A stretch of 64,000 bases of DNA from Akkermansia sp. (GTDB taxonomy: Bacteria > Verrucomicrobiota > Verrucomicrobiia > Verrucomicrobiales > Akkermansiaceae): NCBI GenBank assembly GCA_017471985.1, contig JAFURE010000019.1, positions 1-64,000 of the forward strand, read 5' to 3'. A program made the translations under genes and the position numbers. The notes beneath the pieces are model-generated. The model did not search any database, was not told the DNA's origin, and was given only the letters and a program-made list of their open reading frames with translations. Positions 1-64,000 of this stretch are shown one piece after another. Every line of letters begins with the position of its first letter. Positions within the stretch are counted from its first letter, which is position 1.

Positions 1-161
1 ATGGAAAGGAACTCCTGGAAAAGCGAAAGAGCAATAATTTCGACATCAGCGCAACGAGGCTTTCGTCCGCAATGCTGCAAGTTTCCGTAAGAATTCAAAA
101 AATCCAGAGAAAAAGACTTGCATATCTCCAAAATTCTGTCATACTGTCTGTGTGGTTGCAT
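1..161 (-). mobile_element. IS982-like transposase, N-terminal part (cut by window edge)
   Basis: Reading leftwards from an ATG at 159-161, 53 codons run open to the window edge. The peptide begins MQPHRQYDRILEICKSF and continues with GRKPRCADVEIIALSLFQEF. This resembles the start of IS982-family DDE transposases, which open with a kinase-like ILEICK-F-KD segment followed by a P-(R/K)-(F/C)-(S/A)-D-x-E-(V/I)-(V/I)-ALSL motif. The catalytic DDE residues would lie beyond the window, so it cannot be judged whether the element is intact. The element's end probably lies between here and the lipoprotein gene to the right. Family assignment rests on recalled motif similarity only. Confidence 0.6.
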
Positions 162-172
162 AGCTTGTTTGT

Positions 173-223
173 GCATGTACGTGTTTTAGCTTATTTATTG
201 TACTGCAAATAAACACGTTATGC
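173..223. repeat. Imperfect inverted repeat at the transposase flank
   Basis: Arms at 173-186 and 211-223 share ACGTGTTT/AAACACGT plus an outer GCAT/ATGC, separated by about 24 nt. It lies just upstream of the IS982-like transposase start. It could be part of the element's end or a separate hairpin. No target duplication can be checked because the other end is outside the window. Confidence 0.35.
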
Positions 224-240
224 AATCACAATTCTTCTTT

Positions 241-441
241 ATGACGAGTTTTAGTTTTTAATTTTTAATTATACCAACGCGTATTATCTCGCTTATCGGA
301 GCCCTGAGCGTCCTTGCTCTGAGCGCATGCCACCATCACCACCACCATGCACGTCACGGCGGCCCCCACATGTACCACAGCGCCCCCTCGCACCACGGCG
401 GCTGGCACTATTCCCCCGGGCGTCACCACCGTCACCACTAA
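241..441 (+). pseudogene. Histidine-rich lipoprotein, reading frame interrupted near its start
   Basis: From codon 268 onward the frame encodes a lipoprotein signal (IPTRIISLIGALSVLALSAC, lipobox LSAC) followed directly by six histidines and then about 40 residues rich in His and Gly. There is no ATG, GTG or TTG in the open part. The nearest in-frame ATG is 241, but a TAA at 259-261 separates it from the signal peptide. A weak promoter (CTGCAA at 203-208, 18 nt, CACAAT at 227-232) sits 8 nt before that ATG, matching the promoter spacing of other genes here, so 241 looks like the original start. Either this is a decayed gene beside an insertion element, or translation starts at AUU 268 or AUA 271. 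A metal-binding role is inferred from composition only. Confidence 0.5.
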
Positions 442-449
442 ACAAGCAC

Positions 450-482
450 AATCCCCCGCAGGTTCACACCGAGCAGGGGATT
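450..482 (-). terminator. Weak hairpin after the antiporter gene
   Basis: Seven-base arms AATCCCC and GGGGATT surround a 19-20 nt loop just past the NhaC stop. There is no clear T-tract, so termination is uncertain. Confidence 0.3.
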
Positions 483-507
483 GAGTTCAAGGAATAAAAG
501 AAGCGAA

Positions 508-1791
508 TCAATTGCGCTTAAAGATGATAAAGAGGATGCAGGCAACAGCCAGCGCGTAGTTATAAAAAAGGAAGGGAATGATATCAAGCGTGGCGATACC
601 GGCGAGAGAAGCTCCCATGAGCAACTGCGCACCGTAGGGCAAAACGCCCTGAACGATACAGGAAGTCGTGTCGAGCAAACTGGCCGCTCTGGGAGCGGAT
701 ATGTTGAAGCGCTCAGCCACGCAGCGCGCGATATCACCCACGGCCACAATAGCCACCGTATTGTTAGCAGTACAGAGGTTAGCAAAAGCCACCAACAGAC
801 TGATAGTAAACTCCGCCGCGCGGGTCGATCTGATTTTGGCAGTGAGGTGGGAAATGATATATTGCAAACCACCATTATAGCGAATAAGTTCCAGCAAGCC
901 GCCTGCCATCAGAGTCACGATAATGAGTTCCCCCATGTCAGTCATGCCTTTACCCATGGCTGCCGCCCAATCAATCATTTGCAATTCGGGAGAACACATG
1001 ACTGAAATTGATGTGGCAAACAAGCCCACAATCAGCACCAGCATCACATTCAGCCCGCAGATAGCAGTAATCAGAACAATGAGATAGGGTATCACCTTGC
1101 TGAACTCATAAGCATCGGCATGCACCACACCATCGTATTGGCAACCAAAGGCGATGTAAATCACCAGCACAAGCAGAGCCGCCGGCAATACCAGACGGAA
1201 GTTTGCCCGGAACTTGTCCTTCATCAGACACCCCTGAGTGCGGGTAGCCGCAATGGTAGTGTCGGAAATAAATGAAAGGTTATCACCGAAAAAGGCACCG
1301 CCAACCACAATACCGGCCACCATGGGCAAAGGAAGGTCTGCACTCACTGCCAGAGCCGAAGCCACCGGCATGAGAGCCACAATCGTGCCGACTGAGGTAC
1401 CGATAGCGAGCGAAATCAGGCATGAGGCTAGGAACAGCCCCGCAGGCAGCATGTTAGGCGGCAGGACAGACAGGGTCATGTTCACAGTAGCCGCCACGGA
1501 GCCAATGAACTTAGCAGAACCCGTAAATGCACCGGCAAGAATGAATATCCACACCATCATCATGATGTTGGTATTTCCGGCACCGGCCGAAAAGCGGTCA
1601 ATCAGTCGGTTGAGCGGCTTAGGCTTGCTCACCACAAATGCCCAGGCACATGCCGCAAGGAATGCCACGGTGACAGGCATTTTATAAAAATCGCCCGCAA
1701 ATAGAGAGGCAACGACATATACCAGGAAAAACACGAGCAGCGGACTGAGAATCCACAACCCACGACGATGACTATTGACAGGTAATTCCAT
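508..1791 (-). CDS. NhaC-family Na+/H+ antiporter
   Basis: A 427-residue polytopic inner-membrane protein with about ten hydrophobic segments. It fits the NhaC family of the ion transporter superfamily, which exchanges external protons for cytoplasmic sodium. The helix containing IGTSVGTIVALMP and the segment with GGAFFGDNLSFISDTTIAATRTQGC are characteristic; the second holds the conserved GDNLS-ISDTT region. The N-terminus is short and basic (MELPVNSHRRG) before the first helix. It follows the U32 gene by 13 nt on the same strand and is probably cotranscribed with it. Substrate cannot be decided by eye: some NhaC relatives exchange organic acids (malate/lactate) for sodium instead. Confidence 0.82.
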   Translation of the reverse strand: MELPVNSHRRGLWILSPLLVFFLVYVVASLFAGDFYKMPVTVAFLAACAWAFVVSKPKPLNRLIDRFSAGAGNTNIMMMVWIFILAGAFTGSAKFIGSVAATVNMTLSVLPPNMLPAGLFLASCLISLAIGTSVGTIVALMPVASALAVSADLPLPMVAGIVVGGAFFGDNLSFISDTTIAATRTQGCLMKDKFRANFRLVLPAALLVLVIYIAFGCQYDGVVHADAYEFSKVIPYLIVLITAICGLNVMLVLIVGLFATSISVMCSPELQMIDWAAAMGKGMTDMGELIIVTLMAGGLLELIRYNGGLQYIISHLTAKIRSTRAAEFTISLLVAFANLCTANNTVAIVAVGDIARCVAERFNISAPRAASLLDTTSCIVQGVLPYGAQLLMGASLAGIATLDIIPFLFYNYALAVACILFIIFKRN

Positions 1792-1804
1792 ATTGAGTAA
1801 AAAA

Positions 1805-4249
1805 TCATTTTGTTTCGGTTACGCCTATACGGTCAAGGGCATCGAGCTGTTCCAACAGCTCAGCGGGCTCAATTTTGCCACGCATGAGTGAGCGATAAGC
1901 CGATATGAGCGAGGTCGTCTGCTCGGGGCTTTCCTCGAGCAATTCCAGACGAAAACGCGTGAGCCCCATGCGGCGCATGCCCGCCACATAACGGGCGGCG
2001 GATTGAGCCTGCCCATTATAGAGCGTATTTCGGCAGCCCTCATCACTGCGCAGATAGTGCATGGCGTATGTTCTATCCATGACCCGCACACGGTGGTGCT
2101 CACAGGGGCGCCCGCAATCCATGAAGTTTCGCCCCTGCGACAGGAAGGTGCAGAACACACAGTGCTCCGTATGGAACATGGGGATGTGCTGGTGAAGTGT
2201 CAGCTCCAGTTCAGGACCGCACCCACTGCGCAGCAGGTCAGCCAGCTGGTGTGCATTCAAATCATACGATACAGTGACGGAGCGCATGCCATAGCCCCTC
2301 AGCACCTTCACACTTTCAGGATTTGCGGCATTGAGAGAAAAATCCGCCACCATCGGTAGCCCCTTTTCGCGGAAATAGCGAGCGGCGCCATGGTTACGCA
2401 CCAGCACCCCATCGGGGCGAGCCTCCATAATAAACTTAAAATAGCCGGCCTCCTTCGGTTTCATGATGCGCAGAGTAGCCACCCACACCGCAGTTCCGGG
2501 GTGCTCCGTACGAATCTGCTCTGCGACGGGTGCCAACTGCCGTAAATCACTGAAATCCAGGTACACACGCTTCACCCCGGCAGCGGCGGCGGCCAGAGCC
2601 TGCTCCGGCTCACGGCACAGAACTGACAACCTGTACTTGTCTGTCGGTTTGAGCGGTGCAAAATCCCCCTTCCACCCCGGCCAGTCCAAGGTAGCACGCA
2701 CCGGCTTCTGCTCGGCCGCCGGAAGTTGCTCCACCAGCTGACGGCGCATGCGGTTAAGCACACTCAGTGGCAGCATCAACCCCTCCTCGAGCTCATAGGT
2801 GCAGTTTCCCAGACTGTAACCGGTTCCACCCAGGCGGTTGAACTGCCCTTCTATGACAGCCGGTGTAAGCGGGCGGTTTTCGGCGGGTTCCAGCGGTTGC
2901 CCGCTCCCGACCGTCACACCGCGACACGTGGCGGTAAGTTCGGCCCCCATGCGCCCGCAAAAATGAATCTTGAGCTCCTGAGTGGGGGCCTCGACCTTAC
3001 GGGCAAAATTGCACCAGGTGCCATGCAGGAACTTATCGAGCGCCGGGTCGGCCGTCTTCCACAACAGATTACCGGGGCGAACGTAGCGCCAATCGATACG
3101 GCTACCCTTGCCATGGAAGAAGAGACGCGCCCCCTGCACCTTCCATATACGACCGCCCTGCTCTTCGTTGCGGTCCTGCCCGGCGTCTATCACAAAGCCA
3201 TCCCCGGGAGCCACGGGTATGGCCGGTACACCGGCCAGCTCCACCCAGCCCTCGCCCACACGCACAATGCGCCCTGCCAGAGCCCCGCGTTTCTTGCCGA
3301 AACGCCCATGAGTCAGCAGCGGGTGATTGGTTCCCTCGAGCCAGCCAAAGGAAAAACCGCGCGAGAACGCCATCTGCATGGCATAAAGGTCGGCAGAAAG
3401 TTTCTGCGGCGGCACCGGCTTGTTATTCAGGGCGGCATCGAGCGCACGCCTATAGGCACGAGTGGTAGCGGCCACGTATTCCGGGCTTTTCAGGCGCCCC
3501 TCAATCTTAAAGCTACGCACACCGGCCGCCAGCAACTCGGGCACACGCTCCAGCGCACAGAGATCCTGCGGTGAAAAGATATAACGGCGTTCCCCCAAAT
3601 CACGCAGGCGCCCATCGACCTCGAGCTTATAGGGCATGCGGCATGCCTGAGCACATTCGCCGCGATTGGCGCTGCGCTGCCCCAGACTCTCACTGGTCAG
3701 GCACTGACCGGAGTATGCCACGCAGAGAGCCCCGTGGCAGAATACCTCTATCGGTTTTGTCGTAGCCTTGGCGCAGGCAGCTATTTCTTTCAGCGAAAGT
3801 TCGCGTGACAGCACAATCTGTTGCGGGTCAAACATTTCATCCACCCAGGCCACGGCCTCCGGGCTGCTCACGGTCATTTGCGTGGAAATATGCAGCTCCA
3901 CCTGCCAGCGCCCCTCACGGCGGTAACGGCTGATGAGTGCCGCCAGCCCCAAATCCTGCACAATCACGCCATCCACTCCCGCAGCATCCAGACAATCCAC
4001 ATATTCCAGAGCCTCGCTCATCTCTGCCGGGAAGATGAGAACATTCATCGTCACATAGGCACGCACGCCACGCTCATGCAGAAAGGGCACCAGAGCCGCC
4101 AAATCATCCCGGGTAAAATTGTCGGCACGCATGCGGGCATTGAAACGGTCCAGACCGAAATACACGGCATTCGCACCGTTGGCTACAGCGGCGCGCACGC
4201 AATCCCAATTCCCCGCAGGGGCCAATATCTCAGGGGCAAGCTCTGACAT
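1805..4249 (-). CDS. Peptidase U32 family protein (RlhA/TrhP-like RNA hydroxylation)
   Basis: An 814-residue U32-family protein. It opens with EILAPAGNWDCVRAAVANGA, the standard N-terminus of the TIM-barrel part, and contains the cysteine cluster C-x8-C...NRGECAQACR used to bind a metal or Fe-S centre. Length and the long C-terminal half match the RlhA-type architecture (U32 plus DUF3656). Experimentally studied members (RlhA, TrhP) use prephenate-dependent chemistry to hydroxylate cytidine in 23S rRNA or uridine in tRNA; a protease role is not well supported. I chose ATG 4249 rather than the longer frame because a promoter (TTGCAA, 17 nt, GACAAT) ends 10 nt before it and homology begins there. 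Which RNA it modifies is unknown. Confidence 0.82.
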   Translation of the reverse strand: MSELAPEILAPAGNWDCVRAAVANGANAVYFGLDRFNARMRADNFTRDDLAALVPFLHERGVRAYVTMNVLIFPAEMSEALEYVDCLDAAGVDGVIVQDLGLAALISRYRREGRWQVELHISTQMTVSSPEAVAWVDEMFDPQQIVLSRELSLKEIAACAKATTKPIEVFCHGALCVAYSGQCLTSESLGQRSANRGECAQACRMPYKLEVDGRLRDLGERRYIFSPQDLCALERVPELLAAGVRSFKIEGRLKSPEYVAATTRAYRRALDAALNNKPVPPQKLSADLYAMQMAFSRGFSFGWLEGTNHPLLTHGRFGKKRGALAGRIVRVGEGWVELAGVPAIPVAPGDGFVIDAGQDRNEEQGGRIWKVQGARLFFHGKGSRIDWRYVRPGNLLWKTADPALDKFLHGTWCNFARKVEAPTQELKIHFCGRMGAELTATCRGVTVGSGQPLEPAENRPLTPAVIEGQFNRLGGTGYSLGNCTYELEEGLMLPLSVLNRMRRQLVEQLPAAEQKPVRATLDWPGWKGDFAPLKPTDKYRLSVLCREPEQALAAAAAGVKRVYLDFSDLRQLAPVAEQIRTEHPGTAVWVATLRIMKPKEAGYFKFIMEARPDGVLVRNHGAARYFREKGLPMVADFSLNAANPESVKVLRGYGMRSVTVSYDLNAHQLADLLRSGCGPELELTLHQHIPMFHTEHCVFCTFLSQGRNFMDCGRPCEHHRVRVMDRTYAMHYLRSDEGCRNTLYNGQAQSAARYVAGMRRMGLTRFRLELLEESPEQTTSLISAYRSLMRGKIEPAELLEQLDALDRIGVTETK

Positions 4250-4259
4250 GTCACCGCCT

Positions 4260-4288
4260 ATTGTCTGACAGATTGTCGCATTTTGCAA
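4260..4288 (-). promoter_or_regulatory. Promoter of the U32 gene
   Basis: TTGCAA (4283-4288), 17 nt, GACAAT (4260-4265). The -10 ends 10 nt before the ATG, giving a predicted leader of only about 3 nt. Confidence 0.5.
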
Positions 4289-4345
4289 GCCTAATCTTAT
4301 AGATTGCTCAAAGTATGTCCAGCAGCAGGCTGACGCAGCGAGAAC

Positions 4346-4374
4346 TTGCAGACTCTCACGGTATGCGCTAATAT
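4346..4374 (+). promoter_or_regulatory. Leaderless promoter of the L,D-transpeptidase gene
   Basis: TTGCAG (4346-4351), 17 nt, TAATAT (4369-4374), then 6 nt to ATG 4381. Transcription should start at the A of the start codon. Confidence 0.6.
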
Positions 4375-4380
4375 ACGCAC

Positions 4381-5118
4381 ATGAAATCCCTGTTCCGTTT
4401 CGTTCTGCTGGCGCTGCTGACATGTCTGGGAATTTCGCATGCCTCGGTCCCCCGCGATTGCAGTCAGGCCATCATCGGCATTGCAGACGGCTGGAACAGT
4501 TCTCACGTCACCCTCTCACTTGTTGAGAAAAATGCCCATGGTCAGTGGGTGCGCGTGCTGGGACCGTGGAAGGGACGACTTGGTCGCAACGGTCTGGTGT
4601 GGGGGCTGGGCCTGCACAGTAATCCTTGGTTGGCAACAGTTAAGCGCGAGGGCGACTTTCGCTCCCCCGCCGGCATATTCAGTCTGGGTGGCCTGTGGGT
4701 CACCAACAAAAAGCCCGTTCAGCACGACGCCCGTATTCCCTACGTACAGGTAGGCCCGGCGGATTTGTGGGTAAGCGACCCGGCCTACCCCCACCTGTAT
4801 AATCGCCACGTCCGACTGGACCACCCTGCCCGTACCGCTTGGGAAAAGAAGGAACAGATGCGCCAGAATGACTATGCCCACAGCATCAAGCTGCTCATCT
4901 GCCACAATACGGAATCCCCTGAAGTCGGGGCAGGTTCCTCCATTTTCTTTCATATCTGGCGCAGAGATGGCGCCGCTCCTACCGCCGGTTGCACCGCTAT
5001 GAATGAGCTACACCTCAGAACTATCATTGCCCGCCTGAACCCAAGCCGCAACCCGGTCTACATCCTTCTGCCGAAAGAAGAATATGCATCCCGCCGCCGC
5101 AGTTGGAGACTCCCGTAA
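4381..5118 (+). CDS. Exported L,D-transpeptidase-like (YkuD fold) protein
   Basis: A 245-residue protein with a signal peptide of about 21 residues (MKSLFRFVLLALLTCLG, then SHA). The body carries YkuD-type features: REGDFRSPAGIF, where the substrate-path segment usually sits, then a histidine at about residue 191 (FFHIW) and the TAGCTAM motif with Cys at about residue 204. This arrangement matches the HxxxxxxxxxxSxGC active site in which cysteine forms an acyl-enzyme. L,D-transpeptidases make 3-3 cross-links in peptidoglycan or attach proteins to it; the distant form with RSPAG-F and T-x-GCT is often of unknown substrate. It is divergent from the U32 gene, with a short shared promoter region. 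Confidence 0.75.
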   Translation: MKSLFRFVLLALLTCLGISHASVPRDCSQAIIGIADGWNSSHVTLSLVEKNAHGQWVRVLGPWKGRLGRNGLVWGLGLHSNPWLATVKREGDFRSPAGIFSLGGLWVTNKKPVQHDARIPYVQVGPADLWVSDPAYPHLYNRHVRLDHPARTAWEKKEQMRQNDYAHSIKLLICHNTESPEVGAGSSIFFHIWRRDGAAPTAGCTAMNELHLRTIIARLNPSRNPVYILLPKEEYASRRRSWRLP

Positions 5119-5127
5119 ACTTTCGGC

Positions 5128-5156
5128 TTGACAATGAAAGAATAAAAGCGTAGATA
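5128..5156 (+). promoter_or_regulatory. Promoter of the small exported protein gene at 5166
   Basis: TTGACA (5128-5133), 17 nt, TAGATA (5151-5156), then 9 nt to ATG 5166. The predicted leader is 0 to 3 nt. An AAAGG lies between -10 and ATG but would fall mostly upstream of the transcript start. Confidence 0.5.
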
Positions 5157-5165
5157 AAGGAAACA

Positions 5166-5678
5166 ATGAACCACTTTTTCCCCTTCCTCACCGCCGCAAC
5201 CGCTCTGCTGCTCAGTGCAGCTCAGGGCTCTGCTCAGGATATTACCGAAATCAGCAGGGAAACCCAGAACCTGAAATCAGACCGATTCTGGATCTGCACC
5301 ATCGGCGACAGCAAGGCCGCCATGACAGCCATCCGACTCGAATCCATCACCTCTGTCTCCAAGCACACCTACAACATCGGTACTCAGACCATCAGGGAGG
5401 TGACTATCGACACCACCGGTAACAACAGCGTGCGCATCTACTGCCTGAACACCAACCAGCAGGCTAATCGTTATGCAGAGCGAGCCAAAAACGCCCGACA
5501 GCTGCTGGACGCCAAAACCGGCGGAGCCGCTAATTATCCCTCGAAAAAGTTCCCGGAGGGTACCTACAGCCACAATATTGAGTTTCAGGTCGACACCGTA
5601 GACGATTTGGAAAAAATATACAATTCTGTCATGAAGGCCGTTATTTCGAACAAAGGCTGCAATTTTAAACTCAAATAA
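5166..5678 (+). CDS. Small exported protein of unknown function
   Basis: 170 residues with a clear signal peptide (MNHFFPFLTAATALLLSAAQGSAQ, likely cut after SAQ). The mature part is mixed alpha/beta with three cysteines (WICTIG, RIYCLN and KGCNFKLK near the C-terminus). It carries KSDRFWICTIGDSKAAMTAI and ends in Lys. I recognise no family. It lies between the L,D-transpeptidase and FKBP genes, both exported, so an envelope role is plausible but unproven. Confidence 0.72.
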   Translation: MNHFFPFLTAATALLLSAAQGSAQDITEISRETQNLKSDRFWICTIGDSKAAMTAIRLESITSVSKHTYNIGTQTIREVTIDTTGNNSVRIYCLNTNQQANRYAERAKNARQLLDAKTGGAANYPSKKFPEGTYSHNIEFQVDTVDDLEKIYNSVMKAVISNKGCNFKLK

Positions 5679-5701
5679 AATCAGGAATACAGTTTCTTAT
5701 C

Positions 5702-6535
5702 ATGAAAAACACAACACGCACAATACTGAGCCTGGGCATGGTAGCCCTGGCACCGCTTACATTCGCCCAGGATGCCCCTGCTCCGGCCCCCGCTCCCGCA
5801 GCGGCCCCTGCAGCTACCCCCTCTCCCGAGGAGGTTAAGCAGGTGTTCTCCTACCTGCTCGGTCAGCAGTTCGGTTCCCAGATGGCAATGGATGTCAACA
5901 CACTTCGTGCTGATGACTTCGATCAGGCTACTTTCTTCAAGGGTGTGGCCGATGGTCTGGCCAATAAGGTTGACCCGGAAATGAGACAGAAGGATGTCGC
6001 CGCCTGCATGCAGGCTTTCATGCTTGAGCTCCAGAAGCGTGCTGCCGATGCCGCCGCCGCCAATCTGGCTGCCGGCAAGGCTTACATGGAAGAGAATGGC
6101 AAGAAGGAGGGTGTAGTAACCACCAAGAGCGGCCTGCAGTACAAGGTGCTCAGCGCCGGTAACGGTCGCACCTTTGATGCCAAGAAGGACGGCTCTGCCG
6201 CCATCGCTTCCATCACCTACGAAGGTCGTCTGGTTGACGGCACGGTGTTTGACTCCAGCGCCACGCCTGTCGATATGCCTATCAACGGCGTGATTCCCGG
6301 CTTTGCCGAAGCCCTCAAGCTCATGCCCATCGGCTCTGAGTGGGAGGTAACCATCCCCGCTCAGCTCGGCTATGGTGAACAGGGCCCCGGCATTATCGGC
6401 AACAATGCCACCCTCATCTTCAAGCTCAAGCTTGAAGACATCAAGCCCGGCCGCGGCACTCAGGGCAACCCCATCGAGCTTACCCCCGAGATGCTTCAGC
6501 AGCTTCAGGAGAGCGGCATGCAGCCCATCAACTGA
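5702..6535 (+). CDS. Exported FKBP-type peptidyl-prolyl isomerase
   Basis: 277 residues: signal peptide (ending TFAQ, residues 1-21), a Pro/Ala linker to about residue 40, an FKBP_N helical dimerisation domain (about 42-135, starting SPEEVKQVFSYLLGQQFG) and a C-terminal FKBP domain (about 140-260). FKBP hallmarks are YEGRLVDGTVFDSS, VIPGFAEAL and PAQLGYGEQG, covering the binding-pocket aromatic and Gly-Tyr-Gly residues. This is the FkpA/FklB/Mip architecture, a folding catalyst for proline-containing proteins in the periplasm. A strong terminator follows directly. A weak TACAGT at 5688-5693 lies 8 nt before the ATG. Confidence 0.9.
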   Translation: MKNTTRTILSLGMVALAPLTFAQDAPAPAPAPAAAPAATPSPEEVKQVFSYLLGQQFGSQMAMDVNTLRADDFDQATFFKGVADGLANKVDPEMRQKDVAACMQAFMLELQKRAADAAAANLAAGKAYMEENGKKEGVVTTKSGLQYKVLSAGNGRTFDAKKDGSAAIASITYEGRLVDGTVFDSSATPVDMPINGVIPGFAEALKLMPIGSEWEVTIPAQLGYGEQGPGIIGNNATLIFKLKLEDIKPGRGTQGNPIELTPEMLQQLQESGMQPIN

Positions 6536-6563
6536 TAATAACATCACGTTCCCCACATTTTTC

Positions 6564-6593
6564 AAAAAGCCCCGCCCTGCGCGGGGCTTTTTT
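6564..6593 (+). terminator. Rho-independent terminator after the FKBP gene
   Basis: AGCCCCGC and GCGGGGCT form a perfect stem with a five-base loop, followed by a T run. The left side is preceded by As, so it may act in both directions. Confidence 0.9.
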
Positions 6594-6635
6594 GTGCCCG
6601 GATGAAAAAAATCACGGCAATTTTCAAAAAAAGAC

Positions 6636-6663
6636 TTGCCATTACGATGGAGATGTGTATAAT
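6636..6663 (+). promoter_or_regulatory. Promoter of the tRNA-Gly pair
   Basis: TTGCCA (6636-6641), 16 nt, consensus TATAAT (6658-6663), 47 nt before the first tRNA. Confidence 0.75.
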
Positions 6664-6710
6664 AGCGCCGCTCCTACGCCACCAGGCAGACGGAGCAAGC
6701 AGTAAGACAC

Positions 6711-6782
6711 GCGGATGTAGCTCAGTGGTAGAGCGCAACCTTGCCAAGGTTGATGTCGTGGGTTCGAATCCCATCATCCGCT
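6711..6782 (+). tRNA. tRNA-Gly (GCC)
   Basis: A complete cloverleaf: acceptor GCGGATG pairs with CATCCGC, the D arm is GCTC/GAGC, the anticodon loop TTGCCAA gives anticodon GCC, and the T arm is GTGGG TTCGAAT CCCAT. The discriminator base is T and no CCA is encoded, so the tail must be added enzymatically. Confidence 0.95.
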
Positions 6783-6793
6783 CTCACTTACAT

Positions 6794-6865
6794 GCGGGCG
6801 TAGCTCAGTGGTAGAGCGCAACCTTGCCAAGGTTGATGTCGTGGGTTCGAATCCCATCGCCCGCT
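6794..6865 (+). tRNA. tRNA-Gly (GCC), second copy
   Basis: Identical to the first copy except in the acceptor stem, where GCGGGCG pairs with CGCCCGC. Both sides changed together, so pairing is kept. It lies 11 nt after the first copy and is surely cotranscribed. No CCA is encoded. Confidence 0.95.
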
Positions 6866-6867
6866 CT

Positions 6868-6891
6868 AAAGCCCCTCGTCAGAGGGGCTTT
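6868..6891 (+). terminator. Terminator of the tRNA transcript
   Basis: AAAGCCCCTC and GAGGGGCTTT pair around a GTCA loop directly after the second tRNA. Confidence 0.85.
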
Positions 6892-6923
6892 ACTGTTCAA
6901 GCTCGGGCGCACGCACTTTGAGC

Positions 6924-6953
6924 TTGCCTTTTCAATATCACCTGCCCTATAAT
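6924..6953 (+). promoter_or_regulatory. Leaderless promoter of the thioredoxin-like gene
   Basis: TTGCCT (6924-6929), 18 nt, consensus TATAAT (6948-6953), 7 nt before ATG 6961. The alternative ATG at 6952 lies inside the -10 box and cannot be transcribed from this promoter. Confidence 0.65.
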
Positions 6954-6960
6954 GGAGCGT

Positions 6961-8268
6961 ATGAAGAAATCTGCACTTCTTGCCATCATCGCCCTGTTCA
7001 GTGCTACGCTTGCAGGCGCAGCCGAGCCTGCCATGAGAGCGGCTCTCGACAAGTGGGAACAGCAAATGACAGAATACCGAGCTGCACTCAAAGTTGCCCG
7101 AACCGATGAGCAGCGAGCAGCAGTACGTCTGCCCGATGGTGTTGAGGTAGCCACCGAGCTCTGGCGCAGTGTGTGCCATAAAACAGGGGAGCGAGAGGAA
7201 CTGGTGCGCCCGACTGCTGCAGAGCGCATGCGCGGCGCTACTGATGAGCGAAAAATGGTGCCTGTTTATGAGTTTGAGCAACCCTGGGCAGCCCCGGCGG
7301 TGGTGTGGTTCCTGAACAATCCGCAGGCATTTGCCAAGGTATTCAAGGGCAAGCAGCGACAGATATCCTACTACGCCAATGCCCTGCTCGAGAGCGTGAA
7401 CCGCGTGCACTACTCGAGCCCGGTCATCGGGGAGGCCTGCGCCAAACTCGCCGAGAGTCAGAGCGTGCGCGTGTATGAAATGTTGCAGAAAATCTACACC
7501 CGAAACCGGGACCTCACCTCACGCGCCAATGCGGCTATGGCCATGTGCATCATGCTCAGCAATCCCACCATTCAGGGAGCGGAAGGCAGTGCCGCCATGG
7601 CCCGCAGCAAGCAGCTCTACTTCCTGCGTCAGGCCGTGAGTGCCAGCCCCGAGAATGCCATGTTCGGCAACCGCACCCTCAGCGAAGCCGCTCTGGAAAT
7701 GGCATACATCCTGCGCAACCTGAGCGTGGGGAGTATACCCCCGCAGCTCTGTGTAACCGGCATGGACGGCAAACCTGCCATGTTCCCGGTCGCAGGCAAG
7801 GCCAATCTGCTTTTCTTCTGGTCGCCGGCCGAAAATGTGGGACTGAACGTTGTTTCCCGTCAGCACCAACTGGCTGAGCAATACCCCGGGCTCGTCTTCT
7901 GCCCCATCACCGTGCATGCCGACCATGGCGAATGGCTCATGGAGCTCAAGAAATATGGTGTAGTGGCCAACTGTTTCATGGACGACAAGGAAAACAGCAA
8001 CGGGCGCGCCTATCGCGTCACTCAGCTTCCCACGGCAGTGCTGGTCAGCCCCGACAGTCACATCCTCTACATCGGTTATCCCGGTTTGCCGCTCCAGACA
8101 GCTCTCGACAACCTGTATGCCGACCAAAAGGCGCAGGCTCCTAAAGTCATAATCGGCGGAGCTCCGATTGACGATGGCCCCGTCATTCAGCCGGGCTCCC
8201 AACCCACCGCCCCGGCAGCCGGCACAGATGAAGCCCCGGCCCTGCGAGACATGCCCGAAGACTTCTGA
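6961..8268 (+). CDS. Exported protein with a thioredoxin-like domain lacking CXXC
   Basis: 435 residues with a signal peptide (MKKSALLAIIALFSATLAGA). The N-terminal two thirds are helical with no recognised domain. About residues 265-390 resemble a TlpA/redoxin thioredoxin fold: a strand-rich start (ANLLFFWSP), a helix, and a QLPTAVLV segment at the position of the cis-proline loop. The redox motif that should follow FFWSP is replaced by AENVG, so no disulfide chemistry is expected. The C-terminus is a Pro/Ala-rich acidic tail. The start at 6961 was chosen because the promoter leaves no room for an earlier one. The stop codon overlaps the next start as TGATG. Confidence 0.7.
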   Translation: MKKSALLAIIALFSATLAGAAEPAMRAALDKWEQQMTEYRAALKVARTDEQRAAVRLPDGVEVATELWRSVCHKTGEREELVRPTAAERMRGATDERKMVPVYEFEQPWAAPAVVWFLNNPQAFAKVFKGKQRQISYYANALLESVNRVHYSSPVIGEACAKLAESQSVRVYEMLQKIYTRNRDLTSRANAAMAMCIMLSNPTIQGAEGSAAMARSKQLYFLRQAVSASPENAMFGNRTLSEAALEMAYILRNLSVGSIPPQLCVTGMDGKPAMFPVAGKANLLFFWSPAENVGLNVVSRQHQLAEQYPGLVFCPITVHADHGEWLMELKKYGVVANCFMDDKENSNGRAYRVTQLPTAVLVSPDSHILYIGYPGLPLQTALDNLYADQKAQAPKVIIGGAPIDDGPVIQPGSQPTAPAAGTDEAPALRDMPEDF

Positions 8269-10793
8269 TGGCTGCAGCCCCCTTACCCATCGAGGCCATT
8301 GCTCCCGACATACAAGCCGCTGTTCGGGAGCCGGGGTTCTGCGTGCTGCTCAGCGCCCCCACCGGCAGTGGTAAATCGACGCGGGTTCCCCTCATGCTGC
8401 AGGCTGCGGGTGTGGCCGAGCGCGGCACTATCATCGTGGTGCAGCCCCGCAGGCTCGCCGCTCGACTTCTGGCAGGATATGTGGCCCGCCAATACCCCTG
8501 CACCATCGGTCAGGAGGTGGGTTACACCGTCAGATTTGACGCCTGTAGCAGCAAAAACACACGCATTCTCTATGTTACGGACGGCATACTGGAGCGCCGA
8601 CTGACTGACGACCCGCAACTCAATGGGGTGAGTGCCGTTATTTTCGATGAAGTCCATGAGCGGCGACTGTCCGGCGATTTGTGCCTGGCCCGCGTTCTTG
8701 AGCTGCAGAAAAGTACCCGTCCCGACATCGGTGTGTTTGTGATGTCGGCCACACTCGAGCTCGATAAATTGCAGAACTACCTGCCGCAAGCCACCATTCT
8801 GCGAGCAGAGGGGCGCCTGTACCCGGTTGAGGTCAGTTACATGCCCCCTGCACCGGTGCGAGACTCCCGCGGGTATGTGGGCATGCCCCCGCTGTGGGAG
8901 CAGTGCAGCGCAGCGGTACGTCGGCTGACAGAGCTGCCCGATTGCGGCGATATCCTCGTGTTCCTGCCCGGAGCCTACGAAATTCGCCGTACCGTGGAAA
9001 TTCTGGAGAATGCGGGGTGGATGCGCGGGCGCGAGGTCTACGCCCTGCACGGTCAGCTCACACCGGATATGCAGGCGCGGGCTGTCGATAAGGGCGAGCG
9101 CCCGAGAGTCATCGTCAGTACCAATATTGCCGAAACGTCGCTGACCATTGAGGGCGTTCGGTCAGTCGTTGACAGCGGTACCGCCCGCGAAGCATGCTGG
9201 GACCCGCTGCGCGGCATATCCACCCTGCATATTGTCCCCATCTCGCAGGCTCAAGCAGAGCAACGTACCGGGCGAGCCGGTCGATTAGGCCCGGGGCGCT
9301 GCATACGCCTGTGGAGTGAAGCCGAGCAACGCCGCCGCACGCCCTTCCCATCCCCCGAAGTCCACCGGGCCGATATATCCATGGCCTTCCTCAACCTGCT
9401 GGCCTGGGGCTGCAAAGGGCTGGAGGGCATACGGCATTTTAACTGGCCGGATTCCCCGACCGAAGCCGAGACAGCCCGAGCCTGGGCGCTCCTGCAGGAA
9501 CTCGGTGCAGTCAGTCCCGAAGGCACGCTGAGTGCCATTGGTCGGCAGATGCTGCGCTACCCGCTCTCACCGGTGCTGTCCCGACTGATGGTAGCCGGGC
9601 AGGAATACGGCTGCAGTTCCGAAATGGCCGCCATTGCAGCCCTCATACAGGGAGAAAATGTAGCCATGGCCTCCGGGCTGAGCGACAAGCTACAGGAAGA
9701 AACGGACTACACGGATTTTCAGGCGGAATGGCGAGCCGTGCAGACAGCGCGCCAACTGAAATACGATGCCGCAGCCTGCTCCCGTCTGGGAATTATGGCG
9801 CGCGCCGCTCGAGAAATAACGGCCGCCTGCCGCCAACTCATGCCGCACCATGCCCCTGAGCCGGATTTTGAAGCACACCGGCACGGCGTTGTCGCCGCCC
9901 TTCTGGGGTCATTCCCCGAGCATGTAGCAGCCCGAAACAGTACCGCCACCGCCACGGCTCGACTCACCCGACGACGCAGCGGCAAAATTGCGTCCGCTGC
10001 AGCGAAAGACGCCAATGTATTCCTCGCAGCCGAAATTACTGAAATCGGCGGCAAGGGGGTGGAAACAAGATTAAGCCGCTGCACCGGATTGGAAATAAGT
10101 GACTTGCCCACCCACGAGGATGATGTAGCCACATATGACAGCTCCCGTAAACGCGTGGTCAACATGCACCGAACCCTCTACCGCGATTTAGTTCTGCACG
10201 AGAAAGAAACGGGCGATGCCTGCCCCGAGGATGCCGCACCCCTGCTCGCCGAGCGAGTGGTACGCGGCGAATTGCGACTGGAGGGCTGGGATGGCCATGT
10301 GCTGCAGTGGATTAACCGCCTCACCTGCCTGAGAAATGCCATGCCCGAACTGGAACTCCCGGATTTCGGCGAGGAAGACCGGCTGGTGGCTATCACTATG
10401 CTCTGTGACGGTGCCGTGAGCTACAAAGAAATTGCGGCTCGCCCGGTGTTGCCCATTCTGGGAGAGTGGCTTTCACCTTGGCAGAAAGAATGCCTGAACC
10501 GCTATGCGCCCAAGGCAATCAAGCTCAGCAACGGTCGGGAAGTAAAGCTGCTCTACCGAGAGGACGGCACACCGACCTTCGGTCTGAAATGCCAGTTGCT
10601 CTTCGGCGTACACAGCACCCCAACCATAGCTGACGGGAGAGTGAAATGTCTGGTGGAAATTCTGGCTCCCAACCAGCGCCCCTACCAGACGACGTCCGAC
10701 ATGGAATCATTCTGGCGCAACGGCTATCCCCAGATGAAAAAAGATCTGGCAGGACGCTATCCCCGCCACGACTGGCCTAACGAAGCACCGTAG
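8268..10793 (+). CDS. hrpB: HrpB-like DEAH-box ATP-dependent helicase
   Basis: 841 residues with the helicase order of the HrpB/HrpA group: Walker A SAPTGSGKST (about 29-38), motif Ia QPRRLAA, motif II DEVH (about 127), motif III SAT, then STNIAETSLTIEGV and QRTGRAGRLGPG (motifs V and VI). HA2-type and HrpB C-terminal regions follow, including an LGEWLSPWQ-like segment near residue 730. HrpB is a DEAH RNA/DNA helicase of poorly known cellular task, and length fits the family. The start codon shares a base with the upstream stop (TGATG), suggesting reinitiation. The 3' end overlaps the convergent transglutaminase gene by 17 nt. Confidence 0.88.
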   Translation: MAAAPLPIEAIAPDIQAAVREPGFCVLLSAPTGSGKSTRVPLMLQAAGVAERGTIIVVQPRRLAARLLAGYVARQYPCTIGQEVGYTVRFDACSSKNTRILYVTDGILERRLTDDPQLNGVSAVIFDEVHERRLSGDLCLARVLELQKSTRPDIGVFVMSATLELDKLQNYLPQATILRAEGRLYPVEVSYMPPAPVRDSRGYVGMPPLWEQCSAAVRRLTELPDCGDILVFLPGAYEIRRTVEILENAGWMRGREVYALHGQLTPDMQARAVDKGERPRVIVSTNIAETSLTIEGVRSVVDSGTAREACWDPLRGISTLHIVPISQAQAEQRTGRAGRLGPGRCIRLWSEAEQRRRTPFPSPEVHRADISMAFLNLLAWGCKGLEGIRHFNWPDSPTEAETARAWALLQELGAVSPEGTLSAIGRQMLRYPLSPVLSRLMVAGQEYGCSSEMAAIAALIQGENVAMASGLSDKLQEETDYTDFQAEWRAVQTARQLKYDAAACSRLGIMARAAREITAACRQLMPHHAPEPDFEAHRHGVVAALLGSFPEHVAARNSTATATARLTRRRSGKIASAAAKDANVFLAAEITEIGGKGVETRLSRCTGLEISDLPTHEDDVATYDSSRKRVVNMHRTLYRDLVLHEKETGDACPEDAAPLLAERVVRGELRLEGWDGHVLQWINRLTCLRNAMPELELPDFGEEDRLVAITMLCDGAVSYKEIAARPVLPILGEWLSPWQKECLNRYAPKAIKLSNGREVKLLYREDGTPTFGLKCQLLFGVHSTPTIADGRVKCLVEILAPNQRPYQTTSDMESFWRNGYPQMKKDLAGRYPRHDWPNEAP

Positions 10794-11916
10794 CGGGAGC
10801 CTTGCACTTGCATACAATCACGCCGTTCAAGTGCTCCTCGAGCGCAAAGTTCACAATGATATGCTCACCCAATTGATGGTGAACCTGCCCCATGCGCAGA
10901 AGAACAGCTTCATTGTTCCGTCCCAGCTTCTGCAGTTCCACCACATAAGCGGTCACATATTGTCCATCGGCAAACTTACGGGAACTGCGGCACCAGTAAA
11001 CCAAATCCTCAAGCGTTTCAAACGCCGTGTAACGGAAGGGATAATAGAGCTCAACGGAATTCGCAGCCGGATACTGAGAACGATTCCAGCTGTGGTCGCG
11101 GGCAATCAACTTATCAGTTAACGCGAAGTGAGTACGGTAAATACGCCCGGGCTCATCGGGAGAGGGGTCACTGTAGGTGCAATCCACATGCACCCAATGG
11201 CCGTCAAGACGGGCAAGGTTCCAGCAGTGATTATCATTCTGCGCCACCCCGGCCACAAAGATATTCTCAATCCCGGCGATACTGAGCATGAGCCTGTAAG
11301 CGCGGGTATACGCATCGCACACCCCCTTACCGGTCAGCAGCACGCGAGTCGTGGCATTGGCGGAATCCTTGCCGTGAAGTTCAGTCACATAGGTGCTCTT
11401 ACCCACCAGATAATCGTGCAGCGCCAGAGCACATTCATACTGCGAACTGCTGTTACGTTGCGCCGCCTTTACCACATCTTCGGCAATACTGAGAGCCCGC
11501 CGCTGGTCCGGGGTGAGAGTCGCCCTGCGAGCCGGCTCCTGATAAGCTCTGAACATAAGTTCATTGTCAGCATAGGTCGGTTTCAGCGTCACATGGTTTC
11601 CCCTGCTCGTCACCGCAAAAGAAACAGCAACGCCATCCCGCAACAAAGTCTCGGCCACATCAAGCGCCCGCTCATACACATTCCCCACTCCCGCAAGCAA
11701 GAACTCCACCTGCGGCGCCAATTTCTGCAACTCTGCACGCGCATACCCCAGCGCCTGCGACTCACTGAGGTAGGCACTCCTGTCCACCTCGCCACCTGCA
11801 CTCACAGAACCACCCGCACGGTGGGCAGACGCCACAGTCCCGGCATGGCCCATTCTGTAGAAATGACCACAACTGCTGAGCAGAATTGCCACCAGAACTG
11901 CCACCGCTATCCGCAT
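10777..11916 (-). CDS. Transglutaminase-like lipoprotein
   Basis: 379 residues with a lipoprotein signal (MRIAVAVLVAILLSSC, lipobox LSSC). The middle carries a transglutaminase/papain-like core: Cys in GKGVCDAYTRAYRLML, His in NDNHCWNLARLDG, and Asp in HWVHVDCTYSDP, the usual C-H-D triad in order. Such proteins act as cysteine proteases or amidases outside the cytoplasm; the substrate is unknown. A promoter lies 6 nt before the start. The coding end overlaps hrpB convergently. Confidence 0.8.
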   Translation of the reverse strand: MRIAVAVLVAILLSSCGHFYRMGHAGTVASAHRAGGSVSAGGEVDRSAYLSESQALGYARAELQKLAPQVEFLLAGVGNVYERALDVAETLLRDGVAVSFAVTSRGNHVTLKPTYADNELMFRAYQEPARRATLTPDQRRALSIAEDVVKAAQRNSSSQYECALALHDYLVGKSTYVTELHGKDSANATTRVLLTGKGVCDAYTRAYRLMLSIAGIENIFVAGVAQNDNHCWNLARLDGHWVHVDCTYSDPSPDEPGRIYRTHFALTDKLIARDHSWNRSQYPAANSVELYYPFRYTAFETLEDLVYWCRSSRKFADGQYVTAYVVELQKLGRNNEAVLLRMGQVHHQLGEHIIVNFALEEHLNGVIVCKCKAPATVLR

Positions 11917-11922
11917 GAGAGC

Positions 11923-11951
11923 ATACTACCAGATTTCCGGCCTCACGTAAA
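11923..11951 (-). promoter_or_regulatory. Leaderless promoter of the transglutaminase-like gene
   Basis: TTTACG (11946-11951), 17 nt, TAGTAT (11923-11928), 6 nt before the ATG at 11916. Confidence 0.5.
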
Positions 11952-11955
11952 GCAG

Positions 11956-11990
11956 AAAAGCCCTGCATCACCATTGATGCAGGGCTTTTT
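11956..11990. terminator. Bidirectional terminator after metG
   Basis: GCCCTGCATCA and TGATGCAGGGC pair around CCAT, with A and T runs on both sides. It ends metG on the minus strand just before the next gene's promoter. Confidence 0.9.
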
Positions 11991-12012
11991 GAAATTAAAG
12001 TCAGCTTTATCC

Positions 12013-13644
12013 TTACTGCTGCTGGGCAGCGGCCTTGCGAGCAGCTTTGGCAGCGGCCTTAGCGGCTTTCTCGGCCATCTTCTGCTTTTCCTCCTCGGAG
12101 AGAATGCGGGGGAATACCGGGCTGGGAGCCTGCACGGTGTGGCCATCCTTAAGAATGCCCCAGGCAAGAGTCTGCGGGCTGAGGGTGGCGGCATCCACCT
12201 GCAACTGGGAAAGAATGCGGGCGGAGGCATCGGGCAGCACGCAGGCGATGAGGTAACCGACCTGCACGCAGCTCTCCAGCAGGTGAGCCAGCACGCTCTG
12301 GAGCTCAGCCAGACGGGTCTCATCCTTAGCCAGAGCGAAGGGCTGAGTCTTCTCGATGAAGGCATTGCACTGACCTACATGGGCATTCAGTGCAGCGAGA
12401 GCATCTGCCGTGTTGTAGGCATTCATGCACTCGGCAAAGCGGGTTACAGTATCGGCCATGCTCTGACGCAGAGCCACAGAGAGCTCATCGGCAGCGGGCT
12501 CAGCAGCCACAGTCACGGTGCCGCCAAGGTAACGGGTGCACATGTTGAGGGAGCGATTGCAGAGGTTACCGAGGTCATTGGCAAGCTCGGTGTTGTAAAT
12601 CATCTTCATGCGCTCAGCGTCGTAGTCGCTGTCGTAGCCTGTCTTGGTATCGCGCACCAGATAGTAGCGCACGGCCTCGGGGCCGAACACATCGCACAGG
12701 TCGTTCGGGTCAACGATATTACCGAGCGACTTGGACATCTTCTCGCCCTTGATATTAAGCCAACCGTGAACCAGCAGGCGGGGCATCTCCTCATCGGAGA
12801 ATCCCATGGCATGCAGCATGCACAGCCAGTAAATACCGTGAGCGGGCACCAGAATATCCTTGCCGATAACCTCGCAAGCGGCGGGCCAGAGCTTGTTGAA
12901 GTCGGGCAGCGTAGTGTCGCCGTCAGCCAGATAACCGGCGAAAGAAATGTAGTTGATGAGAGCATCGAACCACACGTATGTTACGAACTCCGGGTCAAAG
13001 GGCAGCGGAATACCCCAGCTCAGACGGTCCTTCGGGCGGGAAATGCACAGGTCGTTGGTAGCGCGCTCAATGGCCTGCAGCAGGTCCTGGCGACGGAACT
13101 CAGGGGTCACGCAATCGGGATGTGTGGTCACGAACTCCTTCAGCCAGGCGGTGTGGGCCGTGAGGTTGAAGTACCAGTTCTCTTCCTCCAGCTCAATCAC
13201 CTGCCCCCATTCAGGGCCGAAGTTGCCGTCCTCACCGCGCTCCTTATCTGTCAGGAACTGCTCCTGACGCACGGAATAGAAGCCCTTGTAGGCCTTCTTG
13301 TACAGGCAGCCCTTCTCCTTCAGGTTGGTAAGGATTTTCTGCACACAGGCCTTGTGGCGGGAATCTGTCGTAGCAGCCCAGCCATCGTAGGAAATGCCGA
13401 GGCGCTCCCAGAGGGCAACAAAGCGCTTGGTCACCGTATCGGCATACTCCTGCGGCGACACGCCGGCCTCCTCAGCCTTCTGCTGTACCTTCTGGCCATG
13501 CTGGTCTACACCGGTCAGCAAAAAGGTGTCCTCGCCACACATTCGGTGCCAACGAGCCAGTACGTCCGCGAGGACCTTCTCATATGCATGACCGATGTGA
13601 GGAGAACCATTTGTATAATCAATTGCTGTAGTAATGTAGAACAT
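12013..13644 (-). CDS. metG: Methionyl-tRNA synthetase
   Basis: 543 residues of class Ia synthetase. The HIGH motif is at SPHIGHAYE (about 16-24) and KMSKS at GEKMSKSLGN (about 305). The connective peptide reads GFYSVRQEQF and lacks the zinc-binding CxxC pairs of the E. coli enzyme. The anticodon-binding helical domain follows, and the protein ends in a Lys/Ala-rich helix ([17 protein letters not shown]) rather than the dimerising tRNA-binding domain found in longer MetG. It charges tRNA-Met. A promoter sits 9 nt before the start and a strong terminator follows. Confidence 0.95.
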   Translation of the reverse strand: MFYITTAIDYTNGSPHIGHAYEKVLADVLARWHRMCGEDTFLLTGVDQHGQKVQQKAEEAGVSPQEYADTVTKRFVALWERLGISYDGWAATTDSRHKACVQKILTNLKEKGCLYKKAYKGFYSVRQEQFLTDKERGEDGNFGPEWGQVIELEEENWYFNLTAHTAWLKEFVTTHPDCVTPEFRRQDLLQAIERATNDLCISRPKDRLSWGIPLPFDPEFVTYVWFDALINYISFAGYLADGDTTLPDFNKLWPAACEVIGKDILVPAHGIYWLCMLHAMGFSDEEMPRLLVHGWLNIKGEKMSKSLGNIVDPNDLCDVFGPEAVRYYLVRDTKTGYDSDYDAERMKMIYNTELANDLGNLCNRSLNMCTRYLGGTVTVAAEPAADELSVALRQSMADTVTRFAECMNAYNTADALAALNAHVGQCNAFIEKTQPFALAKDETRLAELQSVLAHLLESCVQVGYLIACVLPDASARILSQLQVDAATLSPQTLAWGILKDGHTVQAPSPVFPRILSEEEKQKMAEKAAKAAAKAARKAAAQQQ

Positions 13645-13653
13645 AGCGCGGGA

Positions 13654-13682
13654 ATTGTACTACCGCCTACCCGTTCAGGCAA
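13654..13682 (-). promoter_or_regulatory. Promoter of metG
   Basis: TTGCCT (13677-13682), 17 nt, TACAAT (13654-13659), 9 nt before the ATG. The predicted leader is about 2 nt. Confidence 0.6.
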
Positions 13683-13727
13683 GCCAAATCTCAGACATAT
13701 CTCAGCGATTGAGGCTGAGGGAGGGCA

Positions 13728-14765
13728 TTATTTGGCATCGGGATGCAGTTTTGCGCCGCGCGAGCGCAGAAGTTCCCCCACGGCACGAGCCGCAGCAGAG
13801 TCCGTGCGCCCGAAGTGAATGCGCAACGAGTTCCCGCTGTTATTCAGGGCATTGATATCAGCCCCGGCATCCAGCAGAAGGCGTACAATTTCCACCGCGT
13901 TTTCGGGGTGAACCTGCGAGTCAACTCGCAGATGAAACAGGTAATCGGAGTAATAGTGTCTTCCCCGGCCACCTAAGCGGGGCTTTGCGCCTTTACTGAG
14001 GGCAAGTTCTGTCAGAGAGGGATCGTTGGGGTGCTTCAACATCAACACCAGCATGAGATTGCTGCCCTTCTCACCCACATGGCTGTCAGGGTGCACGCCA
14101 CCCTCCAGCAGGTCACGGATAAGTCCTGCGCTATAAAATCTCCAGCCAATCCACCACTTCTCCGTTCGTTTGCCGAGGTCCTGATTTCCATAGCGCAACA
14201 ACAGGCGTCGCATGTCATCGCTGTCGGTAAGTTCAAACGGGACCTCGTTCCGGGCAATATCCCAGATTCGGGTTATCGTTGCTGCATCCGGATCGGCGCC
14301 CTTATCCAACAGAGCCTTTGCCAGTTGCACGCGTTCCTCTTCATCGGTACGGTGTTCAAAACTGACCAGCATACCAAGCGGCGTATAGCCGGGGTACCCC
14401 ATGTCACGCCAGTTCTCCGGTCGGGCATTCACATCTGCCCCGGCATCGATGAGCGCCTGTGCCAGTGCCACATCTCCCACCATGCAGGCGGCCTGCAAAG
14501 CCGTGAATCCCGATGGGGAACGCAGCGACACATCACCACCGGCAGCCACCTGTCTGAGCAGCTCAGGCACTTCGCGCTGCCAGGCCTCGCGCCCCAGGTA
14601 ATCCCCGGCACGGGAATCATCCCCATGGAGATTGCGAGTGAGCGAGTCATCCTGTGCGGGCAAAGACTCTGCCAGTCGGGCACAATCCGCCTGCCAAGGC
14701 TCAGCGGCACGGCTCACAGGAAATACGGAAGTCAGTAATATCAGAGAATAAATGAGTCCTTTCAT
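13728..14765 (-). CDS. Exported ankyrin-repeat protein
   Basis: 345 residues with a signal peptide (MKGLIYSLILLTSVFPVSRA). Ankyrin repeats are clear at SGFTALQAACMVGDVALAQA with LIDAGADVNAR, then TPLGMLV-LAKALLDKGADPDAA, and again near the end at VEIVRLLLDAGADINALN-NSLR. Repeats between these are degenerate. Ankyrin repeats bind proteins; the partner is unknown. ATG 14765 is preferred over an upstream GTG at 14810 because the promoter -10 box lies between them. A second ankyrin protein occurs at 28673. Confidence 0.82.
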   Translation of the reverse strand: MKGLIYSLILLTSVFPVSRAAEPWQADCARLAESLPAQDDSLTRNLHGDDSRAGDYLGREAWQREVPELLRQVAAGGDVSLRSPSGFTALQAACMVGDVALAQALIDAGADVNARPENWRDMGYPGYTPLGMLVSFEHRTDEEERVQLAKALLDKGADPDAATITRIWDIARNEVPFELTDSDDMRRLLLRYGNQDLGKRTEKWWIGWRFYSAGLIRDLLEGGVHPDSHVGEKGSNLMLVLMLKHPNDPSLTELALSKGAKPRLGGRGRHYYSDYLFHLRVDSQVHPENAVEIVRLLLDAGADINALNNSGNSLRIHFGRTDSAAARAVGELLRSRGAKLHPDAK

Positions 14766-14795
14766 AGTATTGTCGTGTGTTCTTAACACCCAGTT

Positions 14796-14824
14796 ATCAT
14801 AACACGACACACATGAGACGTCAA
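14796..14824 (-). promoter_or_regulatory. Promoter of the ankyrin gene, with palindrome over the -10
   Basis: TTGACG (14819-14824), 17 nt, TATGAT (14796-14801), with a leader of about 23 nt. An 11-base palindrome, GTTATCATAAC (14793-14803), covers the -10 box and could be an operator. Confidence 0.5.
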
Positions 14825-14859
14825 TTCCGAATTGCGACTCGTTGCCCCTGCATGAATTA

Positions 14860-14883
14860 GGCGCTGCTCCGAAAAGCAGCGCC
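14860..14883 (-). terminator. Hairpin after rtcB
   Basis: GGCGCTGCT and AGCAGCGCC form a nine-pair stem just past the rtcB stop. Only a weak T-rich stretch follows. Confidence 0.6.
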
Positions 14884-14893
14884 TGACATCACA

Positions 14894-16111
14894 TTATCCG
14901 CGCTTGCGGAAAGATGGCTCGGCTTCCTCGGCCTTGAAATTGTAGAGGGGCTTGAAGATGTCCACCACATCGACGGTAGGCCCGATATGCTTCAGAATGG
15001 CATCCATGCCCTTGTAGGCCATGGGCGATTCATCGAGAGTTTTCTGAGTTACGGACGTTGTGTAAATCCCCTTCATCTGCTCCTGAAACTCTTCCATAGA
15101 CAGCTCACGGAAGGCCTGAGAGCGGCTCATGAGACGCCCCGCGCCGTGCGGTGCCGACTGGTTCCAGTCATCGTTCCCCTTGCCGGTACCGAAAATGCAA
15201 CCATCGCGCATATTGATAGGAATGAGCAACTTCTCGCCATCACGGGCAGAAATAGCCCCCTTACGCACGATATTGCTCTCGTGGTCAATGTAGTTGTGCG
15301 TGGTGTGGAACATATCCTGCACGTCAAGCCCGAGTCGTTTAATGATGATTTCTGCCATCACCTCGCGATTGCGCAGAGCAAACTGCTGACAGATTTTCAT
15401 ATCGTGCAGGTAGAGCTCGCGTCCCTCCCCCTCCAGATAGCAGAGGTCAACCGGCACGTCGGGCTGCAGCTCGCTCCACCGAGCACGGAGGGCCTTGATG
15501 GCACTCTGAATCTCACGCTGGCGCCCCTGAGCTTTCAGGTCAGCAATGAGAGCAGCCTCGACCGCTCCCCTGTCACCGATACCGGAGCGGCGGTCGATTG
15601 CCATGCTCTGGTAAAGTTCGCACACCTGCTTACCCAAGTTACGGGAACCGGAATGAATGATGAGGTAATAATTTCCCTGCGTATCGGCATCCACCTCCAC
15701 AAAGTGATTACCGCCACCCAGCGTACCGAGAGAGCAACGCAAATGCTTGGGGTGAGTCAATTGCTCCAGGCAATGCAGTGATTCCAGCGGGGCGAACTCC
15801 TCCACCGGCTCCCCGTGAACATACATGCCGCTGGGCACGTTGCGGTGCATGACATCATCGAGCGCGGCAAAATCGGGTTTCTGCTTTCCCAGAGAAACGG
15901 TCAGCATACCGCAGCCGATATCCACCCCCACAATGTTGGGGATTACCTTATCGCCCAAATCGGCCGTGAAGCCGATAACACAGCCCTTACCCGCGTGCAC
16001 ATCGGGCATGATACGCACCTTGGCATCGGCAAAGGCAGGCTGAGCCAGAAGACGCGAAATCTGTTTACGCGCCAATTCATCCACCTCATCGGTGTAGATT
16101 TTCAGGTTCAT
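14894..16111 (-). CDS. rtcB: RNA-splicing ligase RtcB
   Basis: 405 residues, the usual RtcB length. Metal ligands and active-site segments are present: MPDVHAGKGCVIGFT, VGVDIGCGM, LGTLGGGNHFVEV, IIHSGSRNLGK, and PHGAGRLMSRSQA with the histidine that carries GMP. RtcB joins RNA 2',3'-cyclic phosphate or 3'-phosphate ends to 5'-hydroxyl ends, in RNA repair. No archease or rtcA gene is beside it. The promoter is not clear: a TATAAC box lies 12 nt upstream without a good -35. Confidence 0.95.
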   Translation of the reverse strand: MNLKIYTDEVDELARKQISRLLAQPAFADAKVRIMPDVHAGKGCVIGFTADLGDKVIPNIVGVDIGCGMLTVSLGKQKPDFAALDDVMHRNVPSGMYVHGEPVEEFAPLESLHCLEQLTHPKHLRCSLGTLGGGNHFVEVDADTQGNYYLIIHSGSRNLGKQVCELYQSMAIDRRSGIGDRGAVEAALIADLKAQGRQREIQSAIKALRARWSELQPDVPVDLCYLEGEGRELYLHDMKICQQFALRNREVMAEIIIKRLGLDVQDMFHTTHNYIDHESNIVRKGAISARDGEKLLIPINMRDGCIFGTGKGNDDWNQSAPHGAGRLMSRSQAFRELSMEEFQEQMKGIYTTSVTQKTLDESPMAYKGMDAILKHIGPTVDVVDIFKPLYNFKAEEAEPSFRKRG

Positions 16112-16289
16112 GATTGTAGTTTGGTTATATTGTTGTCTGTTTTCTGTCTCCCGACAGATGGTAGTTCTTCAATGATACAGTGTTGCTCGACATATCGTCA
16201 GGCGTGCTGAAGAGTGTATGCATTTTCCCACATCCGTCAAGTGTAATCTGCAAGCATTCGGAGAAAATTGTGCTATTCTGTCATACAAG

Positions 16290-16317
16290 TTGACAGTCGC
16301 ACCACCTGTGCTATGGT
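16290..16317 (+). promoter_or_regulatory. Leaderless promoter of the first tandem small gene
   Basis: TTGACA (16290-16295), 16 nt, TATGGT (16312-16317), 6 nt before ATG 16324. The rest of the 212-nt gap to rtcB shows nothing else recognisable. Confidence 0.5.
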
Positions 16318-16323
16318 GGATTC

Positions 16324-16578
16324 ATGGACATCACCCCTACTACCACCCCCGACACCCCGGAATACCCTCACAGGCCCCACAGAGCAAAAGGAAAACCTAT
16401 AACAAAGCTGTCGGGAGAAATCCCCACTCCTATACCTATTCCTCCTCCCCATACATCAATTAATAAAGAGAAATCCTCATTCCGCCGTAAACAGAGCAGA
16501 AAACAGGCAAGCGAAAACCAGGCACCACACCGCCGCCACCTGATTCATCGGCAGCAGAGACCTATGAACGAACATTAA
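16324..16578 (+). CDS. Diverged member of the tandem small-protein family (no lipobox)
   Basis: 84 residues. The first 15 (MDITPTTTPDTPEYP) match the start of the paralogue at 17241, then the sequence departs: no Lys-Ala hydrophobic segment and no lipidation cysteine. The rest is Pro-, Lys-, His- and Arg-rich (PTPIPIPPPHTSIN, then basic). It has its own well-placed promoter, so it may be expressed, or it may be a decaying copy whose promoter survives. The change of character after residue 15 suggests a recombination or frameshift event. Confidence 0.45.
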   Translation: MDITPTTTPDTPEYPHRPHRAKGKPITKLSGEIPTPIPIPPPHTSINKEKSSFRRKQSRKQASENQAPHRRHLIHRQQRPMNEH

Positions 16579-16620
16579 GACGATTATTTAAAGTTGAAGC
16601 GGAAATGCGACGCAGTGGCA

Positions 16621-16650
16621 TTGACATACCACATTGACCTATGCTAAAAT
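16621..16650 (+). promoter_or_regulatory. Leaderless promoter of the lipoprotein run at 16657
   Basis: TTGACA (16621-16626), 18 nt, TAAAAT (16645-16650), 6 nt before a GTG start. Confidence 0.6.
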
Positions 16651-16656
16651 AAGGCC

Positions 16657-16914
16657 GTGAAAATATCCCCTGAACAGCGTAAGGCAAAATCTCCGTATCC
16701 GGTGCGTGGCAAGGCACTGGCCGCACTGGCGGCGACGGCTGCGGCACTGTTTTCCTGTGACCGACATGTCCCGGGCAGTGTGCCGTATCAAGCCGGGAGT
16801 TCAGACCCGACCGACCACAGCGCCGTGCCCGAAACACCGCCTGTAGAAGAGCCTATGATACTGGGTGGCGATGTACCCTACGTACCGGAACCGTCAGAGA
16901 GCAGTGAAAATTAA
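16657..16914 (+). CDS. Small lipoprotein, tandem extended-signal family, copy 2
   Basis: 85 residues starting at GTG. It reads VKISPEQRKAKSPYPVRGK, then an Ala/Leu-rich hydrophobic stretch ending LFSC (lipobox, Cys at residue 34), then an acidic Pro-rich tail ending YVPEPSESSEN. The pre-hydrophobic part is about 19 residues, longer than the 2-7 usual for a lipoprotein signal, and holds the YP motif shared by its neighbours. The 3' end overlaps the next gene by 11 nt. Function unknown. Confidence 0.6.
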   Translation: MKISPEQRKAKSPYPVRGKALAALAATAAALFSCDRHVPGSVPYQAGSSDPTDHSAVPETPPVEEPMILGGDVPYVPEPSESSEN

Positions 16915-17236
16915 AGCCACACAGACTGCTGCGCCGCTGTACCCCACGCTGGTGAAAGCCGTTACCGCTGCGGCAACGGCAGCGCTGCTGTCGGCCTGCG
17001 ATGAGCCGGCCCCTCAAAGACCCCCGGGTTTACGCCCCGCACCGGCACCTGTTGATGATTCCCGGCGTGCCGATATTCTCCCGGAGTCATACACCGCGGG
17101 GATATTCGTGAGCCCCGAGCGTTGTGATGTCCGCCCCGCACCGGCACCTCCGCCTTACGAGCCGAAAATAGAATTCGTTCCGGAGCCGGCGGACACCCCG
17201 CTCGATAATCCCTCAACAACACAAAACATTGATTAA
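16904..17236 (+). CDS. Small lipoprotein, tandem extended-signal family, copy 3
   Basis: 110 residues from GTG 16904. The start VKIKATQTAAPLYPTLVKA matches the family pattern, followed by an Ala-rich stretch to the lipobox LSAC (Cys about residue 32). The mature part is rich in Pro, Asp and Glu, with a repeated RPAPAP segment and a VPEP motif also seen in copy 2. A longer frame from ATG 16865 exists, but GTG 16904 aligns exactly with the start of the other copies. Function unknown. Confidence 0.6.
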   Translation: MKIKATQTAAPLYPTLVKAVTAAATAALLSACDEPAPQRPPGLRPAPAPVDDSRRADILPESYTAGIFVSPERCDVRPAPAPPPYEPKIEFVPEPADTPLDNPSTTQNID

Positions 17237-17240
17237 TACC

Positions 17241-17420
17241 ATGGACATTACCCCCACAAGCACAGAAACAGCACCGAAATACCCTGCTCTGGTGAAAGCA
17301 GCCGCAGTCGTGACAACTGCCGCAGCCCTCGTCGCCTGCCAGCAGCAACAGCAACAGCAGGTCATGGGGCCTCCCGGAGCCCCTCTGCCCCCGCAGGTAA
17401 CAGGCGGAGTCGTTAAGTAA
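17241..17420 (+). CDS. Small lipoprotein with poly-Gln, tandem family, copy 4
   Basis: 59 residues: MDITPTSTETAPKYPALVKA, an Ala/Val/Thr hydrophobic stretch, lipobox LVAC (Cys 33), then seven glutamines and a Gly/Pro-rich end (VMGPPGAPLPPQVTGGVVK). Signal peptidase II cutting would leave a mature peptide of about 27 residues. It starts 4 nt after copy 3. The Gln run is a CAG/CAA repeat that could change length by slippage. Function unknown. Confidence 0.6.
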   Translation: MDITPTSTETAPKYPALVKAAAVVTTAAALVACQQQQQQQVMGPPGAPLPPQVTGGVVK

Positions 17421-17447
17421 CATAACAATAAAGAAAGAACTCAGCAC

Positions 17448-17618
17448 ATGAAAATCGAATCTGATACCACCAAAACAGCCCCGAAATACCCCGCAGTGGT
17501 AAAGGCCGCGGCCGTGGCTACTACAGCAGCCGCAGCACTCACCGCCTGCCAGCAACAGCAGCAGCAGGGCGGAGTGCTGCCGCCCCCCCCGCCTCAGATT
17601 GAGAACGTACAGAAGTAA
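17448..17618 (+). CDS. Small lipoprotein with poly-Gln, tandem family, copy 5
   Basis: 56 residues: [20 protein letters not shown], an Ala-rich hydrophobic stretch, lipobox LTAC (Cys 34), six glutamines, then [16 protein letters not shown]. It is the closest relative of copy 4 ([14 protein letters not shown] core and the Gln run after Cys). It lies 14 nt before ruvB on the same strand, so it may be cotranscribed with ruvB. Function unknown. Confidence 0.6.
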
Positions 17619-17632
17619 ACACGAATCTTCAC

Positions 17633-18649
17633 ATGGCAGATTCCGTCTACTCCCGCATGGCGGAGACGACAGGCAGCTACGATGTGTCGCTGCGCCCGCC
17701 CGCATTCAGCGAGTTCTGCGGGCAGGATAAAGTAAAGGAGCGACTGTTACTCATGGTCGAGGCCGCCCGCATGCGTGGCGATGTGCTCGACCATGTACTG
17801 CTCAGCGGCCCGCCCGGACTGGGCAAAACCACACTGGCCAACATTATAGCCAATGCCGTGGGGCACAGGCTGCACACAACATCCGGTCCTCAGATTGAGA
17901 AGGCCGGGGATTTGGCCGGTATTCTCACCAACGTCGAGAAAGGCGACGTGCTCTTCATCGATGAAATTCACCGCCTGCACCCGGCGATTGAGGAGTACCT
18001 GTACCCGGCTATGGAGGACTATAGGCTCGACATCATTATCGACCAAGGCCCCAATGCCCGCTCCATTCAGCTCAATCTGCCCAAGTTCACTCTGGTGGGC
18101 GCCACGACCCGCGCCGGCATGCTCACCGGCCCGCTGCGCTCGCGTTTCGGCCTGATTAACAGGCTCGACTACTACAAACCCGACGAACTCTGCCAGATTC
18201 TGCACCGCTCGGCGGGGCTGCTCGATATTGACCTGCAGCCCGGTGGTGCACTTGCTATTGCCCGTCGTTCCCGCGGCACCCCCCGTGTGGCCAATGCCCT
18301 GCTGCGCTGGGTGCGCGACTACGCTCAGGTCAAGAGCGATGGCCGTATCAGCGACGACGTGGCCGAAGCTGCTCTCGGTATGATTGATATCGATGAAGAC
18401 GGGCTCGACGAAATGGACAAACGCTTGCTCGAAACCATGATTTACAAGTTCAACGGCGGCCCGGTAGGTCTGGCCTCGCTCGCGGTTGCCGTGGGTGAAG
18501 ACGAGAGCACTATCGAGGACGTCCACGAGCCATTCCTTATTATGCAGGGCTACATTAAGCGCACACCGCGCGGGCGCGAGGCCATGCCCGCGGCCTATCA
18601 GAAAATCGGCGCACCTCTCACCCGCGCTCAGGGAGAACTCCCCCTTTAA
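17633..18649 (+). CDS. ruvB: Holliday junction branch-migration helicase RuvB
   Basis: 338 residues, normal RuvB length. AAA+ motifs: [19 protein letters not shown] at the start, Walker [12 protein letters not shown] (about 61-71), Walker B FIDEIHRL, sensor 1 [10 protein letters not shown], arginine-finger region GPLRSRF. The winged-helix C-terminus includes [17 protein letters not shown]. RuvB is the hexameric motor that, with RuvA, migrates Holliday junctions. ruvA and ruvC are not in the window. It is followed 21 nt later by the amidase gene. Confidence 0.97.
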
Positions 18650-18670
18650 TTCCATCGAAACACAACCAGC

Positions 18671-19486
18671 ATGAAACGCCTTTTATTTGCCGCTGCAGCG
18701 GCAGTTTCCTTCCTCATCCCCTCCTGCTACCAGATGCAGATGCAGCAGATTGCCTACAACTCAAAAGTTGTCGTGCTCGATATCGGCCACTATTACGAGC
18801 CGGTGCGCGGCGGTCAGGGCGCCCGCACGCCCGATGCCAGCAAGGGCGGCGTCATTGAGGAAACGGAGTTCTGGTACCGCTACGCCGGTGAGGTCAAGAA
18901 AACCGTCGAGGCTGCCGGCTATACCTGCCTGATATGCAACCGTGGCGATGTACCGACCAATCCCAAATTGGCGGCGGCCGCCGAGAAAGCCGGGGTTCAC
19001 CACGTGAAGTCCCCCATCCCCACCGCCATTTATCGCTCCACTCACCACCCGCACCGTATAGCCGTGGGCATGCTGAGCACCAACTACGCGCTCGACCAAC
19101 AGCCCGGAGCCGTGGTGTTCCTGCACCACAACAGCAACTCCGCCACCTGGAAGGTGTGCAACAAGGGGGCTTTCTACTGCAATGAGGCCGGCGTGCGTCT
19201 GGCTCAGACCATGGCGCAGGTGATGACACGCGATATTCTCGATGCCCCCAAGGACGGTATGCCCAACAACGGCGTGCCCTGCGGCGTAGTTTTGCGCACT
19301 GATGGCCGCCGTGGCGGCGGTGATTGGCTGAATGCCTGCAACGAATCGTACGTTCCTGCCGTCATAACTGAAGTAGCCTATCTTTCCAACCCCGAGCATG
19401 CACGCTATCTCAACAAACACGAAAACGCCGTGCGCTTTGCTCAGGCAGTTGGGCGGGGCATCGTCGAATATCTCAATAAACGTTAA
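18671..19486 (+). CDS. N-acetylmuramoyl-L-alanine amidase (Amidase_3) lipoprotein
   Basis: 271 residues with a lipoprotein signal (MKRLLFAAAAAVSFLIPSC). Zinc-amidase motifs are in order: LDIGHYYEP (first His), VIEETEFWYR (Glu), VVFLHHNSNS (second His), and the catalytic Glu in ITEVAYLSNPEHARYL. These enzymes cut the bond between muramic acid and the stem peptide, as in cell separation. An insertion of about 50 residues between the second and third ligands contains an HHPHRIAVGM segment. It begins 21 nt after ruvB and ends 4 nt before the helicase start. Confidence 0.85.
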   Translation: MKRLLFAAAAAVSFLIPSCYQMQMQQIAYNSKVVVLDIGHYYEPVRGGQGARTPDASKGGVIEETEFWYRYAGEVKKTVEAAGYTCLICNRGDVPTNPKLAAAAEKAGVHHVKSPIPTAIYRSTHHPHRIAVGMLSTNYALDQQPGAVVFLHHNSNSATWKVCNKGAFYCNEAGVRLAQTMAQVMTRDILDAPKDGMPNNGVPCGVVLRTDGRRGGGDWLNACNESYVPAVITEVAYLSNPEHARYLNKHENAVRFAQAVGRGIVEYLNKR

Positions 19487-19490
19487 TCTT

Positions 19491-22400
19491 ATGAGCTTTA
19501 CCATCAAAGCGGATTTCAGTCCCTACCTTTCCGTAGTCTATCTCAGTAACCGCAAGCCACTGTTCGATGAAATTATCATCCAAAGCGATACGGTTGTCGA
19601 CAATCTGACACTACGCATCAGCACAAGCCCGGAGTATGTCACCTCACAGACTTACGATATCGGCGCACTGATGGCCAATACAGAGCGCCGCATTCTCCCG
19701 ACTGAGCAGACTGACTTTGATCTTACCGTGCTCAAAGCTCTGACAGAAGAAGAACCGGGCAAAATCCACTTTGAAATATGCGATGGCGAACAGGTTCTCC
19801 ATAGGGAAAGCCGAGAACTTAATTGGTTACCGGGCAACACATGGGTACTGGGTAAAAACGCCAAGTTCCCGGAGCTGCTGGCAGCGCTGGTTCAGCCCAA
19901 CGACCCCGCCGTAGATAAGGTTCTGCACTTTGCCGGGGAACTCCTCGCCAACAAAGGCCTGAACCCCGACTGGAACGGTTACAAGAGCGAACCGAATGCC
20001 ATTCTGAACAAACTCCACGCCATTTGGCTCACCCTGAGCGGTTACGGAATCAACTACGCCCTGCCGCCCCGAGGCGAAATCGATGCAAGCGTGGGCGTAC
20101 ACCAGAAGGTTCGAACCCCCTCACAAATCATGCAGGGTGGTTGCGCCACATGTCTGGACACCACCATGCTCATGGCCGCCGTTATCGCACAGGCTGGGTA
20201 CAACCCGCTCGTCATCGTCATACCCAATCATGCCTTTGTCGGCATGCTGATGAAGGATGAGTGCATGACCTCACACATCACTCACGACAGCGCTATTCTA
20301 CGTAACCTTGTAGAACTGAATGAACTGGTTGTGCTCGAAACAACCATGCTCACCAAGTGCGAAAACGGATTGCAGTTTTCCTTTGCCGATGCTATGGAGA
20401 AAGGTAAGCAAAATCTGTACAAAACAGAAAGTGCGACGGCCTACGACATCGCAAAAATCTGGGCTTCGGGAGTGCGCCCCATCGGCACCGAACGCCCGGA
20501 GGACGCACCGAGCATTGTCAATGAGACAACTGCCAATGGTGGCAATGCCGAGTTCCTGCCCGAAATGAGCGCAGAGGATTGGGAAAAGGCCATGTCACTG
20601 GTCAACTCCCGCAAACGCACCCGCATGGAAAACTGGCAGCTGAAATTGCTCGACCTTTCCATGCGCAACAACCTGCTCAATTCACGGGCAGACAAAACGC
20701 AGCTTCACATCGTACTGAACAACTCCGCTCGCCTGGAAGATGACCTCAACAATGGTAAGGTTTTCAAACTTTCGGCAGTTCCCCACACATTCGCCCTCGA
20801 TGAGGCGTTGAAAAAGGAAGATAAATCCGATGCTCAGGCCATTATCAATCAGCACGCGCTCGAAATGTATGAAAAGAACGAGCTGCTGGCTATCAGCAAT
20901 AAAACTTTGCTGGATAACGAAGAACTTCAGAAACGTCTCTACAAACTCTACCTTGCCGCCCGAAAAAACCTGGAAGAGAGTGGCTACAACACCCTTTACA
21001 TTGCCTGCGGTTTCCTGAAATGGATTCGCAAGGAAAAAAATCAGACCCTCTACGCCCCCCTTCTGCTCATTCCGGTTCGCATTTCCCGAAAAAGCGTGAA
21101 GAGCGGCTTCACCCTGCGCACGTCGGATGAAGAAACCCGCATCAACCTTACCTTGCTGGAACTGCTCAAAACCGAGTACAGCCTGCGCATTCCCACCCTT
21201 GAGGGAGAATTGCCGACAGACAAGAGCGGGCTGGATGTCTGCCTCATTTTCGATACAGTACGCCGTGCCATCAAGGACATTGAAGGGTGGGAGGTACAGG
21301 ATACCTGTTCGCTTGGCATCTTCTCCTTCGCCAAGTACCTGATGTGGAAGGATCTTTGCGACCGTAAGGATGAGCTGATGGCCAACCCCATCGTCCGCCA
21401 TCTGGCAAATGAAAATCGTGAAAACTTCCCCACTCAGGTAGGGTTCCCCGACCCGGCTACGCTTGATACCGATGCAGACGCACAACGCATCTACACCCCG
21501 CTCTCGTCGGACTCCTCGCAGCTCTCAGCCATTCTGGCAGCCGGGCGCGGCAAGAACTTCGTGCTCATCGGGCCGCCCGGTACCGGTAAGAGCCAGACCA
21601 TCTCCAACATGATAGCCCACTGTCTGGGACATGGCAAGACTGTGCTCTTCGTCGCTGAGAAGGCCGCAGCTCTCTCGGTTGTGTACAAACGACTTAAGCG
21701 CATCGGTCTTGGCGACTTCTGCCTGGAGCTCCATTCCAACAAGGCCATCAAAAAAGAAGTCCTGAACCAATTCAAAACAGCTATCGACAATTCTGCGATT
21801 AAGTCAAAGAACAGCCAATGGAGTAAGAAAGTCAGCACGATTCAGCTCATCCGCGAGGGACTCAATCTCCTACCGCAGGCGCTGCACACCCCCTACCCGG
21901 ATGGCACAACACTGTATGAGGACATCTGCCTGCTGAGCGATTCTCAGTCTTTCCTGCTGATTCCGCCCCCGGCCGAAGACATGCTGACTGTCAGCGCTGA
22001 ACGCAAAACTGAACTACAGGAACGCGCACATGAATTCAATATATCATTTGCACCGGTAGCCCACCTCTACCCGGGTATTGCCGTCTATTTGACAGCAACT
22101 GACTACAGCCTGCAGTGGGAGGATGATTTGGCCGAGCTACTCCCGCGCTTCATCAAAGCAGTTGAAAAGCGTGACGTAGCACTCACCATGCTTATGAACA
22201 GCGTGGGTCTGACAGATGAGGACTACAACGAATCTCGCAACCAAATTTGCAAACTGCTGTTGCTTGCCGCCCGTACAGCAGGTCAGGACAACAGCCTGCT
22301 GATGCCGGAAACAGCGGAGGCACAACTACTCAGCTTGCAGGAGGCCGTAGCGCACGCCCGCAACTACCACCTCTACAAGGAAGGGCTTACCCTGCCTTAC

Positions 22401-24662
22401 CCCGAAAATGCAGAACTGGAACCGTGCATAGCACAGCTTTACCGCGATTGGAAGGAGGCCCAGTTCTCGAACTGCATCAGCCGTTTCTTCACCACACGCC
22501 GCATTCGCAAAGAGCTTCAGAAGTTGGCGTTCTCACACAAAAAACCCGATGTCGAGAAAGATTTGGAGCGTCTCATTTCCATGCAGAAAATCCGGCACAC
22601 AAAGGCTATCACCTCAACAGATCTGCCCCAATTCCGACGTGGCATCAACACTCAGCAATCTGACTACGAGGCTGCTTGCGCCATTGCCCATGAGCTTAAA
22701 AACCTGCCGGATATTCACCCGCTCTGCCGACTCTACCTCACCCGCGAAGGAAATCCCTTTACCCCCGGAAGCCCGGCAACAACACAAGCAGCCACTCTGC
22801 AGCTCAGGCAGGATGAATACACCGCCCTGGCCAAGCGCGTAACGGAACTTCTGGGAACCGATGTCGCTCAACATCCGGACTTCGCGCAGGAAGGTGCAGT
22901 CGCTCGCCTGTGCAACGAACTGCTCACACAGCGCAAGACCTGGCGCTCCATCGTACTCTGGAATTCCTGCGCTCTTCAGGCCAGGAGCAAGACTGAGCGC
23001 GCCATGGTTGACCTGCTGCAGCGGAAAGAAGTTGAGCCCGATGAGCTCGAAAACCTGTTCCGCAAGAACTATTCCCGCTACCGCCTGAGAGCTGCGGTGG
23101 ACGCCAGCAAAACGCTCACGGCGTTCGACTCGACCACGCACGAAGCCCGCATCTCGGATTTCCGTTCGCAGGACTCGGCACTGCTGACCGCCGCCGGTGC
23201 CGAGCTGCAGCAGATTCTCAGAACCAAGTCACTGGAGCACAGTGACCACGGTAAAGAACTGGCGGAACTCAATCACGAAATTAATAAGCAGCGCGCTCAC
23301 AAGGCAATTCGCAAGCTGCTCACGCTCACACCGAACGTCAGCCGACTGCTCAAGCCCTGCATGCTCATGAGCCCGCTCTCAGTAGCCCAGTACCTCACGC
23401 CCGATGCCGAGCCCTTCGATGTCGTTATCTTCGACGAGGCCTCGCAGATTCCCGTGTGGGATGCCATCGGCGCCATCGGCCGCGGCAAGAGCGCTGTGAT
23501 TGTGGGTGACCCACGACAGATGCCGCCTACCAGCTTCTTCAGCCGTACTAAGATTGACGAAAGCGAGGAGACGGAAGAAATCGAGCAGGATTTGGAGAGC
23601 ATTCTCGATGAATGCCTGGCCTGCGGGATTCCGCAGATGAACCTCACCTGGCACTATCGCAGTAAGTCCGAGAGCCTGATTGCCTACTCCAACCGCAATT
23701 ATTACGAAAACAAGCTGGTGACCTTCCCCGCCCCCGTGGCAAAGGATACCGCGCTGCAGTACCACTACGTACAGGGCACCTACGAGCGCGGCAGCAGCAA
23801 GCGCTACAACAAAAAGGAGGCTCAGGTACTCGTGGACAACGTGTTGCAGGTGCTCCGCAGCCCGGGTTTCGAGTACAACGAGATGACCAGTATCGGTATC
23901 GTGACCTTCAACACCCAGCAGCAGGCACTCATTCTCGACCTCTTCGAAAAGGCCCGCGCTGAGGATGAATCACTCGAGCCTTTCTTTGATGAAGAGAACC
24001 CCGAGGCCATCTTCGTGAAGAACCTCGAGAACGTACAGGGCGACGAGCGTGGAGTCATCTACTTCTCCACCACTTTCGGACCCGATGAAAAGGGGAATAT
24101 CTCCATGAACTTCGGTCCGCTGAACCTGACAGGCGGTGAGCGCCGACTGAATGTAGCCATCACCCGAGCCCGTACCGGCATGCGTGTGTTCAGCTCCCTT
24201 AAGCCCGAGGACATCGACCTGAACCGTACCCGCGCCCGCGGTGCGGCAGACCTGCGCGGGTTCCTGGAGTGTGCCCGCATGGGCGCCAACGCCTACTTCA
24301 ACACCAACGGCCCCGCTGCCGGGCAGGCTGAGAGCGGGCTACAGCGCTCCATCTGCACCGCTCTGCAGGCGCTTGGCTGGAACTGCGTGAGCAATCTGGG
24401 CGTATCGGGCTTCCGTATTGACATCGCTATAGCCGACCCATCGCGCCCCGGCAACATGCTGGCCGGCATCGTGCTGGACGGCCCGAGCTATGCCGGAGCC
24501 GCCACGGCACGCGACCGCGATGTATTGAGGGAGAGCGTGCTGCAGGCTCTGGGTTGGAATCTCTGCCACATTTGGGCGCTGGATTGGTGGCGCGACCCGC
24601 AGGGTTATGCCGACAAGGTAAATGAACAGCTGAAAAAGTTCTCAGCGCAGGCAGGACAATAA
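19491..24662 (+). CDS. DUF4011-type SF1 helicase with transglutaminase-like and nuclease-like domains
   Basis: A 1723-residue protein. In order: an all-beta N-terminus; a transglutaminase-like segment with Cys 218 in GGCATCLD and His 247 in PNHAF; DUF4011 near 375 (WQLKLLDLSMRNNLLNSR); an SF1 helicase with Walker A GPPGTGKSQT (about 694), DEASQIP (about 1314), VGDPRQMPP, HYRSKSE, ENVQGDERG and AITRART (about 1558); and a C-terminal Vsr/DUF559-like nuclease fold (DIAIADP near 1643, VLDGPSYAG near 1661, then ARDRDVLRESVLQALGW). This order is known in large helicases often annotated near defence genes. The start at 19491 is 4 nt past the amidase stop. The nuclease acidic residues are only partly conserved by eye. 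The DNA or RNA target is unknown. Confidence 0.85.
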   Translation: MSFTIKADFSPYLSVVYLSNRKPLFDEIIIQSDTVVDNLTLRISTSPEYVTSQTYDIGALMANTERRILPTEQTDFDLTVLKALTEEEPGKIHFEICDGEQVLHRESRELNWLPGNTWVLGKNAKFPELLAALVQPNDPAVDKVLHFAGELLANKGLNPDWNGYKSEPNAILNKLHAIWLTLSGYGINYALPPRGEIDASVGVHQKVRTPSQIMQGGCATCLDTTMLMAAVIAQAGYNPLVIVIPNHAFVGMLMKDECMTSHITHDSAILRNLVELNELVVLETTMLTKCENGLQFSFADAMEKGKQNLYKTESATAYDIAKIWASGVRPIGTERPEDAPSIVNETTANGGNAEFLPEMSAEDWEKAMSLVNSRKRTRMENWQLKLLDLSMRNNLLNSRADKTQLHIVLNNSARLEDDLNNGKVFKLSAVPHTFALDEALKKEDKSDAQAIINQHALEMYEKNELLAISNKTLLDNEELQKRLYKLYLAARKNLEESGYNTLYIACGFLKWIRKEKNQTLYAPLLLIPVRISRKSVKSGFTLRTSDEETRINLTLLELLKTEYSLRIPTLEGELPTDKSGLDVCLIFDTVRRAIKDIEGWEVQDTCSLGIFSFAKYLMWKDLCDRKDELMANPIVRHLANENRENFPTQVGFPDPATLDTDADAQRIYTPLSSDSSQLSAILAAGRGKNFVLIGPPGTGKSQTISNMIAHCLGHGKTVLFVAEKAAALSVVYKRLKRIGLGDFCLELHSNKAIKKEVLNQFKTAIDNSAIKSKNSQWSKKVSTIQLIREGLNLLPQALHTPYPDGTTLYEDICLLSDSQSFLLIPPPAEDMLTVSAERKTELQERAHEFNISFAPVAHLYPGIAVYLTATDYSLQWEDDLAELLPRFIKAVEKRDVALTMLMNSVGLTDEDYNESRNQICKLLLLAARTAGQDNSLLMPETAEAQLLSLQEAVAHARNYHLYKEGLTLPYPENAELEPCIAQLYRDWKEAQFSNCISRFFTTRRIRKELQKLAFSHKKPDVEKDLERLISMQKIRHTKAITSTDLPQFRRGINTQQSDYEAACAIAHELKNLPDIHPLCRLYLTREGNPFTPGSPATTQAATLQLRQDEYTALAKRVTELLGTDVAQHPDFAQEGAVARLCNELLTQRKTWRSIVLWNSCALQARSKTERAMVDLLQRKEVEPDELENLFRKNYSRYRLRAAVDASKTLTAFDSTTHEARISDFRSQDSALLTAAGAELQQILRTKSLEHSDHGKELAELNHEINKQRAHKAIRKLLTLTPNVSRLLKPCMLMSPLSVAQYLTPDAEPFDVVIFDEASQIPVWDAIGAIGRGKSAVIVGDPRQMPPTSFFSRTKIDESEETEEIEQDLESILDECLACGIPQMNLTWHYRSKSESLIAYSNRNYYENKLVTFPAPVAKDTALQYHYVQGTYERGSSKRYNKKEAQVLVDNVLQVLRSPGFEYNEMTSIGIVTFNTQQQALILDLFEKARAEDESLEPFFDEENPEAIFVKNLENVQGDERGVIYFSTTFGPDEKGNISMNFGPLNLTGGERRLNVAITRARTGMRVFSSLKPEDIDLNRTRARGAADLRGFLECARMGANAYFNTNGPAAGQAESGLQRSICTALQALGWNCVSNLGVSGFRIDIAIADPSRPGNMLAGIVLDGPSYAGAATARDRDVLRESVLQALGWNLCHIWALDWWRDPQGYADKVNEQLKKFSAQAGQ

Positions 24663-25718
24663 GCGCTGCACGCGCTTGCCGGGCAGATTACCCAGCTCCA
24701 TACCGCGCATCACATACGCAAACGACAAGCCGGTGGCGGGACAACACAGTCCCAACGAGCCACCGGCTCCTGCGTGTCCGAACCCGCCCTCACCGAAAAT
24801 GGACGTCGGCTCGCACATGGCACCGCAGGTGAAGGCCGTGGGCTCCAGCAAAGTAAGGTCCATCCCTGAGCACTGGGGAGTACTCATCCATTCCAGAACA
24901 TCGTCTGCAAAGGGAGATTGTGGCAGTTGCCCCAGCAGAGCCTGATAAAACATAGCCAGACCACGAGCGGAAGCCACGCCTCCCTTGGCAGGCGAACCGC
25001 ACTGCCACGCTGCGGGGGTATTCATCTCGCGGGCGGAACCGTATCCACTGATACTGTGGAATGAGCGGTACACGGAGCTACTCTCGTCAAAATACTCGCG
25101 GTAGAAGGGAGTGCGGGGCATAGCGCCCAGCATGCGCGCCGTTCTCAGCTCGGCCACGCTCTCATAGCACGACTCGGGCACATGGCCGATGTAGAACTCC
25201 AGACCGAGAGGACGGCGCACCCGTTCTTCCCAATAATCGCACACGCGCTGCCCCGTGAGTTCCAGCATCAGGATGTCCACCAGCGGGCCGAAGGTCTGCG
25301 GGTGGTAACCATGCTGCGGGGGCGCCCACAGCGGACGGCTTTTCTCAATGGCACGGCGGCAGGCCCCGAGGTCATCGATAGGAGCCGGCTCGGCCAGAGC
25401 GGCAAATCCCCCCTGGTGCGAGAGCAACTGCCCCACAGTCAGGTGCGGCGAGGGGAATGAAGGCCATAAATCTCCCACCTCTAGTTCAGGCCCGCGGCAG
25501 CAATCATACAGAGCCTGCAACAGACAGGCCGCGGCAGCCGGCTTAGTGGCGGAATAGATGGGCACAAGGGTGTGCGGCTGCCAGGCCACACCGCGCCGCG
25601 ACTCACCACCGCAAACGAGCGCCATCTCCTGCCCGTCCTGCCAGACTGCGACAGAGCCCCCCTGCTCCAATCCCTCCTCGAGATTGAGGGCAAAGGCCTG
25701 CTGTAATTTCTGCAACAT
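24642..25718 (-). CDS. Serine hydrolase of the beta-lactamase (class C/esterase) family
   Basis: 358 residues with the serine-beta-lactamase-like layout: nucleophile motif SATK (IYSATKPAAAA, about residue 57), a Y-x-P/N element in HGYHPQTFG (about 145), and a C-terminal HAG motif (GFGHAGAGGSLG) in place of KTG. This is the EstB-like or LACTB-like carboxylesterase group rather than a true lactamase. There is no signal peptide, so it is cytoplasmic. Its ATG overlaps the TrmO stop as TGATG. Its last 21 nt overlap the convergent helicase gene. Confidence 0.82.
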   Translation of the reverse strand: MLQKLQQAFALNLEEGLEQGGSVAVWQDGQEMALVCGGESRRGVAWQPHTLVPIYSATKPAAAACLLQALYDCCRGPELEVGDLWPSFPSPHLTVGQLLSHQGGFAALAEPAPIDDLGACRRAIEKSRPLWAPPQHGYHPQTFGPLVDILMLELTGQRVCDYWEERVRRPLGLEFYIGHVPESCYESVAELRTARMLGAMPRTPFYREYFDESSSVYRSFHSISGYGSAREMNTPAAWQCGSPAKGGVASARGLAMFYQALLGQLPQSPFADDVLEWMSTPQCSGMDLTLLEPTAFTCGAMCEPTSIFGEGGFGHAGAGGSLGLCCPATGLSFAYVMRGMELGNLPGKRVQRLLSCLR

Positions 25719-26377
25719 CAGGGTTCGGGGCGTATGGTGAGCACGTGAGCCACACCGTCCTGCACACGAAAACTCACCTCATAAGGCTTCAGAATAATAT
25801 GGTACACGCGCTCAGGGTCCTGCTGGTAAGCGGGTCGGGGATCCTGAGCCAGTACCTCCTGCATGGCCATAGCCCAATCGTGCGGAGCCGATTTCGGCAC
25901 AGGACACTCTACCAACACCTGCAACATGGTGCGTGGTGTTTCGGTAAATCCGCCCGTAGCCTCGGGTATGCTGTCGGCATACGCAATATAGGGCTTAATG
26001 TCGTAGATGGGCGTGCCGTCTACCATATCAGCGCCACTCACACGCAGCACCGGGCCGTCCTCCACCGATACCAGCTTCACAACAGATAAGCCCAATCCAT
26101 TCGGGCGGAAGGGTGAACGTGTGGCAAACACCCCCACTCGAGTATTGCCACCCAGTCGTGGCGGGCGCACCGTCGGGTGCCACCCGGCGCCCTCATTGCA
26201 ATGAAAGCCCCATATCAGCCACAAGTGACTGAACGCAGCTATACCGCGCACAAAATCGGGGTTACGATAGGCGGGTTCAAAGACAATTTCGCTGATGACA
26301 TGTGGCGCGAGATTGCCCTGACGAGGCACCCCGAACTTGTCCGCAAACGGCGAGCGGATGTACGCCACCGGTTCCAT
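25718..26377 (-). CDS. trmO: tRNA (adenine37-N6)-methyltransferase TrmO
   Basis: 219 residues of the TrmO (YaeB/TsaA) family. Diagnostic segments are IRSPFADKFGVPRQ at the start, FSHLWLIWGFH, VGVFATRSPFRPNGLGLS and DMVDGTPIYDIKPY. TrmO uses SAM to methylate N6 of t6A37 in tRNA-Thr. I start at ATG 26377, which overlaps the upstream Nudix stop as TGATG, rather than at the GTG one codon before. Its own stop overlaps the next start the same way, so this is a tightly coupled three-gene run. Confidence 0.92.
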   Translation of the reverse strand: MEPVAYIRSPFADKFGVPRQGNLAPHVISEIVFEPAYRNPDFVRGIAAFSHLWLIWGFHCNEGAGWHPTVRPPRLGGNTRVGVFATRSPFRPNGLGLSVVKLVSVEDGPVLRVSGADMVDGTPIYDIKPYIAYADSIPEATGGFTETPRTMLQVLVECPVPKSAPHDWAMAMQEVLAQDPRPAYQQDPERVYHIILKPYEVSFRVQDGVAHVLTIRPEP

Positions 26378-26847
26378 CACACACCGAAGAAATCACGCAT
26401 CACCTGCACATACACACCGCGCTTAAAGTCCGGCAGGGAGTCGTAGTCAAAATCAGCAGGCTTCACCCACTTGTAGTCGCGGAACTCCTTGTTGTCCAGC
26501 CACGGCTCGGCGGCATCGCTGTGCATGCGGCACAGAAAGTAAAACTGCTCCTGCCCCGCATAGGGAATACCACGCTTGCGCAACACCCTCTCGCGCTCCT
26601 TGGGCGGGTAATCATAGCGGTACGGGCCGTGCTCGGCTATCACCTCGTATTCGTTGGGGCGAAACCCCGTTTCCTCCATCCCCTCGCGACAGGCAGCACT
26701 CAGCGGGGACTCGCCGTTCTTAATCCCACCCTGCGGGAACTGCCAGGCTCCTACAGGTTTCACGCGCTCGCACACCAACACTGTGCCATCATTACGCTGA
26801 TAGATGATGGCGGCATTCGGTCGATAAAGTTCCGTGGTCTGTGACAT
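26377..26847 (-). CDS. RppH-like Nudix hydrolase
   Basis: 156 residues. The Nudix box reads GGIKNGESPLSAACREGMEE followed by TGF, with the full GX5EX7REUXEEXGU spacing. The preceding GAWQFPQGG is typical of the RppH/Ap4A group, which removes pyrophosphate from mRNA 5' ends or cleaves dinucleoside polyphosphates. RppH is about this length. In a cell with many leaderless transcripts 5'-end processing could be informative, but that link is speculation. First gene of the trmO run. Confidence 0.85.
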   Translation of the reverse strand: MSQTTELYRPNAAIIYQRNDGTVLVCERVKPVGAWQFPQGGIKNGESPLSAACREGMEETGFRPNEYEVIAEHGPYRYDYPPKERERVLRKRGIPYAGQEQFYFLCRMHSDAAEPWLDNKEFRDYKWVKPADFDYDSLPDFKRGVYVQVMRDFFGV

Positions 26848-26870
26848 ATAGACAAAAAGGTCGTGAAGTC

Positions 26871-26899
26871 AATATAACATACCCCGCTCTCTTTTGCAA
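26871..26899 (-). promoter_or_regulatory. Promoter of the Nudix-trmO-hydrolase run
   Basis: TTGCAA (26894-26899), 17 nt, TATATT (26871-26876). The leader is about 16 nt, with no Shine-Dalgarno sequence. Confidence 0.6.
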
Positions 26900-26951
26900 G
26901 CTCGGAACATCGAAAAGACTTGCTTAAGGCAGTGAATATGGTATTTTTATC

Positions 26952-27944
26952 ATGTATGGGACTGAAGTCCCATGCTCCGAAACAGATGTTATGCAGGCAT
27001 ATTTTCACAAATCGCTGAGGAACAAGAATATCAACTATAGACATGGTCGATATTTTGTGACGATGCAGGTGGCACACAACATGTCACTGTTGGGAGCAAT
27101 TGTGGGTGAAAGAAGTGTATTGAACGAACTGGGGAAAGGCGTGGAAGCAGCTCTCGTGGACCTACCGCAGAAATACCCGGAGCTTAAATTAGGTGAGTAC
27201 GTGATTATGCCTAACCATGTTCACATGATACTAACCATTCAACTTCAGGCCACGAATAAGGAAAATCACTTGGGTTTTCTGGTTGGCCGCTTCAAGGGGA
27301 CTACTGCCTATATTTATGGCAAATTGAAGCAAGCAGGTACTGTACCAGCCATCGGCGAACACCTTTGGCAGCGGGATTATTGGGACGATTTGATTTCAAG
27401 TGAAGAGGAGTTTCGAAACTTTGAAAAATATATACGCCTCAACCCGAGAAATTGGACTCGAGATCGCTGGGGCGCAGTTACAACATACATGCTGGGTGAT
27501 GAGAGGCTGCTGGACTTACCGAAGTGTGCCTTTGTCGCCTCGCAGGGATTTTCGGCGGCAACATTAAATCCACGCCGCATCAAACTTTCGGAGCGAGGGA
27601 CTTCAGTCCCTCATTCCCCGGAGATGGCCGTCATTTCCACCTTCACCAGTGCACAGGAGCGCGAAGTGCTTCGCATAGTTTTAGCCAGAGGTCGAAACAT
27701 TATCCACGTTTGCCCACAGGGGATTCCCCGGAGGGAGGCGCTTTCCGCCACGCAGATACAAGCGCTGGAGGAAAAACGATTGTTGTTCATTTCACCGCAA
27801 GAGACCGGTTCCCGCCTGAATAAAAAAGTAGCAACTAGGTGCAATGAATATGTGCTGCGACATGCAGAGGAAATATGGGCGGGTGATATCACCGCCAACG
27901 GCACTCTGGCGTCGCTGATTGACGGGTTAACACAGGCACCATAA
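26952..27944 (+). CDS. REP-associated tyrosine transposase (RAYT, Y1/HUH family)
   Basis: About 330 residues. The Y1 transposase core has the HUH motif in MPNHVHMIL (about residues 92-100) and the tyrosine helix in FRNFEKYIRLNPRNW (about 156-170), which fits RAYT proteins that mobilise REP palindromes. A C-terminal domain (from about 230) reads VLARGRNIIHVCPQGIP...LLFISP, resembling a DprA-like or Rossmann segment. Two REP palindromes of opposite orientation lie inside the reading frame. Start is uncertain: ATG 26952 puts the first REP in the protein, ATG 26991 (MQAYFHK) would leave it in the leader. A weak TTGCTT...TATTTT precedes 26952. Confidence 0.85.
   Translation: MYGTEVPCSETDVMQAYFHKSLRNKNINYRHGRYFVTMQVAHNMSLLGAIVGERSVLNELGKGVEAALVDLPQKYPELKLGEYVIMPNHVHMILTIQLQATNKENHLGFLVGRFKGTTAYIYGKLKQAGTVPAIGEHLWQRDYWDDLISSEEEFRNFEKYIRLNPRNWTRDRWGAVTTYMLGDERLLDLPKCAFVASQGFSAATLNPRRIKLSERGTSVPHSPEMAVISTFTSAQEREVLRIVLARGRNIIHVCPQGIPRREALSATQIQALEEKRLLFISPQETGSRLNKKVATRCNEYVLRHAEEIWAGDITANGTLASLIDGLTQAP
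26956..26979 (-). repeat. REP palindrome, left copy (inverted)
   Basis: Palindrome ATGGGACT GA AGTCCCAT followed by GCTCCG. On the minus strand it reads CGGAGC then the hairpin, the usual REP order of a GGAG tetranucleotide 5' of the hairpin. It lies at the very start of the RAYT frame. Confidence 0.75.
27589..27612 (+). repeat. REP palindrome, right copy
   Basis: CGGAGC followed by GAGGGACT TC AGTCCCTC. Same core as the left copy in opposite orientation, hairpins pointing outward. It lies inside the RAYT gene at the boundary between its transposase and C-terminal domains and is translated in frame. Confidence 0.75.
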
Positions 27945-27986
27945 AAAAGCCCCCGCGCAATCGGCCATGAGCGCCGATGACGCGGG
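27943..27986 (-). terminator. Terminator of the YlbF-family gene
   Basis: CCCGCG-x2-ATCGGC (27952-27965) pairs with GCCGAT-x2-CGCGGG (27973-27986), followed on the minus strand by a T run (six As on the + strand at 27943-27948). It also lies just past the RAYT stop. Confidence 0.8.
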
Positions 27987-28010
27987 TGTGAAAATCAATT
28001 AGCAGAGCTA

Positions 28011-28634
28011 TCAGTGCTTACCGCACTTGCACTCGTGGCCTTCACCGTGGCCACCGCAGCATTCGCCGTCACCATGACCGTGACCACCGCATTTGCACTC
28101 ATGGCCTTCACCATGGCCACCGCAGCATTCACCGTCGCCGTGACCGCACTTGCACTCGTGCTCACCCTCACCGTGGTTCTTGCAGTCACTCTCGCAATCA
28201 TCGCAGTTGCCGCTGCAACCGCCGCCACAGGAGCAGCTTACCTGCTGGTTCATGGAGTCGGCCACCTCCTCATCGGTGGGAGCGCAGCCCTTCTCGATGG
28301 CGATGCAGAGGTACTGGTGCACGATATTGAGCATTTCGTCGAGCTCCTGGCGAGCCTCAAGGAATCCCTTGCAGATGGGGTTGTCAATCACGTCCTGCCG
28401 CAGACCGTCGAAAGTCGAAATTTCCTCCTCAGAAGGGGGCATGCCCTCCATGTGCTTGTTGCGGAGCTTCTCGCCATACTCGTTGACCTTGCGGAAAAGA
28501 TCAGTGGCTTCGGGGTTCTGGTAGAAAAGGCCGATGCGAGCGCGAGCGGAAACGACCTTCTGGCTCTGAGCAACGGCATTGGCCAGCTCGGTGGTGAGCT
28601 TCACCAGTTCGGGAGAAAGGGATGTATTTGACAT
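28011..28634 (-). CDS. YlbF/YmcA-family protein with Cys/His-rich metal-binding tail
   Basis: 207 residues. Residues 1-125 are a helical Com_YlbF domain (LTTELANAVAQSQKVVSARA, then NPEATDLFRKVNEYGEKLR). YlbF proteins in Bacillus partner with YmcA and YaaT to steer RNase Y, and some carry a 4Fe-4S cluster. From about 133 the protein turns into a Cys/His/Gly tail: CSCGGGCSGNCDDCESDC, then near-repeats of GDGECCGGHGEGHECKCG. The DNA repeats with periods of 66 and 57 nt. Such a tail should bind several metal ions. A strong promoter and terminator frame it as a single-gene unit. Confidence 0.8.
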   Translation of the reverse strand: MSNTSLSPELVKLTTELANAVAQSQKVVSARARIGLFYQNPEATDLFRKVNEYGEKLRNKHMEGMPPSEEEISTFDGLRQDVIDNPICKGFLEARQELDEMLNIVHQYLCIAIEKGCAPTDEEVADSMNQQVSCSCGGGCSGNCDDCESDCKNHGEGEHECKCGHGDGECCGGHGEGHECKCGGHGHGDGECCGGHGEGHECKCGKH

Positions 28635-28644
28635 AACGCGGCGC

Positions 28645-28673
28645 ATTTTAGCACAAATGTACCGCCTATGCAA
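28645..28673 (-). promoter_or_regulatory. Promoter of the YlbF-family gene
   Basis: TTGCAT (28668-28673), 17 nt, TAAAAT (28645-28650), 10 nt before the ATG. The predicted leader is about 3 nt. The -35 touches the start codon of the divergent ankyrin gene. Confidence 0.6.
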
Positions 28674-29413
28674 TGGCAGAGTCTGTCAAACAGCAGGCAA
28701 GAAATCCTAGTATGACACTAGGATTGTATCAGAATACACGTCACCTGCTTGACAAGGGGGCGATATGGGGGTATGCTGCGCTGCAGATGGATAACGAAGC
28801 ATATCAGACAGGAACACCGCTGTTCAGAGCGATTACGACCGGGGAAAGTGAGCAGGTACGCCTGCTGCTGGCAAAAGGCGAGGACGCGAATGAATGTTAC
28901 GGTGAGGATGAGGAACCGGCTCTGCTGGTTGCGGCCATTGAAAACCGCGAACAGATATGCAAACAGCTCATTGCTGCCGGGGCCGCTGTGAATGCCTGCG
29001 ACACGCGTGGCTACACGCCACTGATGGCAGCGGTATGCGCTGACAGTCTGAATATTGTAAAAATGCTACTGTCCGCCGGTGCCGATGTGAACCGCAGCTG
29101 TGCACAGAGCAATGCCACCGCCCTGCACGATGCAGCTACAGGAAACCATCTGGAAATTACCCGCGAGCTATTAGCTGCCGGCGCCGAGGTTAACGCCCCC
29201 GAGAACAATGAGGGAAACACCGTGCTGATGTGTGCCGTACAAGCACTGTCACCGGAAATCACCGAGCTACTGCTGACAGCAGGTGCCGACCGAGACACTC
29301 GCAGCAGCCGTGGCGACACAGCGCTCGAGCTCATTCGCACCGAGCTACTCTACCTCTGGGAGCCGGTGAAGTGCGCCCGTGCCCGACGCATCGAACAACT
29401 TCTGACTGTCTGA
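28673..29413 (+). CDS. Ankyrin-repeat protein (cytoplasmic)
   Basis: 246 residues with no signal peptide. At least five ankyrin repeats run through it: TPLFRAITTGESEQVRLLLA, PALLVAAIENREQICKQLIA, TPLMAAVCADSLNIVKMLLS, TALHDAATGNHLEITRELLA and TVLMCAVQALSPEITELLLT, each followed by a GA-D/V-N turn. The partner is unknown. The start could be ATG 28673 or ATG 28712 (MTLGLY); no convincing promoter decides it. It is followed 27 nt later by a lipoprotein gene on the same strand. Confidence 0.8.
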   Translation: MAESVKQQARNPSMTLGLYQNTRHLLDKGAIWGYAALQMDNEAYQTGTPLFRAITTGESEQVRLLLAKGEDANECYGEDEEPALLVAAIENREQICKQLIAAGAAVNACDTRGYTPLMAAVCADSLNIVKMLLSAGADVNRSCAQSNATALHDAATGNHLEITRELLAAGAEVNAPENNEGNTVLMCAVQALSPEITELLLTAGADRDTRSSRGDTALELIRTELLYLWEPVKCARARRIEQLLTV

Positions 29414-29440
29414 AACGACTCACTCCAATATCCGAACTCT

Positions 29441-30133
29441 ATGAAAGCAAAACATTTACTTCTCTTCTGCTGTACCCTGCTCACTGCCTGCAGTACCCCG
29501 CACCCCTGCGAAGGCTCCATAGGCGACCCGTACAGTCTGGTACTCATTCCGCAGGCTGACGGGGAAAACATCCGTTATCGCTACGATGCGGATGGCTCCT
29601 GCAATCTGGAGTTACATAGCATGTACACCGACAGCCCCGGGCTAAAGGTTGAGGGGCTCACGCTCACGGCGAAACCGGGAATCCAGGGCACACTGGAGCT
29701 CAGCTGCGCGGTTGGAACTCAGCACCACAGTGTGACCGTGCCGACAAACCAAACCACTACCCGCAGCATCGATGGTATTGAGTTCACATTCCGCCCGGTT
29801 GAGATTCACGAGTTTGAGGAGCGCATGCTCGAAATCTCATGGGAGCCGCCTGCAAATTTCCCGGAGCGTGTAGCAGGCATCAATACCCACTGCAATCTCT
29901 TCAGTCACTGCATGTTATCCTGCAGGGACACGAACGGCAAGCACTGTGAAGTACACCGCAGTTACGACAAGTCGCAGATTGAGGTCAACGTATGGCTCTG
30001 GAACAAGCCCAACACTTACACCGTGGACTTCCGAGCCGGCGCTGCAGACGAACCGAAAGTGCTCCTGCTACCCGGGTATGAAAAGAAACGCGCAGAGCTC
30101 AACTCTGCGCGCTCACTGCCGGTTCCTCACTGA
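29441..30133 (+). CDS. Lipoprotein of unknown function
   Basis: 230 residues with a lipoprotein signal (MKAKHLLLFCCTLLTAC, lipobox LTAC, Cys 17). The mature part looks beta-rich with two halves: about 30-115 and 120-215. It has seven further cysteines (PCEGS, GSCNLE, LSCAV, HCNLFSHCMLSC, KHCEVH), suggesting disulfides. No family recognised. A GCGCAGAG/CTCTGCGC hairpin lies in its last codons and may help end transcription before the convergent EFR1 gene, which is only 10 nt away. A CAATAT box lies 9 nt before the ATG without a good -35. Confidence 0.68.
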   Translation: MKAKHLLLFCCTLLTACSTPHPCEGSIGDPYSLVLIPQADGENIRYRYDADGSCNLELHSMYTDSPGLKVEGLTLTAKPGIQGTLELSCAVGTQHHSVTVPTNQTTTRSIDGIEFTFRPVEIHEFEERMLEISWEPPANFPERVAGINTHCNLFSHCMLSCRDTNGKHCEVHRSYDKSQIEVNVWLWNKPNTYTVDFRAGAADEPKVLLLPGYEKKRAELNSARSLPVPH

Positions 30134-30143
30134 GAGAGCGGCT

Positions 30144-30893
30144 TCAGATAAAAATCTCAGGCTGTTTGGGCTCAGACGCCACCATATTCAAGCGCTGGGT
30201 CATCCCCTCGAGCATGGGCGGGGGCAGCAGTCGCGAGCGGCGGGGACAGATAGCCACACAGCGCATACAGAGAATGCATTTGGCGGCATCCGTCGTGTGC
30301 GGGGCATTCGCCGGAATAGCCCCGACCGGGCACAGACGTGCACATTTACCACAACCTCGGCAGCTGTCAAGAGTAAGCGGAGCCACGGGCATCTGCGGAC
30401 GCTCACGATAGGGCATGTTCCCGGGTACACAGACGGTGCTCAGGTTACCCTCTGCCAATTTGGCAGCCACGGTGCGGCCGAACTCAGCGGCTTTGTCCGC
30501 ATCTGCACCGTGCGGACGCCCGGCTGCAATACTGCGCACGATTGAATGCTCTGCAATGAACGCAGCAGCGGCAATCACCTTGTAACCATTGGCAGTAAGC
30601 ACGGTATGCAGCTCCAGCAGAGCATCCTCATAAGCTCGGTTACCATACACCACCACAGCAATGGCCGGGCCGCCGTTTCCTTTCAGCACACGCAAACGCT
30701 CCAGCGCGACCTCGGGTACACGACCACCATACACCGGCACTACGGCCAGGAGCGGAGCGCTCACCGACTCTGCCGCCACTGGGGCGCACAGGTCTACGCG
30801 ACGTACAGCCATCCCCTGAGTGATGGCCGAAGCTACCTTCTCACAGCCTCCCGTGGGGCTGAAAACCGCTGAAATCCATTCTGCTGAGCTCAT
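30144..30893 (-). CDS. EFR1-type flavodoxin-ferredoxin protein
   Basis: 249 residues. The N-terminal half resembles a flavodoxin (FSPTGGCEKVASAI as the FMN phosphate loop, then VPVYGGRVPEVALERL). The C-terminal part has two 4Fe-4S clusters: CRGCGKCARLCP and CILCMRCVAICP, both CxxCxxCxxxCP. This is the EFR1-family layout, seen in anaerobes as a small electron carrier of unknown partner. It is preceded by a leaderless-type promoter and looks monocistronic. Confidence 0.88.
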   Translation of the reverse strand: MSSAEWISAVFSPTGGCEKVASAITQGMAVRRVDLCAPVAAESVSAPLLAVVPVYGGRVPEVALERLRVLKGNGGPAIAVVVYGNRAYEDALLELHTVLTANGYKVIAAAAFIAEHSIVRSIAAGRPHGADADKAAEFGRTVAAKLAEGNLSTVCVPGNMPYRERPQMPVAPLTLDSCRGCGKCARLCPVGAIPANAPHTTDAAKCILCMRCVAICPRRSRLLPPPMLEGMTQRLNMVASEPKQPEIFI

Positions 30894-30899
30894 GCCCCC

Positions 30900-30928
30900 A
30901 GTCTAGCCATTAGTCAGAACTAATACAA
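30900..30928 (-). promoter_or_regulatory. Leaderless promoter of the EFR1 gene
   Basis: TTGTAT (30923-30928), 17 nt, TAGACT (30900-30905), 6 nt before the ATG. Confidence 0.6.
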
Positions 30929-30931
30929 GAG

Positions 30932-33900
30932 CTATTTTTCCAATTCAGCACGAATAAAGGGAGCTGTAATGCTCTTTTTGTGGCGCGCGACCTGTTTCAC
31001 AGTTCCCTCAGCCACAATGGTGCCGCCATCAGCACCGGCACCGGGACCCACGTCAATAACGTAGTCGGCCTCGCATATCAGCTCGAGGTTATGCTCAATG
31101 ACCACTACTGTGTTGCCCATATCGACCAGACGGCGCAGCACACCGACCAGCAGACGGACATCGTGCGGGTGCAGACCAATGGTGGGTTCCTCGATGAGAT
31201 AGAGGTCCTGCGGCAGAGCCCGCCCGCGGCGAATGGCCGTAAGGGCAGCCCGACGCCCCTTAATGAGCTCCGCAACCAGCTTAATGCGCTGCGCCTCGCC
31301 GCCGGAGAGCGTGTTACTGGCCTGCCCCAGCGTGAGGTAGCCCAGGCCGGTTTCGCAGAGCAATCGCAGCGGGTCAGCCAATCGGGGTTGCCCGGCAAAG
31401 AACTCAGCGGCGTCCTCCATATTCATATCGAGCACCTCAGCAATGGTCTTGCCCTTGTAGCGCACCTGCAGAGTACGCGAGTTGTAGCGGGCGCCGCGGC
31501 AAGTCTCGCAGGGCACATTGCAGGGCGGCAGGAAATCCATCTCCTGTCGCTGATAGCCGGTACCCTTGCAGCTCTCGCAATGCCCGGCAGCCGTGTTGAA
31601 AGAGAATCGGCCGGCATCGAAGCCCAGTCGGCGGGCATCGGCACTCTGGGCAAAGAGCTTGCGGATTTCATCGAAAATACCGATATAGGTTGCGGGAGTG
31701 GAGCGCGGGGTCTTGCCCAACGGCGATTGGTCCACGCGGTACAGAGCCCTGACGGAATCGAGCCCGCGGGAGTTTTTCCAGGCAGCGCGTTCCTCCTTAC
31801 TGATGGAAGCGCCAAGAGCCTGCTGCACGGCGGGTGCCAGCGTACCGGTAATGAGCGAAGTCTTGCCCGCACCGGATGAACCGGTTACAACCGTGAATCG
31901 GGCGCGGGGGATACGCAGGTTCACATTCTTCAGGTTGTGCAGGCAGCACCCGGTGAGCTCCAGCCACTCGGCATCCTTCACCGGCAACCACTTACCGCAG
32001 TAGGGGTGACGACGGGACTCCGCCAGGGCTCGCCCCGTGACCGACTGAGGATTGGCTGCCACCTCATCGAATGTACCCTGTGCCACAATTTCGCCGCCAT
32101 GCACACCGGCCCCCGGGCCAAGGTCAATGATATGGTCGGCGCAGCGCATGGTATCTTCATCATGCTCAACCACCAGCAGCGTATTGCCTCGCTGCTTGAG
32201 GTCCGCCAGAGTGGAGAGCAGGCGCTCGTTATCACGGGGGTGAAGACCGATGGTCGGCTCGTCGAGCACATAGAGCACGCCTCGCAGCTCCGAACCCAGC
32301 TGAGCGGCCAGACGTATGCGCTGTGTCTCGCCGCCGGACAGCGTGGTAGCGGCTCGGTCCATGGACAGGTAACCCAAGCCCACACGCTGCAGGAAACGCA
32401 GTCGCGGAGCAATCTCTGCCAGCACATTGCGTGCAATGTCGGCTTCCCGCCCCTCGAAATGCCAGGTATTCACCAGCTCCAGTGCGCTGACGGCATCCAG
32501 CCTGCCCACCTCGGCGATATTCTTGCCGAAGAGCGTCACACCGAGAGCGAACTTATGCAGGCGCTGCCCGTGGCAGGCCGGACACAAGCGACCGGGGCCA
32601 TCCTTGGCTGCAGCTTTCTCGACCTCGCGGTCAAAGCGCAGTTCACGCTCCAGCTCGCTCATCTTTTCGTCATCCTTCCTGCTACCGCCCACATCAGCCA
32701 CACGCCCGTGACCGGCGCAGACCGGGCACCAACCGCGCGGCGAATTGAACGAGAAGGTGGAAGGCTCGGGCTCGGCATAACTCTCACCACACTGCGGGCA
32801 GGTCAGGCGCGTACCCAGCAACTGACTGTGCGCCCCCTGTACCAGACGCAGGAAGCCATCGCCCATTTCCAGAGCACGGCCCACGCCCTCCTGAAGCGCC
32901 GCAAAATCGCAATCCCTGCCATTCATCGTGATATGGTTACCCTGCACACAGACCTCAGCCAGCACGATATCAACATCGTGGTTGGAGTAGCGGTCGAGCG
33001 GCGTGAAATCCTCGGTACGGCAAAGAGAGCCATCGGCAATCATGTAGGGGTATTTCTTCTTGGCCGCCCAGCGGGCCAGGTCGGCGTAGTGCCCCTTGCG
33101 GTTGCGCACCACGGGAGCGGCAATCATGAGCGAGGCGGGGCGCTTATCAATTTCCGCCATCACAAGGGCCCGAATCTCATCGGGCAGTCGGCGCCCCACC
33201 GGCACCTTGCAACGGGAACAATGCGGCTGCCCCAGCTTGGAATAGAGAAGGCGCAGGAACTGCCATATTTCCGTTACCGTACCCACGGTTGACTTACAGC
33301 CACCGCGGGAGCGGTTCTGCTCAATGGCCACCGTGGGCGGCAGTCCGGTCAGGCGGTCGATGTCGGGAGTCTCCATCTGCTCAGTAAACTGGCGGGCATA
33401 GGGGCTCATGACATCCATGAAGCGCTTCTGCCCCTCAGCAAACACAATATCAAAGGCCAGCGTACTCTTACCACTGCCGGAAAGTCCGGTGACCACAGTC
33501 ATCTCATTGCGCGGAATGTCAACATCGATATTCTTGAGCTGGTGATGGCGGGCACCTCGCAGCGCAATGACGCCGTCCGGCACCGCCACATCGCCCTCAA
33601 TGGCCGAGGGCGCGGAGAGCAGTTCTGCCTGAGTGCCGAGAGCCTGCGCCAGATAACCGCTCGTGTAGCCGAGCCCGCAGGCAGCCACTTGCTCAGGAGT
33701 GCCCTGCACCACGATATGACCGCCCCCGGTACCGCCCTCGGGGCCGAGGTCAATCACATGGTCAGCGCACTTAATGAGCTCAAGGTTATGCTCGATGACA
33801 AGCAGAGTATTCCCCTGCTCCACCAAGCGGTCAAAGACGCGCAGCAACACCTCCAAATCACTGAAATGCAGGCCGGTACCGGGTTCATCAAGAATGAGCA

Positions 33901-36448
33901 GGCAGCCCTTCCCGGCGGCTTCCTCAGTAAGAGCCTCGACAAGAATGTGGGCCAGTTTCAAGCGCTGATTCTCACCGCCGGACAAGGTATTGAGCGGCTG
34001 CCCGAGCCCGAGATGCCCCAGACCAACATCCACCAGCACCTGCAGCCGCTCGGCAATGCGCCGGGCCCGGGCATTCTTTTCGCGGGCAAAGAGCCGCTGA
34101 GCACTGCGGATATCCAGAGCGAGCAGCTCGGCCATGTTGTAGCCCAGCAGAGTGATGGTGAGGGCCTGGTCAGTGTAGCGCGTGCCGTGACAGAGCGCAC
34201 AGGGCACAAAAATATCGGAGAGGAACTGCATTTCCACCTTCTCCTGCCCGAGCCCCGAGCAGCGGGGACAACGCCCATCGCCGCTGTTGAAGGAGAAATA
34301 GCCCGGTTTGAGTCCTCGGGCCTGAGCTGCGGGTTCTGCCACAAAAAGAGCGCGGATATCCTCGAACACACCGATATAGACAGCCGGTGTCGAACGGGGC
34401 GTGCGTACAATGGGGCTCTGGTCCACCAGCACCACGTCATGCACCTTGTCCAGCCCCTTAATGCTGCGCACCTTGATTTCATCTTCATCATCAAGGGCAT
34501 CCGCATGCACGGAACCGTAGAGCACCTGACAGGCCAGCGAGCTCTTGCCGCTGCCGCTCACACCGGTCAGACAGGTATATACGCCCAGCGGAATATCCAC
34601 ATCGAAGTTGTGCAGGTTGTGGCATTCAGCACCGCGAATGGCGATTTTACCCTTCCCCTTGCGGCGGCGGCGCGGCACGGCAATACAGCGAGCGGCACTC
34701 AGGTACTGCCCGGTGAGCGACTGCTTGGCCTTTTCAATTCCTGCAGGCGCACCGGCATACACCAGTTCACCTCCGGCAACACCACTGGCCGGCCCCATGT
34801 CCACAAGGTAATCGGCGGCACGCATCACTGCTTCCTCATGCTCAACCACGACAAGCGTATTCCCGCGGTGCGACAGGCGACGCATGGCAGAAATCAGACG
34901 GGCGGTATCACGAGAGTGCAGCCCGACGGTGGGTTCATCGAGCACAAAAAGTGTTTCGGTAAGTGCTGCGCCCAGACAGGCGGTCAAGCTCACTCGCTCA
35001 ATTTCACCGCCTGACAATGAACGCGTCAGTCGATTGGCCGCGATATAACCCAGCCCCACCTCACACAGATATGCCACGCGGCTGCGCAGCTCACGCACCC
35101 CCTGAGCCAGAGAGCGGTCGCTTCCGGTGGCAGGCAGCACATGAGCATCCAGCCAGGGCAGGAAATCCACCATGGGCAGTGCCATGACCTGCGGCACGGT
35201 CAGCCCGCCGATGGTGAAAGCCAGTGCCTCGGGGCGCAGACGTCCGCCGTGACAGTCGGGGCACACGCTGTACACGCGGTAGTAGGCCAGGAACACACGC
35301 ACCGTCATCTTGTGGGCATGCTTCTCCATATCATCGAAAATCCCCTTATAGCCGTACCACAGCTCATGGTCAGAGGCCGTCCAGGGGTCGAGCTCCCCGC
35401 AATTACCGTAGAAAACCCAGTCTTTTTCCTTCTGCGTAAGTTCATTCCACGGCACATTCATGCGCACGGCCCGGTGGCGTTTGTTGGCCCGCATGAAGTC
35501 ACCGTAGCAGATGGACAGAGTTTGCGAAGACAGCATCTTGAGTGCCCCGTCGGCTATGCTGACATCGGGCACAATACCACGGTTATAATCGTAAGTTATG
35601 GCGCGACCATAGCCCTTGCAGGCCGGACAGGCTCCCAGTGGCGAATTGCCACTGAACAGACCGGGACGCGGTTCCACCAGCGGGAACCAGTCACTGCGGA
35701 ACTCGCGCAGCGCTCCCCAGCCCGAATCCGTACGCAGAGCGGTGTACACCACATCCTGCCCCAGACGCAGGGCTGTTTCGACAGCCTCTGTCAGACGCGG
35801 GGTGGACTCTGCCCGCAGTTTCACACGGTCCTGCAACACCAGCCAGCGCTCCATACCCAGCTGAGCTTCGGTAGCGGAATCCAGCCGCAGCACCTCACCC
35901 TTACAGAACACACGCAGGTAACCCTGCCCCTGCAGAGCCTGCACCATTTCCTCAAACGTACCCACCGGGCGCACGGCAAAACACACCAGCACCTCACCGC
36001 CCTCACTCTCAGTCAATAACTGAGCCGCCACTCCCTGCGGGGTGGCCGGGCGAACCTCCCGCCCCTCGGCATCATGCCCCACAGCCAGGCGGGAAAAAAT
36101 GAGTTTCAGGTATTCATTGATACCCGTCATAGTGCCCACGGTGGAGCGCGAGTTCTTCACGGAATTGCGCTGCCCCAGAGCAATGGCCGGCGGCACGTTC
36201 TCCACGGCCTCCACATTCGGACGATCCATGCGGTCCATGAACTGACGCACATAAGGCGAAAAGGTCTCCACATAGCGTCGCTGCCCCTCAGCATACAGCG
36301 TGCTCATGGCCAGGGACGTCTTACCGCTGCCGCTCGGCCCGGTAACCACCGTAATGCCCCCCAGCGGAATATCCACATTGACATTCTTGAGGTTATGTTC
36401 CTTTGCCCCGCGTATGCGGATGCTGTTCACCGCACTCTCATTCTTCAT
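30932..36448 (-). CDS. uvrA: Double-length excinuclease UvrA (two fused copies)
   Basis: 1838 residues, about twice a normal UvrA (940). Residues 1 to about 950 and about 955 to 1838 each form a full UvrA. Four Walker A motifs occur: GPSGSGKTS (about 37), GVSGSGKSS (about 632), GLSGSGKST (about 986) and GSSGAGKTS (about 1522). Four ABC signatures start LSGGE, followed by IER, NQR, TQR and AQR. Each half keeps the zinc module in the second ATPase ([10 protein letters not shown] and [10 protein letters not shown]). The CxxC seen early in the second half ([10 protein letters not shown]) is absent at the matching place in the first half. UvrA binds DNA damage as a dimer in nucleotide excision repair; here one polypeptide could act as the dimer. 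Such fusions are known in Chlamydiae. Confidence 0.95.
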
Positions 36449-36454
36449 AGCGTC

Positions 36455-36460
36455 ATTTTA
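36455..36460 (-). promoter_or_regulatory. -10 box of uvrA, leaderless spacing
   Basis: TAAAAT 6 nt before the ATG. The -35 is weak (TTTATC at 17 nt). Confidence 0.4.
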
Positions 36461-36561
36461 CCTACTTTTTTGGCAGAGATAAAGCCAAATGTGCGTACAC
36501 GCGGCGGGCCGTAACAGATTTCCGGCGGGCACCAACGGGTGTAACCACTAGCTATATTCAC

Positions 36562-36590
36562 TTGCCAATGATACGGTTAGAGCGTAAATT
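36562..36590 (+). promoter_or_regulatory. Promoter of the DUF6110-like/P1B ATPase pair
   Basis: TTGCCA, 17 nt, TAAATT (36585-36590), with a leader of about 19 nt to ATG 36617. Confidence 0.45.
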
Positions 36591-36616
36591 GGGTGCTCAA
36601 CGATCCAATTCCCCAT

Positions 36617-36886
36617 ATGAAGACAAGCCTATTGTTCTTTATCGGTGGCATGGTCGCTGCGACCGTTGCCAGATTAGCCTCTGCCTGCCCCTGTGCCCGC
36701 TCCATGGCCGTGAAAGGTCTGGCTCGCGGCATGAACGTGACAGAGAAAGCCAAAGAAAAACTCAACAAGTTGAAGGAGGAAGCCGAGGGCATGTGCCGGG
36801 AGGCCAAAGCCTGCGCCGAAGCAGAAAAACAGAATAAGCCCTGCTGCCATCAGGACAGCTGCGAGGTGCCGCAGGACAAGAACTAA
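36617..36886 (+). CDS. DUF6110-like small protein, partner of the P1B ATPase
   Basis: 89 residues. A membrane-spanning N-terminus (MKTSLLFFIGGMVAATVARL) is followed by a charged amphipathic helix (NVTEKAKEKLNKLKEEAEGM) and a Cys-rich end (CREAKAC, CCHQDSC). The GG-A-x7-L start, AVKGLARG and repeated Ala/Glu/Lys pattern recall DUF6110 proteins that sit next to heavy-metal P-type ATPases in Firmicutes. The adjacent ATPase lacks its own metal-binding domain, so this protein may deliver or sense metal. ATG 36617 is preferred to GTG 36593, which lies only 2 nt past the -10 box. Confidence 0.6.
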   Translation: MKTSLLFFIGGMVAATVARLASACPCARSMAVKGLARGMNVTEKAKEKLNKLKEEAEGMCREAKACAEAEKQNKPCCHQDSCEVPQDKN

Positions 36887-36908
36887 AGCCCACGGAACCG
36901 GTACTGCC

Positions 36909-38705
36909 ATGCTGCCCGCCAAAATCACCCGCCTGCTCCTGACTGCCGGTACGCTACGGCTGCTGCTGCCGCAATGGATGCGTCTGCCGCTAACCCTGTG
37001 GCGCTATCGGCATTTTTTTGCGGAGGGCATACGGTCACTGCTGGCCGGGCGGCTGGGAGTACCGGTTCTGGATGCTCTGGCCATCGGAGCGGGTATCATT
37101 ACCCGTTCCTACGGAGCGGCCAACAGCATTATGATACTGCTGAGGATATCGGACATCCTGCAGCACCGCACCCTGCGCAAAACGCGCAAGGCTCTGAGAA
37201 AAAGCCTGAGCCGGCGCATTAACCGCGTTTGGTTATTGCAGGGGGATGGTCTGGAAGTATCGGTCCCCCTGCGGGAAATTCAGCCAGGCGACAGCGTTGT
37301 GGTTCGCACCGGAGCGCTCATCGCTGTGGACGGCACCGTGACAGACGGTATGGCCGAAGTGAATGAAGCCCTCATGACGGGCGAGGCTGCTCCGGTCTGC
37401 AAGCAGCGCGGCAGCAGGGTCTATGCCGGCACAACCGTGAACTGCGGGCGGCTGGTGGTGTGTGTGGAATCGGTGGATGAGCGCACACGCATAAGCCGTA
37501 TTGTCAACATGGTGGAACATGCCGACGAACACAAAGCCCTCATTCAGACCGACTGCGAGCACCTGGCCGACCGCATTGTTCCCTGGAGCCTGCTGGCAGC
37601 CGGGCTGACCTGGGCCATTTCCGGGCGAATCGGGCAGGCCTCTGCCGTGCTGATGGTAGACTACAGCTGCGCGCTCAAGCTCACAACGCCCATCGTGATG
37701 GCAACTGCTATGCGTCAGGCAGTGAAGCACGGCGTCATTGTGAAAGGCGGTAAATATCTGGAGGCCGTCGCCATGGCCGACACTATCATCTTCGACAAAA
37801 CCGGCACGCTGACAACAGCCACGCCTTCCGTCAGCCGCATTCTGGCCCTGCCCCCCTATTCGCAGGATGATGTGCTGCGTATTGTCGCCTGTATTGAAGA
37901 GCACTTTCACCACAGCATGGCGCAGGCCATTGTGAAGGAAGCACGCCACCGCCGCCTGCGACACCGGCGGGAAGAACACGGAGAAGTGCAACTGGTCGTG
38001 GCTCGCGGGGTACGCACCACCGTGCACGGTCAAAATGCCCTTGTGGGCAGCGCCCACTTCCTTTTTCGGGATGAAGGTGTGGAAGCAGCCCCCGAACTGG
38101 AGGCTCAGATAAACGAAGGCGACTCGGTCACTTGGCTGGCCATCGGCGGGCGGGCTGTCGGGGCTGTCTGCCTGCGCGACACCCTGCGGCCGGAAGCCGC
38201 AGAAGTCATACGCGACCTGCGTGCACTCGGGTTGAAAAACATCTTGCTGCTCACAGGAGATACCGCTCAGAGCACCGTACCGGTGGCACAGGCTCTGGGG
38301 ATTACAGATTATTTCACCGGCATGTCACCCGAGCAGAAAGCCGCCGTAGTCTGCGAATTGCGGGACATGGGGCACAAAATCATCATGGTGGGTGACGGAG
38401 TGAACGACTCGCCGGCCATGACATGTGCCGAAGCGGCGGTATCAATGAAAGACGCCGCCGATCTGGCCCGCGAAGTGGCCGACATCACCCTGCTGGAAAA
38501 CTCGCTCAGCGGGCTCGTTGACCTGCGGCGACTGTCAGTGGCAGCCCTGCGGCGCATTCACAGCAACTACCGTTTCATAGCCGCCTTCAATTCCGCCCTT
38601 ATTGCAGCCGGAGCGTTCGGGGTATTTCCCCCGCTACTCTCGGCCTGGCTTCACAACCTGTCCACTGTGGGCGTGTGCGTGACCAGCCGCCGTTCCTTTG
38701 AATAA
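36909..38705 (+). CDS. P1B-type heavy-metal-transporting ATPase
   Basis: 598 residues. P-type motifs: MTGEAAP (actuator, TGEA in place of TGES), phosphorylation site FDKTGTLT (Asp 296), and MVGDGVNDSPAM. The transmembrane metal site reads DYSCALKLTTP (Cys 254) rather than the CPC of copper and zinc/cadmium pumps. The nucleotide domain has HFHHSMAQAIV where HP usually sits. There is no N-terminal metal-binding (HMA) domain. S-C-A-L sites occur in poorly studied P1B pumps beside DUF6110 proteins, so the metal is uncertain. It starts 22 nt after the DUF6110-like gene. Confidence 0.88.
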   Translation: MLPAKITRLLLTAGTLRLLLPQWMRLPLTLWRYRHFFAEGIRSLLAGRLGVPVLDALAIGAGIITRSYGAANSIMILLRISDILQHRTLRKTRKALRKSLSRRINRVWLLQGDGLEVSVPLREIQPGDSVVVRTGALIAVDGTVTDGMAEVNEALMTGEAAPVCKQRGSRVYAGTTVNCGRLVVCVESVDERTRISRIVNMVEHADEHKALIQTDCEHLADRIVPWSLLAAGLTWAISGRIGQASAVLMVDYSCALKLTTPIVMATAMRQAVKHGVIVKGGKYLEAVAMADTIIFDKTGTLTTATPSVSRILALPPYSQDDVLRIVACIEEHFHHSMAQAIVKEARHRRLRHRREEHGEVQLVVARGVRTTVHGQNALVGSAHFLFRDEGVEAAPELEAQINEGDSVTWLAIGGRAVGAVCLRDTLRPEAAEVIRDLRALGLKNILLLTGDTAQSTVPVAQALGITDYFTGMSPEQKAAVVCELRDMGHKIIMVGDGVNDSPAMTCAEAAVSMKDAADLAREVADITLLENSLSGLVDLRRLSVAALRRIHSNYRFIAAFNSALIAAGAFGVFPPLLSAWLHNLSTVGVCVTSRRSFE

Positions 38706-38732
38706 GCGGCCGGTCATACAATCGGCGCAGAA

Positions 38733-39833
38733 TCACTTGCCGAGCAGCTCGGCCAGTACCTCCAGGCAGCGGGCATTCTCACGCTCCGTGCCGACGGTGA
38801 TGCGCACATACTCAGGCAGGCCGTAGCCGTCCATGTGGCGCAGAATAACCCCCTTAGCCAAAGCGTCATTGAACACCTTACGTCCCTGCCCCGTCTTCAC
38901 CAGAATGAAGTTGGCCTGACTGGGCACGTACTCAATCCCCCAGGACTTGAAGGCGGAGTAGTACTGCTCCTTGCCGCGGTTCACCATATCCACCGATTTG
39001 GCGAGGTGTTCCTCATCATCGAGCGCAGCAGCGGCTGCGGCCTGTGACATGAGGTTCATATTGAAGGGCGTGCGCGCCTTGTTGAGCAGGTCGGCAATCT
39101 CGGGAATCGTGACGCCGTAACCGGCACGCAGACCGGCCAGACCGTAGGCCTTGGAGAAAGTGCGCAGCAGAATAACGTTGCGCCCCTGCTTCACATACTT
39201 CAGCGTATCGGGTTTGTCGTCCGCAAAGTCGATGTAGGCTTCGTCGAATGCCACAATGACATGCTCCGGCACCTGCTCCATGAAGGAGTCCATCTCGGCC
39301 TGAGTGACCACCGTACCGAGCGGGTTGGCCGGGTTCGTTATGAATACCAGACGCGTCTGCGGAGTAATCGCCGCCAGAATAGCCTGCAGGTCAGAGCTGA
39401 AGTCAGGCTTGATGGGAGCCTCCACATACTTAGCCCCGAAGAGTTTGCACATGATGGGGTACATGGAGAAGCTGTGCTTTGCGGCGATAAGCTCAATTCC
39501 CTCGTGCAGGCAGGCGTGGCACAGCAGCTCGATAAGCTCACTGCTGCCGCTGCCCACCACAGTCTGGTTGAACTCCACCCCGAAACGGGCGGCAATCTTG
39601 CTGCGCAGGTTGAACGATGCGCCATCGGGATAAATATGCACACCGGCAGCCGTTTTCACCATGGCCTCCACAGCCTTAGGAGAGGGGCCGAGCGAGTTTT
39701 CATTCGAGGCGAGCTTCACGATATCGACGGGGTCCATTCCCAGCTCGCGGGCGGTTTCCTCGATGGGCTTGCCGGGCTGGTAAGCGACCAGCTCCAGCAC
39801 GTACTGATTGGCATACTGTGCGATGTTGCTCAT
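38733..39833 (-). CDS. hisC: Histidinol-phosphate aminotransferase
   Basis: 366 residues, class II PLP aminotransferase. Motifs: LASNENSLGPSPKAVEAM (substrate), NPANPLGT, FDEAYIDF, and the PLP lysine in RTFSKAYGLAGLRAGYG. HisC converts histidinol phosphate to imidazole acetol phosphate, in histidine synthesis; relatives also act on aromatic amino acids. I chose ATG 39833 because longer starts overlap the -10 box. No other his gene is nearby. Confidence 0.9.
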   Translation of the reverse strand: MSNIAQYANQYVLELVAYQPGKPIEETARELGMDPVDIVKLASNENSLGPSPKAVEAMVKTAAGVHIYPDGASFNLRSKIAARFGVEFNQTVVGSGSSELIELLCHACLHEGIELIAAKHSFSMYPIMCKLFGAKYVEAPIKPDFSSDLQAILAAITPQTRLVFITNPANPLGTVVTQAEMDSFMEQVPEHVIVAFDEAYIDFADDKPDTLKYVKQGRNVILLRTFSKAYGLAGLRAGYGVTIPEIADLLNKARTPFNMNLMSQAAAAAALDDEEHLAKSVDMVNRGKEQYYSAFKSWGIEYVPSQANFILVKTGQGRKVFNDALAKGVILRHMDGYGLPEYVRITVGTERENARCLEVLAELLGK

Positions 39834-39855
39834 GGTTTGCGCGTGTTCGCGGGGC

Positions 39856-39884
39856 ATTATAATACCTGTCATGAGTAAACACAA
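39856..39884 (-). promoter_or_regulatory. Promoter of hisC
   Basis: TTGTGT (39879-39884), 17 nt, consensus TATAAT (39856-39861), leader about 15 nt. Its -35 is 3 nt from that of the divergent gene. Confidence 0.6.
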
Positions 39885-39887
39885 GCC

Positions 39888-39916
39888 TTGAATAAGCCAT
39901 GAATATCAGATAAAAT
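39888..39916 (+). promoter_or_regulatory. Leaderless promoter of the gene at 39924
   Basis: TTGAAT (39888-39893), 17 nt, TAAAAT (39911-39916), 7 nt before ATG 39924. The earlier in-frame ATG at 39915 lies inside the -10 box. Confidence 0.6.
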
Positions 39917-39923
39917 GTCGTGC

Positions 39924-40931
39924 ATGAAAAAATGGCATAAGCGAACCCTGTTTGTTCTGGCACTGGGCTTACTCGGCACTGTGGCCGTGGCCTATCGACC
40001 GGCGCTCACTCCGGACGAGGTGCAGGAAATCAAGCACTTTGAACAGGAAGTCGCTCTGCCGGAGCACCTCAGCGATTCCACGTTTGCCTTCACCCACACC
40101 ATTCAGCTGCACAACCCGCAGAAGGGTACCTGGTACGCCGGCGGTCTGCAGGAGGTGCACAAGCAGCTCACCCCCGCCGAGTGGCCGATAGAAGTCCGCT
40201 GTGAAAACGGTAAACTGAAAGTCCTGGCACCGCCGCCCTCATTGAGCGCACCGCTCGCCCACCTGAAAGCCACCTGGGTGGTGGGAATCGGCGATGTATC
40301 CCGCGTGCGCCGTCCCAATGGGCGCCTGCATACCGAGTACCAGCTGCACATTTCCTGCAATCTGGAACACACACCAAGTCTGTGGCGCCCGAAACAGCGG
40401 GAGATGTTCGTGCAGTTCATCACGGTTGATGTGGAAGACAAAGCTGCCGACATGGGAACCGCCCTGCTGGCAGAAACAGTCGGCCCCTTTTTCGGGCAAT
40501 TCCGCATGAGCACCACCGGACCGGAACCACAGTTACCGGCCCGCTACTGCGAGTCGGCTCTTTCCAATGCCATGTTGCGCCTGCTGCACACACTGGCAGC
40601 CTGCACCCCCGACACCCATGAGCAGCTCACCCCGCGATTGATTAACGGAGCAGCCCAACTCAGCCGATTCGCAACCGATGCCCCCTGGCCCGAGTGCTGG
40701 GGGCACTCAGATGAAATGGCTCGCACGATTGCCTACCGCGTAGGCCCCGTGCTCGAGTACCTGGCAGAGAAAGAATGTTTCGGCAATCAGCAACTGGCAG
40801 ATTTCATCAATGGCGAGCATTTTGCCCGGATTTTTGGTGAAAGTTTTGTGGACGCAAAAAGTTCCGACATTCAAGCAGATTTAGAAGATATTGAAATTGA
40901 ATACATTGAATCACCTAGCTCACAAAATTGA
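39924..40931 (+). CDS. Membrane-anchored or exported protein of unknown function
   Basis: 335 residues. A basic start (MKKWHKR) and one hydrophobic segment (TLFVLALGLLGTVAVAY) act as signal or anchor. The rest is soluble, with a beta-rich first half (about 50-180) and a helical second half ending in an acidic tail (DIQADLEDIEIEYIESPSSQ). No family recognised. The promoter dictates the start. The downstream region holds the candidate small RNA or terminator. Confidence 0.7.
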   Translation: MKKWHKRTLFVLALGLLGTVAVAYRPALTPDEVQEIKHFEQEVALPEHLSDSTFAFTHTIQLHNPQKGTWYAGGLQEVHKQLTPAEWPIEVRCENGKLKVLAPPPSLSAPLAHLKATWVVGIGDVSRVRRPNGRLHTEYQLHISCNLEHTPSLWRPKQREMFVQFITVDVEDKAADMGTALLAETVGPFFGQFRMSTTGPEPQLPARYCESALSNAMLRLLHTLAACTPDTHEQLTPRLINGAAQLSRFATDAPWPECWGHSDEMARTIAYRVGPVLEYLAEKECFGNQQLADFINGEHFARIFGESFVDAKSSDIQADLEDIEIEYIESPSSQN

Positions 40932-40966
40932 AAAATTAAATAAAAAAAATACACTTTTTCTGTAGA

Positions 40967-41107
40967 TTTTCAGAATTCTTTGCGTTCTCTATAGTGTAGG
41001 CCGGGGTGAGAGCCGGCCGAGAGAAGACAGAAAACTGTTTTTCATAGAGTAGGTGTAAGTACAAGGTCGACCGGAGAACCCAGATGGGTGCCGGTCGATT
41101 TTGTTGT
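40967..41107 (+). ncRNA. Candidate small structured RNA with own promoter and terminator
   Basis: Between two convergent genes lies TTTTCA (40967-40972), 17 nt, TATAGT (40990-40995), then a perfect hairpin GGCCGG/CCGGCC (40999-41018) where the transcript would begin. A linker with ACAG/CTGT pairing potential follows, then a terminator: TCGACCGG/CCGGTCGA (41067-41074, 41091-41098) with an inner ACCCA/TGGGT stem and a T-rich tail. Predicted RNA is about 105 nt. It does not match 6S, SRP, tmRNA or RNase P as I know them. The simpler reading is that only the last hairpin is real and ends the gene at 39924. Confidence 0.4.
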
Positions 41108-41108
41108 G

Positions 41109-41912
41109 TCAGAGGATGATGCGCTCCATATCATCGGGCACATGGATGGCGCCGCGAAAATGCTCCGCAGCCTCAGCCGAGTAGGCAGAGCGACGGGTGG
41201 ATAGTGTCTTGTCCTCGGTATGGTAGAGCAGCAGGTTACTCACATTGAGCCCTGCGGCCAGGCGCCCGGCATCGAGCGCGGTGCTGTGGTGTTTTTCATA
41301 AGGCTTAAAGCGCTCGCGGTCGGCGTACAGGCAGAAAGCCTCGCAGAGCAACCAATCGGCCCCGATGGCGTATTGCCCGGCGCGCTCGTTGTATGGCTCA
41401 TCGCCCAGACAGGTCAGACGGCGACCGTCGGGTAGCTGCAGGCAGAAACCGTATTGCTTTGCCTTGGTTGAACCTATATCAAAGGCCTGAGCCCGCATCC
41501 CGGCCACAGAGAACCCCTCACCGTCGGCCAGAGCATGCAGCAGAATGTCATCGTGAAGGTGCTTGCAAACCTTGCCCGGCAAAGTCAGGCGGCAGATAGA
41601 CTCCAGCGCAGCCAGGCCCTCGTCGTGCCCGAAAAGGTGCAATTCACCGCTGTACTTGCCGGAGTTCATAGCCTGAGCAATCATACGAACAACCCACACG
41701 ACGCCGAAAATGTGGTCGGTATGGGTGTGGGTCAGAAAAATGTCGTGAATGTCACTCAGCGACACTCCGGCCTGCTCCAGTCGGGCCAATATACCGTTGC
41801 CGCCACCGGCATCCACCAGCAGCACCTGCTGCCCGTTGCGGATGGTGAAACAAGTATTGTAGCAGCGTGTTACCGCTGCATTTCCCGTGCCCAACATGGT
41901 AAGTTCCGTCAT
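41109..41912 (-). CDS. Metallo-beta-lactamase-fold hydrolase (RNase Z-like)
   Basis: 267 residues. The MBL signature HTHTDH is at about residue 61 (FLTHTHTDHIFG); GT-GNAA near the start, CLGDEPYN and a late HHSTALDAG supply other metal-site positions. RNase Z proteins share this GTG-A and H-x-H-x-D-H layout, but this one lacks an obvious exosite arm, so phosphodiesterase or another MBL activity is equally possible. Cytoplasmic, single gene with a leaderless promoter, divergent from pyrF. Confidence 0.8.
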   Translation of the reverse strand: MTELTMLGTGNAAVTRCYNTCFTIRNGQQVLLVDAGGGNGILARLEQAGVSLSDIHDIFLTHTHTDHIFGVVWVVRMIAQAMNSGKYSGELHLFGHDEGLAALESICRLTLPGKVCKHLHDDILLHALADGEGFSVAGMRAQAFDIGSTKAKQYGFCLQLPDGRRLTCLGDEPYNERAGQYAIGADWLLCEAFCLYADRERFKPYEKHHSTALDAGRLAAGLNVSNLLLYHTEDKTLSTRRSAYSAEAAEHFRGAIHVPDDMERIIL

Positions 41913-41919
41913 GATTGGC

Positions 41920-41948
41920 AGTATATCAGCCTGAAGGCTTCATTACAA
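41920..41948 (-). promoter_or_regulatory. Leaderless promoter of the MBL hydrolase gene
   Basis: TTGTAA (41943-41948), 17 nt, TATACT (41920-41925), 7 nt before the ATG. Confidence 0.6.
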
Positions 41949-41964
41949 GACTGTAATTTGTATG

Positions 41965-41993
41965 TTGCAATAAGGTATATTTTATGCTATTAT
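41965..41993 (+). promoter_or_regulatory. Promoter of pyrF
   Basis: TTGCAA (41965-41970), 17 nt, TATTAT (41988-41993), 9 nt before the ATG. The predicted leader is 1 to 3 nt. Confidence 0.6.
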
Positions 41994-42002
41994 CGCCTCA
42001 AC

Positions 42003-42782
42003 ATGAAATTCACCGATAAACTTCAGGCTCGTATTCAGGCCACCCGCTCTGCTCTCTGCGTGGGGCTTGACCCTCGTCCGCAGACGGAAAACATGAACGA
42101 ACTGGCCGATTGGCTGCGCAAGGTAGTGGCAGAGACCGCTCCCTACACCGCGGCTTACAAGCCCAATATCGCCTATTTCGAGGCCATGGGCCTGCCCGGT
42201 CTGAAGGTGCTCGAGGAGCTGCTGCCTGATATGCCCAAGGACATTCCGGTGATTCTCGATGCCAAGCGCGGTGACATCGGCGAAACCCAGAAATACTACG
42301 CCCAGGCCTACTTTGAGCGCATGCAGGTGGATGCCGTGACACTCAATCCCTTCATGGGCTACGATATTCTGGAGCCCTTCCTGAACCACCCCGGCAAGGC
42401 CGTATACCTGCTGGCCGTTACCTCCAACGCCGGTTCTGCCGATATTGAGCGTCAGGTACTGGCCAATGGCCGCAAGGTCTACCAGCTGGTAGGCGATATG
42501 GTAGAGCGCGCCCGCGCTGAGGGTGCCGCTACCGAAGTCGGCATGGTCATGGGTCTGACCAATGCCAGCAGTGAATTACTGGCAGAGCTGCCCGATGCCC
42601 CCCTGCTTATCCCCGGTCTGGGCGCTCAGGGCGGCGATTTGAGCGCGCTGACTGGCGGCACCCGTGTGGCCCCGCCCGTCATCAACGTATCCCGCGGCAT
42701 CCTTTACCGTGAGCCGGAGCTGAGCTTTGCCGAAAAGGCCGAGAAGTACGCGCTGGAAATCCGCGAGGCGCTGTCCCTCTGA
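42003..42782 (+). CDS. pyrF: Orotidine 5'-phosphate decarboxylase (type 2)
   Basis: 259 residues. The catalytic DAKRGDIG motif (about 80-87) and CVGLDPRP near the start mark the longer type 2 group of OMP decarboxylases. [18 protein letters not shown] and the phosphate-loop region [10 protein letters not shown] also match. It makes UMP, the last step of pyrimidine synthesis. First gene of a run with thyA, a DNA methyltransferase and folA, spaced by 14-17 nt, linking UMP to dTMP supply. Confidence 0.94.
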
Positions 42783-42796
42783 ACAGAAGCATAGCC

Positions 42797-43612
42797 ATGA
42801 AACAATATCTGGAGCTGCTCGATGATGTGCTGACCAACGGTGTGGGGAGGGATGACCGCACCGGCACGGGTACCGTGGGTGTATTCGGTCGTCAAGTTCG
42901 CTTTGACCTGCGCAAGGGATTCCCCTGCCTGACCACCAAGAAACTGCACCTGCGCTCCATCATCTATGAGTTGCTCTGGTTCCTGAAAGGCAGCACCAAC
43001 GTGCGCTACCTGCAGGAAAACGGTGTGAGTATATGGGACGAGTGGGCCGATGAAAACGGCGACCTCGGCCCCGTATACGGCAGCCAGTGGCGCAAGTGGC
43101 CCGATGGTCAGGGCGGCAGCATTGACCAGATAGCCAAGCTCATTGACGGGTTGAAGAACAACCCCTGGAGCCGCCGTCACATTGTGACCGCGTGGAATGT
43201 GGCAGAGGTAGACAACATGGCCCTGCCCCCCTGCCACTGCCTGTACCAGTTCTGTGTGATTCCCGCTCAGAAGGAGGGCGAAAAACACGGGCTGAGCCTG
43301 CAGCTCTACCAGCGCAGTTGTGACTTGTTCCTGGGAGTGCCGTTCAACATCGCCAGTTATGCACTGTTGCTCATGATGGTAGCTCAGGTGTGCGGGTACG
43401 AGGCTCGAGAGTTCGTGCACACATTCGGCGACCTGCACCTTTACAGGAACCATCTGGAGCAGGCGCGCCTGCAGCTCACCCGCGAGCCGCGTCCCCTGCC
43501 CACCATGCGCCTCAACCCGAATGTGACTGAGATTGACGGCTTTGACTACGCGGATTTCACGCTCGAAAACTACGACCCGCACCCCCATATCAAGGCTCCC
43601 ATTTCGGTGTAA
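42797..43612 (+). CDS. thyA: Thymidylate synthase
   Basis: 271 residues, a standard ThyA. Active-site Cys in [10 protein letters not shown] (about 149), [13 protein letters not shown] at the start, [28 protein letters not shown] and the C-terminal phosphate/folate end APISV. It methylates dUMP to dTMP using methylene-tetrahydrofolate and yields dihydrofolate, which folA two genes downstream regenerates. No Shine-Dalgarno sequence precedes the start. Confidence 0.97.
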
Positions 43613-43629
43613 GCCGTCCCGCTGTTGCC

Positions 43630-44739
43630 ATGTCCGTACCCGTGGAGTGTGAGGAGAACCCTGCTTATCTGACAGAGCAGATTATCACCTACATCGGCAA
43701 CAAGCGCGCCCTGCTATCCTTCCTGGAGTCGGGCGTGCGCAAGGTACGGGAACGACTGGGAGGTCGCAAGCTCAGCTGTCTGGATGCCTTTTCAGGCTCA
43801 GGCATTGTGGCCCGCATGCTCAAACAGCATGCCGATGAGCTCTACGTGAATGACTTGGAAGATTACTCACGTATTATCAACACATGCTATCTGGCCAACA
43901 CTGACGAGCTGAATAGCGATGAACTAGCCGCACACCTGAAGGAGCTGCAAGATAAACTCCGCACCCCGAGCCCGGGATTTATTACCGAAATGTACGCCCC
44001 GGCAGATGACGCCGACATTCAGTCCGGCGAGCGTGCTTTCTATACCCGACGCAATGCACTGTATCTGGACACTGCCTGCCGGGCCATTCATGCCCTGCCG
44101 CCGCAGCTTTTCCCGTATTTCATGGGGCCGCTGCTTTACGGGGCCTCTGTCCACACCAATACGGCAGGAGTTTTCAAAGGCTTTTACAAAAACCGCAAGG
44201 GCGTGGGCCAGTTCGGCGGCGAAGCACGCAATGCCCTACAGCGCATACTGAGAGATATTGAACTGACGCTGCCTGTGTTCTCCCGCTTCCACACGCAGAA
44301 CCATATTATGCAAATGCCGGCCAATGAGCTTGTAGCTCAGCTGCCTGAGCTTGATTTCGCCTACCTGGATCCCCCATACAACCAACACCCCTACGGTTCC
44401 AATTATTTCATGCTCAACCTGATAGCCAACTATCAGCGACCGGAGCACACATCTGCGGAATCGGGCATACCCCGCAACTGGAACCGCTCTGCCTATAACC
44501 GCCCGCAGTCTGCACAGGCCGAACTCTTTCGCCTGGTGGAGCAGTGTCCGGCGCGCTTTATTCTCATTTCATACAACTCTGAAGGCTTTGTGAAGTATGA
44601 TGACTTCATGAACCACCTGCAGAAACTCGGCCGGGTTGACTTTCTGCAGACGGAGTACAATACCTTCCGTGGCTGTCGCAACCTCAGAAGCCGCGATATC
44701 AAGGTTCGCGAATTCCTCTTTCTACTGGAAAAACACTAA
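43630..44739 (+). CDS. D12-class adenine-specific DNA methyltransferase
   Basis: 369 residues. In order: motif X-like YIGNKRALLSFL (about 19-30), SAM-binding DAFSGSGIVARML (about 51-63), and catalytic DPPY in YLDPPYNQHPYG (about 248). This fits N6-adenine methyltransferases of the D12/alpha class, which mark DNA in restriction-modification or as orphan regulators. No restriction nuclease gene is beside it; it sits between thyA and folA, 17 nt after one and 14 nt before the other. The recognition site is unknown. Confidence 0.85.
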   Translation: MSVPVECEENPAYLTEQIITYIGNKRALLSFLESGVRKVRERLGGRKLSCLDAFSGSGIVARMLKQHADELYVNDLEDYSRIINTCYLANTDELNSDELAAHLKELQDKLRTPSPGFITEMYAPADDADIQSGERAFYTRRNALYLDTACRAIHALPPQLFPYFMGPLLYGASVHTNTAGVFKGFYKNRKGVGQFGGEARNALQRILRDIELTLPVFSRFHTQNHIMQMPANELVAQLPELDFAYLDPPYNQHPYGSNYFMLNLIANYQRPEHTSAESGIPRNWNRSAYNRPQSAQAELFRLVEQCPARFILISYNSEGFVKYDDFMNHLQKLGRVDFLQTEYNTFRGCRNLRSRDIKVREFLFLLEKH

Positions 44740-44753
44740 ACCACCACCTCATT

Positions 44754-45239
44754 ATGTCACTTACCTTTACCGGAGTCGTCGCCATGGCCGCAGATAGAGC
44801 CATAGGGCTGAACAATACCATGCCCTGGCGTCTGTCCGATGACCTCAAGCTCTTCAAGCGTCTGACCATGGGCCACCCTATTCTCATGGGCCGCAAGACC
44901 TGGCAGAGCCTGGGGCGCCCCCTGCCCGGTCGCCAGAATATCGTGCTCACTCGCGCAGCTGATTTTGAGGCCCCGGGAGCTACTGTCATTCACGATATTT
45001 CAGAGCTCAACGGGCTCGAACTGCAGAGTGATGAAATCATGGTGATTGGCGGAGCCCAGATTTACGAACTCATGTTGCCCCACATGCAGGGTATTTACGT
45101 GTCGGAAGTTCATGGTGAGTGGGACGCCGATACCTATTTCCCGCCCTTCCGTGATATTTTCCCCCACCGGGAACTGCTGGAGCACTTCGAGTGCTTTGAC
45201 TCCGTGCTTTATACCAAGACCAGTATGAAAAACGCTTAA
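44754..45239 (+). CDS. folA: Dihydrofolate reductase
   Basis: 161 residues, standard length. GVVAMAADRAIGLNNTMPW (folate site), DDLKLFKRLTMGHPILMGRKTW (NADPH), LPGRQNIVLTR and IMVIGGAQIYEL are all present. It reduces dihydrofolate to tetrahydrofolate. Last gene of the pyrF-thyA run. In the active site the usual Asp/Glu is found in SDDLK. Confidence 0.96.
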   Translation: MSLTFTGVVAMAADRAIGLNNTMPWRLSDDLKLFKRLTMGHPILMGRKTWQSLGRPLPGRQNIVLTRAADFEAPGATVIHDISELNGLELQSDEIMVIGGAQIYELMLPHMQGIYVSEVHGEWDADTYFPPFRDIFPHRELLEHFECFDSVLYTKTSMKNA

Positions 45240-45301
45240 AGTTAAAACGAACACCATTTAAGTGGTGACCGGACATTTAGCCCCGGAAAGAAAATGTCCA
45301 T

Positions 45302-45353
45302 AAAAAAGCGCCGCTGAGTTTTCCGGTGATTACGGAGATAACTCAGCGGCGCT
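45302..45353. terminator. Long-stem terminator between convergent genes
   Basis: AGCGCCGCTGAGTT (45307-45320) and AACTCAGCGGCGCT (45340-45353) pair perfectly over 14 bases, with an inner TCCG/CGGA. On the minus strand it is followed by a T run, ending the His-rich gene; it also follows folA. Confidence 0.85.
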
Positions 45354-45411
45354 GTGTAGTTATGTTTTCTGTCTGTGGTGGGTCATCCATGGTTATTTGC
45401 AGTATATCGGG

Positions 45412-45699
45412 TTAACGGCGTCCATCCTTGCGGCGATTATCCCTGTGAACAACGGCACCCTTGCGCTTGTTGTCGTGTTTCTTCACCTGGTGGCGATGGT
45501 CATGACGTTTCACCTCTTTGCGGTGCACTACCTTCTTGTGATCAACATGATGGTGGCAGCAGTCATCCTGCACAGCGACGTTCACCTTGCCATTTACCAA
45601 ATTCAGGCTGAGGGATACACCTGCCGCACTTGCCTGTGCGCTGACCATTCCCAGTACCATTACCGCCAGAGCGGCCATCTTAACGAATTGCTTTTTCAT
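45412..45699 (-). CDS. Small exported His/Lys-rich protein
   Basis: 95 residues with a signal peptide (MKKQFVKMAALAVMVLGMVSAQASA). The mature 70 residues begin with a short beta-like part (GVSLSLNLVNGKVNVAV), then a highly basic His/Lys/Arg tail with CCHHH. It may bind metal or anionic surface polymers; no family recognised. The leader upstream is about 75 nt and contains a GGGCC/GGCCC hairpin (45732-45748); a TATAAA at 45751-45756 could be the -10. Confidence 0.65.
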   Translation of the reverse strand: MKKQFVKMAALAVMVLGMVSAQASAAGVSLSLNLVNGKVNVAVQDDCCHHHVDHKKVVHRKEVKRHDHRHQVKKHDNKRKGAVVHRDNRRKDGRR

Positions 45700-45817
45700 A
45701 ATCGTGTTTTCTATCTGTTTGTTGTTGCGGGCCTCGGTGTGGCCCTCTGTTTATACAGACACAGGCAAAAGCAAATCCGTTCAATAAAAGTTTTATTTTT
45801 GTAATTTTTATTACTTT

Positions 45818-46519
45818 TTAACTTTCTTCATTCAAAAACCCGCTCTCCTCAGCATAGGCGAGAGCTCGCATTTCTGCGAACTCAGCTATTGCATATTTAT
45901 CGCCCGGGTCCCTGCCCTCTGCCAGAAAGCAATCATACTCCCAGGGGAGCAGGCCGTCATCATATAACGTTTCGCTGAACAACTGTTCACAACGGCGCTC
46001 ATTGACGATATGAGTCACAATCTCGCGCTCAGCGGCAGTTAAAGGCTCAACCCTTCTTTTACTCGAGGTCAGGTCGCTTGAACAGAGATAATAAAAGACG
46101 GTATGGTTACCAAGCCCGGGATTTTGCAGACATTGGCGTAAATAGGCAGGCACGAGGTAGCAGAAAGCGACCGGTTCGACATAGGCCAGAGCGTCCTCGC
46201 AGGCGTACAGCAGCTCAGGTGTGATAGCCGGCCAATAATTCCGCGGAGTTGGGTCTGTAGCAGTAATGCGCTCAATCACCCTGGGCGGTCTGTAATCATC
46301 TTCCGCCAACCCGCCCAGAAGAAGATTGATACGAGGCGGGCATGTGCGCTTGCGGAAGGCCTCCTCCAACCGCATAAGCAGGTCGCGATTGCGTGGTGAC
46401 AAGTCCGGGGGAGAATAATTCGCAAGTTCTTCCCGCCAGCTTTTCAGGGAGTGAGCGACCCACTCCTCGTGCTCAGCAAGCTCATTCTTCTCGCATTGCT
46501 CCAGTGAAGGTAACTTCAT
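45818..46519 (-). CDS. Unknown protein, possibly DUF6714-like
   Basis: 233 residues, cytoplasmic, acidic. About residues 115-155 (EDALAYVEPVAFCYLVPAYLRQCLQ) resemble small DUF6714-type proteins in which a FYYLPAYL-like segment recurs; this is a weak memory match. There is no catalytic motif I recognise. The start codon directly follows the T-tract of the folD terminator, so expression may need read-through. A CAT-rich TTTTTT region precedes the ATG instead of a promoter. Confidence 0.62.
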   Translation of the reverse strand: MKLPSLEQCEKNELAEHEEWVAHSLKSWREELANYSPPDLSPRNRDLLMRLEEAFRKRTCPPRINLLLGGLAEDDYRPPRVIERITATDPTPRNYWPAITPELLYACEDALAYVEPVAFCYLVPAYLRQCLQNPGLGNHTVFYYLCSSDLTSSKRRVEPLTAAEREIVTHIVNERRCEQLFSETLYDDGLLPWEYDCFLAEGRDPGDKYAIAEFAEMRALAYAEESGFLNEES

Positions 46520-46559
46520 AAAAAAGAGAAAGCCGCCTGCTCCGGTATGAACAGGCGGC
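46520..46559 (-). terminator. folD terminator abutting the next start codon
   Basis: GCCGCCTG (46532-46539) pairs with CAGGCGGC (46552-46559), followed on the minus strand by a T-rich tract that ends exactly at the ATG at 46519. Confidence 0.8.
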
Positions 46560-46573
46560 CGGAAAACAAGAAA

Positions 46574-47452
46574 TCAGCGGGTCAACTGGCGGCAGGCCTT
46601 CACTGTATTGGCCATGAGCATAGCAATGGTCATGGGGCCTACACCACCGGGAACCGGGGTAATGGCGGAGCACTTGTCCTTTACCGCCTCGTAATCCACG
46701 TCACCCACAATGCGGTAGCCACGGGGGCGAGTGGAATCGGGAATGCGGTTAATACCCACGTCAAGCACAACAGCACCGTCCTTCACATAATCGGCTTTCA
46801 CCATCTCAGGGCGTCCCACAGCGGCCACGATAATGTCTGCCGTGCGGCAGAGCCCGGGAAGGTCAGCCGTGCGGGAATGAGCGATTGTGACAGTGGCATT
46901 GGACTTCTTACTGACAAGCAGGTTCGCCATGGGCTTGCCGACAATCAGACTGCGACCAATGACCACGGCATGCTTGCCGGCGGTCGGTATGCCGTAGGCC
47001 TTCAGCAGCTCCATGCAGCCCAGCGGCGTGCAGGGAACAAAGCCTTCTTCATCCTCAAGCACCAGCTTAGCCACATTTGCGGGGTGGAAACCGTCTACAT
47101 CCTTGCGCGGATCGATGTTAAGTATGACTGCCTCCTCATCGATATGAGGCGGGGGCGGGCTCTGCACCAGAATACCATGAATACGGTCATCGGCATTGAG
47201 CTTGTGAATGAGCTCCACGAGCTGCTCCTGAGTGGTATCGGCCGGCAGCTCCCACTTCTGGGAATAGAGGCCGAGTTCCTCGCATGCGCGCACCTTGGAC
47301 CCCACATACACCTGAGAGGCCGGATCCTCGCCCACCAGCACCACAGCCAGACCGGGAGTTTTACCCTGAGCCTTGAGTTCTGCAATTTCTGCGGCCAACC
47401 CTTCGCGAATCTGGCGGGCGACCTCCTTACCATCGATGATAGTAGTAGACAT
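46574..47452 (-). CDS. folD: Bifunctional methylene-THF dehydrogenase/cyclohydrolase
   Basis: 292 residues. FolD features: [21 protein letters not shown] with the catalytic Lys, [28 protein letters not shown](P) site [17 protein letters not shown], and [17 protein letters not shown]. It interconverts methylene-, methenyl- and formyl-tetrahydrofolate. ATG 47452 gives the normal N-terminus ([12 protein letters not shown]), 4 nt after the acyltransferase stop. Last gene of the secretin-led run. Confidence 0.96.
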
Positions 47453-47456
47453 AGTG

Positions 47457-48143
47457 TTATTTTGTTTCGTCAATTTCAAGCGGACCGAAATCCGGTGTAC
47501 CGTGAGCCAGAGCTTCCTCAACCATGCGGCAATATTCGGCCTGCTGCTCATCTGTTATATCGGCAGGTACGTATATCTTTTTACCCCAGGTGACAGTGAC
47601 TTTCGAGAATGGCTTGGGAATGATGAAGCCATCCCACGCCTTTTTAATACGCCAGTACGAGGAATAAGAAATACAGGCAGGAATGATAGGATAGCCGCTC
47701 ATCGATGCCAGTCGCACCACACCGGGGCGGCATTTGTAGAGCGGGCCGCGAGGGCCGTCGGGGGTAATGCACATGCAGCAGCCATCCTGCAACTCACGCA
47801 CCATATCACGGAACCCGGCAGCACCACGTCTGTGGCTGGAACCCCGCACGGTACGCATGCCGTAGTCCCCGGCCACGGTGGAAAGCAGAGCACCATCCTT
47901 ACTGGCGCTGGTCAGCATGCTCATAGGCAACTTACCCTTCACCACATAGCGATACACATGACAGGGGGAGAACACACGGTTGTGCCAGAGAGCGATAATG
48001 CACTGGTAATCGCCCCAAGGATCATCAGGCCCATTGAGGTTAACAGCCTTCTTGCGCAGAGTGGCACATACAGCAGCCATCAGGAGCCATACCAGATGCC
48101 CTACCGGAACAGTCCACCACTTCTTTCGGATTTCATTGGACAT
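47457..48143 (-). CDS. DUF374-family lysophospholipid acyltransferase
   Basis: 228 residues. DUF374 marks: [10 protein letters not shown] (catalytic His), [28 protein letters not shown] and [16 protein letters not shown] hydrophobic N-terminal helix ([15 protein letters not shown]) should anchor it to the inner membrane. The family is related to PlsC/LpxL-type acyltransferases acting on lipids or lipid A; the acceptor here is unknown. It sits 23 nt after the AsmA-like gene and 4 nt before folD. Confidence 0.85.
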
Positions 48144-48166
48144 ATTACAGGAAGTAAGCGTTATCT

Positions 48167-49969
48167 TTAATTGCCACTCGTCGGGAAAAACGAAGAGTCT
48201 GCCGGCACACTCAGACCTTCCCCGCCTTTATTACCAGTCGAGAACGGGTCATTCGAACCGGAACCGAAGGGGTCACTCGAACCGGTGCCGAAGGGGTCTG
48301 TAATCGGATTCCCCTGATTAGGTCGGTCGAATGTGACGTTCCCCGTCGGTTCAGCCGGATTCTGAGAATCGCCATCAGTTCCTACACTTTGCTCATTGAG
48401 AAGTTGCTCAGAAATCGCATCCACATCAATAGAATCAAACGGCGTTCTCTGCGGTCTGTCGCGACGCAGTTCATCGGCAGCCTTCTCAAGCTCTTCAATA
48501 TTATCAGTCGGGGAACCGGAGTTCCCGCTGATTTTGGTAGAAACCCATGCAAGAGCCCCCTCGTCGCGGAATAACGGGTCGGCCTGACCATCCGGATATT
48601 CCACTCGCGTAAGCATCCCCGGGATGCCATAATCCAGAGTACCGCTGATTTCGTTATCAGGACTTACACTAAGGCTGCCACTCAAACTGACAACGTCCAG
48701 CTGACGGAAAGTGTCAGACTCGAAACTGAGGGTCATGGTACCATCCTTGTGCTCAAGATTCACCCGCCCCTGCTCAATCTTAAGCGGTCTATAGGCTTTA
48801 CGCTTAGCAGGCTCAATGTGCTCCAGCAGCGCAATAAGCGCAGGCATGGCAGTCACCTTGATATCTTTCAGGTAGAACACACCCGAGAATGAAGGGCGGT
48901 CAGCCCCAAAAGGCAGAGATACACTTGCATGGTTAACGTCATCTGACTTCGGAGATACTTCAGTCTTTGCAGAAAGAAGCGCGGCAAAACGCCCATCCGT
49001 AAAATCTGCAAAGTTCATGTTAGAGGAAGAAATCTGCAGCGGTGTAGAAAGAGGTTGTCCTTTAAGCAGGTGACCTGAGAGCTCAATATACGAGCCGGGT
49101 TGACGATTAGCGGCTCTGTTTGTCTCTACCGTGAAGCGCATGCGCATATTCTCCATCGCAACGGGAGAAATCTGCACTTTACTTTCCAGGATTTCCATCG
49201 GGCGCCAGCCTTTTATTTTAAAAGCGCCGCCTCTCATCACTAAAACACGGGCATCGGATGCGCGCCCCGGGCTATACATGTAGGCTTTCGTATTCTTAAT
49301 AACGAAAGGACCACTCGCTTCATCCCCTACTAAACAACTGAAATCGGCGCACTCAACTCTGGCGATATCCCAAAGCGGTTCGCCATTCCAAGTCGGAACT
49401 TCGAACGTTTGAGCATCGCCAGCAAGCTGCACAGTCGCGCGGTCCATCTTCAATTCCGATATTTTCAGCACCCCGGTAAAGAATGATGTTGTCCCAAGAT
49501 TACCTTTAAGACCACTCATCTCAACGTGGCGCACAATGCTCGTCTCGGGCATTTCAACGAGCACATTGTCCACAGACAACTCGTAACCATTCAACCGAGC
49601 GCCAATCAATTGAACTTGCTGCGCTCCGAAAGCAGTGGTAATTTCCTGCTCAAGTTTTTTGTAATACTCATCAGTTGAAAACTGAGATACGCGGAACATG
49701 AACGCACCGGCCAGACACAAAGCCAGCAGTACGAACCCCAAAAGCCCCAGCACAAAGTTCCGCCGAGCGCGCTTGCTCTGCTCCTCTCGACTCTTCATGA
49801 CCCTGCGCTTCTTTACGACACGCACGCACTTTGTGCCGTCCGGACGCACAACCACCTCTCGCGATTTCTCGTGAGAGGGGCGGTCAGAATTCAGTTGATT
49901 GATAATATTTCTTACCTGTGATTCGCGATCTGAATCGCTCGTGTATTTATCGTTCTCTAGTTTACCCAT
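48167..49969 (-). CDS. Large single-pass membrane protein, AsmA-like beta-rich body
   Basis: 600 residues: a charged cytoplasmic part of about 70 residues ending KSREEQSKRARR, one transmembrane helix (NFVLGLLGFVLLALCLAGAF), then a long periplasmic beta-rich region with repeats of the kind seen in AsmA/TamB-type proteins (for example SVSLPFGADRPSFSGVFYL, SVSPDNEISGTLDYGIPGM). The C-terminus is a low-complexity Gly/Ser/Asn/Pro tail with repeated DPFG-(T/S)GS. It follows the secretin by 16 nt. An envelope-assembly or lipid-transport role is inferred from shape only. Confidence 0.65.
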   Translation of the reverse strand: MGKLENDKYTSDSDRESQVRNIINQLNSDRPSHEKSREVVVRPDGTKCVRVVKKRRVMKSREEQSKRARRNFVLGLLGFVLLALCLAGAFMFRVSQFSTDEYYKKLEQEITTAFGAQQVQLIGARLNGYELSVDNVLVEMPETSIVRHVEMSGLKGNLGTTSFFTGVLKISELKMDRATVQLAGDAQTFEVPTWNGEPLWDIARVECADFSCLVGDEASGPFVIKNTKAYMYSPGRASDARVLVMRGGAFKIKGWRPMEILESKVQISPVAMENMRMRFTVETNRAANRQPGSYIELSGHLLKGQPLSTPLQISSSNMNFADFTDGRFAALLSAKTEVSPKSDDVNHASVSLPFGADRPSFSGVFYLKDIKVTAMPALIALLEHIEPAKRKAYRPLKIEQGRVNLEHKDGTMTLSFESDTFRQLDVVSLSGSLSVSPDNEISGTLDYGIPGMLTRVEYPDGQADPLFRDEGALAWVSTKISGNSGSPTDNIEELEKAADELRRDRPQRTPFDSIDVDAISEQLLNEQSVGTDGDSQNPAEPTGNVTFDRPNQGNPITDPFGTGSSDPFGSGSNDPFSTGNKGGEGLSVPADSSFFPTSGN

Positions 49970-49985
49970 GAATCCACAATATTCA

Positions 49986-52484
49986 TTAGTTTTCAGTTGA
50001 AGCAGATGGGCGCTCACCGGTCACAACGTCACGGCCGGTCGGGTCGACCACATCTACCTTGGCAAAATAAATGAGGGCTTTGCGCTTCTTGTGTTCACCT
50101 TCAGAACGGAAAAGACGCCCTACCAGCGGCAAATCGCCCAGTACAGGAACCTTGTCCTCAAAACGCACGACACTGGCTTCCTTCAAACCACCCATCACAA
50201 TGACACTACCGGGAACCACCGTAATTTTGGTATTCTCGACATATCGCTTAATCATGGGCTGAAGGATATAGTTCTGGTTAATTTTGAAATAAGCGATATC
50301 GCCGCCATCACCGGCCCACATAGCGCTGTATATCGGGGTACCCCAGTTGATAAATCCTTCAAACTCGTTCGTGGTTGTTGTAAGAGCCAGAGTAATGAAA
50401 CGCCCATTCTCCGAGATATCTGCACTATGTACCTGCAGTATGGTACCAATACCACCGATGGTATCCTCGGTCATGCCGAAGCGGACGAAATCAGTGGGGG
50501 TTGCCCCCTTTGCCGTAATAGACATCATATTGGAGCTATTACCGTTACCCCCGTTGTTGTTGTAGTTATAGTTACCGCCGTTACTACTGCTGTTGGAGTT
50601 CATCTCAGGCGCCTCCCACGTTTCGGGGAAGAAGAGTTCATTCACATTGGCAAATACCACCTGCTCCTCAGCACCCGGGCTGAAAATGAGACGGGGATTA
50701 TGCAGAATATCCACGCCCTTGCGCTGCGCAAGACCTCGCATAATCATGGTGACATCGACGGCCTCCCACACGCCGCGTATACCGAAAATGCCGGGAGAAA
50801 CCTGACTGGAAGTGCCCCTGTAATCGCTGACAGAACCGGTACTGATAAGGTCCTCAAGCGAACCACTACCGCTGGACAACACCGCGCGACCGCTGCGCAG
50901 GCCACTTGTCACACTGTGATTCCCCTGAGCTCCCTGAGTTCCCACAAAGCCCTCGAACGTGGGCATACCCGTTGCTGTGGATGCCAGCTCCTGCCCGCCG
51001 GTGGAATGCAGTTCACCGTTGAAGTTAACGTTCAGCAACCAGTCAAAGCCCAACTGGTTCAGGTCATCCTCCGACACCTCCATTACGATAACATTCAGCA
51101 CTACCTGACGTTCTTCCGTAAGGGGAACATTGAGCAAATCCTGAATTTCATCAAGATTGTGAGCAGTATTGCGAACTGTCAGACGACGAGTCGATGCAGA
51201 ATAGCGCGCAGTAGCCCCCTCGGGGAATGAAATACCCTGGCTCTTGAGAACCTGCACAGGGTTTACACGGCGAATAGCCATGCGGCTACCGCTCTCATCA
51301 CCAAACTCACTCTCTGCCTCATCCTCGGACTCGTCATCCTTGCGGGGATCAAAGAAATGCGGCGGCACGTTGAATGTGCGCTCAATCATAGGACCGAAGT
51401 CCTTACCGGAATAGGAAATCTCGACACCGGAGGGGGTATAGTAATAACTGATACCAAGCTGATTGGCCAACAAATCGAGCAAATCCTTAACAGAGATATT
51501 TGTAAGGTTCAGGCGCACAGTCTGAGCCATAATCTGTTTGTAGCCGGGGGAGTCGGGCGTGCCGAAATTAGTGGTAATGTTGATATGACGGTCACCCCTC
51601 AATCCGGAACTTTCAAAACGGGTAATCTGGTTTTGAAGAGCATCCACCACATCTGTTATCGGAGCATCGTCAAATATAATGCTGGGCAATACCATTTCGG
51701 CCAGACGCTCCGAGTAGGAGTTCTGCAGTTCCTCATCCAAACCGGGCGAGAAAGGTTCATCGGTCCCCATATCCACAGGGGCGCCGTCGGTTACAGACTC
51801 CTCCCACATGGCATCGACCTCTGAGAGCATCTTGGCGCGGGTGGAATTGCGCGAGACCTTATAATACTGAGAGCGCTGACGGGCAGCTGACTCAATACCC
51901 TGCTGAGCGGCCGTATTGTAGGAGTCTATTTTAAGGACAGCTTTGAACGTCTTCTCAGCTTCATCAAACTTGCCGAGGTCAATCTGCGCATATCCCAGCT
52001 CCAGCAGGCGTGTAACCTCAGCCACATCGCCCACATGCTGCGGGGTGAGCGCCGGATTGTGACGCACCGGATCGGAGGTATAGATAAGCTCCTGCTCGGC
52101 ACGCTTGTTGTCAGGTGCAAGCTTGATAGCCTCCTGCAGGAAAGAAATGGCCTCATCATAGCGCCCAACGGTACGGTAATCCATAGCCTTGGCAATAAGC
52201 GCGTCGGACAGGCTCAGGCGGATAAACTGAGCAAGTTTGGTATTCTCGGCAGAATCGGGCAAGGTCAGCAATGCGCTGCGGTAATGCTCCACCGCCTGAC
52301 TATAGCGCTTGGCCTGATAGGCAAGGCGAGCCTCCTGCACAAGCTGGCGGGCATCTCGGGTTGCCATACGTCGGCGAGCCACTTCAGTTGTATCGGCCGA
52401 TTGGGCACAGACACACGGAGCCAGGGAGAGAGCCCCCATGGCCATCAGAGAGAAAATTGCAGTACGAGAAAACGGTCTCATCAT
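49986..52484 (-). CDS. TPR-secretin outer-membrane protein (Amuc_1098-like, type IV pilus/type II)
   Basis: 832 residues. Signal peptide (MMRPFSRTAIFSLMAMGALSLAPCVCA); TPR-like helical pairs over about 40-200 (YRSALLTLPDSAENT, YDEAISFLQEAIKLAPDN, FDEAEKTFKAVLKID); N-domain segments (TVRLNLTNISVKDLLDLLAN, ARYSASTRRLTVRNTAHNLD); then the secretin core (about 530-810) ending VPVLGDLPLVGRLFR and EHKKRKALIYFAKV. This layout fits the secretin family named after Akkermansia Amuc_1098. It forms a multimeric outer-membrane gate. No pilin or pilus ATPase genes adjoin it; AsmA-like, acyltransferase and folD genes follow. GTGACT, 17 nt, TATCAT precedes it. Confidence 0.85.
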   Translation of the reverse strand: MMRPFSRTAIFSLMAMGALSLAPCVCAQSADTTEVARRRMATRDARQLVQEARLAYQAKRYSQAVEHYRSALLTLPDSAENTKLAQFIRLSLSDALIAKAMDYRTVGRYDEAISFLQEAIKLAPDNKRAEQELIYTSDPVRHNPALTPQHVGDVAEVTRLLELGYAQIDLGKFDEAEKTFKAVLKIDSYNTAAQQGIESAARQRSQYYKVSRNSTRAKMLSEVDAMWEESVTDGAPVDMGTDEPFSPGLDEELQNSYSERLAEMVLPSIIFDDAPITDVVDALQNQITRFESSGLRGDRHINITTNFGTPDSPGYKQIMAQTVRLNLTNISVKDLLDLLANQLGISYYYTPSGVEISYSGKDFGPMIERTFNVPPHFFDPRKDDESEDEAESEFGDESGSRMAIRRVNPVQVLKSQGISFPEGATARYSASTRRLTVRNTAHNLDEIQDLLNVPLTEERQVVLNVIVMEVSEDDLNQLGFDWLLNVNFNGELHSTGGQELASTATGMPTFEGFVGTQGAQGNHSVTSGLRSGRAVLSSGSGSLEDLISTGSVSDYRGTSSQVSPGIFGIRGVWEAVDVTMIMRGLAQRKGVDILHNPRLIFSPGAEEQVVFANVNELFFPETWEAPEMNSNSSSNGGNYNYNNNGGNGNSSNMMSITAKGATPTDFVRFGMTEDTIGGIGTILQVHSADISENGRFITLALTTTTNEFEGFINWGTPIYSAMWAGDGGDIAYFKINQNYILQPMIKRYVENTKITVVPGSVIVMGGLKEASVVRFEDKVPVLGDLPLVGRLFRSEGEHKKRKALIYFAKVDVVDPTGRDVVTGERPSASTEN

Positions 52485-52497
52485 GGTAAGTGGATGT

Positions 52498-52526
52498 ATG
52501 ATACCAAATTGCTCAAGCAAAGTCAC
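52498..52526 (-). promoter_or_regulatory. Promoter region of the secretin run, with palindrome
   Basis: TATCAT lies 13 nt before the start, with a GTGACT -35 at 17 nt. A 12-base near-palindrome TTGCTCAAGCAA (52509-52520) lies between the boxes and could be an operator. Confidence 0.35.
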
Positions 52527-52552
52527 TCATAAAGTGAGCCACTATGAAAAAA

Positions 52553-52600
52553 AAGACAAAAAAACAGTGCTTGCTGCCCAACAATCGGGCAGAAGCACTG
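52553..52600 (-). terminator. Terminator of rpoD
   Basis: CAGTGCTT-CTGCCC pairs with GGGCAG-AAGCACTG, 14 pairs with one bulge, followed on the minus strand by a long T run. Confidence 0.9.
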
Positions 52601-52625
52601 AAAAACGAGGAGTTCAACAGCCGAC

Positions 52626-55079
52626 TCAGGACACAGTCGAATCCAGGAACCCCTTGATGCAACCGATACGCGTAGGATGCCTGAGCTTACGGAGAGCCTT
52701 TGCCTCAATCTGACGAATTCGCTCACGAGTAACGTTAAACTGGCGCCCCACTTCCTCCAGTGTGCGGGGATTGCCATCCTTCAGACCAAAACGCTGCTCA
52801 ATCACAGCCCGCTCACGCTCATTGAGCGTATTGAGCACGCCCGAGAGTTTCTCTCGCAGCGAGTTAAAGGCGGCACCATCCATGGGGTTCTCTGCGCTCT
52901 TATCCTCCAGGAAATCACCGAAGGAAGTATCATCGGAATCACCCACGGGCTGCTGCATGGAGATAGGCTGCTGAGCCATCTTCAGCACGCTACGCACACG
53001 TTCCACCTGCATACCGCTTTCTGCAGCAATTTCATCGGGCGTAGGTTCGCGTCCCAAATCCTGCACAAGCTTTTTCTGCACACGCATGAGCTTATTGATT
53101 GTCTCAATCATGTGCACCGGTATACGGATAGTACGAGCCTGGTCCGCAATAGAGCGGGTAATAGCCTGGCGAATCCACCATGTAGCATAGGTGGAGAACT
53201 TGTAACCACGGCGGTATTCAAACTTCTCAACCGCCTTCATCAGACCCATATTACCCTCCTGAATCAAATCCAGGAAGGCCAGACCTCGGTTGGTATATTT
53301 CTTAGCAATGGAGATTACCAGACGCAGGTTAGCCTCAATCATTTCTTTCTTGGCTGCCTTGGCCTCCTTCATGGACTCCTTCATAGCCTGATAGTTCTCC
53401 AGGAAGTCACTGATGGGCATCCAGAGCTGAACCTCCAGCTCCGTTATCACGTCCTTGTAATCCTTGTTCTCGAAATCACCATCATACTGACGGCGCAGCT
53501 TCATTACACGCTGGCGAACCTCTCGCATGCGAGCCACAAAGTCCTCGTAGACCTTTCCTTTGAAGCTGAATTTGCGATACAGAGCATCGAGGGACTCAAG
53601 AAGGGTATCGAACTCCTTCTGTGCAGCATCCACCCCTTTATTGCGACGACGGGCGCGGCGCAGGTTGTTGTAAGCCACCTGAGCGTCATCATGCAGCTCA
53701 TAAATCTTGTTAATGAGAGGTTGAATCTCACGGAAGTACTGCTCGCGATGGTCAATATTCTTATCGGCCACCACACGGTCAAAGCGCTCCTTGTTCTGCA
53801 ATATACGCTGAGCAGTTTCGAGATACCACATGGAAACAAGACCGAACTTATGCAGGCGCGTTTGCAAGTCATTCTCGGCATGGTCTATCCGGATAGACAG
53901 GCTCACTTCCTGCTCGCGCTTAAGGAGGTCCTTCTGCCCCATTTGCTTAAGGTACATGCGCACCGGGTCATCGAGGATGTCGAGCTTAGCCTCCATCTTT
54001 TCATTCTCATCCTCCTCGCCGGATTCCTCCAAACGCTTACGCTCACTGTAATTATCGACGTCAGAGGCATCAATGATAGCAAAGTTCATATCGCGCAGAC
54101 GCTCCATGATTTCCTCATGGTCTGCGGGATTAATCATATCATTGGGGAGCACATCATTGATGTCATCATAGGTAAGGTACCCCTGCTCTGTCGCAAGAAC
54201 AATCAGCTCACGAACTTTCTCCTGAACCACCGGAGTATCCACCAGACGCCCACTCTTGCTCTTGTGCCCCTTGATGTCAGCCAGAGAAATGGGAGCAATT
54301 GTTGCCGACTCATCCCGCACCTCTACACCGATGGAGTGCAGGCGCTCGAACAGACGTTCGGTGTCCTGCTCTTCATAACCATCCATCGGCAGAGATGAGA
54401 AAATATCATCATCTGTCACGTAGCCGTTGTTTTTCTTGGCTATAGTCAAGAGATTTTTGAACGCAGTTTTCAGCGTAATATCATCGGGGAAGAAATCCTG
54501 CAATTCCTTTGCCGTGATACGCGGTGGCGTATAGGTATTCTTGCGACGAGAGGCCGCTCCTTTCTTGCGGGAAATTTCTTCAAACTCCGCCATCTCTGCT
54601 TCGATAGCGACATCGAGAGAAGACGGTTCTTTAACCGCTTCCTTTTTCTCCTTAGCCTTTTTATCCTTGTCTTTATCAACGGCAGGCTTAGCTACTGCTT
54701 TTTTAGGCTCTGCTTTATCTACCGTTTTAGCAGCTTTTGCCGCCGCCTTCGCAGCCGGTTTTGCAGCCGCCTTCGCAGCCGGTTTTGCAGCCGGTTTTGC
54801 AGCCGGTTTCGCAGCCGCCTTCGCAGCTGGTTTTGCCGCGACCTTCGCAGTCGGTTTCGCCACCGGCTTCGATGTTGTCTTAGCCACTGATTTTGCAGCA
54901 GTTTTTGGGGCAGCCTTTGTGGCAGGTTTCACTGTCTCAGCAGAATCCGCCGGGCTGGCTTTGCTCTCAGCAAACTTAGTCGGCTTCTTTACAGCCACTT
55001 TAGGCTTGGGCTGACTTTCAACCTTATTTCTGGAGCTCTTCGCCTTGGCGGGTTCTGATTTCTTTTTTGGTGTAGACAT
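52626..55079 (-). CDS. rpoD: Primary sigma factor RpoD with histone-like tail and doubled region 1.1
   Basis: 817 residues. Core regions are standard: 1.2/2.1 from [13 protein letters not shown], region 2.4 [20 protein letters not shown], 3.0 [16 protein letters not shown], 4.2 [21 protein letters not shown] non-conserved insert lies between 1.2 and 2.1, as in group 1 sigmas. The first 165 residues are Lys/Ala/Pro-rich (repeats of AAKPAAK), like histone H1-type tails. Two region 1.1-like modules follow, near 196-265 ([20 protein letters not shown]) and 281-350 ([20 protein letters not shown]). The start at 55079 gives MSTPKKK. It directs most transcription, including its own. Confidence 0.95.
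54730..54870 (-). repeat. Tandem 12-nt-based repeats coding the Lys/Ala tail of RpoD
   Basis: GCAGCCGGTTTT-like units repeat about ten times with small changes, coding Lys-Pro-Ala-Ala and Lys-Ala-Ala-Ala blocks. Confidence 0.8.
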
Positions 55080-55101
55080 GATTAAAGTGTAAAATTTGGC
55101 G

Positions 55102-55129
55102 ATAATCCACCCTTTACTCATTTTGTCAA
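55102..55129 (-). promoter_or_regulatory. Promoter of rpoD
   Basis: Consensus TTGACA (55124-55129), 16 nt, GATTAT (55102-55107), leader about 15 nt. The -35 lies inside the palindrome at 55119-55144. Confidence 0.55.
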
Positions 55130-55144
55130 GTGTTTGACAAAATG
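55119..55144. promoter_or_regulatory. 26-base perfect palindrome over the rpoD -35 box
   Basis: CATTTTGTCAA and TTGACAAAATG are perfect 11-base arms around GTGT. Each arm contains TTGACA. A dimeric repressor bound here would cover the rpoD promoter. No binding protein can be named. Confidence 0.6.
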
Positions 55145-55210
55145 CGAGTGAAGTATAGCTGATTATTATTGTACGTCAACCCCAAATGTCACAGTATGAC
55201 ACACTTTACA

Positions 55211-55252
55211 AAAAACAACAACAGAGCGGGTGCGAATACATCTCGCACCCGC
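55211..55252 (-). terminator. Terminator of glnN
   Basis: GCGGGTGCGA (55226-55235) and TCGCACCCGC (55243-55252), ten perfect pairs, followed on the minus strand by a T/G-rich tract. The remainder of this 155-nt gap shows only the palindrome and rpoD promoter. Confidence 0.8.
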
Positions 55253-55276
55253 CACAAAATAAATCATCAGCTCTCT

Positions 55277-57382
55277 TTATTTGCTATGAATATTCAACAT
55301 CTGAGCATAAGTGGGAACCGGCCAGAGATCAGCAGCCACAACAGCCTCGAGAGCATCCACCGTCAGGCGGGCATCCTCCATCGCAGCGCGCATGGCCATC
55401 GGTTCACCACAGTTTATGGCGTCCTCCAGAGCATCCACCCGGGGCACAAGCTCATCGTACAGCGAACCAACCACTCCGGCCCTGGCGCGAGCGGCTTTCA
55501 GTCCTGCAGGTACACCGGCAGCGATAATAGCACTCACAGTACCGCAGATTTCAGACATCTGGCGGGCCACTGCGGGCAGATAGATGGTACGCAGCATGTT
55601 AAGGCAGGTTTTTGCCTCAATATCGATGAGTTTCTCGAAGTTCTCAATCTGAATTTCACGGCGAGCCAACAATTCAGAGCGATTGAGAACGCCATACTTC
55701 TCCATGAGAGCAATCGTGTCGGGGCGAGCGAGCACGTCCAAAGCCTCGGGAGTAGATTTGATGTGAGGCAGGCCACGGCGCTCAGCCTCCTGCACCCATT
55801 CATCTGAATAGCCGTTACCATTGAACACCACACGGTCGTGACGGGTAATAAGCTCGCGAATAAGCTCACGCACGGCATCCTTAAATTCAGGAGTACCGGC
55901 AGCAGGCTCCAGACGCGTAGCTACGATATCGAGAGCCTCGGCCATAATGGTATTGAGTACTGCCATAGGCCAGGCGCAGGTCTGGGAAGAACCGACGGCA
56001 CGGAACTCGAACTTGTTGCCGGTGAAGGCAAAGGGAGATGTGCGGTTACGGTCGGTAGTATCCTTCGGCAGTTCAGGCAGCACATCCACACCAAGCTCCA
56101 TCGTAGTCTTGGAAGCAGAGGACTTTGCTCCACCGGCCTTTATCTGCTCAATGATATCAGTGAGCTGGTCACCCAGGAAAATAGAAATAATAGCAGGCGG
56201 AGCTTCTGCAGCACCCAATCGGTGATCATTGCCGGCCTTCGCAATCGAAGCACGCAGCAAGTCAGCATGCTTGTCCACCCCCATGATTACCGCAGACAGG
56301 AACGTCAGGAACAGCAGATTACTGTGCGGAGTCTTACCGGGCGAGAACAGAGAGCCGAGCTCGGGAGTAGAAAGCGACCAGTTATTGTGCTTACCGGAGC
56401 CGTTCACGCTGGCATAAGGCTTCTCGTGCAGCAGACAAACCAGATTATATTTCAGAGCCTGGCGCTGCAGGATATCCATAATCATGACATTATGGTCAAC
56501 CGCTACGTTGCAGGGCTCAAAGAGAGGGCAGATTTCAAACTGCCCGGGCGCAGCCTCGTTGTGACGGGTCTTGGCAGGCACACCAAGAGCCCACAGAGCT
56601 CGGTCTACGCTCATCATGAACTCCAGCACTCGCTCCTTGATGGAACCGAAGTAGTGGTCCTCCATCTGCTGGTGCTTAGGCGGCAGGCAACCGAAGAGCG
56701 TACGGCCGGTTTCAATGAGATCCATACGCTTGAGGTACAGATCGCGGTCGATTAGGAAGTACTCCTGCTCCGCCCCGAGATTGCTGACAACATAGCTCGG
56801 TTCAATGCCGAAGCAGTTAAGAACACGCGTGGTCTGGTGAGCCACGGCAGCCATGGAACGCAGGAGAGGAGTCTTCTTGTCGAGAGCCTCGCCCGTATAG
56901 CTGCAGAAAGCCGTGGGAATACACAGGGTCACCGTGTGCTCGGTGCGCTTAATGAATGCCGGGCTGGTGGGGTCCCATGCGGTATAGCCACGAGCCTCGA
57001 ACGTGGCACGAATACCGCCACTGGGGAACGAAGATGCATCCGGCTCGGCCTGAATGAGGTTCTTGCCGGTAAACTCACAAATCATGCCCCCCTTGCCATC
57101 AGGCTCCACAAAGGAGTCATGCTTTTCAGCCGTAGCGTCAGTCAGCGGCTGGAACCAGTGAGTATAGTGGGTAGCACCTTTGCTGAGAGCCCACACCTTC
57201 ATGGCTTGAGCAACTTCGTCGGCAATGCTGATATCAAGTTTACCGCCTTTCTGCACGGTAAGCATCATCTTCTTAAACGCACTCTTGGAGAGGAACTTCT
57301 CCATCGTTTTAATCCCGAAGGTATCGCTGCCATAAAGGGCATTGAGTGCGGACTCGGCGTCGGTCATTGTCTCTGTTGCCAT
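55277..57382 (-). CDS. glnN: Type III glutamine synthetase
   Basis: 701 residues, the size of GlnN (type III), clearly longer than GlnA. Conserved type III segments: HWFQPLTDATAEKHDSFVEP, LIQAEPDASSFPSGGIRATFEARGYTAWDPTSP (seen in parts), NHDVMIMDI-like NVAVDHNVMIMD, LLHEKPYASVNGSGKHNNWS and FTGNKFEFRAVGSS. It makes glutamine from glutamate and ammonia with ATP. Two possible promoters lie upstream. GlnN is common in Bacteroidetes and some Verrucomicrobia. Confidence 0.96.
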   Translation of the reverse strand: MATETMTDAESALNALYGSDTFGIKTMEKFLSKSAFKKMMLTVQKGGKLDISIADEVAQAMKVWALSKGATHYTHWFQPLTDATAEKHDSFVEPDGKGGMICEFTGKNLIQAEPDASSFPSGGIRATFEARGYTAWDPTSPAFIKRTEHTVTLCIPTAFCSYTGEALDKKTPLLRSMAAVAHQTTRVLNCFGIEPSYVVSNLGAEQEYFLIDRDLYLKRMDLIETGRTLFGCLPPKHQQMEDHYFGSIKERVLEFMMSVDRALWALGVPAKTRHNEAAPGQFEICPLFEPCNVAVDHNVMIMDILQRQALKYNLVCLLHEKPYASVNGSGKHNNWSLSTPELGSLFSPGKTPHSNLLFLTFLSAVIMGVDKHADLLRASIAKAGNDHRLGAAEAPPAIISIFLGDQLTDIIEQIKAGGAKSSASKTTMELGVDVLPELPKDTTDRNRTSPFAFTGNKFEFRAVGSSQTCAWPMAVLNTIMAEALDIVATRLEPAAGTPEFKDAVRELIRELITRHDRVVFNGNGYSDEWVQEAERRGLPHIKSTPEALDVLARPDTIALMEKYGVLNRSELLARREIQIENFEKLIDIEAKTCLNMLRTIYLPAVARQMSEICGTVSAIIAAGVPAGLKAARARAGVVGSLYDELVPRVDALEDAINCGEPMAMRAAMEDARLTVDALEAVVAADLWPVPTYAQMLNIHSK

Positions 57383-57388
57383 ATAATT

Positions 57389-57445
57389 GGTATAGTAGAA
57401 AAACGTATCTGTGTTGATTCTAGCGACTTTCCGTCAGACTGTCAA
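57389..57445 (-). promoter_or_regulatory. Two possible promoters of glnN
   Basis: Far: TTGACA (57440-57445), 17 nt, TAGAAT (57417-57422), giving a 27-nt leader. Near: TCAACA (57412-57417), 17 nt, TATACC (57389-57394), 6 nt before the ATG, giving a leaderless mRNA. Confidence 0.5.
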
Positions 57446-57451
57446 GCGCAT

Positions 57452-58369
57452 TCAGCTCAGTTCACCCCGGGCACGAAGATCAGCATTGATAGCCTCGAGA
57501 ATATCCAGCTCGGGTCTGAAGTTGGCATCGTGGTGCGAGGAGCGAATCAACGGACCACTGGCTACATGGCGGAACCCCTTGCCGAGAGCCACTTCGCGCA
57601 ACTCTTCGAACACCTCGGGACGTATGTAGTCAATCACCGGCAGGTGACGAGCCGAAGGGCGCAGGTACTGCCCCATGGTCAGCACAGTTACACCATGAGC
57701 ACACAGGTCGTCCATCGTCTGTTCAATCTCTTCGCGAGTTTCTCCCAGACCGAGCATAATACCGCTCTTAGTCACAACCATACCGGGGGCCATCTCAAGA
57801 GCACGCTGCAGCATGTGCAGGGATTTACGATAACGGGCGCGGAATCGCACGATGGGCGACAGACGCTCCACCGTCTCGAGATTATGATTGAAAATGTGCG
57901 GGCGGGCATCCATGACCATGGCAAGAGCATCCTCATTGCCGTTGAAATCAGAAGTAAGCACCTCGATGACGGTCTGAGGGCTGGATTTGCGGATTTCGCG
58001 GATAATAGCCGCCATGTGCGCAGCAGCACCATCCTTCAAATCATCGCGCGTCACCATGGTAACCACGGTATGTGTAAGGTTCATACGGCTCACGGCATCT
58101 GCAATCTTAGCCGGCTCCTCAGGGTCCAGCGGCTTAGGCTTGGCCGTGCGGGTTGCGCAGAATCCGCAGGCACGCGTGCAGACATCGCCACAGGCCATAA
58201 ACGTAGCGGTACCGTGGCTCCAGCACTCACCGCGATTCGGGCACATAGCCTCCTCGCACACGGTTACCAGTGAGTTACCCTTCACCAGATTATTCACATG
58301 TTTAAATGCCTGCCCTTTGGGCAGCTTTACCTTCAACCAGGAGGGCTTGCGCGCGCGTTCGTCCGTCAT
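57452..58369 (-). CDS. lipA: Lipoyl synthase
   Basis: 305 residues. Both cluster motifs are present: the auxiliary cluster in CEEAMCPNRGEC and the radical-SAM CTRACGFC, plus the C-terminal RSSHHDAN with the conserved RSSY-like serine. LipA inserts two sulfurs into octanoyl groups on dehydrogenase E2 or GcvH proteins. lipB is not adjacent. Confidence 0.96.
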   Translation of the reverse strand: MTDERARKPSWLKVKLPKGQAFKHVNNLVKGNSLVTVCEEAMCPNRGECWSHGTATFMACGDVCTRACGFCATRTAKPKPLDPEEPAKIADAVSRMNLTHTVVTMVTRDDLKDGAAAHMAAIIREIRKSSPQTVIEVLTSDFNGNEDALAMVMDARPHIFNHNLETVERLSPIVRFRARYRKSLHMLQRALEMAPGMVVTKSGIMLGLGETREEIEQTMDDLCAHGVTVLTMGQYLRPSARHLPVIDYIRPEVFEELREVALGKGFRHVASGPLIRSSHHDANFRPELDILEAINADLRARGELS

Positions 58370-58380
58370 AACTGCGCAGC

Positions 58381-58409
58381 GTTATGCAACAAAAAGCCTG
58401 AAAATGCAA
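58381..58409 (-). promoter_or_regulatory. Promoter of lipA
   Basis: TTGCAT (58404-58409), 17 nt, CATAAC (58381-58386), 11 nt before the ATG. A TTTACCC/GGGTAAA hairpin (58424-58444) lies upstream. Confidence 0.45.
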
Positions 58410-58612
58410 GCAAAATCTCACATTTTACCCGATTTCCGGGTAAATAAAGGCGAAAGCTCCCGCAAATCCCCCACTCAAACAAGTCCCAGTCGCCACATTA
58501 CTTAAGAAAAGTCACTCATCAGACAAAACCGACAACAAACATTCCCTGAATCCTAACGGGTTCATAATTCAACTTCAGGAACACAGCTAACGAAATAAAA
58601 GCGACATTTGGC

Positions 58613-58640
58613 TTGATTGTAAGCCCCAATCGTATATAAT
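58613..58640 (+). promoter_or_regulatory. Promoter of the murC-murB, ddl, ftsQ run
   Basis: TTGATT (58613-58618), 16 nt, consensus TATAAT (58635-58640), then 14 nt to the ATG. The predicted leader is about 8 nt, too short for a Shine-Dalgarno site. Confidence 0.65.
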
Positions 58641-58654
58641 AGCGCGCAAGAGCT

Positions 58655-60955
58655 ATGATTGAACAGTTACGCAAAAGGCTTCTGGATCGGGAAAACCCCG
58701 TACGCATTCATCTCATTGGTGTAGCAGGCGCAGGCATGAGTGGTCTTGCCCGCATGTTGCTGGAAATGGGGCACCGTGTGAGCGGCTGCGACCGAGTAAC
58801 CAGCGACGAGACCGAGCGACTGCAACAGGCAGGGCTTGTGTTCTCCTGCCCCCACAGCGCCGCCGCCGTGAGCGATGCCGAGGTAGTCATCTATTCCAGC
58901 GCCATTCGCGAGGAAAACGTAGCTCTGGCCGCGGCTCGCCAGAACGGCTGCCTGTGCCTGCGCCGCGCTGAATGTCTGGCCGCCATTCTTAACAACAAGA
59001 AAGGCGTGGTCGTTGCCGGCACACACGGAAAGACCACTACCTCAGCCATGAGCGCCCATCTGCTGCGCGAAGGTCGCAAGCGCCCCTGCCACTACGTCGG
59101 TGCTGAAATTCCCGTATTGGGAGCCAACGCGCACTGGACAGAGGACAGCGAGTATCTGGTAGCAGAAGGCGATGAGAGTGACGGCACTCTGGTGAACTAC
59201 ATACCGGAGCACAGCATAATCCTTAACGTCGAGGCCGAACATCTGGACTTCTACCGTGACCTTGACCATATTAAGAGCGTATTCCACCGCCTGTGCCGCC
59301 AGACGCGCGGCAAGCTCATCTACTGCAAGAGCGATGCCGGTGCTGCAGATGTGTGCTCCCAATACCCCAATACCATTTCATACGGCTGGCAGGATGCTGA
59401 TTATACGGCTACCGATATGACCGTAAAGCGCGGTCGCACCCTGTACACCATCAACTACAAAGGCGAGCCCCTGGGGCGTGTGGAGTTGGGTATACCCGGT
59501 CGTCACAACGTGCTCAACTCACTGGCAGCCACAGCCCTTGCACTAGAACTCGGATGCGACTTTGCCAGCGTAACCCGAGGGCTGGTGAGCTTTGCCGGTG
59601 CCCGGCGCCGATTCGAGACCAAATACCTGTCACGCGACTACCGTATTGTGGACGACTACGGCCACCACCCGACCGAAATTGCCGCCACACTTCAGACCGC
59701 TCAGAGCCTGAAACCCGAGCGTCTTGTTGTACTCTTCCAACCCCACCGTTACACCCGCACTCAACTGCTCCGCAACGACTTCGGGCGCGTGTTGCAGAAC
59801 GTTGACAAACTGTATGTAGCAGATGTCTACCCGGCCAGTGAGCCGCCGATTCCCGGTATCAGCGGACAAACGATTGTTGATGCCGTACTCGAGAATGGCC
59901 CGGTGGATGCCGAGTTCCTGCCCAATCTTGCACTGGCTCACCACAAGGTAGGTAACATACTGCGCCCCGGTGACCTCTTCATCACACTGGGAGCCGGCAA
60001 CGTACACGAATCGGGCAAGAAAATTGCAGCCGACCTGCGCGTGCTTGCCGAAATGCAGCAGGAGTGCGGCAACGCTTTCACCTGCAGACTGTACGAGCCC
60101 ATGAGCAAGCACACCACTGCCGGCGTAGGCGGCGAAGCTCAGTACTGGATTGAGCCCGATACCTTCGAGCGTATGCAGGCTGTTGTAAACTTCTTCAAGG
60201 ATCGCAACATTCCGGTGCACACAGTAGGGCGCGGTTCCAACCTCATTGTTCGTGAAGGTGGCATACGTGGCGCGGTCATTCACCCGGTGGCCGGCGAATT
60301 CCAGAAGTTGGAGCTGCGAGGCAGCAAAATTATAGCCGGAGCCGGCGTAAAACTCAAAAAACTCGCAGCCTTTGCAGCCCAGAACGGCATAAGCGGTTTT
60401 GAATGGATGGACGGTATTCCCGGTTACGTAGGCGGGAGCCTGCGCCAGAATGCCGGAGCTATGGAGGGTGACATGTGGAGTGTGTTCCACTCTGCCATTG
60501 CCCTCAATGACGATGGTGATATCGTCGAGTTCGAGAAAGAGAGCATGCGCCCTGCCCGTTATCGCCTGATACCCGATTTCGAGCACAACATCGTCATGCA
60601 GGCAACCTTCTGCGGCACCCCCGGAGATCCCAGGGAAATTGAGGCTCGTACAGAAGAGAGCCGTGCACGACGGAAAGCAACCCAGCCCGTAGAACCCAGT
60701 GCCGGCTGCACCTTCGTAAACCCCGAGGAAATCCCCGCCGGCAAACTTATCGACGAAATGGGGCTCAAGGGGTATACTATCGGCGGCGCTCAGATTTCAA
60801 CCAAACATGCTAATTTCATCGTCAACATCAACAAGGCCAAAGCCACCGATGTTACCGAACTCATCGACTACATCCGCAATCAGGCAAAAGCCGAGCGCGG
60901 TATAACCCTGCGTACTGAAATACAGGTTATCGGCGACCGTGATGCCGAGTTCTGA
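58655..60955 (+). CDS. murC-murB: MurC-MurB fusion: UDP-MurNAc-L-Ala ligase and UDP-GlcNAc-enolpyruvate reductase
   Basis: 766 residues. Residues 1 to about 465 are MurC (IHLIGVAGAGMSGLARML, GTHGKTTTSAM near 121-131, YGHHPTEIAATL, FQPHRYTRTQLL). About 478-766 is MurB (TTAGVGGEAQYWI, VGRGSNLIVREGG, GIPGYVGGSLRQNAG). The proton-donor serine usually in AGSxFxNP is Cys here (SAGCTFVNP, about 685). The fused protein would do two neighbouring steps in the order MurB then MurC. Cell-wall neighbours ddl and ftsQ follow, with TGATG at the ddl junction. Confidence 0.95.
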   Translation: MIEQLRKRLLDRENPVRIHLIGVAGAGMSGLARMLLEMGHRVSGCDRVTSDETERLQQAGLVFSCPHSAAAVSDAEVVIYSSAIREENVALAAARQNGCLCLRRAECLAAILNNKKGVVVAGTHGKTTTSAMSAHLLREGRKRPCHYVGAEIPVLGANAHWTEDSEYLVAEGDESDGTLVNYIPEHSIILNVEAEHLDFYRDLDHIKSVFHRLCRQTRGKLIYCKSDAGAADVCSQYPNTISYGWQDADYTATDMTVKRGRTLYTINYKGEPLGRVELGIPGRHNVLNSLAATALALELGCDFASVTRGLVSFAGARRRFETKYLSRDYRIVDDYGHHPTEIAATLQTAQSLKPERLVVLFQPHRYTRTQLLRNDFGRVLQNVDKLYVADVYPASEPPIPGISGQTIVDAVLENGPVDAEFLPNLALAHHKVGNILRPGDLFITLGAGNVHESGKKIAADLRVLAEMQQECGNAFTCRLYEPMSKHTTAGVGGEAQYWIEPDTFERMQAVVNFFKDRNIPVHTVGRGSNLIVREGGIRGAVIHPVAGEFQKLELRGSKIIAGAGVKLKKLAAFAAQNGISGFEWMDGIPGYVGGSLRQNAGAMEGDMWSVFHSAIALNDDGDIVEFEKESMRPARYRLIPDFEHNIVMQATFCGTPGDPREIEARTEESRARRKATQPVEPSAGCTFVNPEEIPAGKLIDEMGLKGYTIGGAQISTKHANFIVNINKAKATDVTELIDYIRNQAKAERGITLRTEIQVIGDRDAEF

Positions 60956-60984
60956 TGAGTCTCAATAGCAGAAATACAACAAAC

Positions 60985-61908
60985 ATGAATACACTGACAA
61001 AAGATACGGCCATAGCCCTGCTGATGGGTGGCCCCGGTTCCGAGCGCAAGGTTTCCCTGGTTTCAGGCAATGCAGTTCTGGAAGCCCTGCGCGCCGAAGG
61101 TTTCACCAACGTCACCCCGGTCGTTGTAGACAGTGAGCGCCCCACTATACCCGAGGGCACAGAACTGTGCTACAATATGATTCACGGCACTTACGGAGAA
61201 GATGGCGGCCTGCAGAGCTACCTGGAAGAACTGGGGGTACCCTACACCGGTGCCGGCTCTGCAACAAGTCGCAATTGTTTTGATAAAATCCTGACCAAGA
61301 AAGCATTCTTTGCCGCGGGGGTTCCCACTCCTTCAGACGAGGTTATCCCCTCCGGCCACATGCCCACCATCGGTGTGCCCTGTGTCATCAAACCCCCGTG
61401 CGAAGGGTCATCCGTTGGCGTCAGCATTGTTAAAACCGAGGAAGAACTTCCGGCCGCAGTAGCAGAGGCCGCCAAGTACGGCACCGACATACTGGTCGAG
61501 GAGTACATAGAAGGCAAGGAACTGACGGTAGCTATATTCAACGGTACCCCCCTGCCCGTCATTCATATTGCGCCACGCGAAGGTTTCTACGACTTTGCTA
61601 ACAAATATCCCGCGCTTTCAGGCGGTGTGGGCTCCGACTATATATGCCCGGCCGACATCAGCGAGGAAGAGACAAAGGCCGTACAAGCCGCAGCACTTGC
61701 TGCATACAATGCCCTTGGTGTCGAAGTCTACGGGCGAGTAGACGTACTACTGACTGCCGACGGAAAACCTTATGTACTGGAAATCAATACCATTCCCGGC
61801 ATGACAAGTGCCTCTCTCTTCCCCAAGGCAGCAGCAGCAGTGGGCATTAGCTTCGGTGAGCTCTGCAAGCAAATTGCCGAGATTTCCCTCAATCAGCCCC
61901 GCGGCTGA
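60985..61908 (+). CDS. ddl: D-alanine--D-alanine ligase
   Basis: 307 residues. ATP-grasp marks: LMGGPGSERKVSLVSG, MIHGTYGEDGGLQSYLE, VIKPPCEGSSVGV, LVEEYIEGKELTVAIF and VLEINTIPGMTSASLFPKAAAAVG. It makes the D-Ala-D-Ala end of the stem peptide. ATG 60985 (MNTLTKDTA) gives a normal N-terminus with an A-rich upstream. ATG 60955, which overlaps the murB stop as TGATG, is also in frame, adds ten residues, and is favoured by the coupling pattern seen elsewhere here. Confidence 0.92.
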   Translation: MNTLTKDTAIALLMGGPGSERKVSLVSGNAVLEALRAEGFTNVTPVVVDSERPTIPEGTELCYNMIHGTYGEDGGLQSYLEELGVPYTGAGSATSRNCFDKILTKKAFFAAGVPTPSDEVIPSGHMPTIGVPCVIKPPCEGSSVGVSIVKTEEELPAAVAEAAKYGTDILVEEYIEGKELTVAIFNGTPLPVIHIAPREGFYDFANKYPALSGGVGSDYICPADISEEETKAVQAAALAAYNALGVEVYGRVDVLLTADGKPYVLEINTIPGMTSASLFPKAAAAVGISFGELCKQIAEISLNQPRG

Positions 61909-61922
61909 ATTTCCAACCGCGC

Positions 61923-62852
61923 ATGAAAGGCCGGAACAAATACCGCAGCGAAAAGCAGAATGTCCATCTGCTCGAACAGGCGCTCTCACTCAAAGAACGC
62001 CTGTTCAGCCTGCTGGCGCTCAAGCGCGGCGCCCGCAGATTACGCAAGTGGCTTATTATTGCCCTCATTGCAGCCCCCCTTATATGGGGAATCAAGCTCG
62101 CCGTGGATTATGCCATTGAGAAGGCATACAGCATGAGCATTGAAAATGTGAGCTACGTTTCACGCCATGGGCTGATATCCCGCTCTCAGGTCATGGAGAT
62201 TCTCGGCATCAAACACGCCATCAACATGGCCACGCTGGACGTGAGCGGCATGCAGGCAACCCTGTCAGCTCACCCCTGCATAGCCAATGCCACCATCAGG
62301 GCCGAAATGCCAGAAACTCTGCATATCGAAATAGATGAACGCATACCGGTCGTGTACGTGGAAATGGAAAACGGGGCAGAGACCGGCAATCGCACCCGGC
62401 TTTTCATGGATCCCCGAGGAGTTCTTTTCCCCGTGGTTGAGGACTACCACCGGAACTTCCTGAACGTCCCAACCTGGTACCTCCAGCCGGAGGATATCAG
62501 AGAACTGAAAGCCGGAGCCACTATCACTGATAAGAAAAGTCGCCCCATCAAGGAACTCATTGCAGCGTCCAACGCCTACACGCTGGTGGAAATACCGGCT
62601 ATCTGCGAGATTTTCTGCCCAAAAGAATGGAAGATGGTTGTCACTCTTGACAACGGTACGGAAGTGATTATGCAGGCGTATGAAATCAAAGAACAACTCG
62701 AGCGCCTTGCCATGATTCTGGAGCACTCAAGAGTGACTCATAAACCTATTCGCAGCGTCAATGTCATCCCCAAAATCAATCCGGCCGTCATATATGCCGA
62801 TACGCCGGCAACAGCCCCCGACGAAAAGGAGAAAAAAAACGATGACAAATGA
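61923..62852 (+). CDS. ftsQ: FtsQ/DivIB-type cell-division protein
   Basis: 309 residues: a basic cytoplasmic part of about 45 residues, one membrane helix (WLIIALIAAPLIWGIKLAV), then a POTRA domain (about 78-145, SIENVSYVSRHGLISRSQVM, HPCIANATIRAEMPETLHI, with the ER-PV segment of the family) and a beta domain. The C-terminus ends in a Lys/Glu tail. FtsQ/DivIB links early and late divisome proteins with FtsB and FtsL. Its place after ddl is the classic dcw order. ftsA and ftsZ do not follow; nusA does. Confidence 0.85.
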   Translation: MKGRNKYRSEKQNVHLLEQALSLKERLFSLLALKRGARRLRKWLIIALIAAPLIWGIKLAVDYAIEKAYSMSIENVSYVSRHGLISRSQVMEILGIKHAINMATLDVSGMQATLSAHPCIANATIRAEMPETLHIEIDERIPVVYVEMENGAETGNRTRLFMDPRGVLFPVVEDYHRNFLNVPTWYLQPEDIRELKAGATITDKKSRPIKELIAASNAYTLVEIPAICEIFCPKEWKMVVTLDNGTEVIMQAYEIKEQLERLAMILEHSRVTHKPIRSVNVIPKINPAVIYADTPATAPDEKEKKNDDK

Positions 62853-62883
62853 ACGTTTTTTCCAACATAGTCAGGCATTTTAC

Positions 62884-62912
62884 TTGACTTAAACAGTTCC
62901 GCATGCTAGTAT
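62884..62912 (+). promoter_or_regulatory. Promoter of the nusA leader
   Basis: TTGACT (62884-62889), 17 nt, TAGTAT (62907-62912). Start of transcription near 62919, about 90 nt before the nusA ATG. Confidence 0.65.
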
Positions 62913-62927
62913 CACGGCGAACAAGTT

Positions 62928-62980
62928 CCGGTCATTATAGATTGGGGCGGGTCTGGGACCCGCTCTTTTTTTATGACCGG
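62928..62980 (+). terminator. Terminator inside the nusA leader, with enclosing stem (attenuator)
   Basis: GCGGGTC (62947-62953) and GACCCGC (62957-62963) form a hairpin with a TGG loop and a T run, an intrinsic terminator. An outer pair CCGGTCAT (62928-62935) and ATGACCGG (62973-62980) encloses it. It lies after the nusA promoter and before its start. Confidence 0.75.
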
Positions 62981-63009
62981 TTAACATACAAACATAAGCA
63001 TCAATCACT

Positions 63010-64000
63010 ATGGCAGCCACAGACATCTCCGCACTGATCGATTTCTACGTTCGCGAAAAAGACCTCACTCGTGAACGCGTACTGCAGGCTCTTGAAGCTT
63101 CTTTCATCACCGCTTACTCCAAGATGGTAGACGGTGCAGACCGCATACGGCACCTCAAGGCCGTTATCGACCCGCAGAAAAACAGCGTAAAGATTAAGGC
63201 TCGCATGGAGATTGTGGCAGACGAGGACTTCACAGACCCGTTCAACGAGGTTAAGCTCTCAGAGGCCGAGGCCATGGCTGCCCGCAGCGGCAAGACCGTA
63301 ACCATCGGGCAGCGAATCAGCATGAATATCACCCCCAAGGATTTCGGTCGCATAGCCGTGCAGACCGCCCGCCAGACCATGCAGCAGCGCATACGCAAGG
63401 CTGAGCAGGAAATGCTGGCAGATGCCTTCAAAGATCGTATCGGTGAACTGGTGACCGGCACCGTACGCCGCTATGACAAAGGTGACGTCATTGTAGAGGT
63501 CGACAAGTTCGAAGGTCTGGTTCCGCAGCGCCAGCGCATTCCCGGCGAAGAGTACTCTGCCGGGGACAAAATGCGATTCTATGTAGTGGAAGTTCGTGAC
63601 GGAGTTCGCGGCAATGAGCTGATACTCTCCCGCAGCCACCCCAACCTGGTGCGCCGCCTGTTTGAGAGCGAAGTCATGGAGATTTATGATCACACGGTGG
63701 AAATCGTGAACATTGTACGCGATGCCGGTTACCGCACCAAGATGGTGGTGAAGAGCGATGACCCCAACATCGACCCCATAGGTGCCTGTGTCGGTATGCG
63801 CGGAGCCCGAGTGAAGAACGTTGTCAACGAGCTGAACCGCGAGAAGGTTGACATTCTGGAGTACTCGGACGACAAGGCCGCGATGGTCCAGGAATCTCTG
63901 GCTCCCATTGATCCGGTCAGGATTGATGTAGATGATGCACGCCGTCTTGTAACCGTATACGTAGCAGACGACAAGGCCGCCGCCAAAGCCAAGGGGCGCA
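63010..64000 (+). CDS. nusA: Transcription elongation factor NusA (3' end outside window)
   Basis: 330 codons are visible before the window ends. The N-terminal domain (ISALIDFYVREKDLTRERVLQALEASFITAYSKM), the S1 domain (GELVTGTVRRYDKGDVIVEV, ELILSRSHPNLVRRLFESEV) and the KH1 start (DDPNIDPIGACVGMRGARVK) with VNELNREKVDILEYS are standard. NusA binds RNA polymerase and modulates pausing, termination and antitermination. Its leader carries a terminator, so autoregulation is plausible. No Shine-Dalgarno precedes the ATG. Confidence 0.95.
   Translation, partial: MAATDISALIDFYVREKDLTRERVLQALEASFITAYSKMVDGADRIRHLKAVIDPQKNSVKIKARMEIVADEDFTDPFNEVKLSEAEAMAARSGKTVTIGQRISMNITPKDFGRIAVQTARQTMQQRIRKAEQEMLADAFKDRIGELVTGTVRRYDKGDVIVEVDKFEGLVPQRQRIPGEEYSAGDKMRFYVVEVRDGVRGNELILSRSHPNLVRRLFESEVMEIYDHTVEIVNIVRDAGYRTKMVVKSDDPNIDPIGACVGMRGARVKNVVNELNREKVDILEYSDDKAAMVQESLAPIDPVRIDVDDARRLVTVYVADDKAAAKAKGR

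Follow-up and report, generated by a model that had tools for sequence, protein, structure and literature searches.

The small genes between rtcB and ruvB in the window (by which we mean the whole 64,000-nucleotide stretch of Akkermansia DNA under analysis) probably encode lipoproteins that serve as RiPP-like precursors for a radical SAM/SPASM peptide maturase, as suggested by comparison of their sequences across the genus. On this reading a single N-terminus would act both as the leader recognized by the maturase and as a lipoprotein signal peptide, which explains more than an export signal alone. With somewhat less assurance, we lean towards the broader proposal that these genes typify a new class of Akkermansia lipoprotein RiPPs, in which leader and signal peptide share one N-terminus, signal peptidase II also serves to cleave off the leader, and the repeated PQxLxG[GV] cores are modified by a new radical SAM/SPASM subfamily, which acts in trans on unlinked arrays in some lineages, with soluble precursors bearing the same leader also being substrates.

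Architecture of the array

The array is flanked by rtcB on the minus strand (14894-16111) and by ruvB on the plus strand (from 17633), and comprises four overlapping or closely spaced small genes, at 16657, 16904, 17241 and 17448, with a damaged fifth at 16324 ahead of them, all on the plus strand. The first precursor lipoprotein (16657-16914; GTG start, 85 amino acids, leader codons 1-15 at 16657-16701) has its lipobox cysteine at residue 34 and contains a core-like MILGGDV. The second (16904-17236; 110 amino acids, leader codons 1-14 at 16904-16945) begins at a GTG that overlaps the gene at 16657, has its lipobox cysteine at residue 32 and displays only a weak core (TAGIF). The third (17241-17420; ATG start, 59 amino acids, leader codons 1-15 at 17241-17285) combines Cys33 with a poly-Q stretch and a core, PQVTGGV, at about 17391-17411, and the fourth (17448-17618; ATG start, 56 amino acids, leader codons 1-15 at 17448-17492) has Cys34, poly-Q and PPPPPQ without a QxhxG core. 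Their lipoboxes are LVAC, LTAC, LSAC and LFSC.

These four tandem ORFs share the pattern M-x-[IV]-x(6-9)-P-x-YP, behind which come a hydrophobic stretch and the lipobox cysteine at residues 32-34. Invariant in all four are M1, I3, Y14-P15, K19-A20, T-A-A, L and C, with an Ala-rich stretch between the Lys-Ala pair and the cysteine. The motif and the positions of the cysteines bear out the original prediction of a four-gene tandem lipoprotein family with a long conserved leader; the (S/A)-P-x-Y-P element described there is correct for the other genes and fails in 16657, which reads S-P-Y-P without the intervening residue.

The damaged gene (16324-16637) is the remnant of a soluble array-first gene. 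Its ORF at 16324-16578 begins with the same first 15 residues as the lipoprotein precursors (leader MDITPTTTPDTPEYP), and has neither a hydrophobic stretch nor any other membrane segment; frame 1 reaches a stop at 16578, and the C-terminal part (..RRSGIDIPH) runs on in another frame to 16637. Relative to the intact soluble first gene at L125:5616-5978 it is a frameshifted copy, the first ~41 residues of the two being 49% identical. Soluble first genes of this family, which open some arrays, encode the leader, a GxVxxP-like box and a helical C-terminal domain; an AlphaFold2 model of one, of low confidence (mean pLDDT 69.5), shows three helices at 63-114.

Upstream of the first gene lies a promoter (16290-16323) with TTGACA at 16290-16295, a 16-bp spacer and TATGGT at 16312-16317, which leaves 6 nt to the ATG and predicts a leaderless transcript. 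The promoter of gene 16657 (16621-16656) is similarly built, with TTGACA at 16621-16626, an 18-bp spacer, TAAAAT at 16645-16650 and 6 nt to the GTG, and its -35 element sits inside the final codons (..IDI..) of the preceding gene. Array-first promoters take the general form TTG(A/C)-N16-18-TAnnnT, and in 27 of the 30 detected the -10 element ends 6-9 nt ahead of the start codon, against ~0.8 expected. This geometry predicts leaderless transcripts for array-first genes; Cappable-seq in A. muciniphila found 10% of transcription start sites to be leaderless (PMC4782308). The IDI codons at array junctions are themselves the TTGACA -35 element of the next promoter, and we accordingly rejected the shared "IDIP" ends of soluble first genes as protein homology and judged the soluble family on other residues and on copies outside arrays. 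An Rfam search over 12000-22000 gave no match.

The leader and the tail motif

Of 58 Akkermansia genomes, 36 yielded members of the leader family in profile searches; the remaining genera of the family and order gave essentially no members. A DNA pattern for M-x-I-x-P-x8-Y-P gave ~79 matches in the 58 genomes, the majority of those inspected being family members, while control patterns gave 27 with P and Y swapped and ~4 when read backwards; the leader pattern exceeds chance. One leader-like match in G004 (MGIHPPQKNAKSLYP) lies inside an apparently decayed enzyme gene and was set aside as chance. From codon 2 to the YP, substitutions at codon positions 1, 2 and 3 number 16, 8 and 34, with a dN/dS of 0.17, and this concentration of changes at third positions indicates that the leader is translated and constrained. 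Computed over orthologue and paralogue pairs, dN/dS in close pairs is ~0.17 for the n-region, 0.26 for the hydrophobic stretch and 0.47 for the mature part, and that of the n-region is 0.11 in more distant pairs, so that, of the protein's three parts, the leader experiences the strongest purifying selection.

Counted from the start codon, the YP invariably ends at residue 14-16, whereas the position of the cysteine varies from 24 to 36. Because the YP is fixed while the cysteine moves, the motif is measured from the N-terminus and not from the hydrophobic stretch. Nearly all members have a hydrophobic stretch behind the leader, of either lipoprotein or signal-peptidase-I type; a simple rule identifies the lipoprotein type, with its lipobox cysteine, in 64 of 77 members and misses some others. 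We also considered a short signal peptide initiated from an internal GTG (e.g. V18-K19 in 17241), and rejected this since such a codon occurs in only 21 of the 64 lipoprotein members and selection on the upstream leader contradicts it. The same leader is found on soluble proteins without a membrane segment (L125:5616, L044/L126 and L049:3042), and stand-alone soluble leader genes occur on contig 79 of G006 and contig 48 of G030.

The tails behind the cysteine share a motif of their own. In 59 non-redundant tails, glutamine occurs four residues before glycine 106 times against 34 expected and leucine two before it 55 times against 14, with further enrichment of proline five before and valine two after, yielding P-Q-x-L-x-G-x-V. 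The count of QxhxG in non-redundant tails is 70, against 9 in shuffled tails. The repeated form is PQxLxG[GV], of which longer tails contain up to about five copies (L185). Within the window the cores are partly degenerate, strict QxhxG occurring in 17241 only and none being present in 17448. Of 41 CQQ lipoproteins with the leader, 29 have the core; of 19 that lack the leader, one does, and this sole exception is an internal-start artefact of window gene 17241. Akkermansia also encodes short-signal poly-Q lipoproteins (MKTIAILALTAAALVSCQQQQQQ...) that have the same CQQQ mature start and a similar length to the precursors; unlike them, they have no YP leader and no QxhxG core, and they occur across the genus, maturase-less genomes included. 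Examples (MKTIAILALTAAALVSCQQQQQ...) lie on contigs 18 (L002/L003) and 23 (L004) of G000, the window's own genome.

Several earlier expectations can be read against these results. The contrast between a conserved leader and changing tails, and the purifying selection on the leader proposed as a check, are both upheld by the dN/dS values and the third-position bias, and the homologues sought elsewhere were found by profile search within the genus. The impression that no described family is involved likewise agrees with database searches, in which five window proteins matched no Pfam family and four matched no NCBIfam family at E<=1, one related precursor giving only unrelated weak matches in the latter. 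The suggestion that the array always precedes ruvB does not hold: this is so in about 10 genomes, and elsewhere the array lies ahead of the radical SAM gene or apart. The nearest named locus, L125 from an Akkermansia sp. MAG of sheep cecum, conserves the order rtcB - array - ruvB, and a scan of named genomes found two relatives only, both Akkermansia MAGs.

The associated radical SAM/SPASM enzyme

At many loci the leader array is directly followed by a gene for an enzyme of ~375 residues that has the radical SAM CxxxCxxC and GGEP motifs together with SPASM-like cysteines; C20, C24, C27 and nine C-terminal cysteines are invariant. In Pfam it scores above the cut-off for Radical_SAM and at 17-18.5 bits for SPASM, just below that model's 21.5. 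Its NCBIfam matches are mostly peptide maturases, and its best solved relative by sequence is a radical SAM protein (5wgg). The protein starts only ~10-15 residues before the cluster motif, which leaves no room for an N-terminal RRE.

The distributions of leader and enzyme coincide closely: 35 of the 58 Akkermansia genomes contain both, 1 the leader only, 3 the enzyme only and 19 neither, an agreement in 54 of 58 (Fisher p 3e-11, uncorrected for shared ancestry, and with draft genomes that may miss genes). The genome with leaders only (G031) has five leader genes and no maturase found in a draft that is 93% complete. The enzyme-only genomes are G015, G026 and G054, the first of which has one YP-bearing lipoprotein gene upstream of the enzyme. 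Leader genes lie less than 1 kb upstream and on the same strand in 30 of 34 distinct parsed enzyme loci (29 by rule, less duplicates, plus L206/L213 read by eye), and in 12 enzyme loci a leader gene overlaps the enzyme start by 4 bp. Divergent enzymes (G054, G183; L214, L225) are paired with a divergent class of upstream lipoprotein leaders, YPTRxEFxxLLKxG, in which the YP is kept. In locus L041 (G013:C2:314000-331000) the array adjoining the maturase is expanded to at least 10 leader genes, some of them for proteins of 170-400 residues with signal-peptidase-I-type starts and internal repeats. At L178 (G034) a leader gene at position about -401 relative to the maturase encodes a lipoprotein whose tail is His-rich and not Gln-rich (CHHHHNSAPTYHHV...). 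Beyond Akkermansia, the genera searched in the family and order gave only distant relatives of the maturase (G086 and G316; L228 and L229, E 4e-84 and 9e-79). The analysis identified no gene for a protease, a transporter or any other tailoring step.

Of the four enzyme loci without upstream leader genes, three are those of G000, G024 and G051 (contig 141), genomes of the lineage whose arrays lie between rtcB and ruvB. No maturase gene is present in the window; a survey of the window's genome by profile searches located an intact, unlinked one at G000:C34:28283-29392. In this lineage the maturase occupies one conserved locus, at which G000, G022, G024 and G051 are ~78% identical in nucleotide sequence across 11 kb, and purifying selection acts on the enzyme (dN/dS about 0.10). 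Being intact and unlinked, it would act in trans on the window's precursors.

Among known systems, the closest maturase model is that of the PapA/PapB ranthipeptide system (NF047865), which similarly involves a leader-dependent SPASM peptide maturase acting on short precursors. The Akkermansia enzymes score 199.2, 219.3 and 216.5 bits against it, below the curated cut-off of 340, and PapA precursors are not known to be lipoproteins. PapB links Cys to Asp/Glu (PMC9413430). Such Cys-Xn-Asp/Glu arrangements are not a general feature of the cores here: a cysteine followed by Asp/Glu within seven residues occurs in 16 of 84 tails, and any cysteine beyond the lipobox in only 19. Since the other 65 tails lack a further cysteine, PapB-type Cys-Asp links are unlikely. 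TIGR04133 and TIGR04134, the radical SAM-associated putative lipoproteins of Bacteroidales, resemble the present system in pairing a lipoprotein-type precursor with a radical SAM protein, but the four window precursors have no NCBIfam match at E<=1 and neither family is among the 25 models listed for the maturase.

Alternative readings and the proposed pathway

One alternative sees in the leader an extension of the signal peptide with a role in export or localization, slowing or steering Sec translocation, and in the radical SAM gene a neighbor that does nothing to these proteins. The hydrophobic stretch behind the leader in nearly all members fits this, and roles of this kind are known for other long conserved n-regions (PMC2805444, PMC5962339): the ESPR of autotransporters (PF13018) and the YSIRK motif of Gram-positive surface proteins (PF04650) likewise place a conserved motif in an extended n-region. 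However, the window proteins match neither in Pfam, the same 15 residues are found on soluble proteins without a membrane segment, and the spacing of the YP is set from Met1 and not from the hydrophobic stretch; the linkage to a maturase and the core shared by the tails would also be left unexplained. We therefore regard this alternative as unlikely, and the original view that the family is kept for its export signal is probably wrong: the lock of the motif to the N-terminus, the soluble carriers and the linkage and co-occurrence with the maturase speak against it, and the tails, far from arbitrary, share the PQxLxG core.

That the leader is merely the retained ancestral sequence of one expanding family, with free tails and no enzyme acting, would suit tandem duplicates with similar leaders and divergent tails, but we find it quite improbable in view of the greater constraint on the n-region than on the tail in close orthologues, the strongly enriched motif common to the tails, and the absence of leaders where the maturase is absent. 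A function of the N-terminal 15 codons at the level of RNA or translation, through leaderless initiation or ribosome pausing and not as a protein signal, could draw on the promoter geometry (27 of 30 array-first promoters, against 0.8 expected) and on the leaderless transcripts common in A. muciniphila (PMC4782308). Nevertheless, the non-first genes 17241 and 17448 have the same leader without such promoters, and the concentration of change at synonymous sites implies that it is the amino acids that are conserved, making this reading very improbable.

Returning to the precursor reading, the combination of leader, core and maturase matches the layout of a RiPP system. We propose that residues 1-15 (M-x-I-x-P...P-x-YP) would constitute the recognition leader, the hydrophobic stretch with the lipobox an ordinary lipoprotein signal peptide, and the Q/P-rich tail the carrier of one or more PQxLxG[GV] cores. 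After translation, which for array-first genes would proceed from leaderless mRNA as the observed promoter geometry suggests, a cytosolic maturase would bind the leader and modify the core. In most maturase-bearing Akkermansia its gene lies directly downstream of the precursors, and in the window lineage the enzyme would be supplied from its other locus in trans. Since the leader forms the n-region of the lipoprotein signal peptide, modification should precede Sec export, and the lipoproteins are probably altered chemically inside the cell. Following export and lipidation, signal peptidase II should remove the recognition leader and the signal peptide together, for the same reason, and a small modified lipoprotein would remain in the envelope.

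The unusual feature of this radical SAM/SPASM peptide-maturation system would be that the leader forms the n-region of a lipoprotein signal peptide. Having signal peptidase II take off the leader would also be out of the ordinary, as neither signal peptidase nor lipoproteins figure in a review of how RiPP leaders are removed. A literature search found no radical SAM peptide maturation system reported in Akkermansia, and both the genus and lipoproteins are missing from a review that covers radical SAM RiPPs of microbiomes. The maturation of peptides by radical SAM enzymes yields a wealth of new chemistry. If the present reading is true, the envelope of this much-studied gut genus bears small lipoproteins modified by an enzyme, and experiments could start from a defined leader and candidate site and from natural variants by the dozen.
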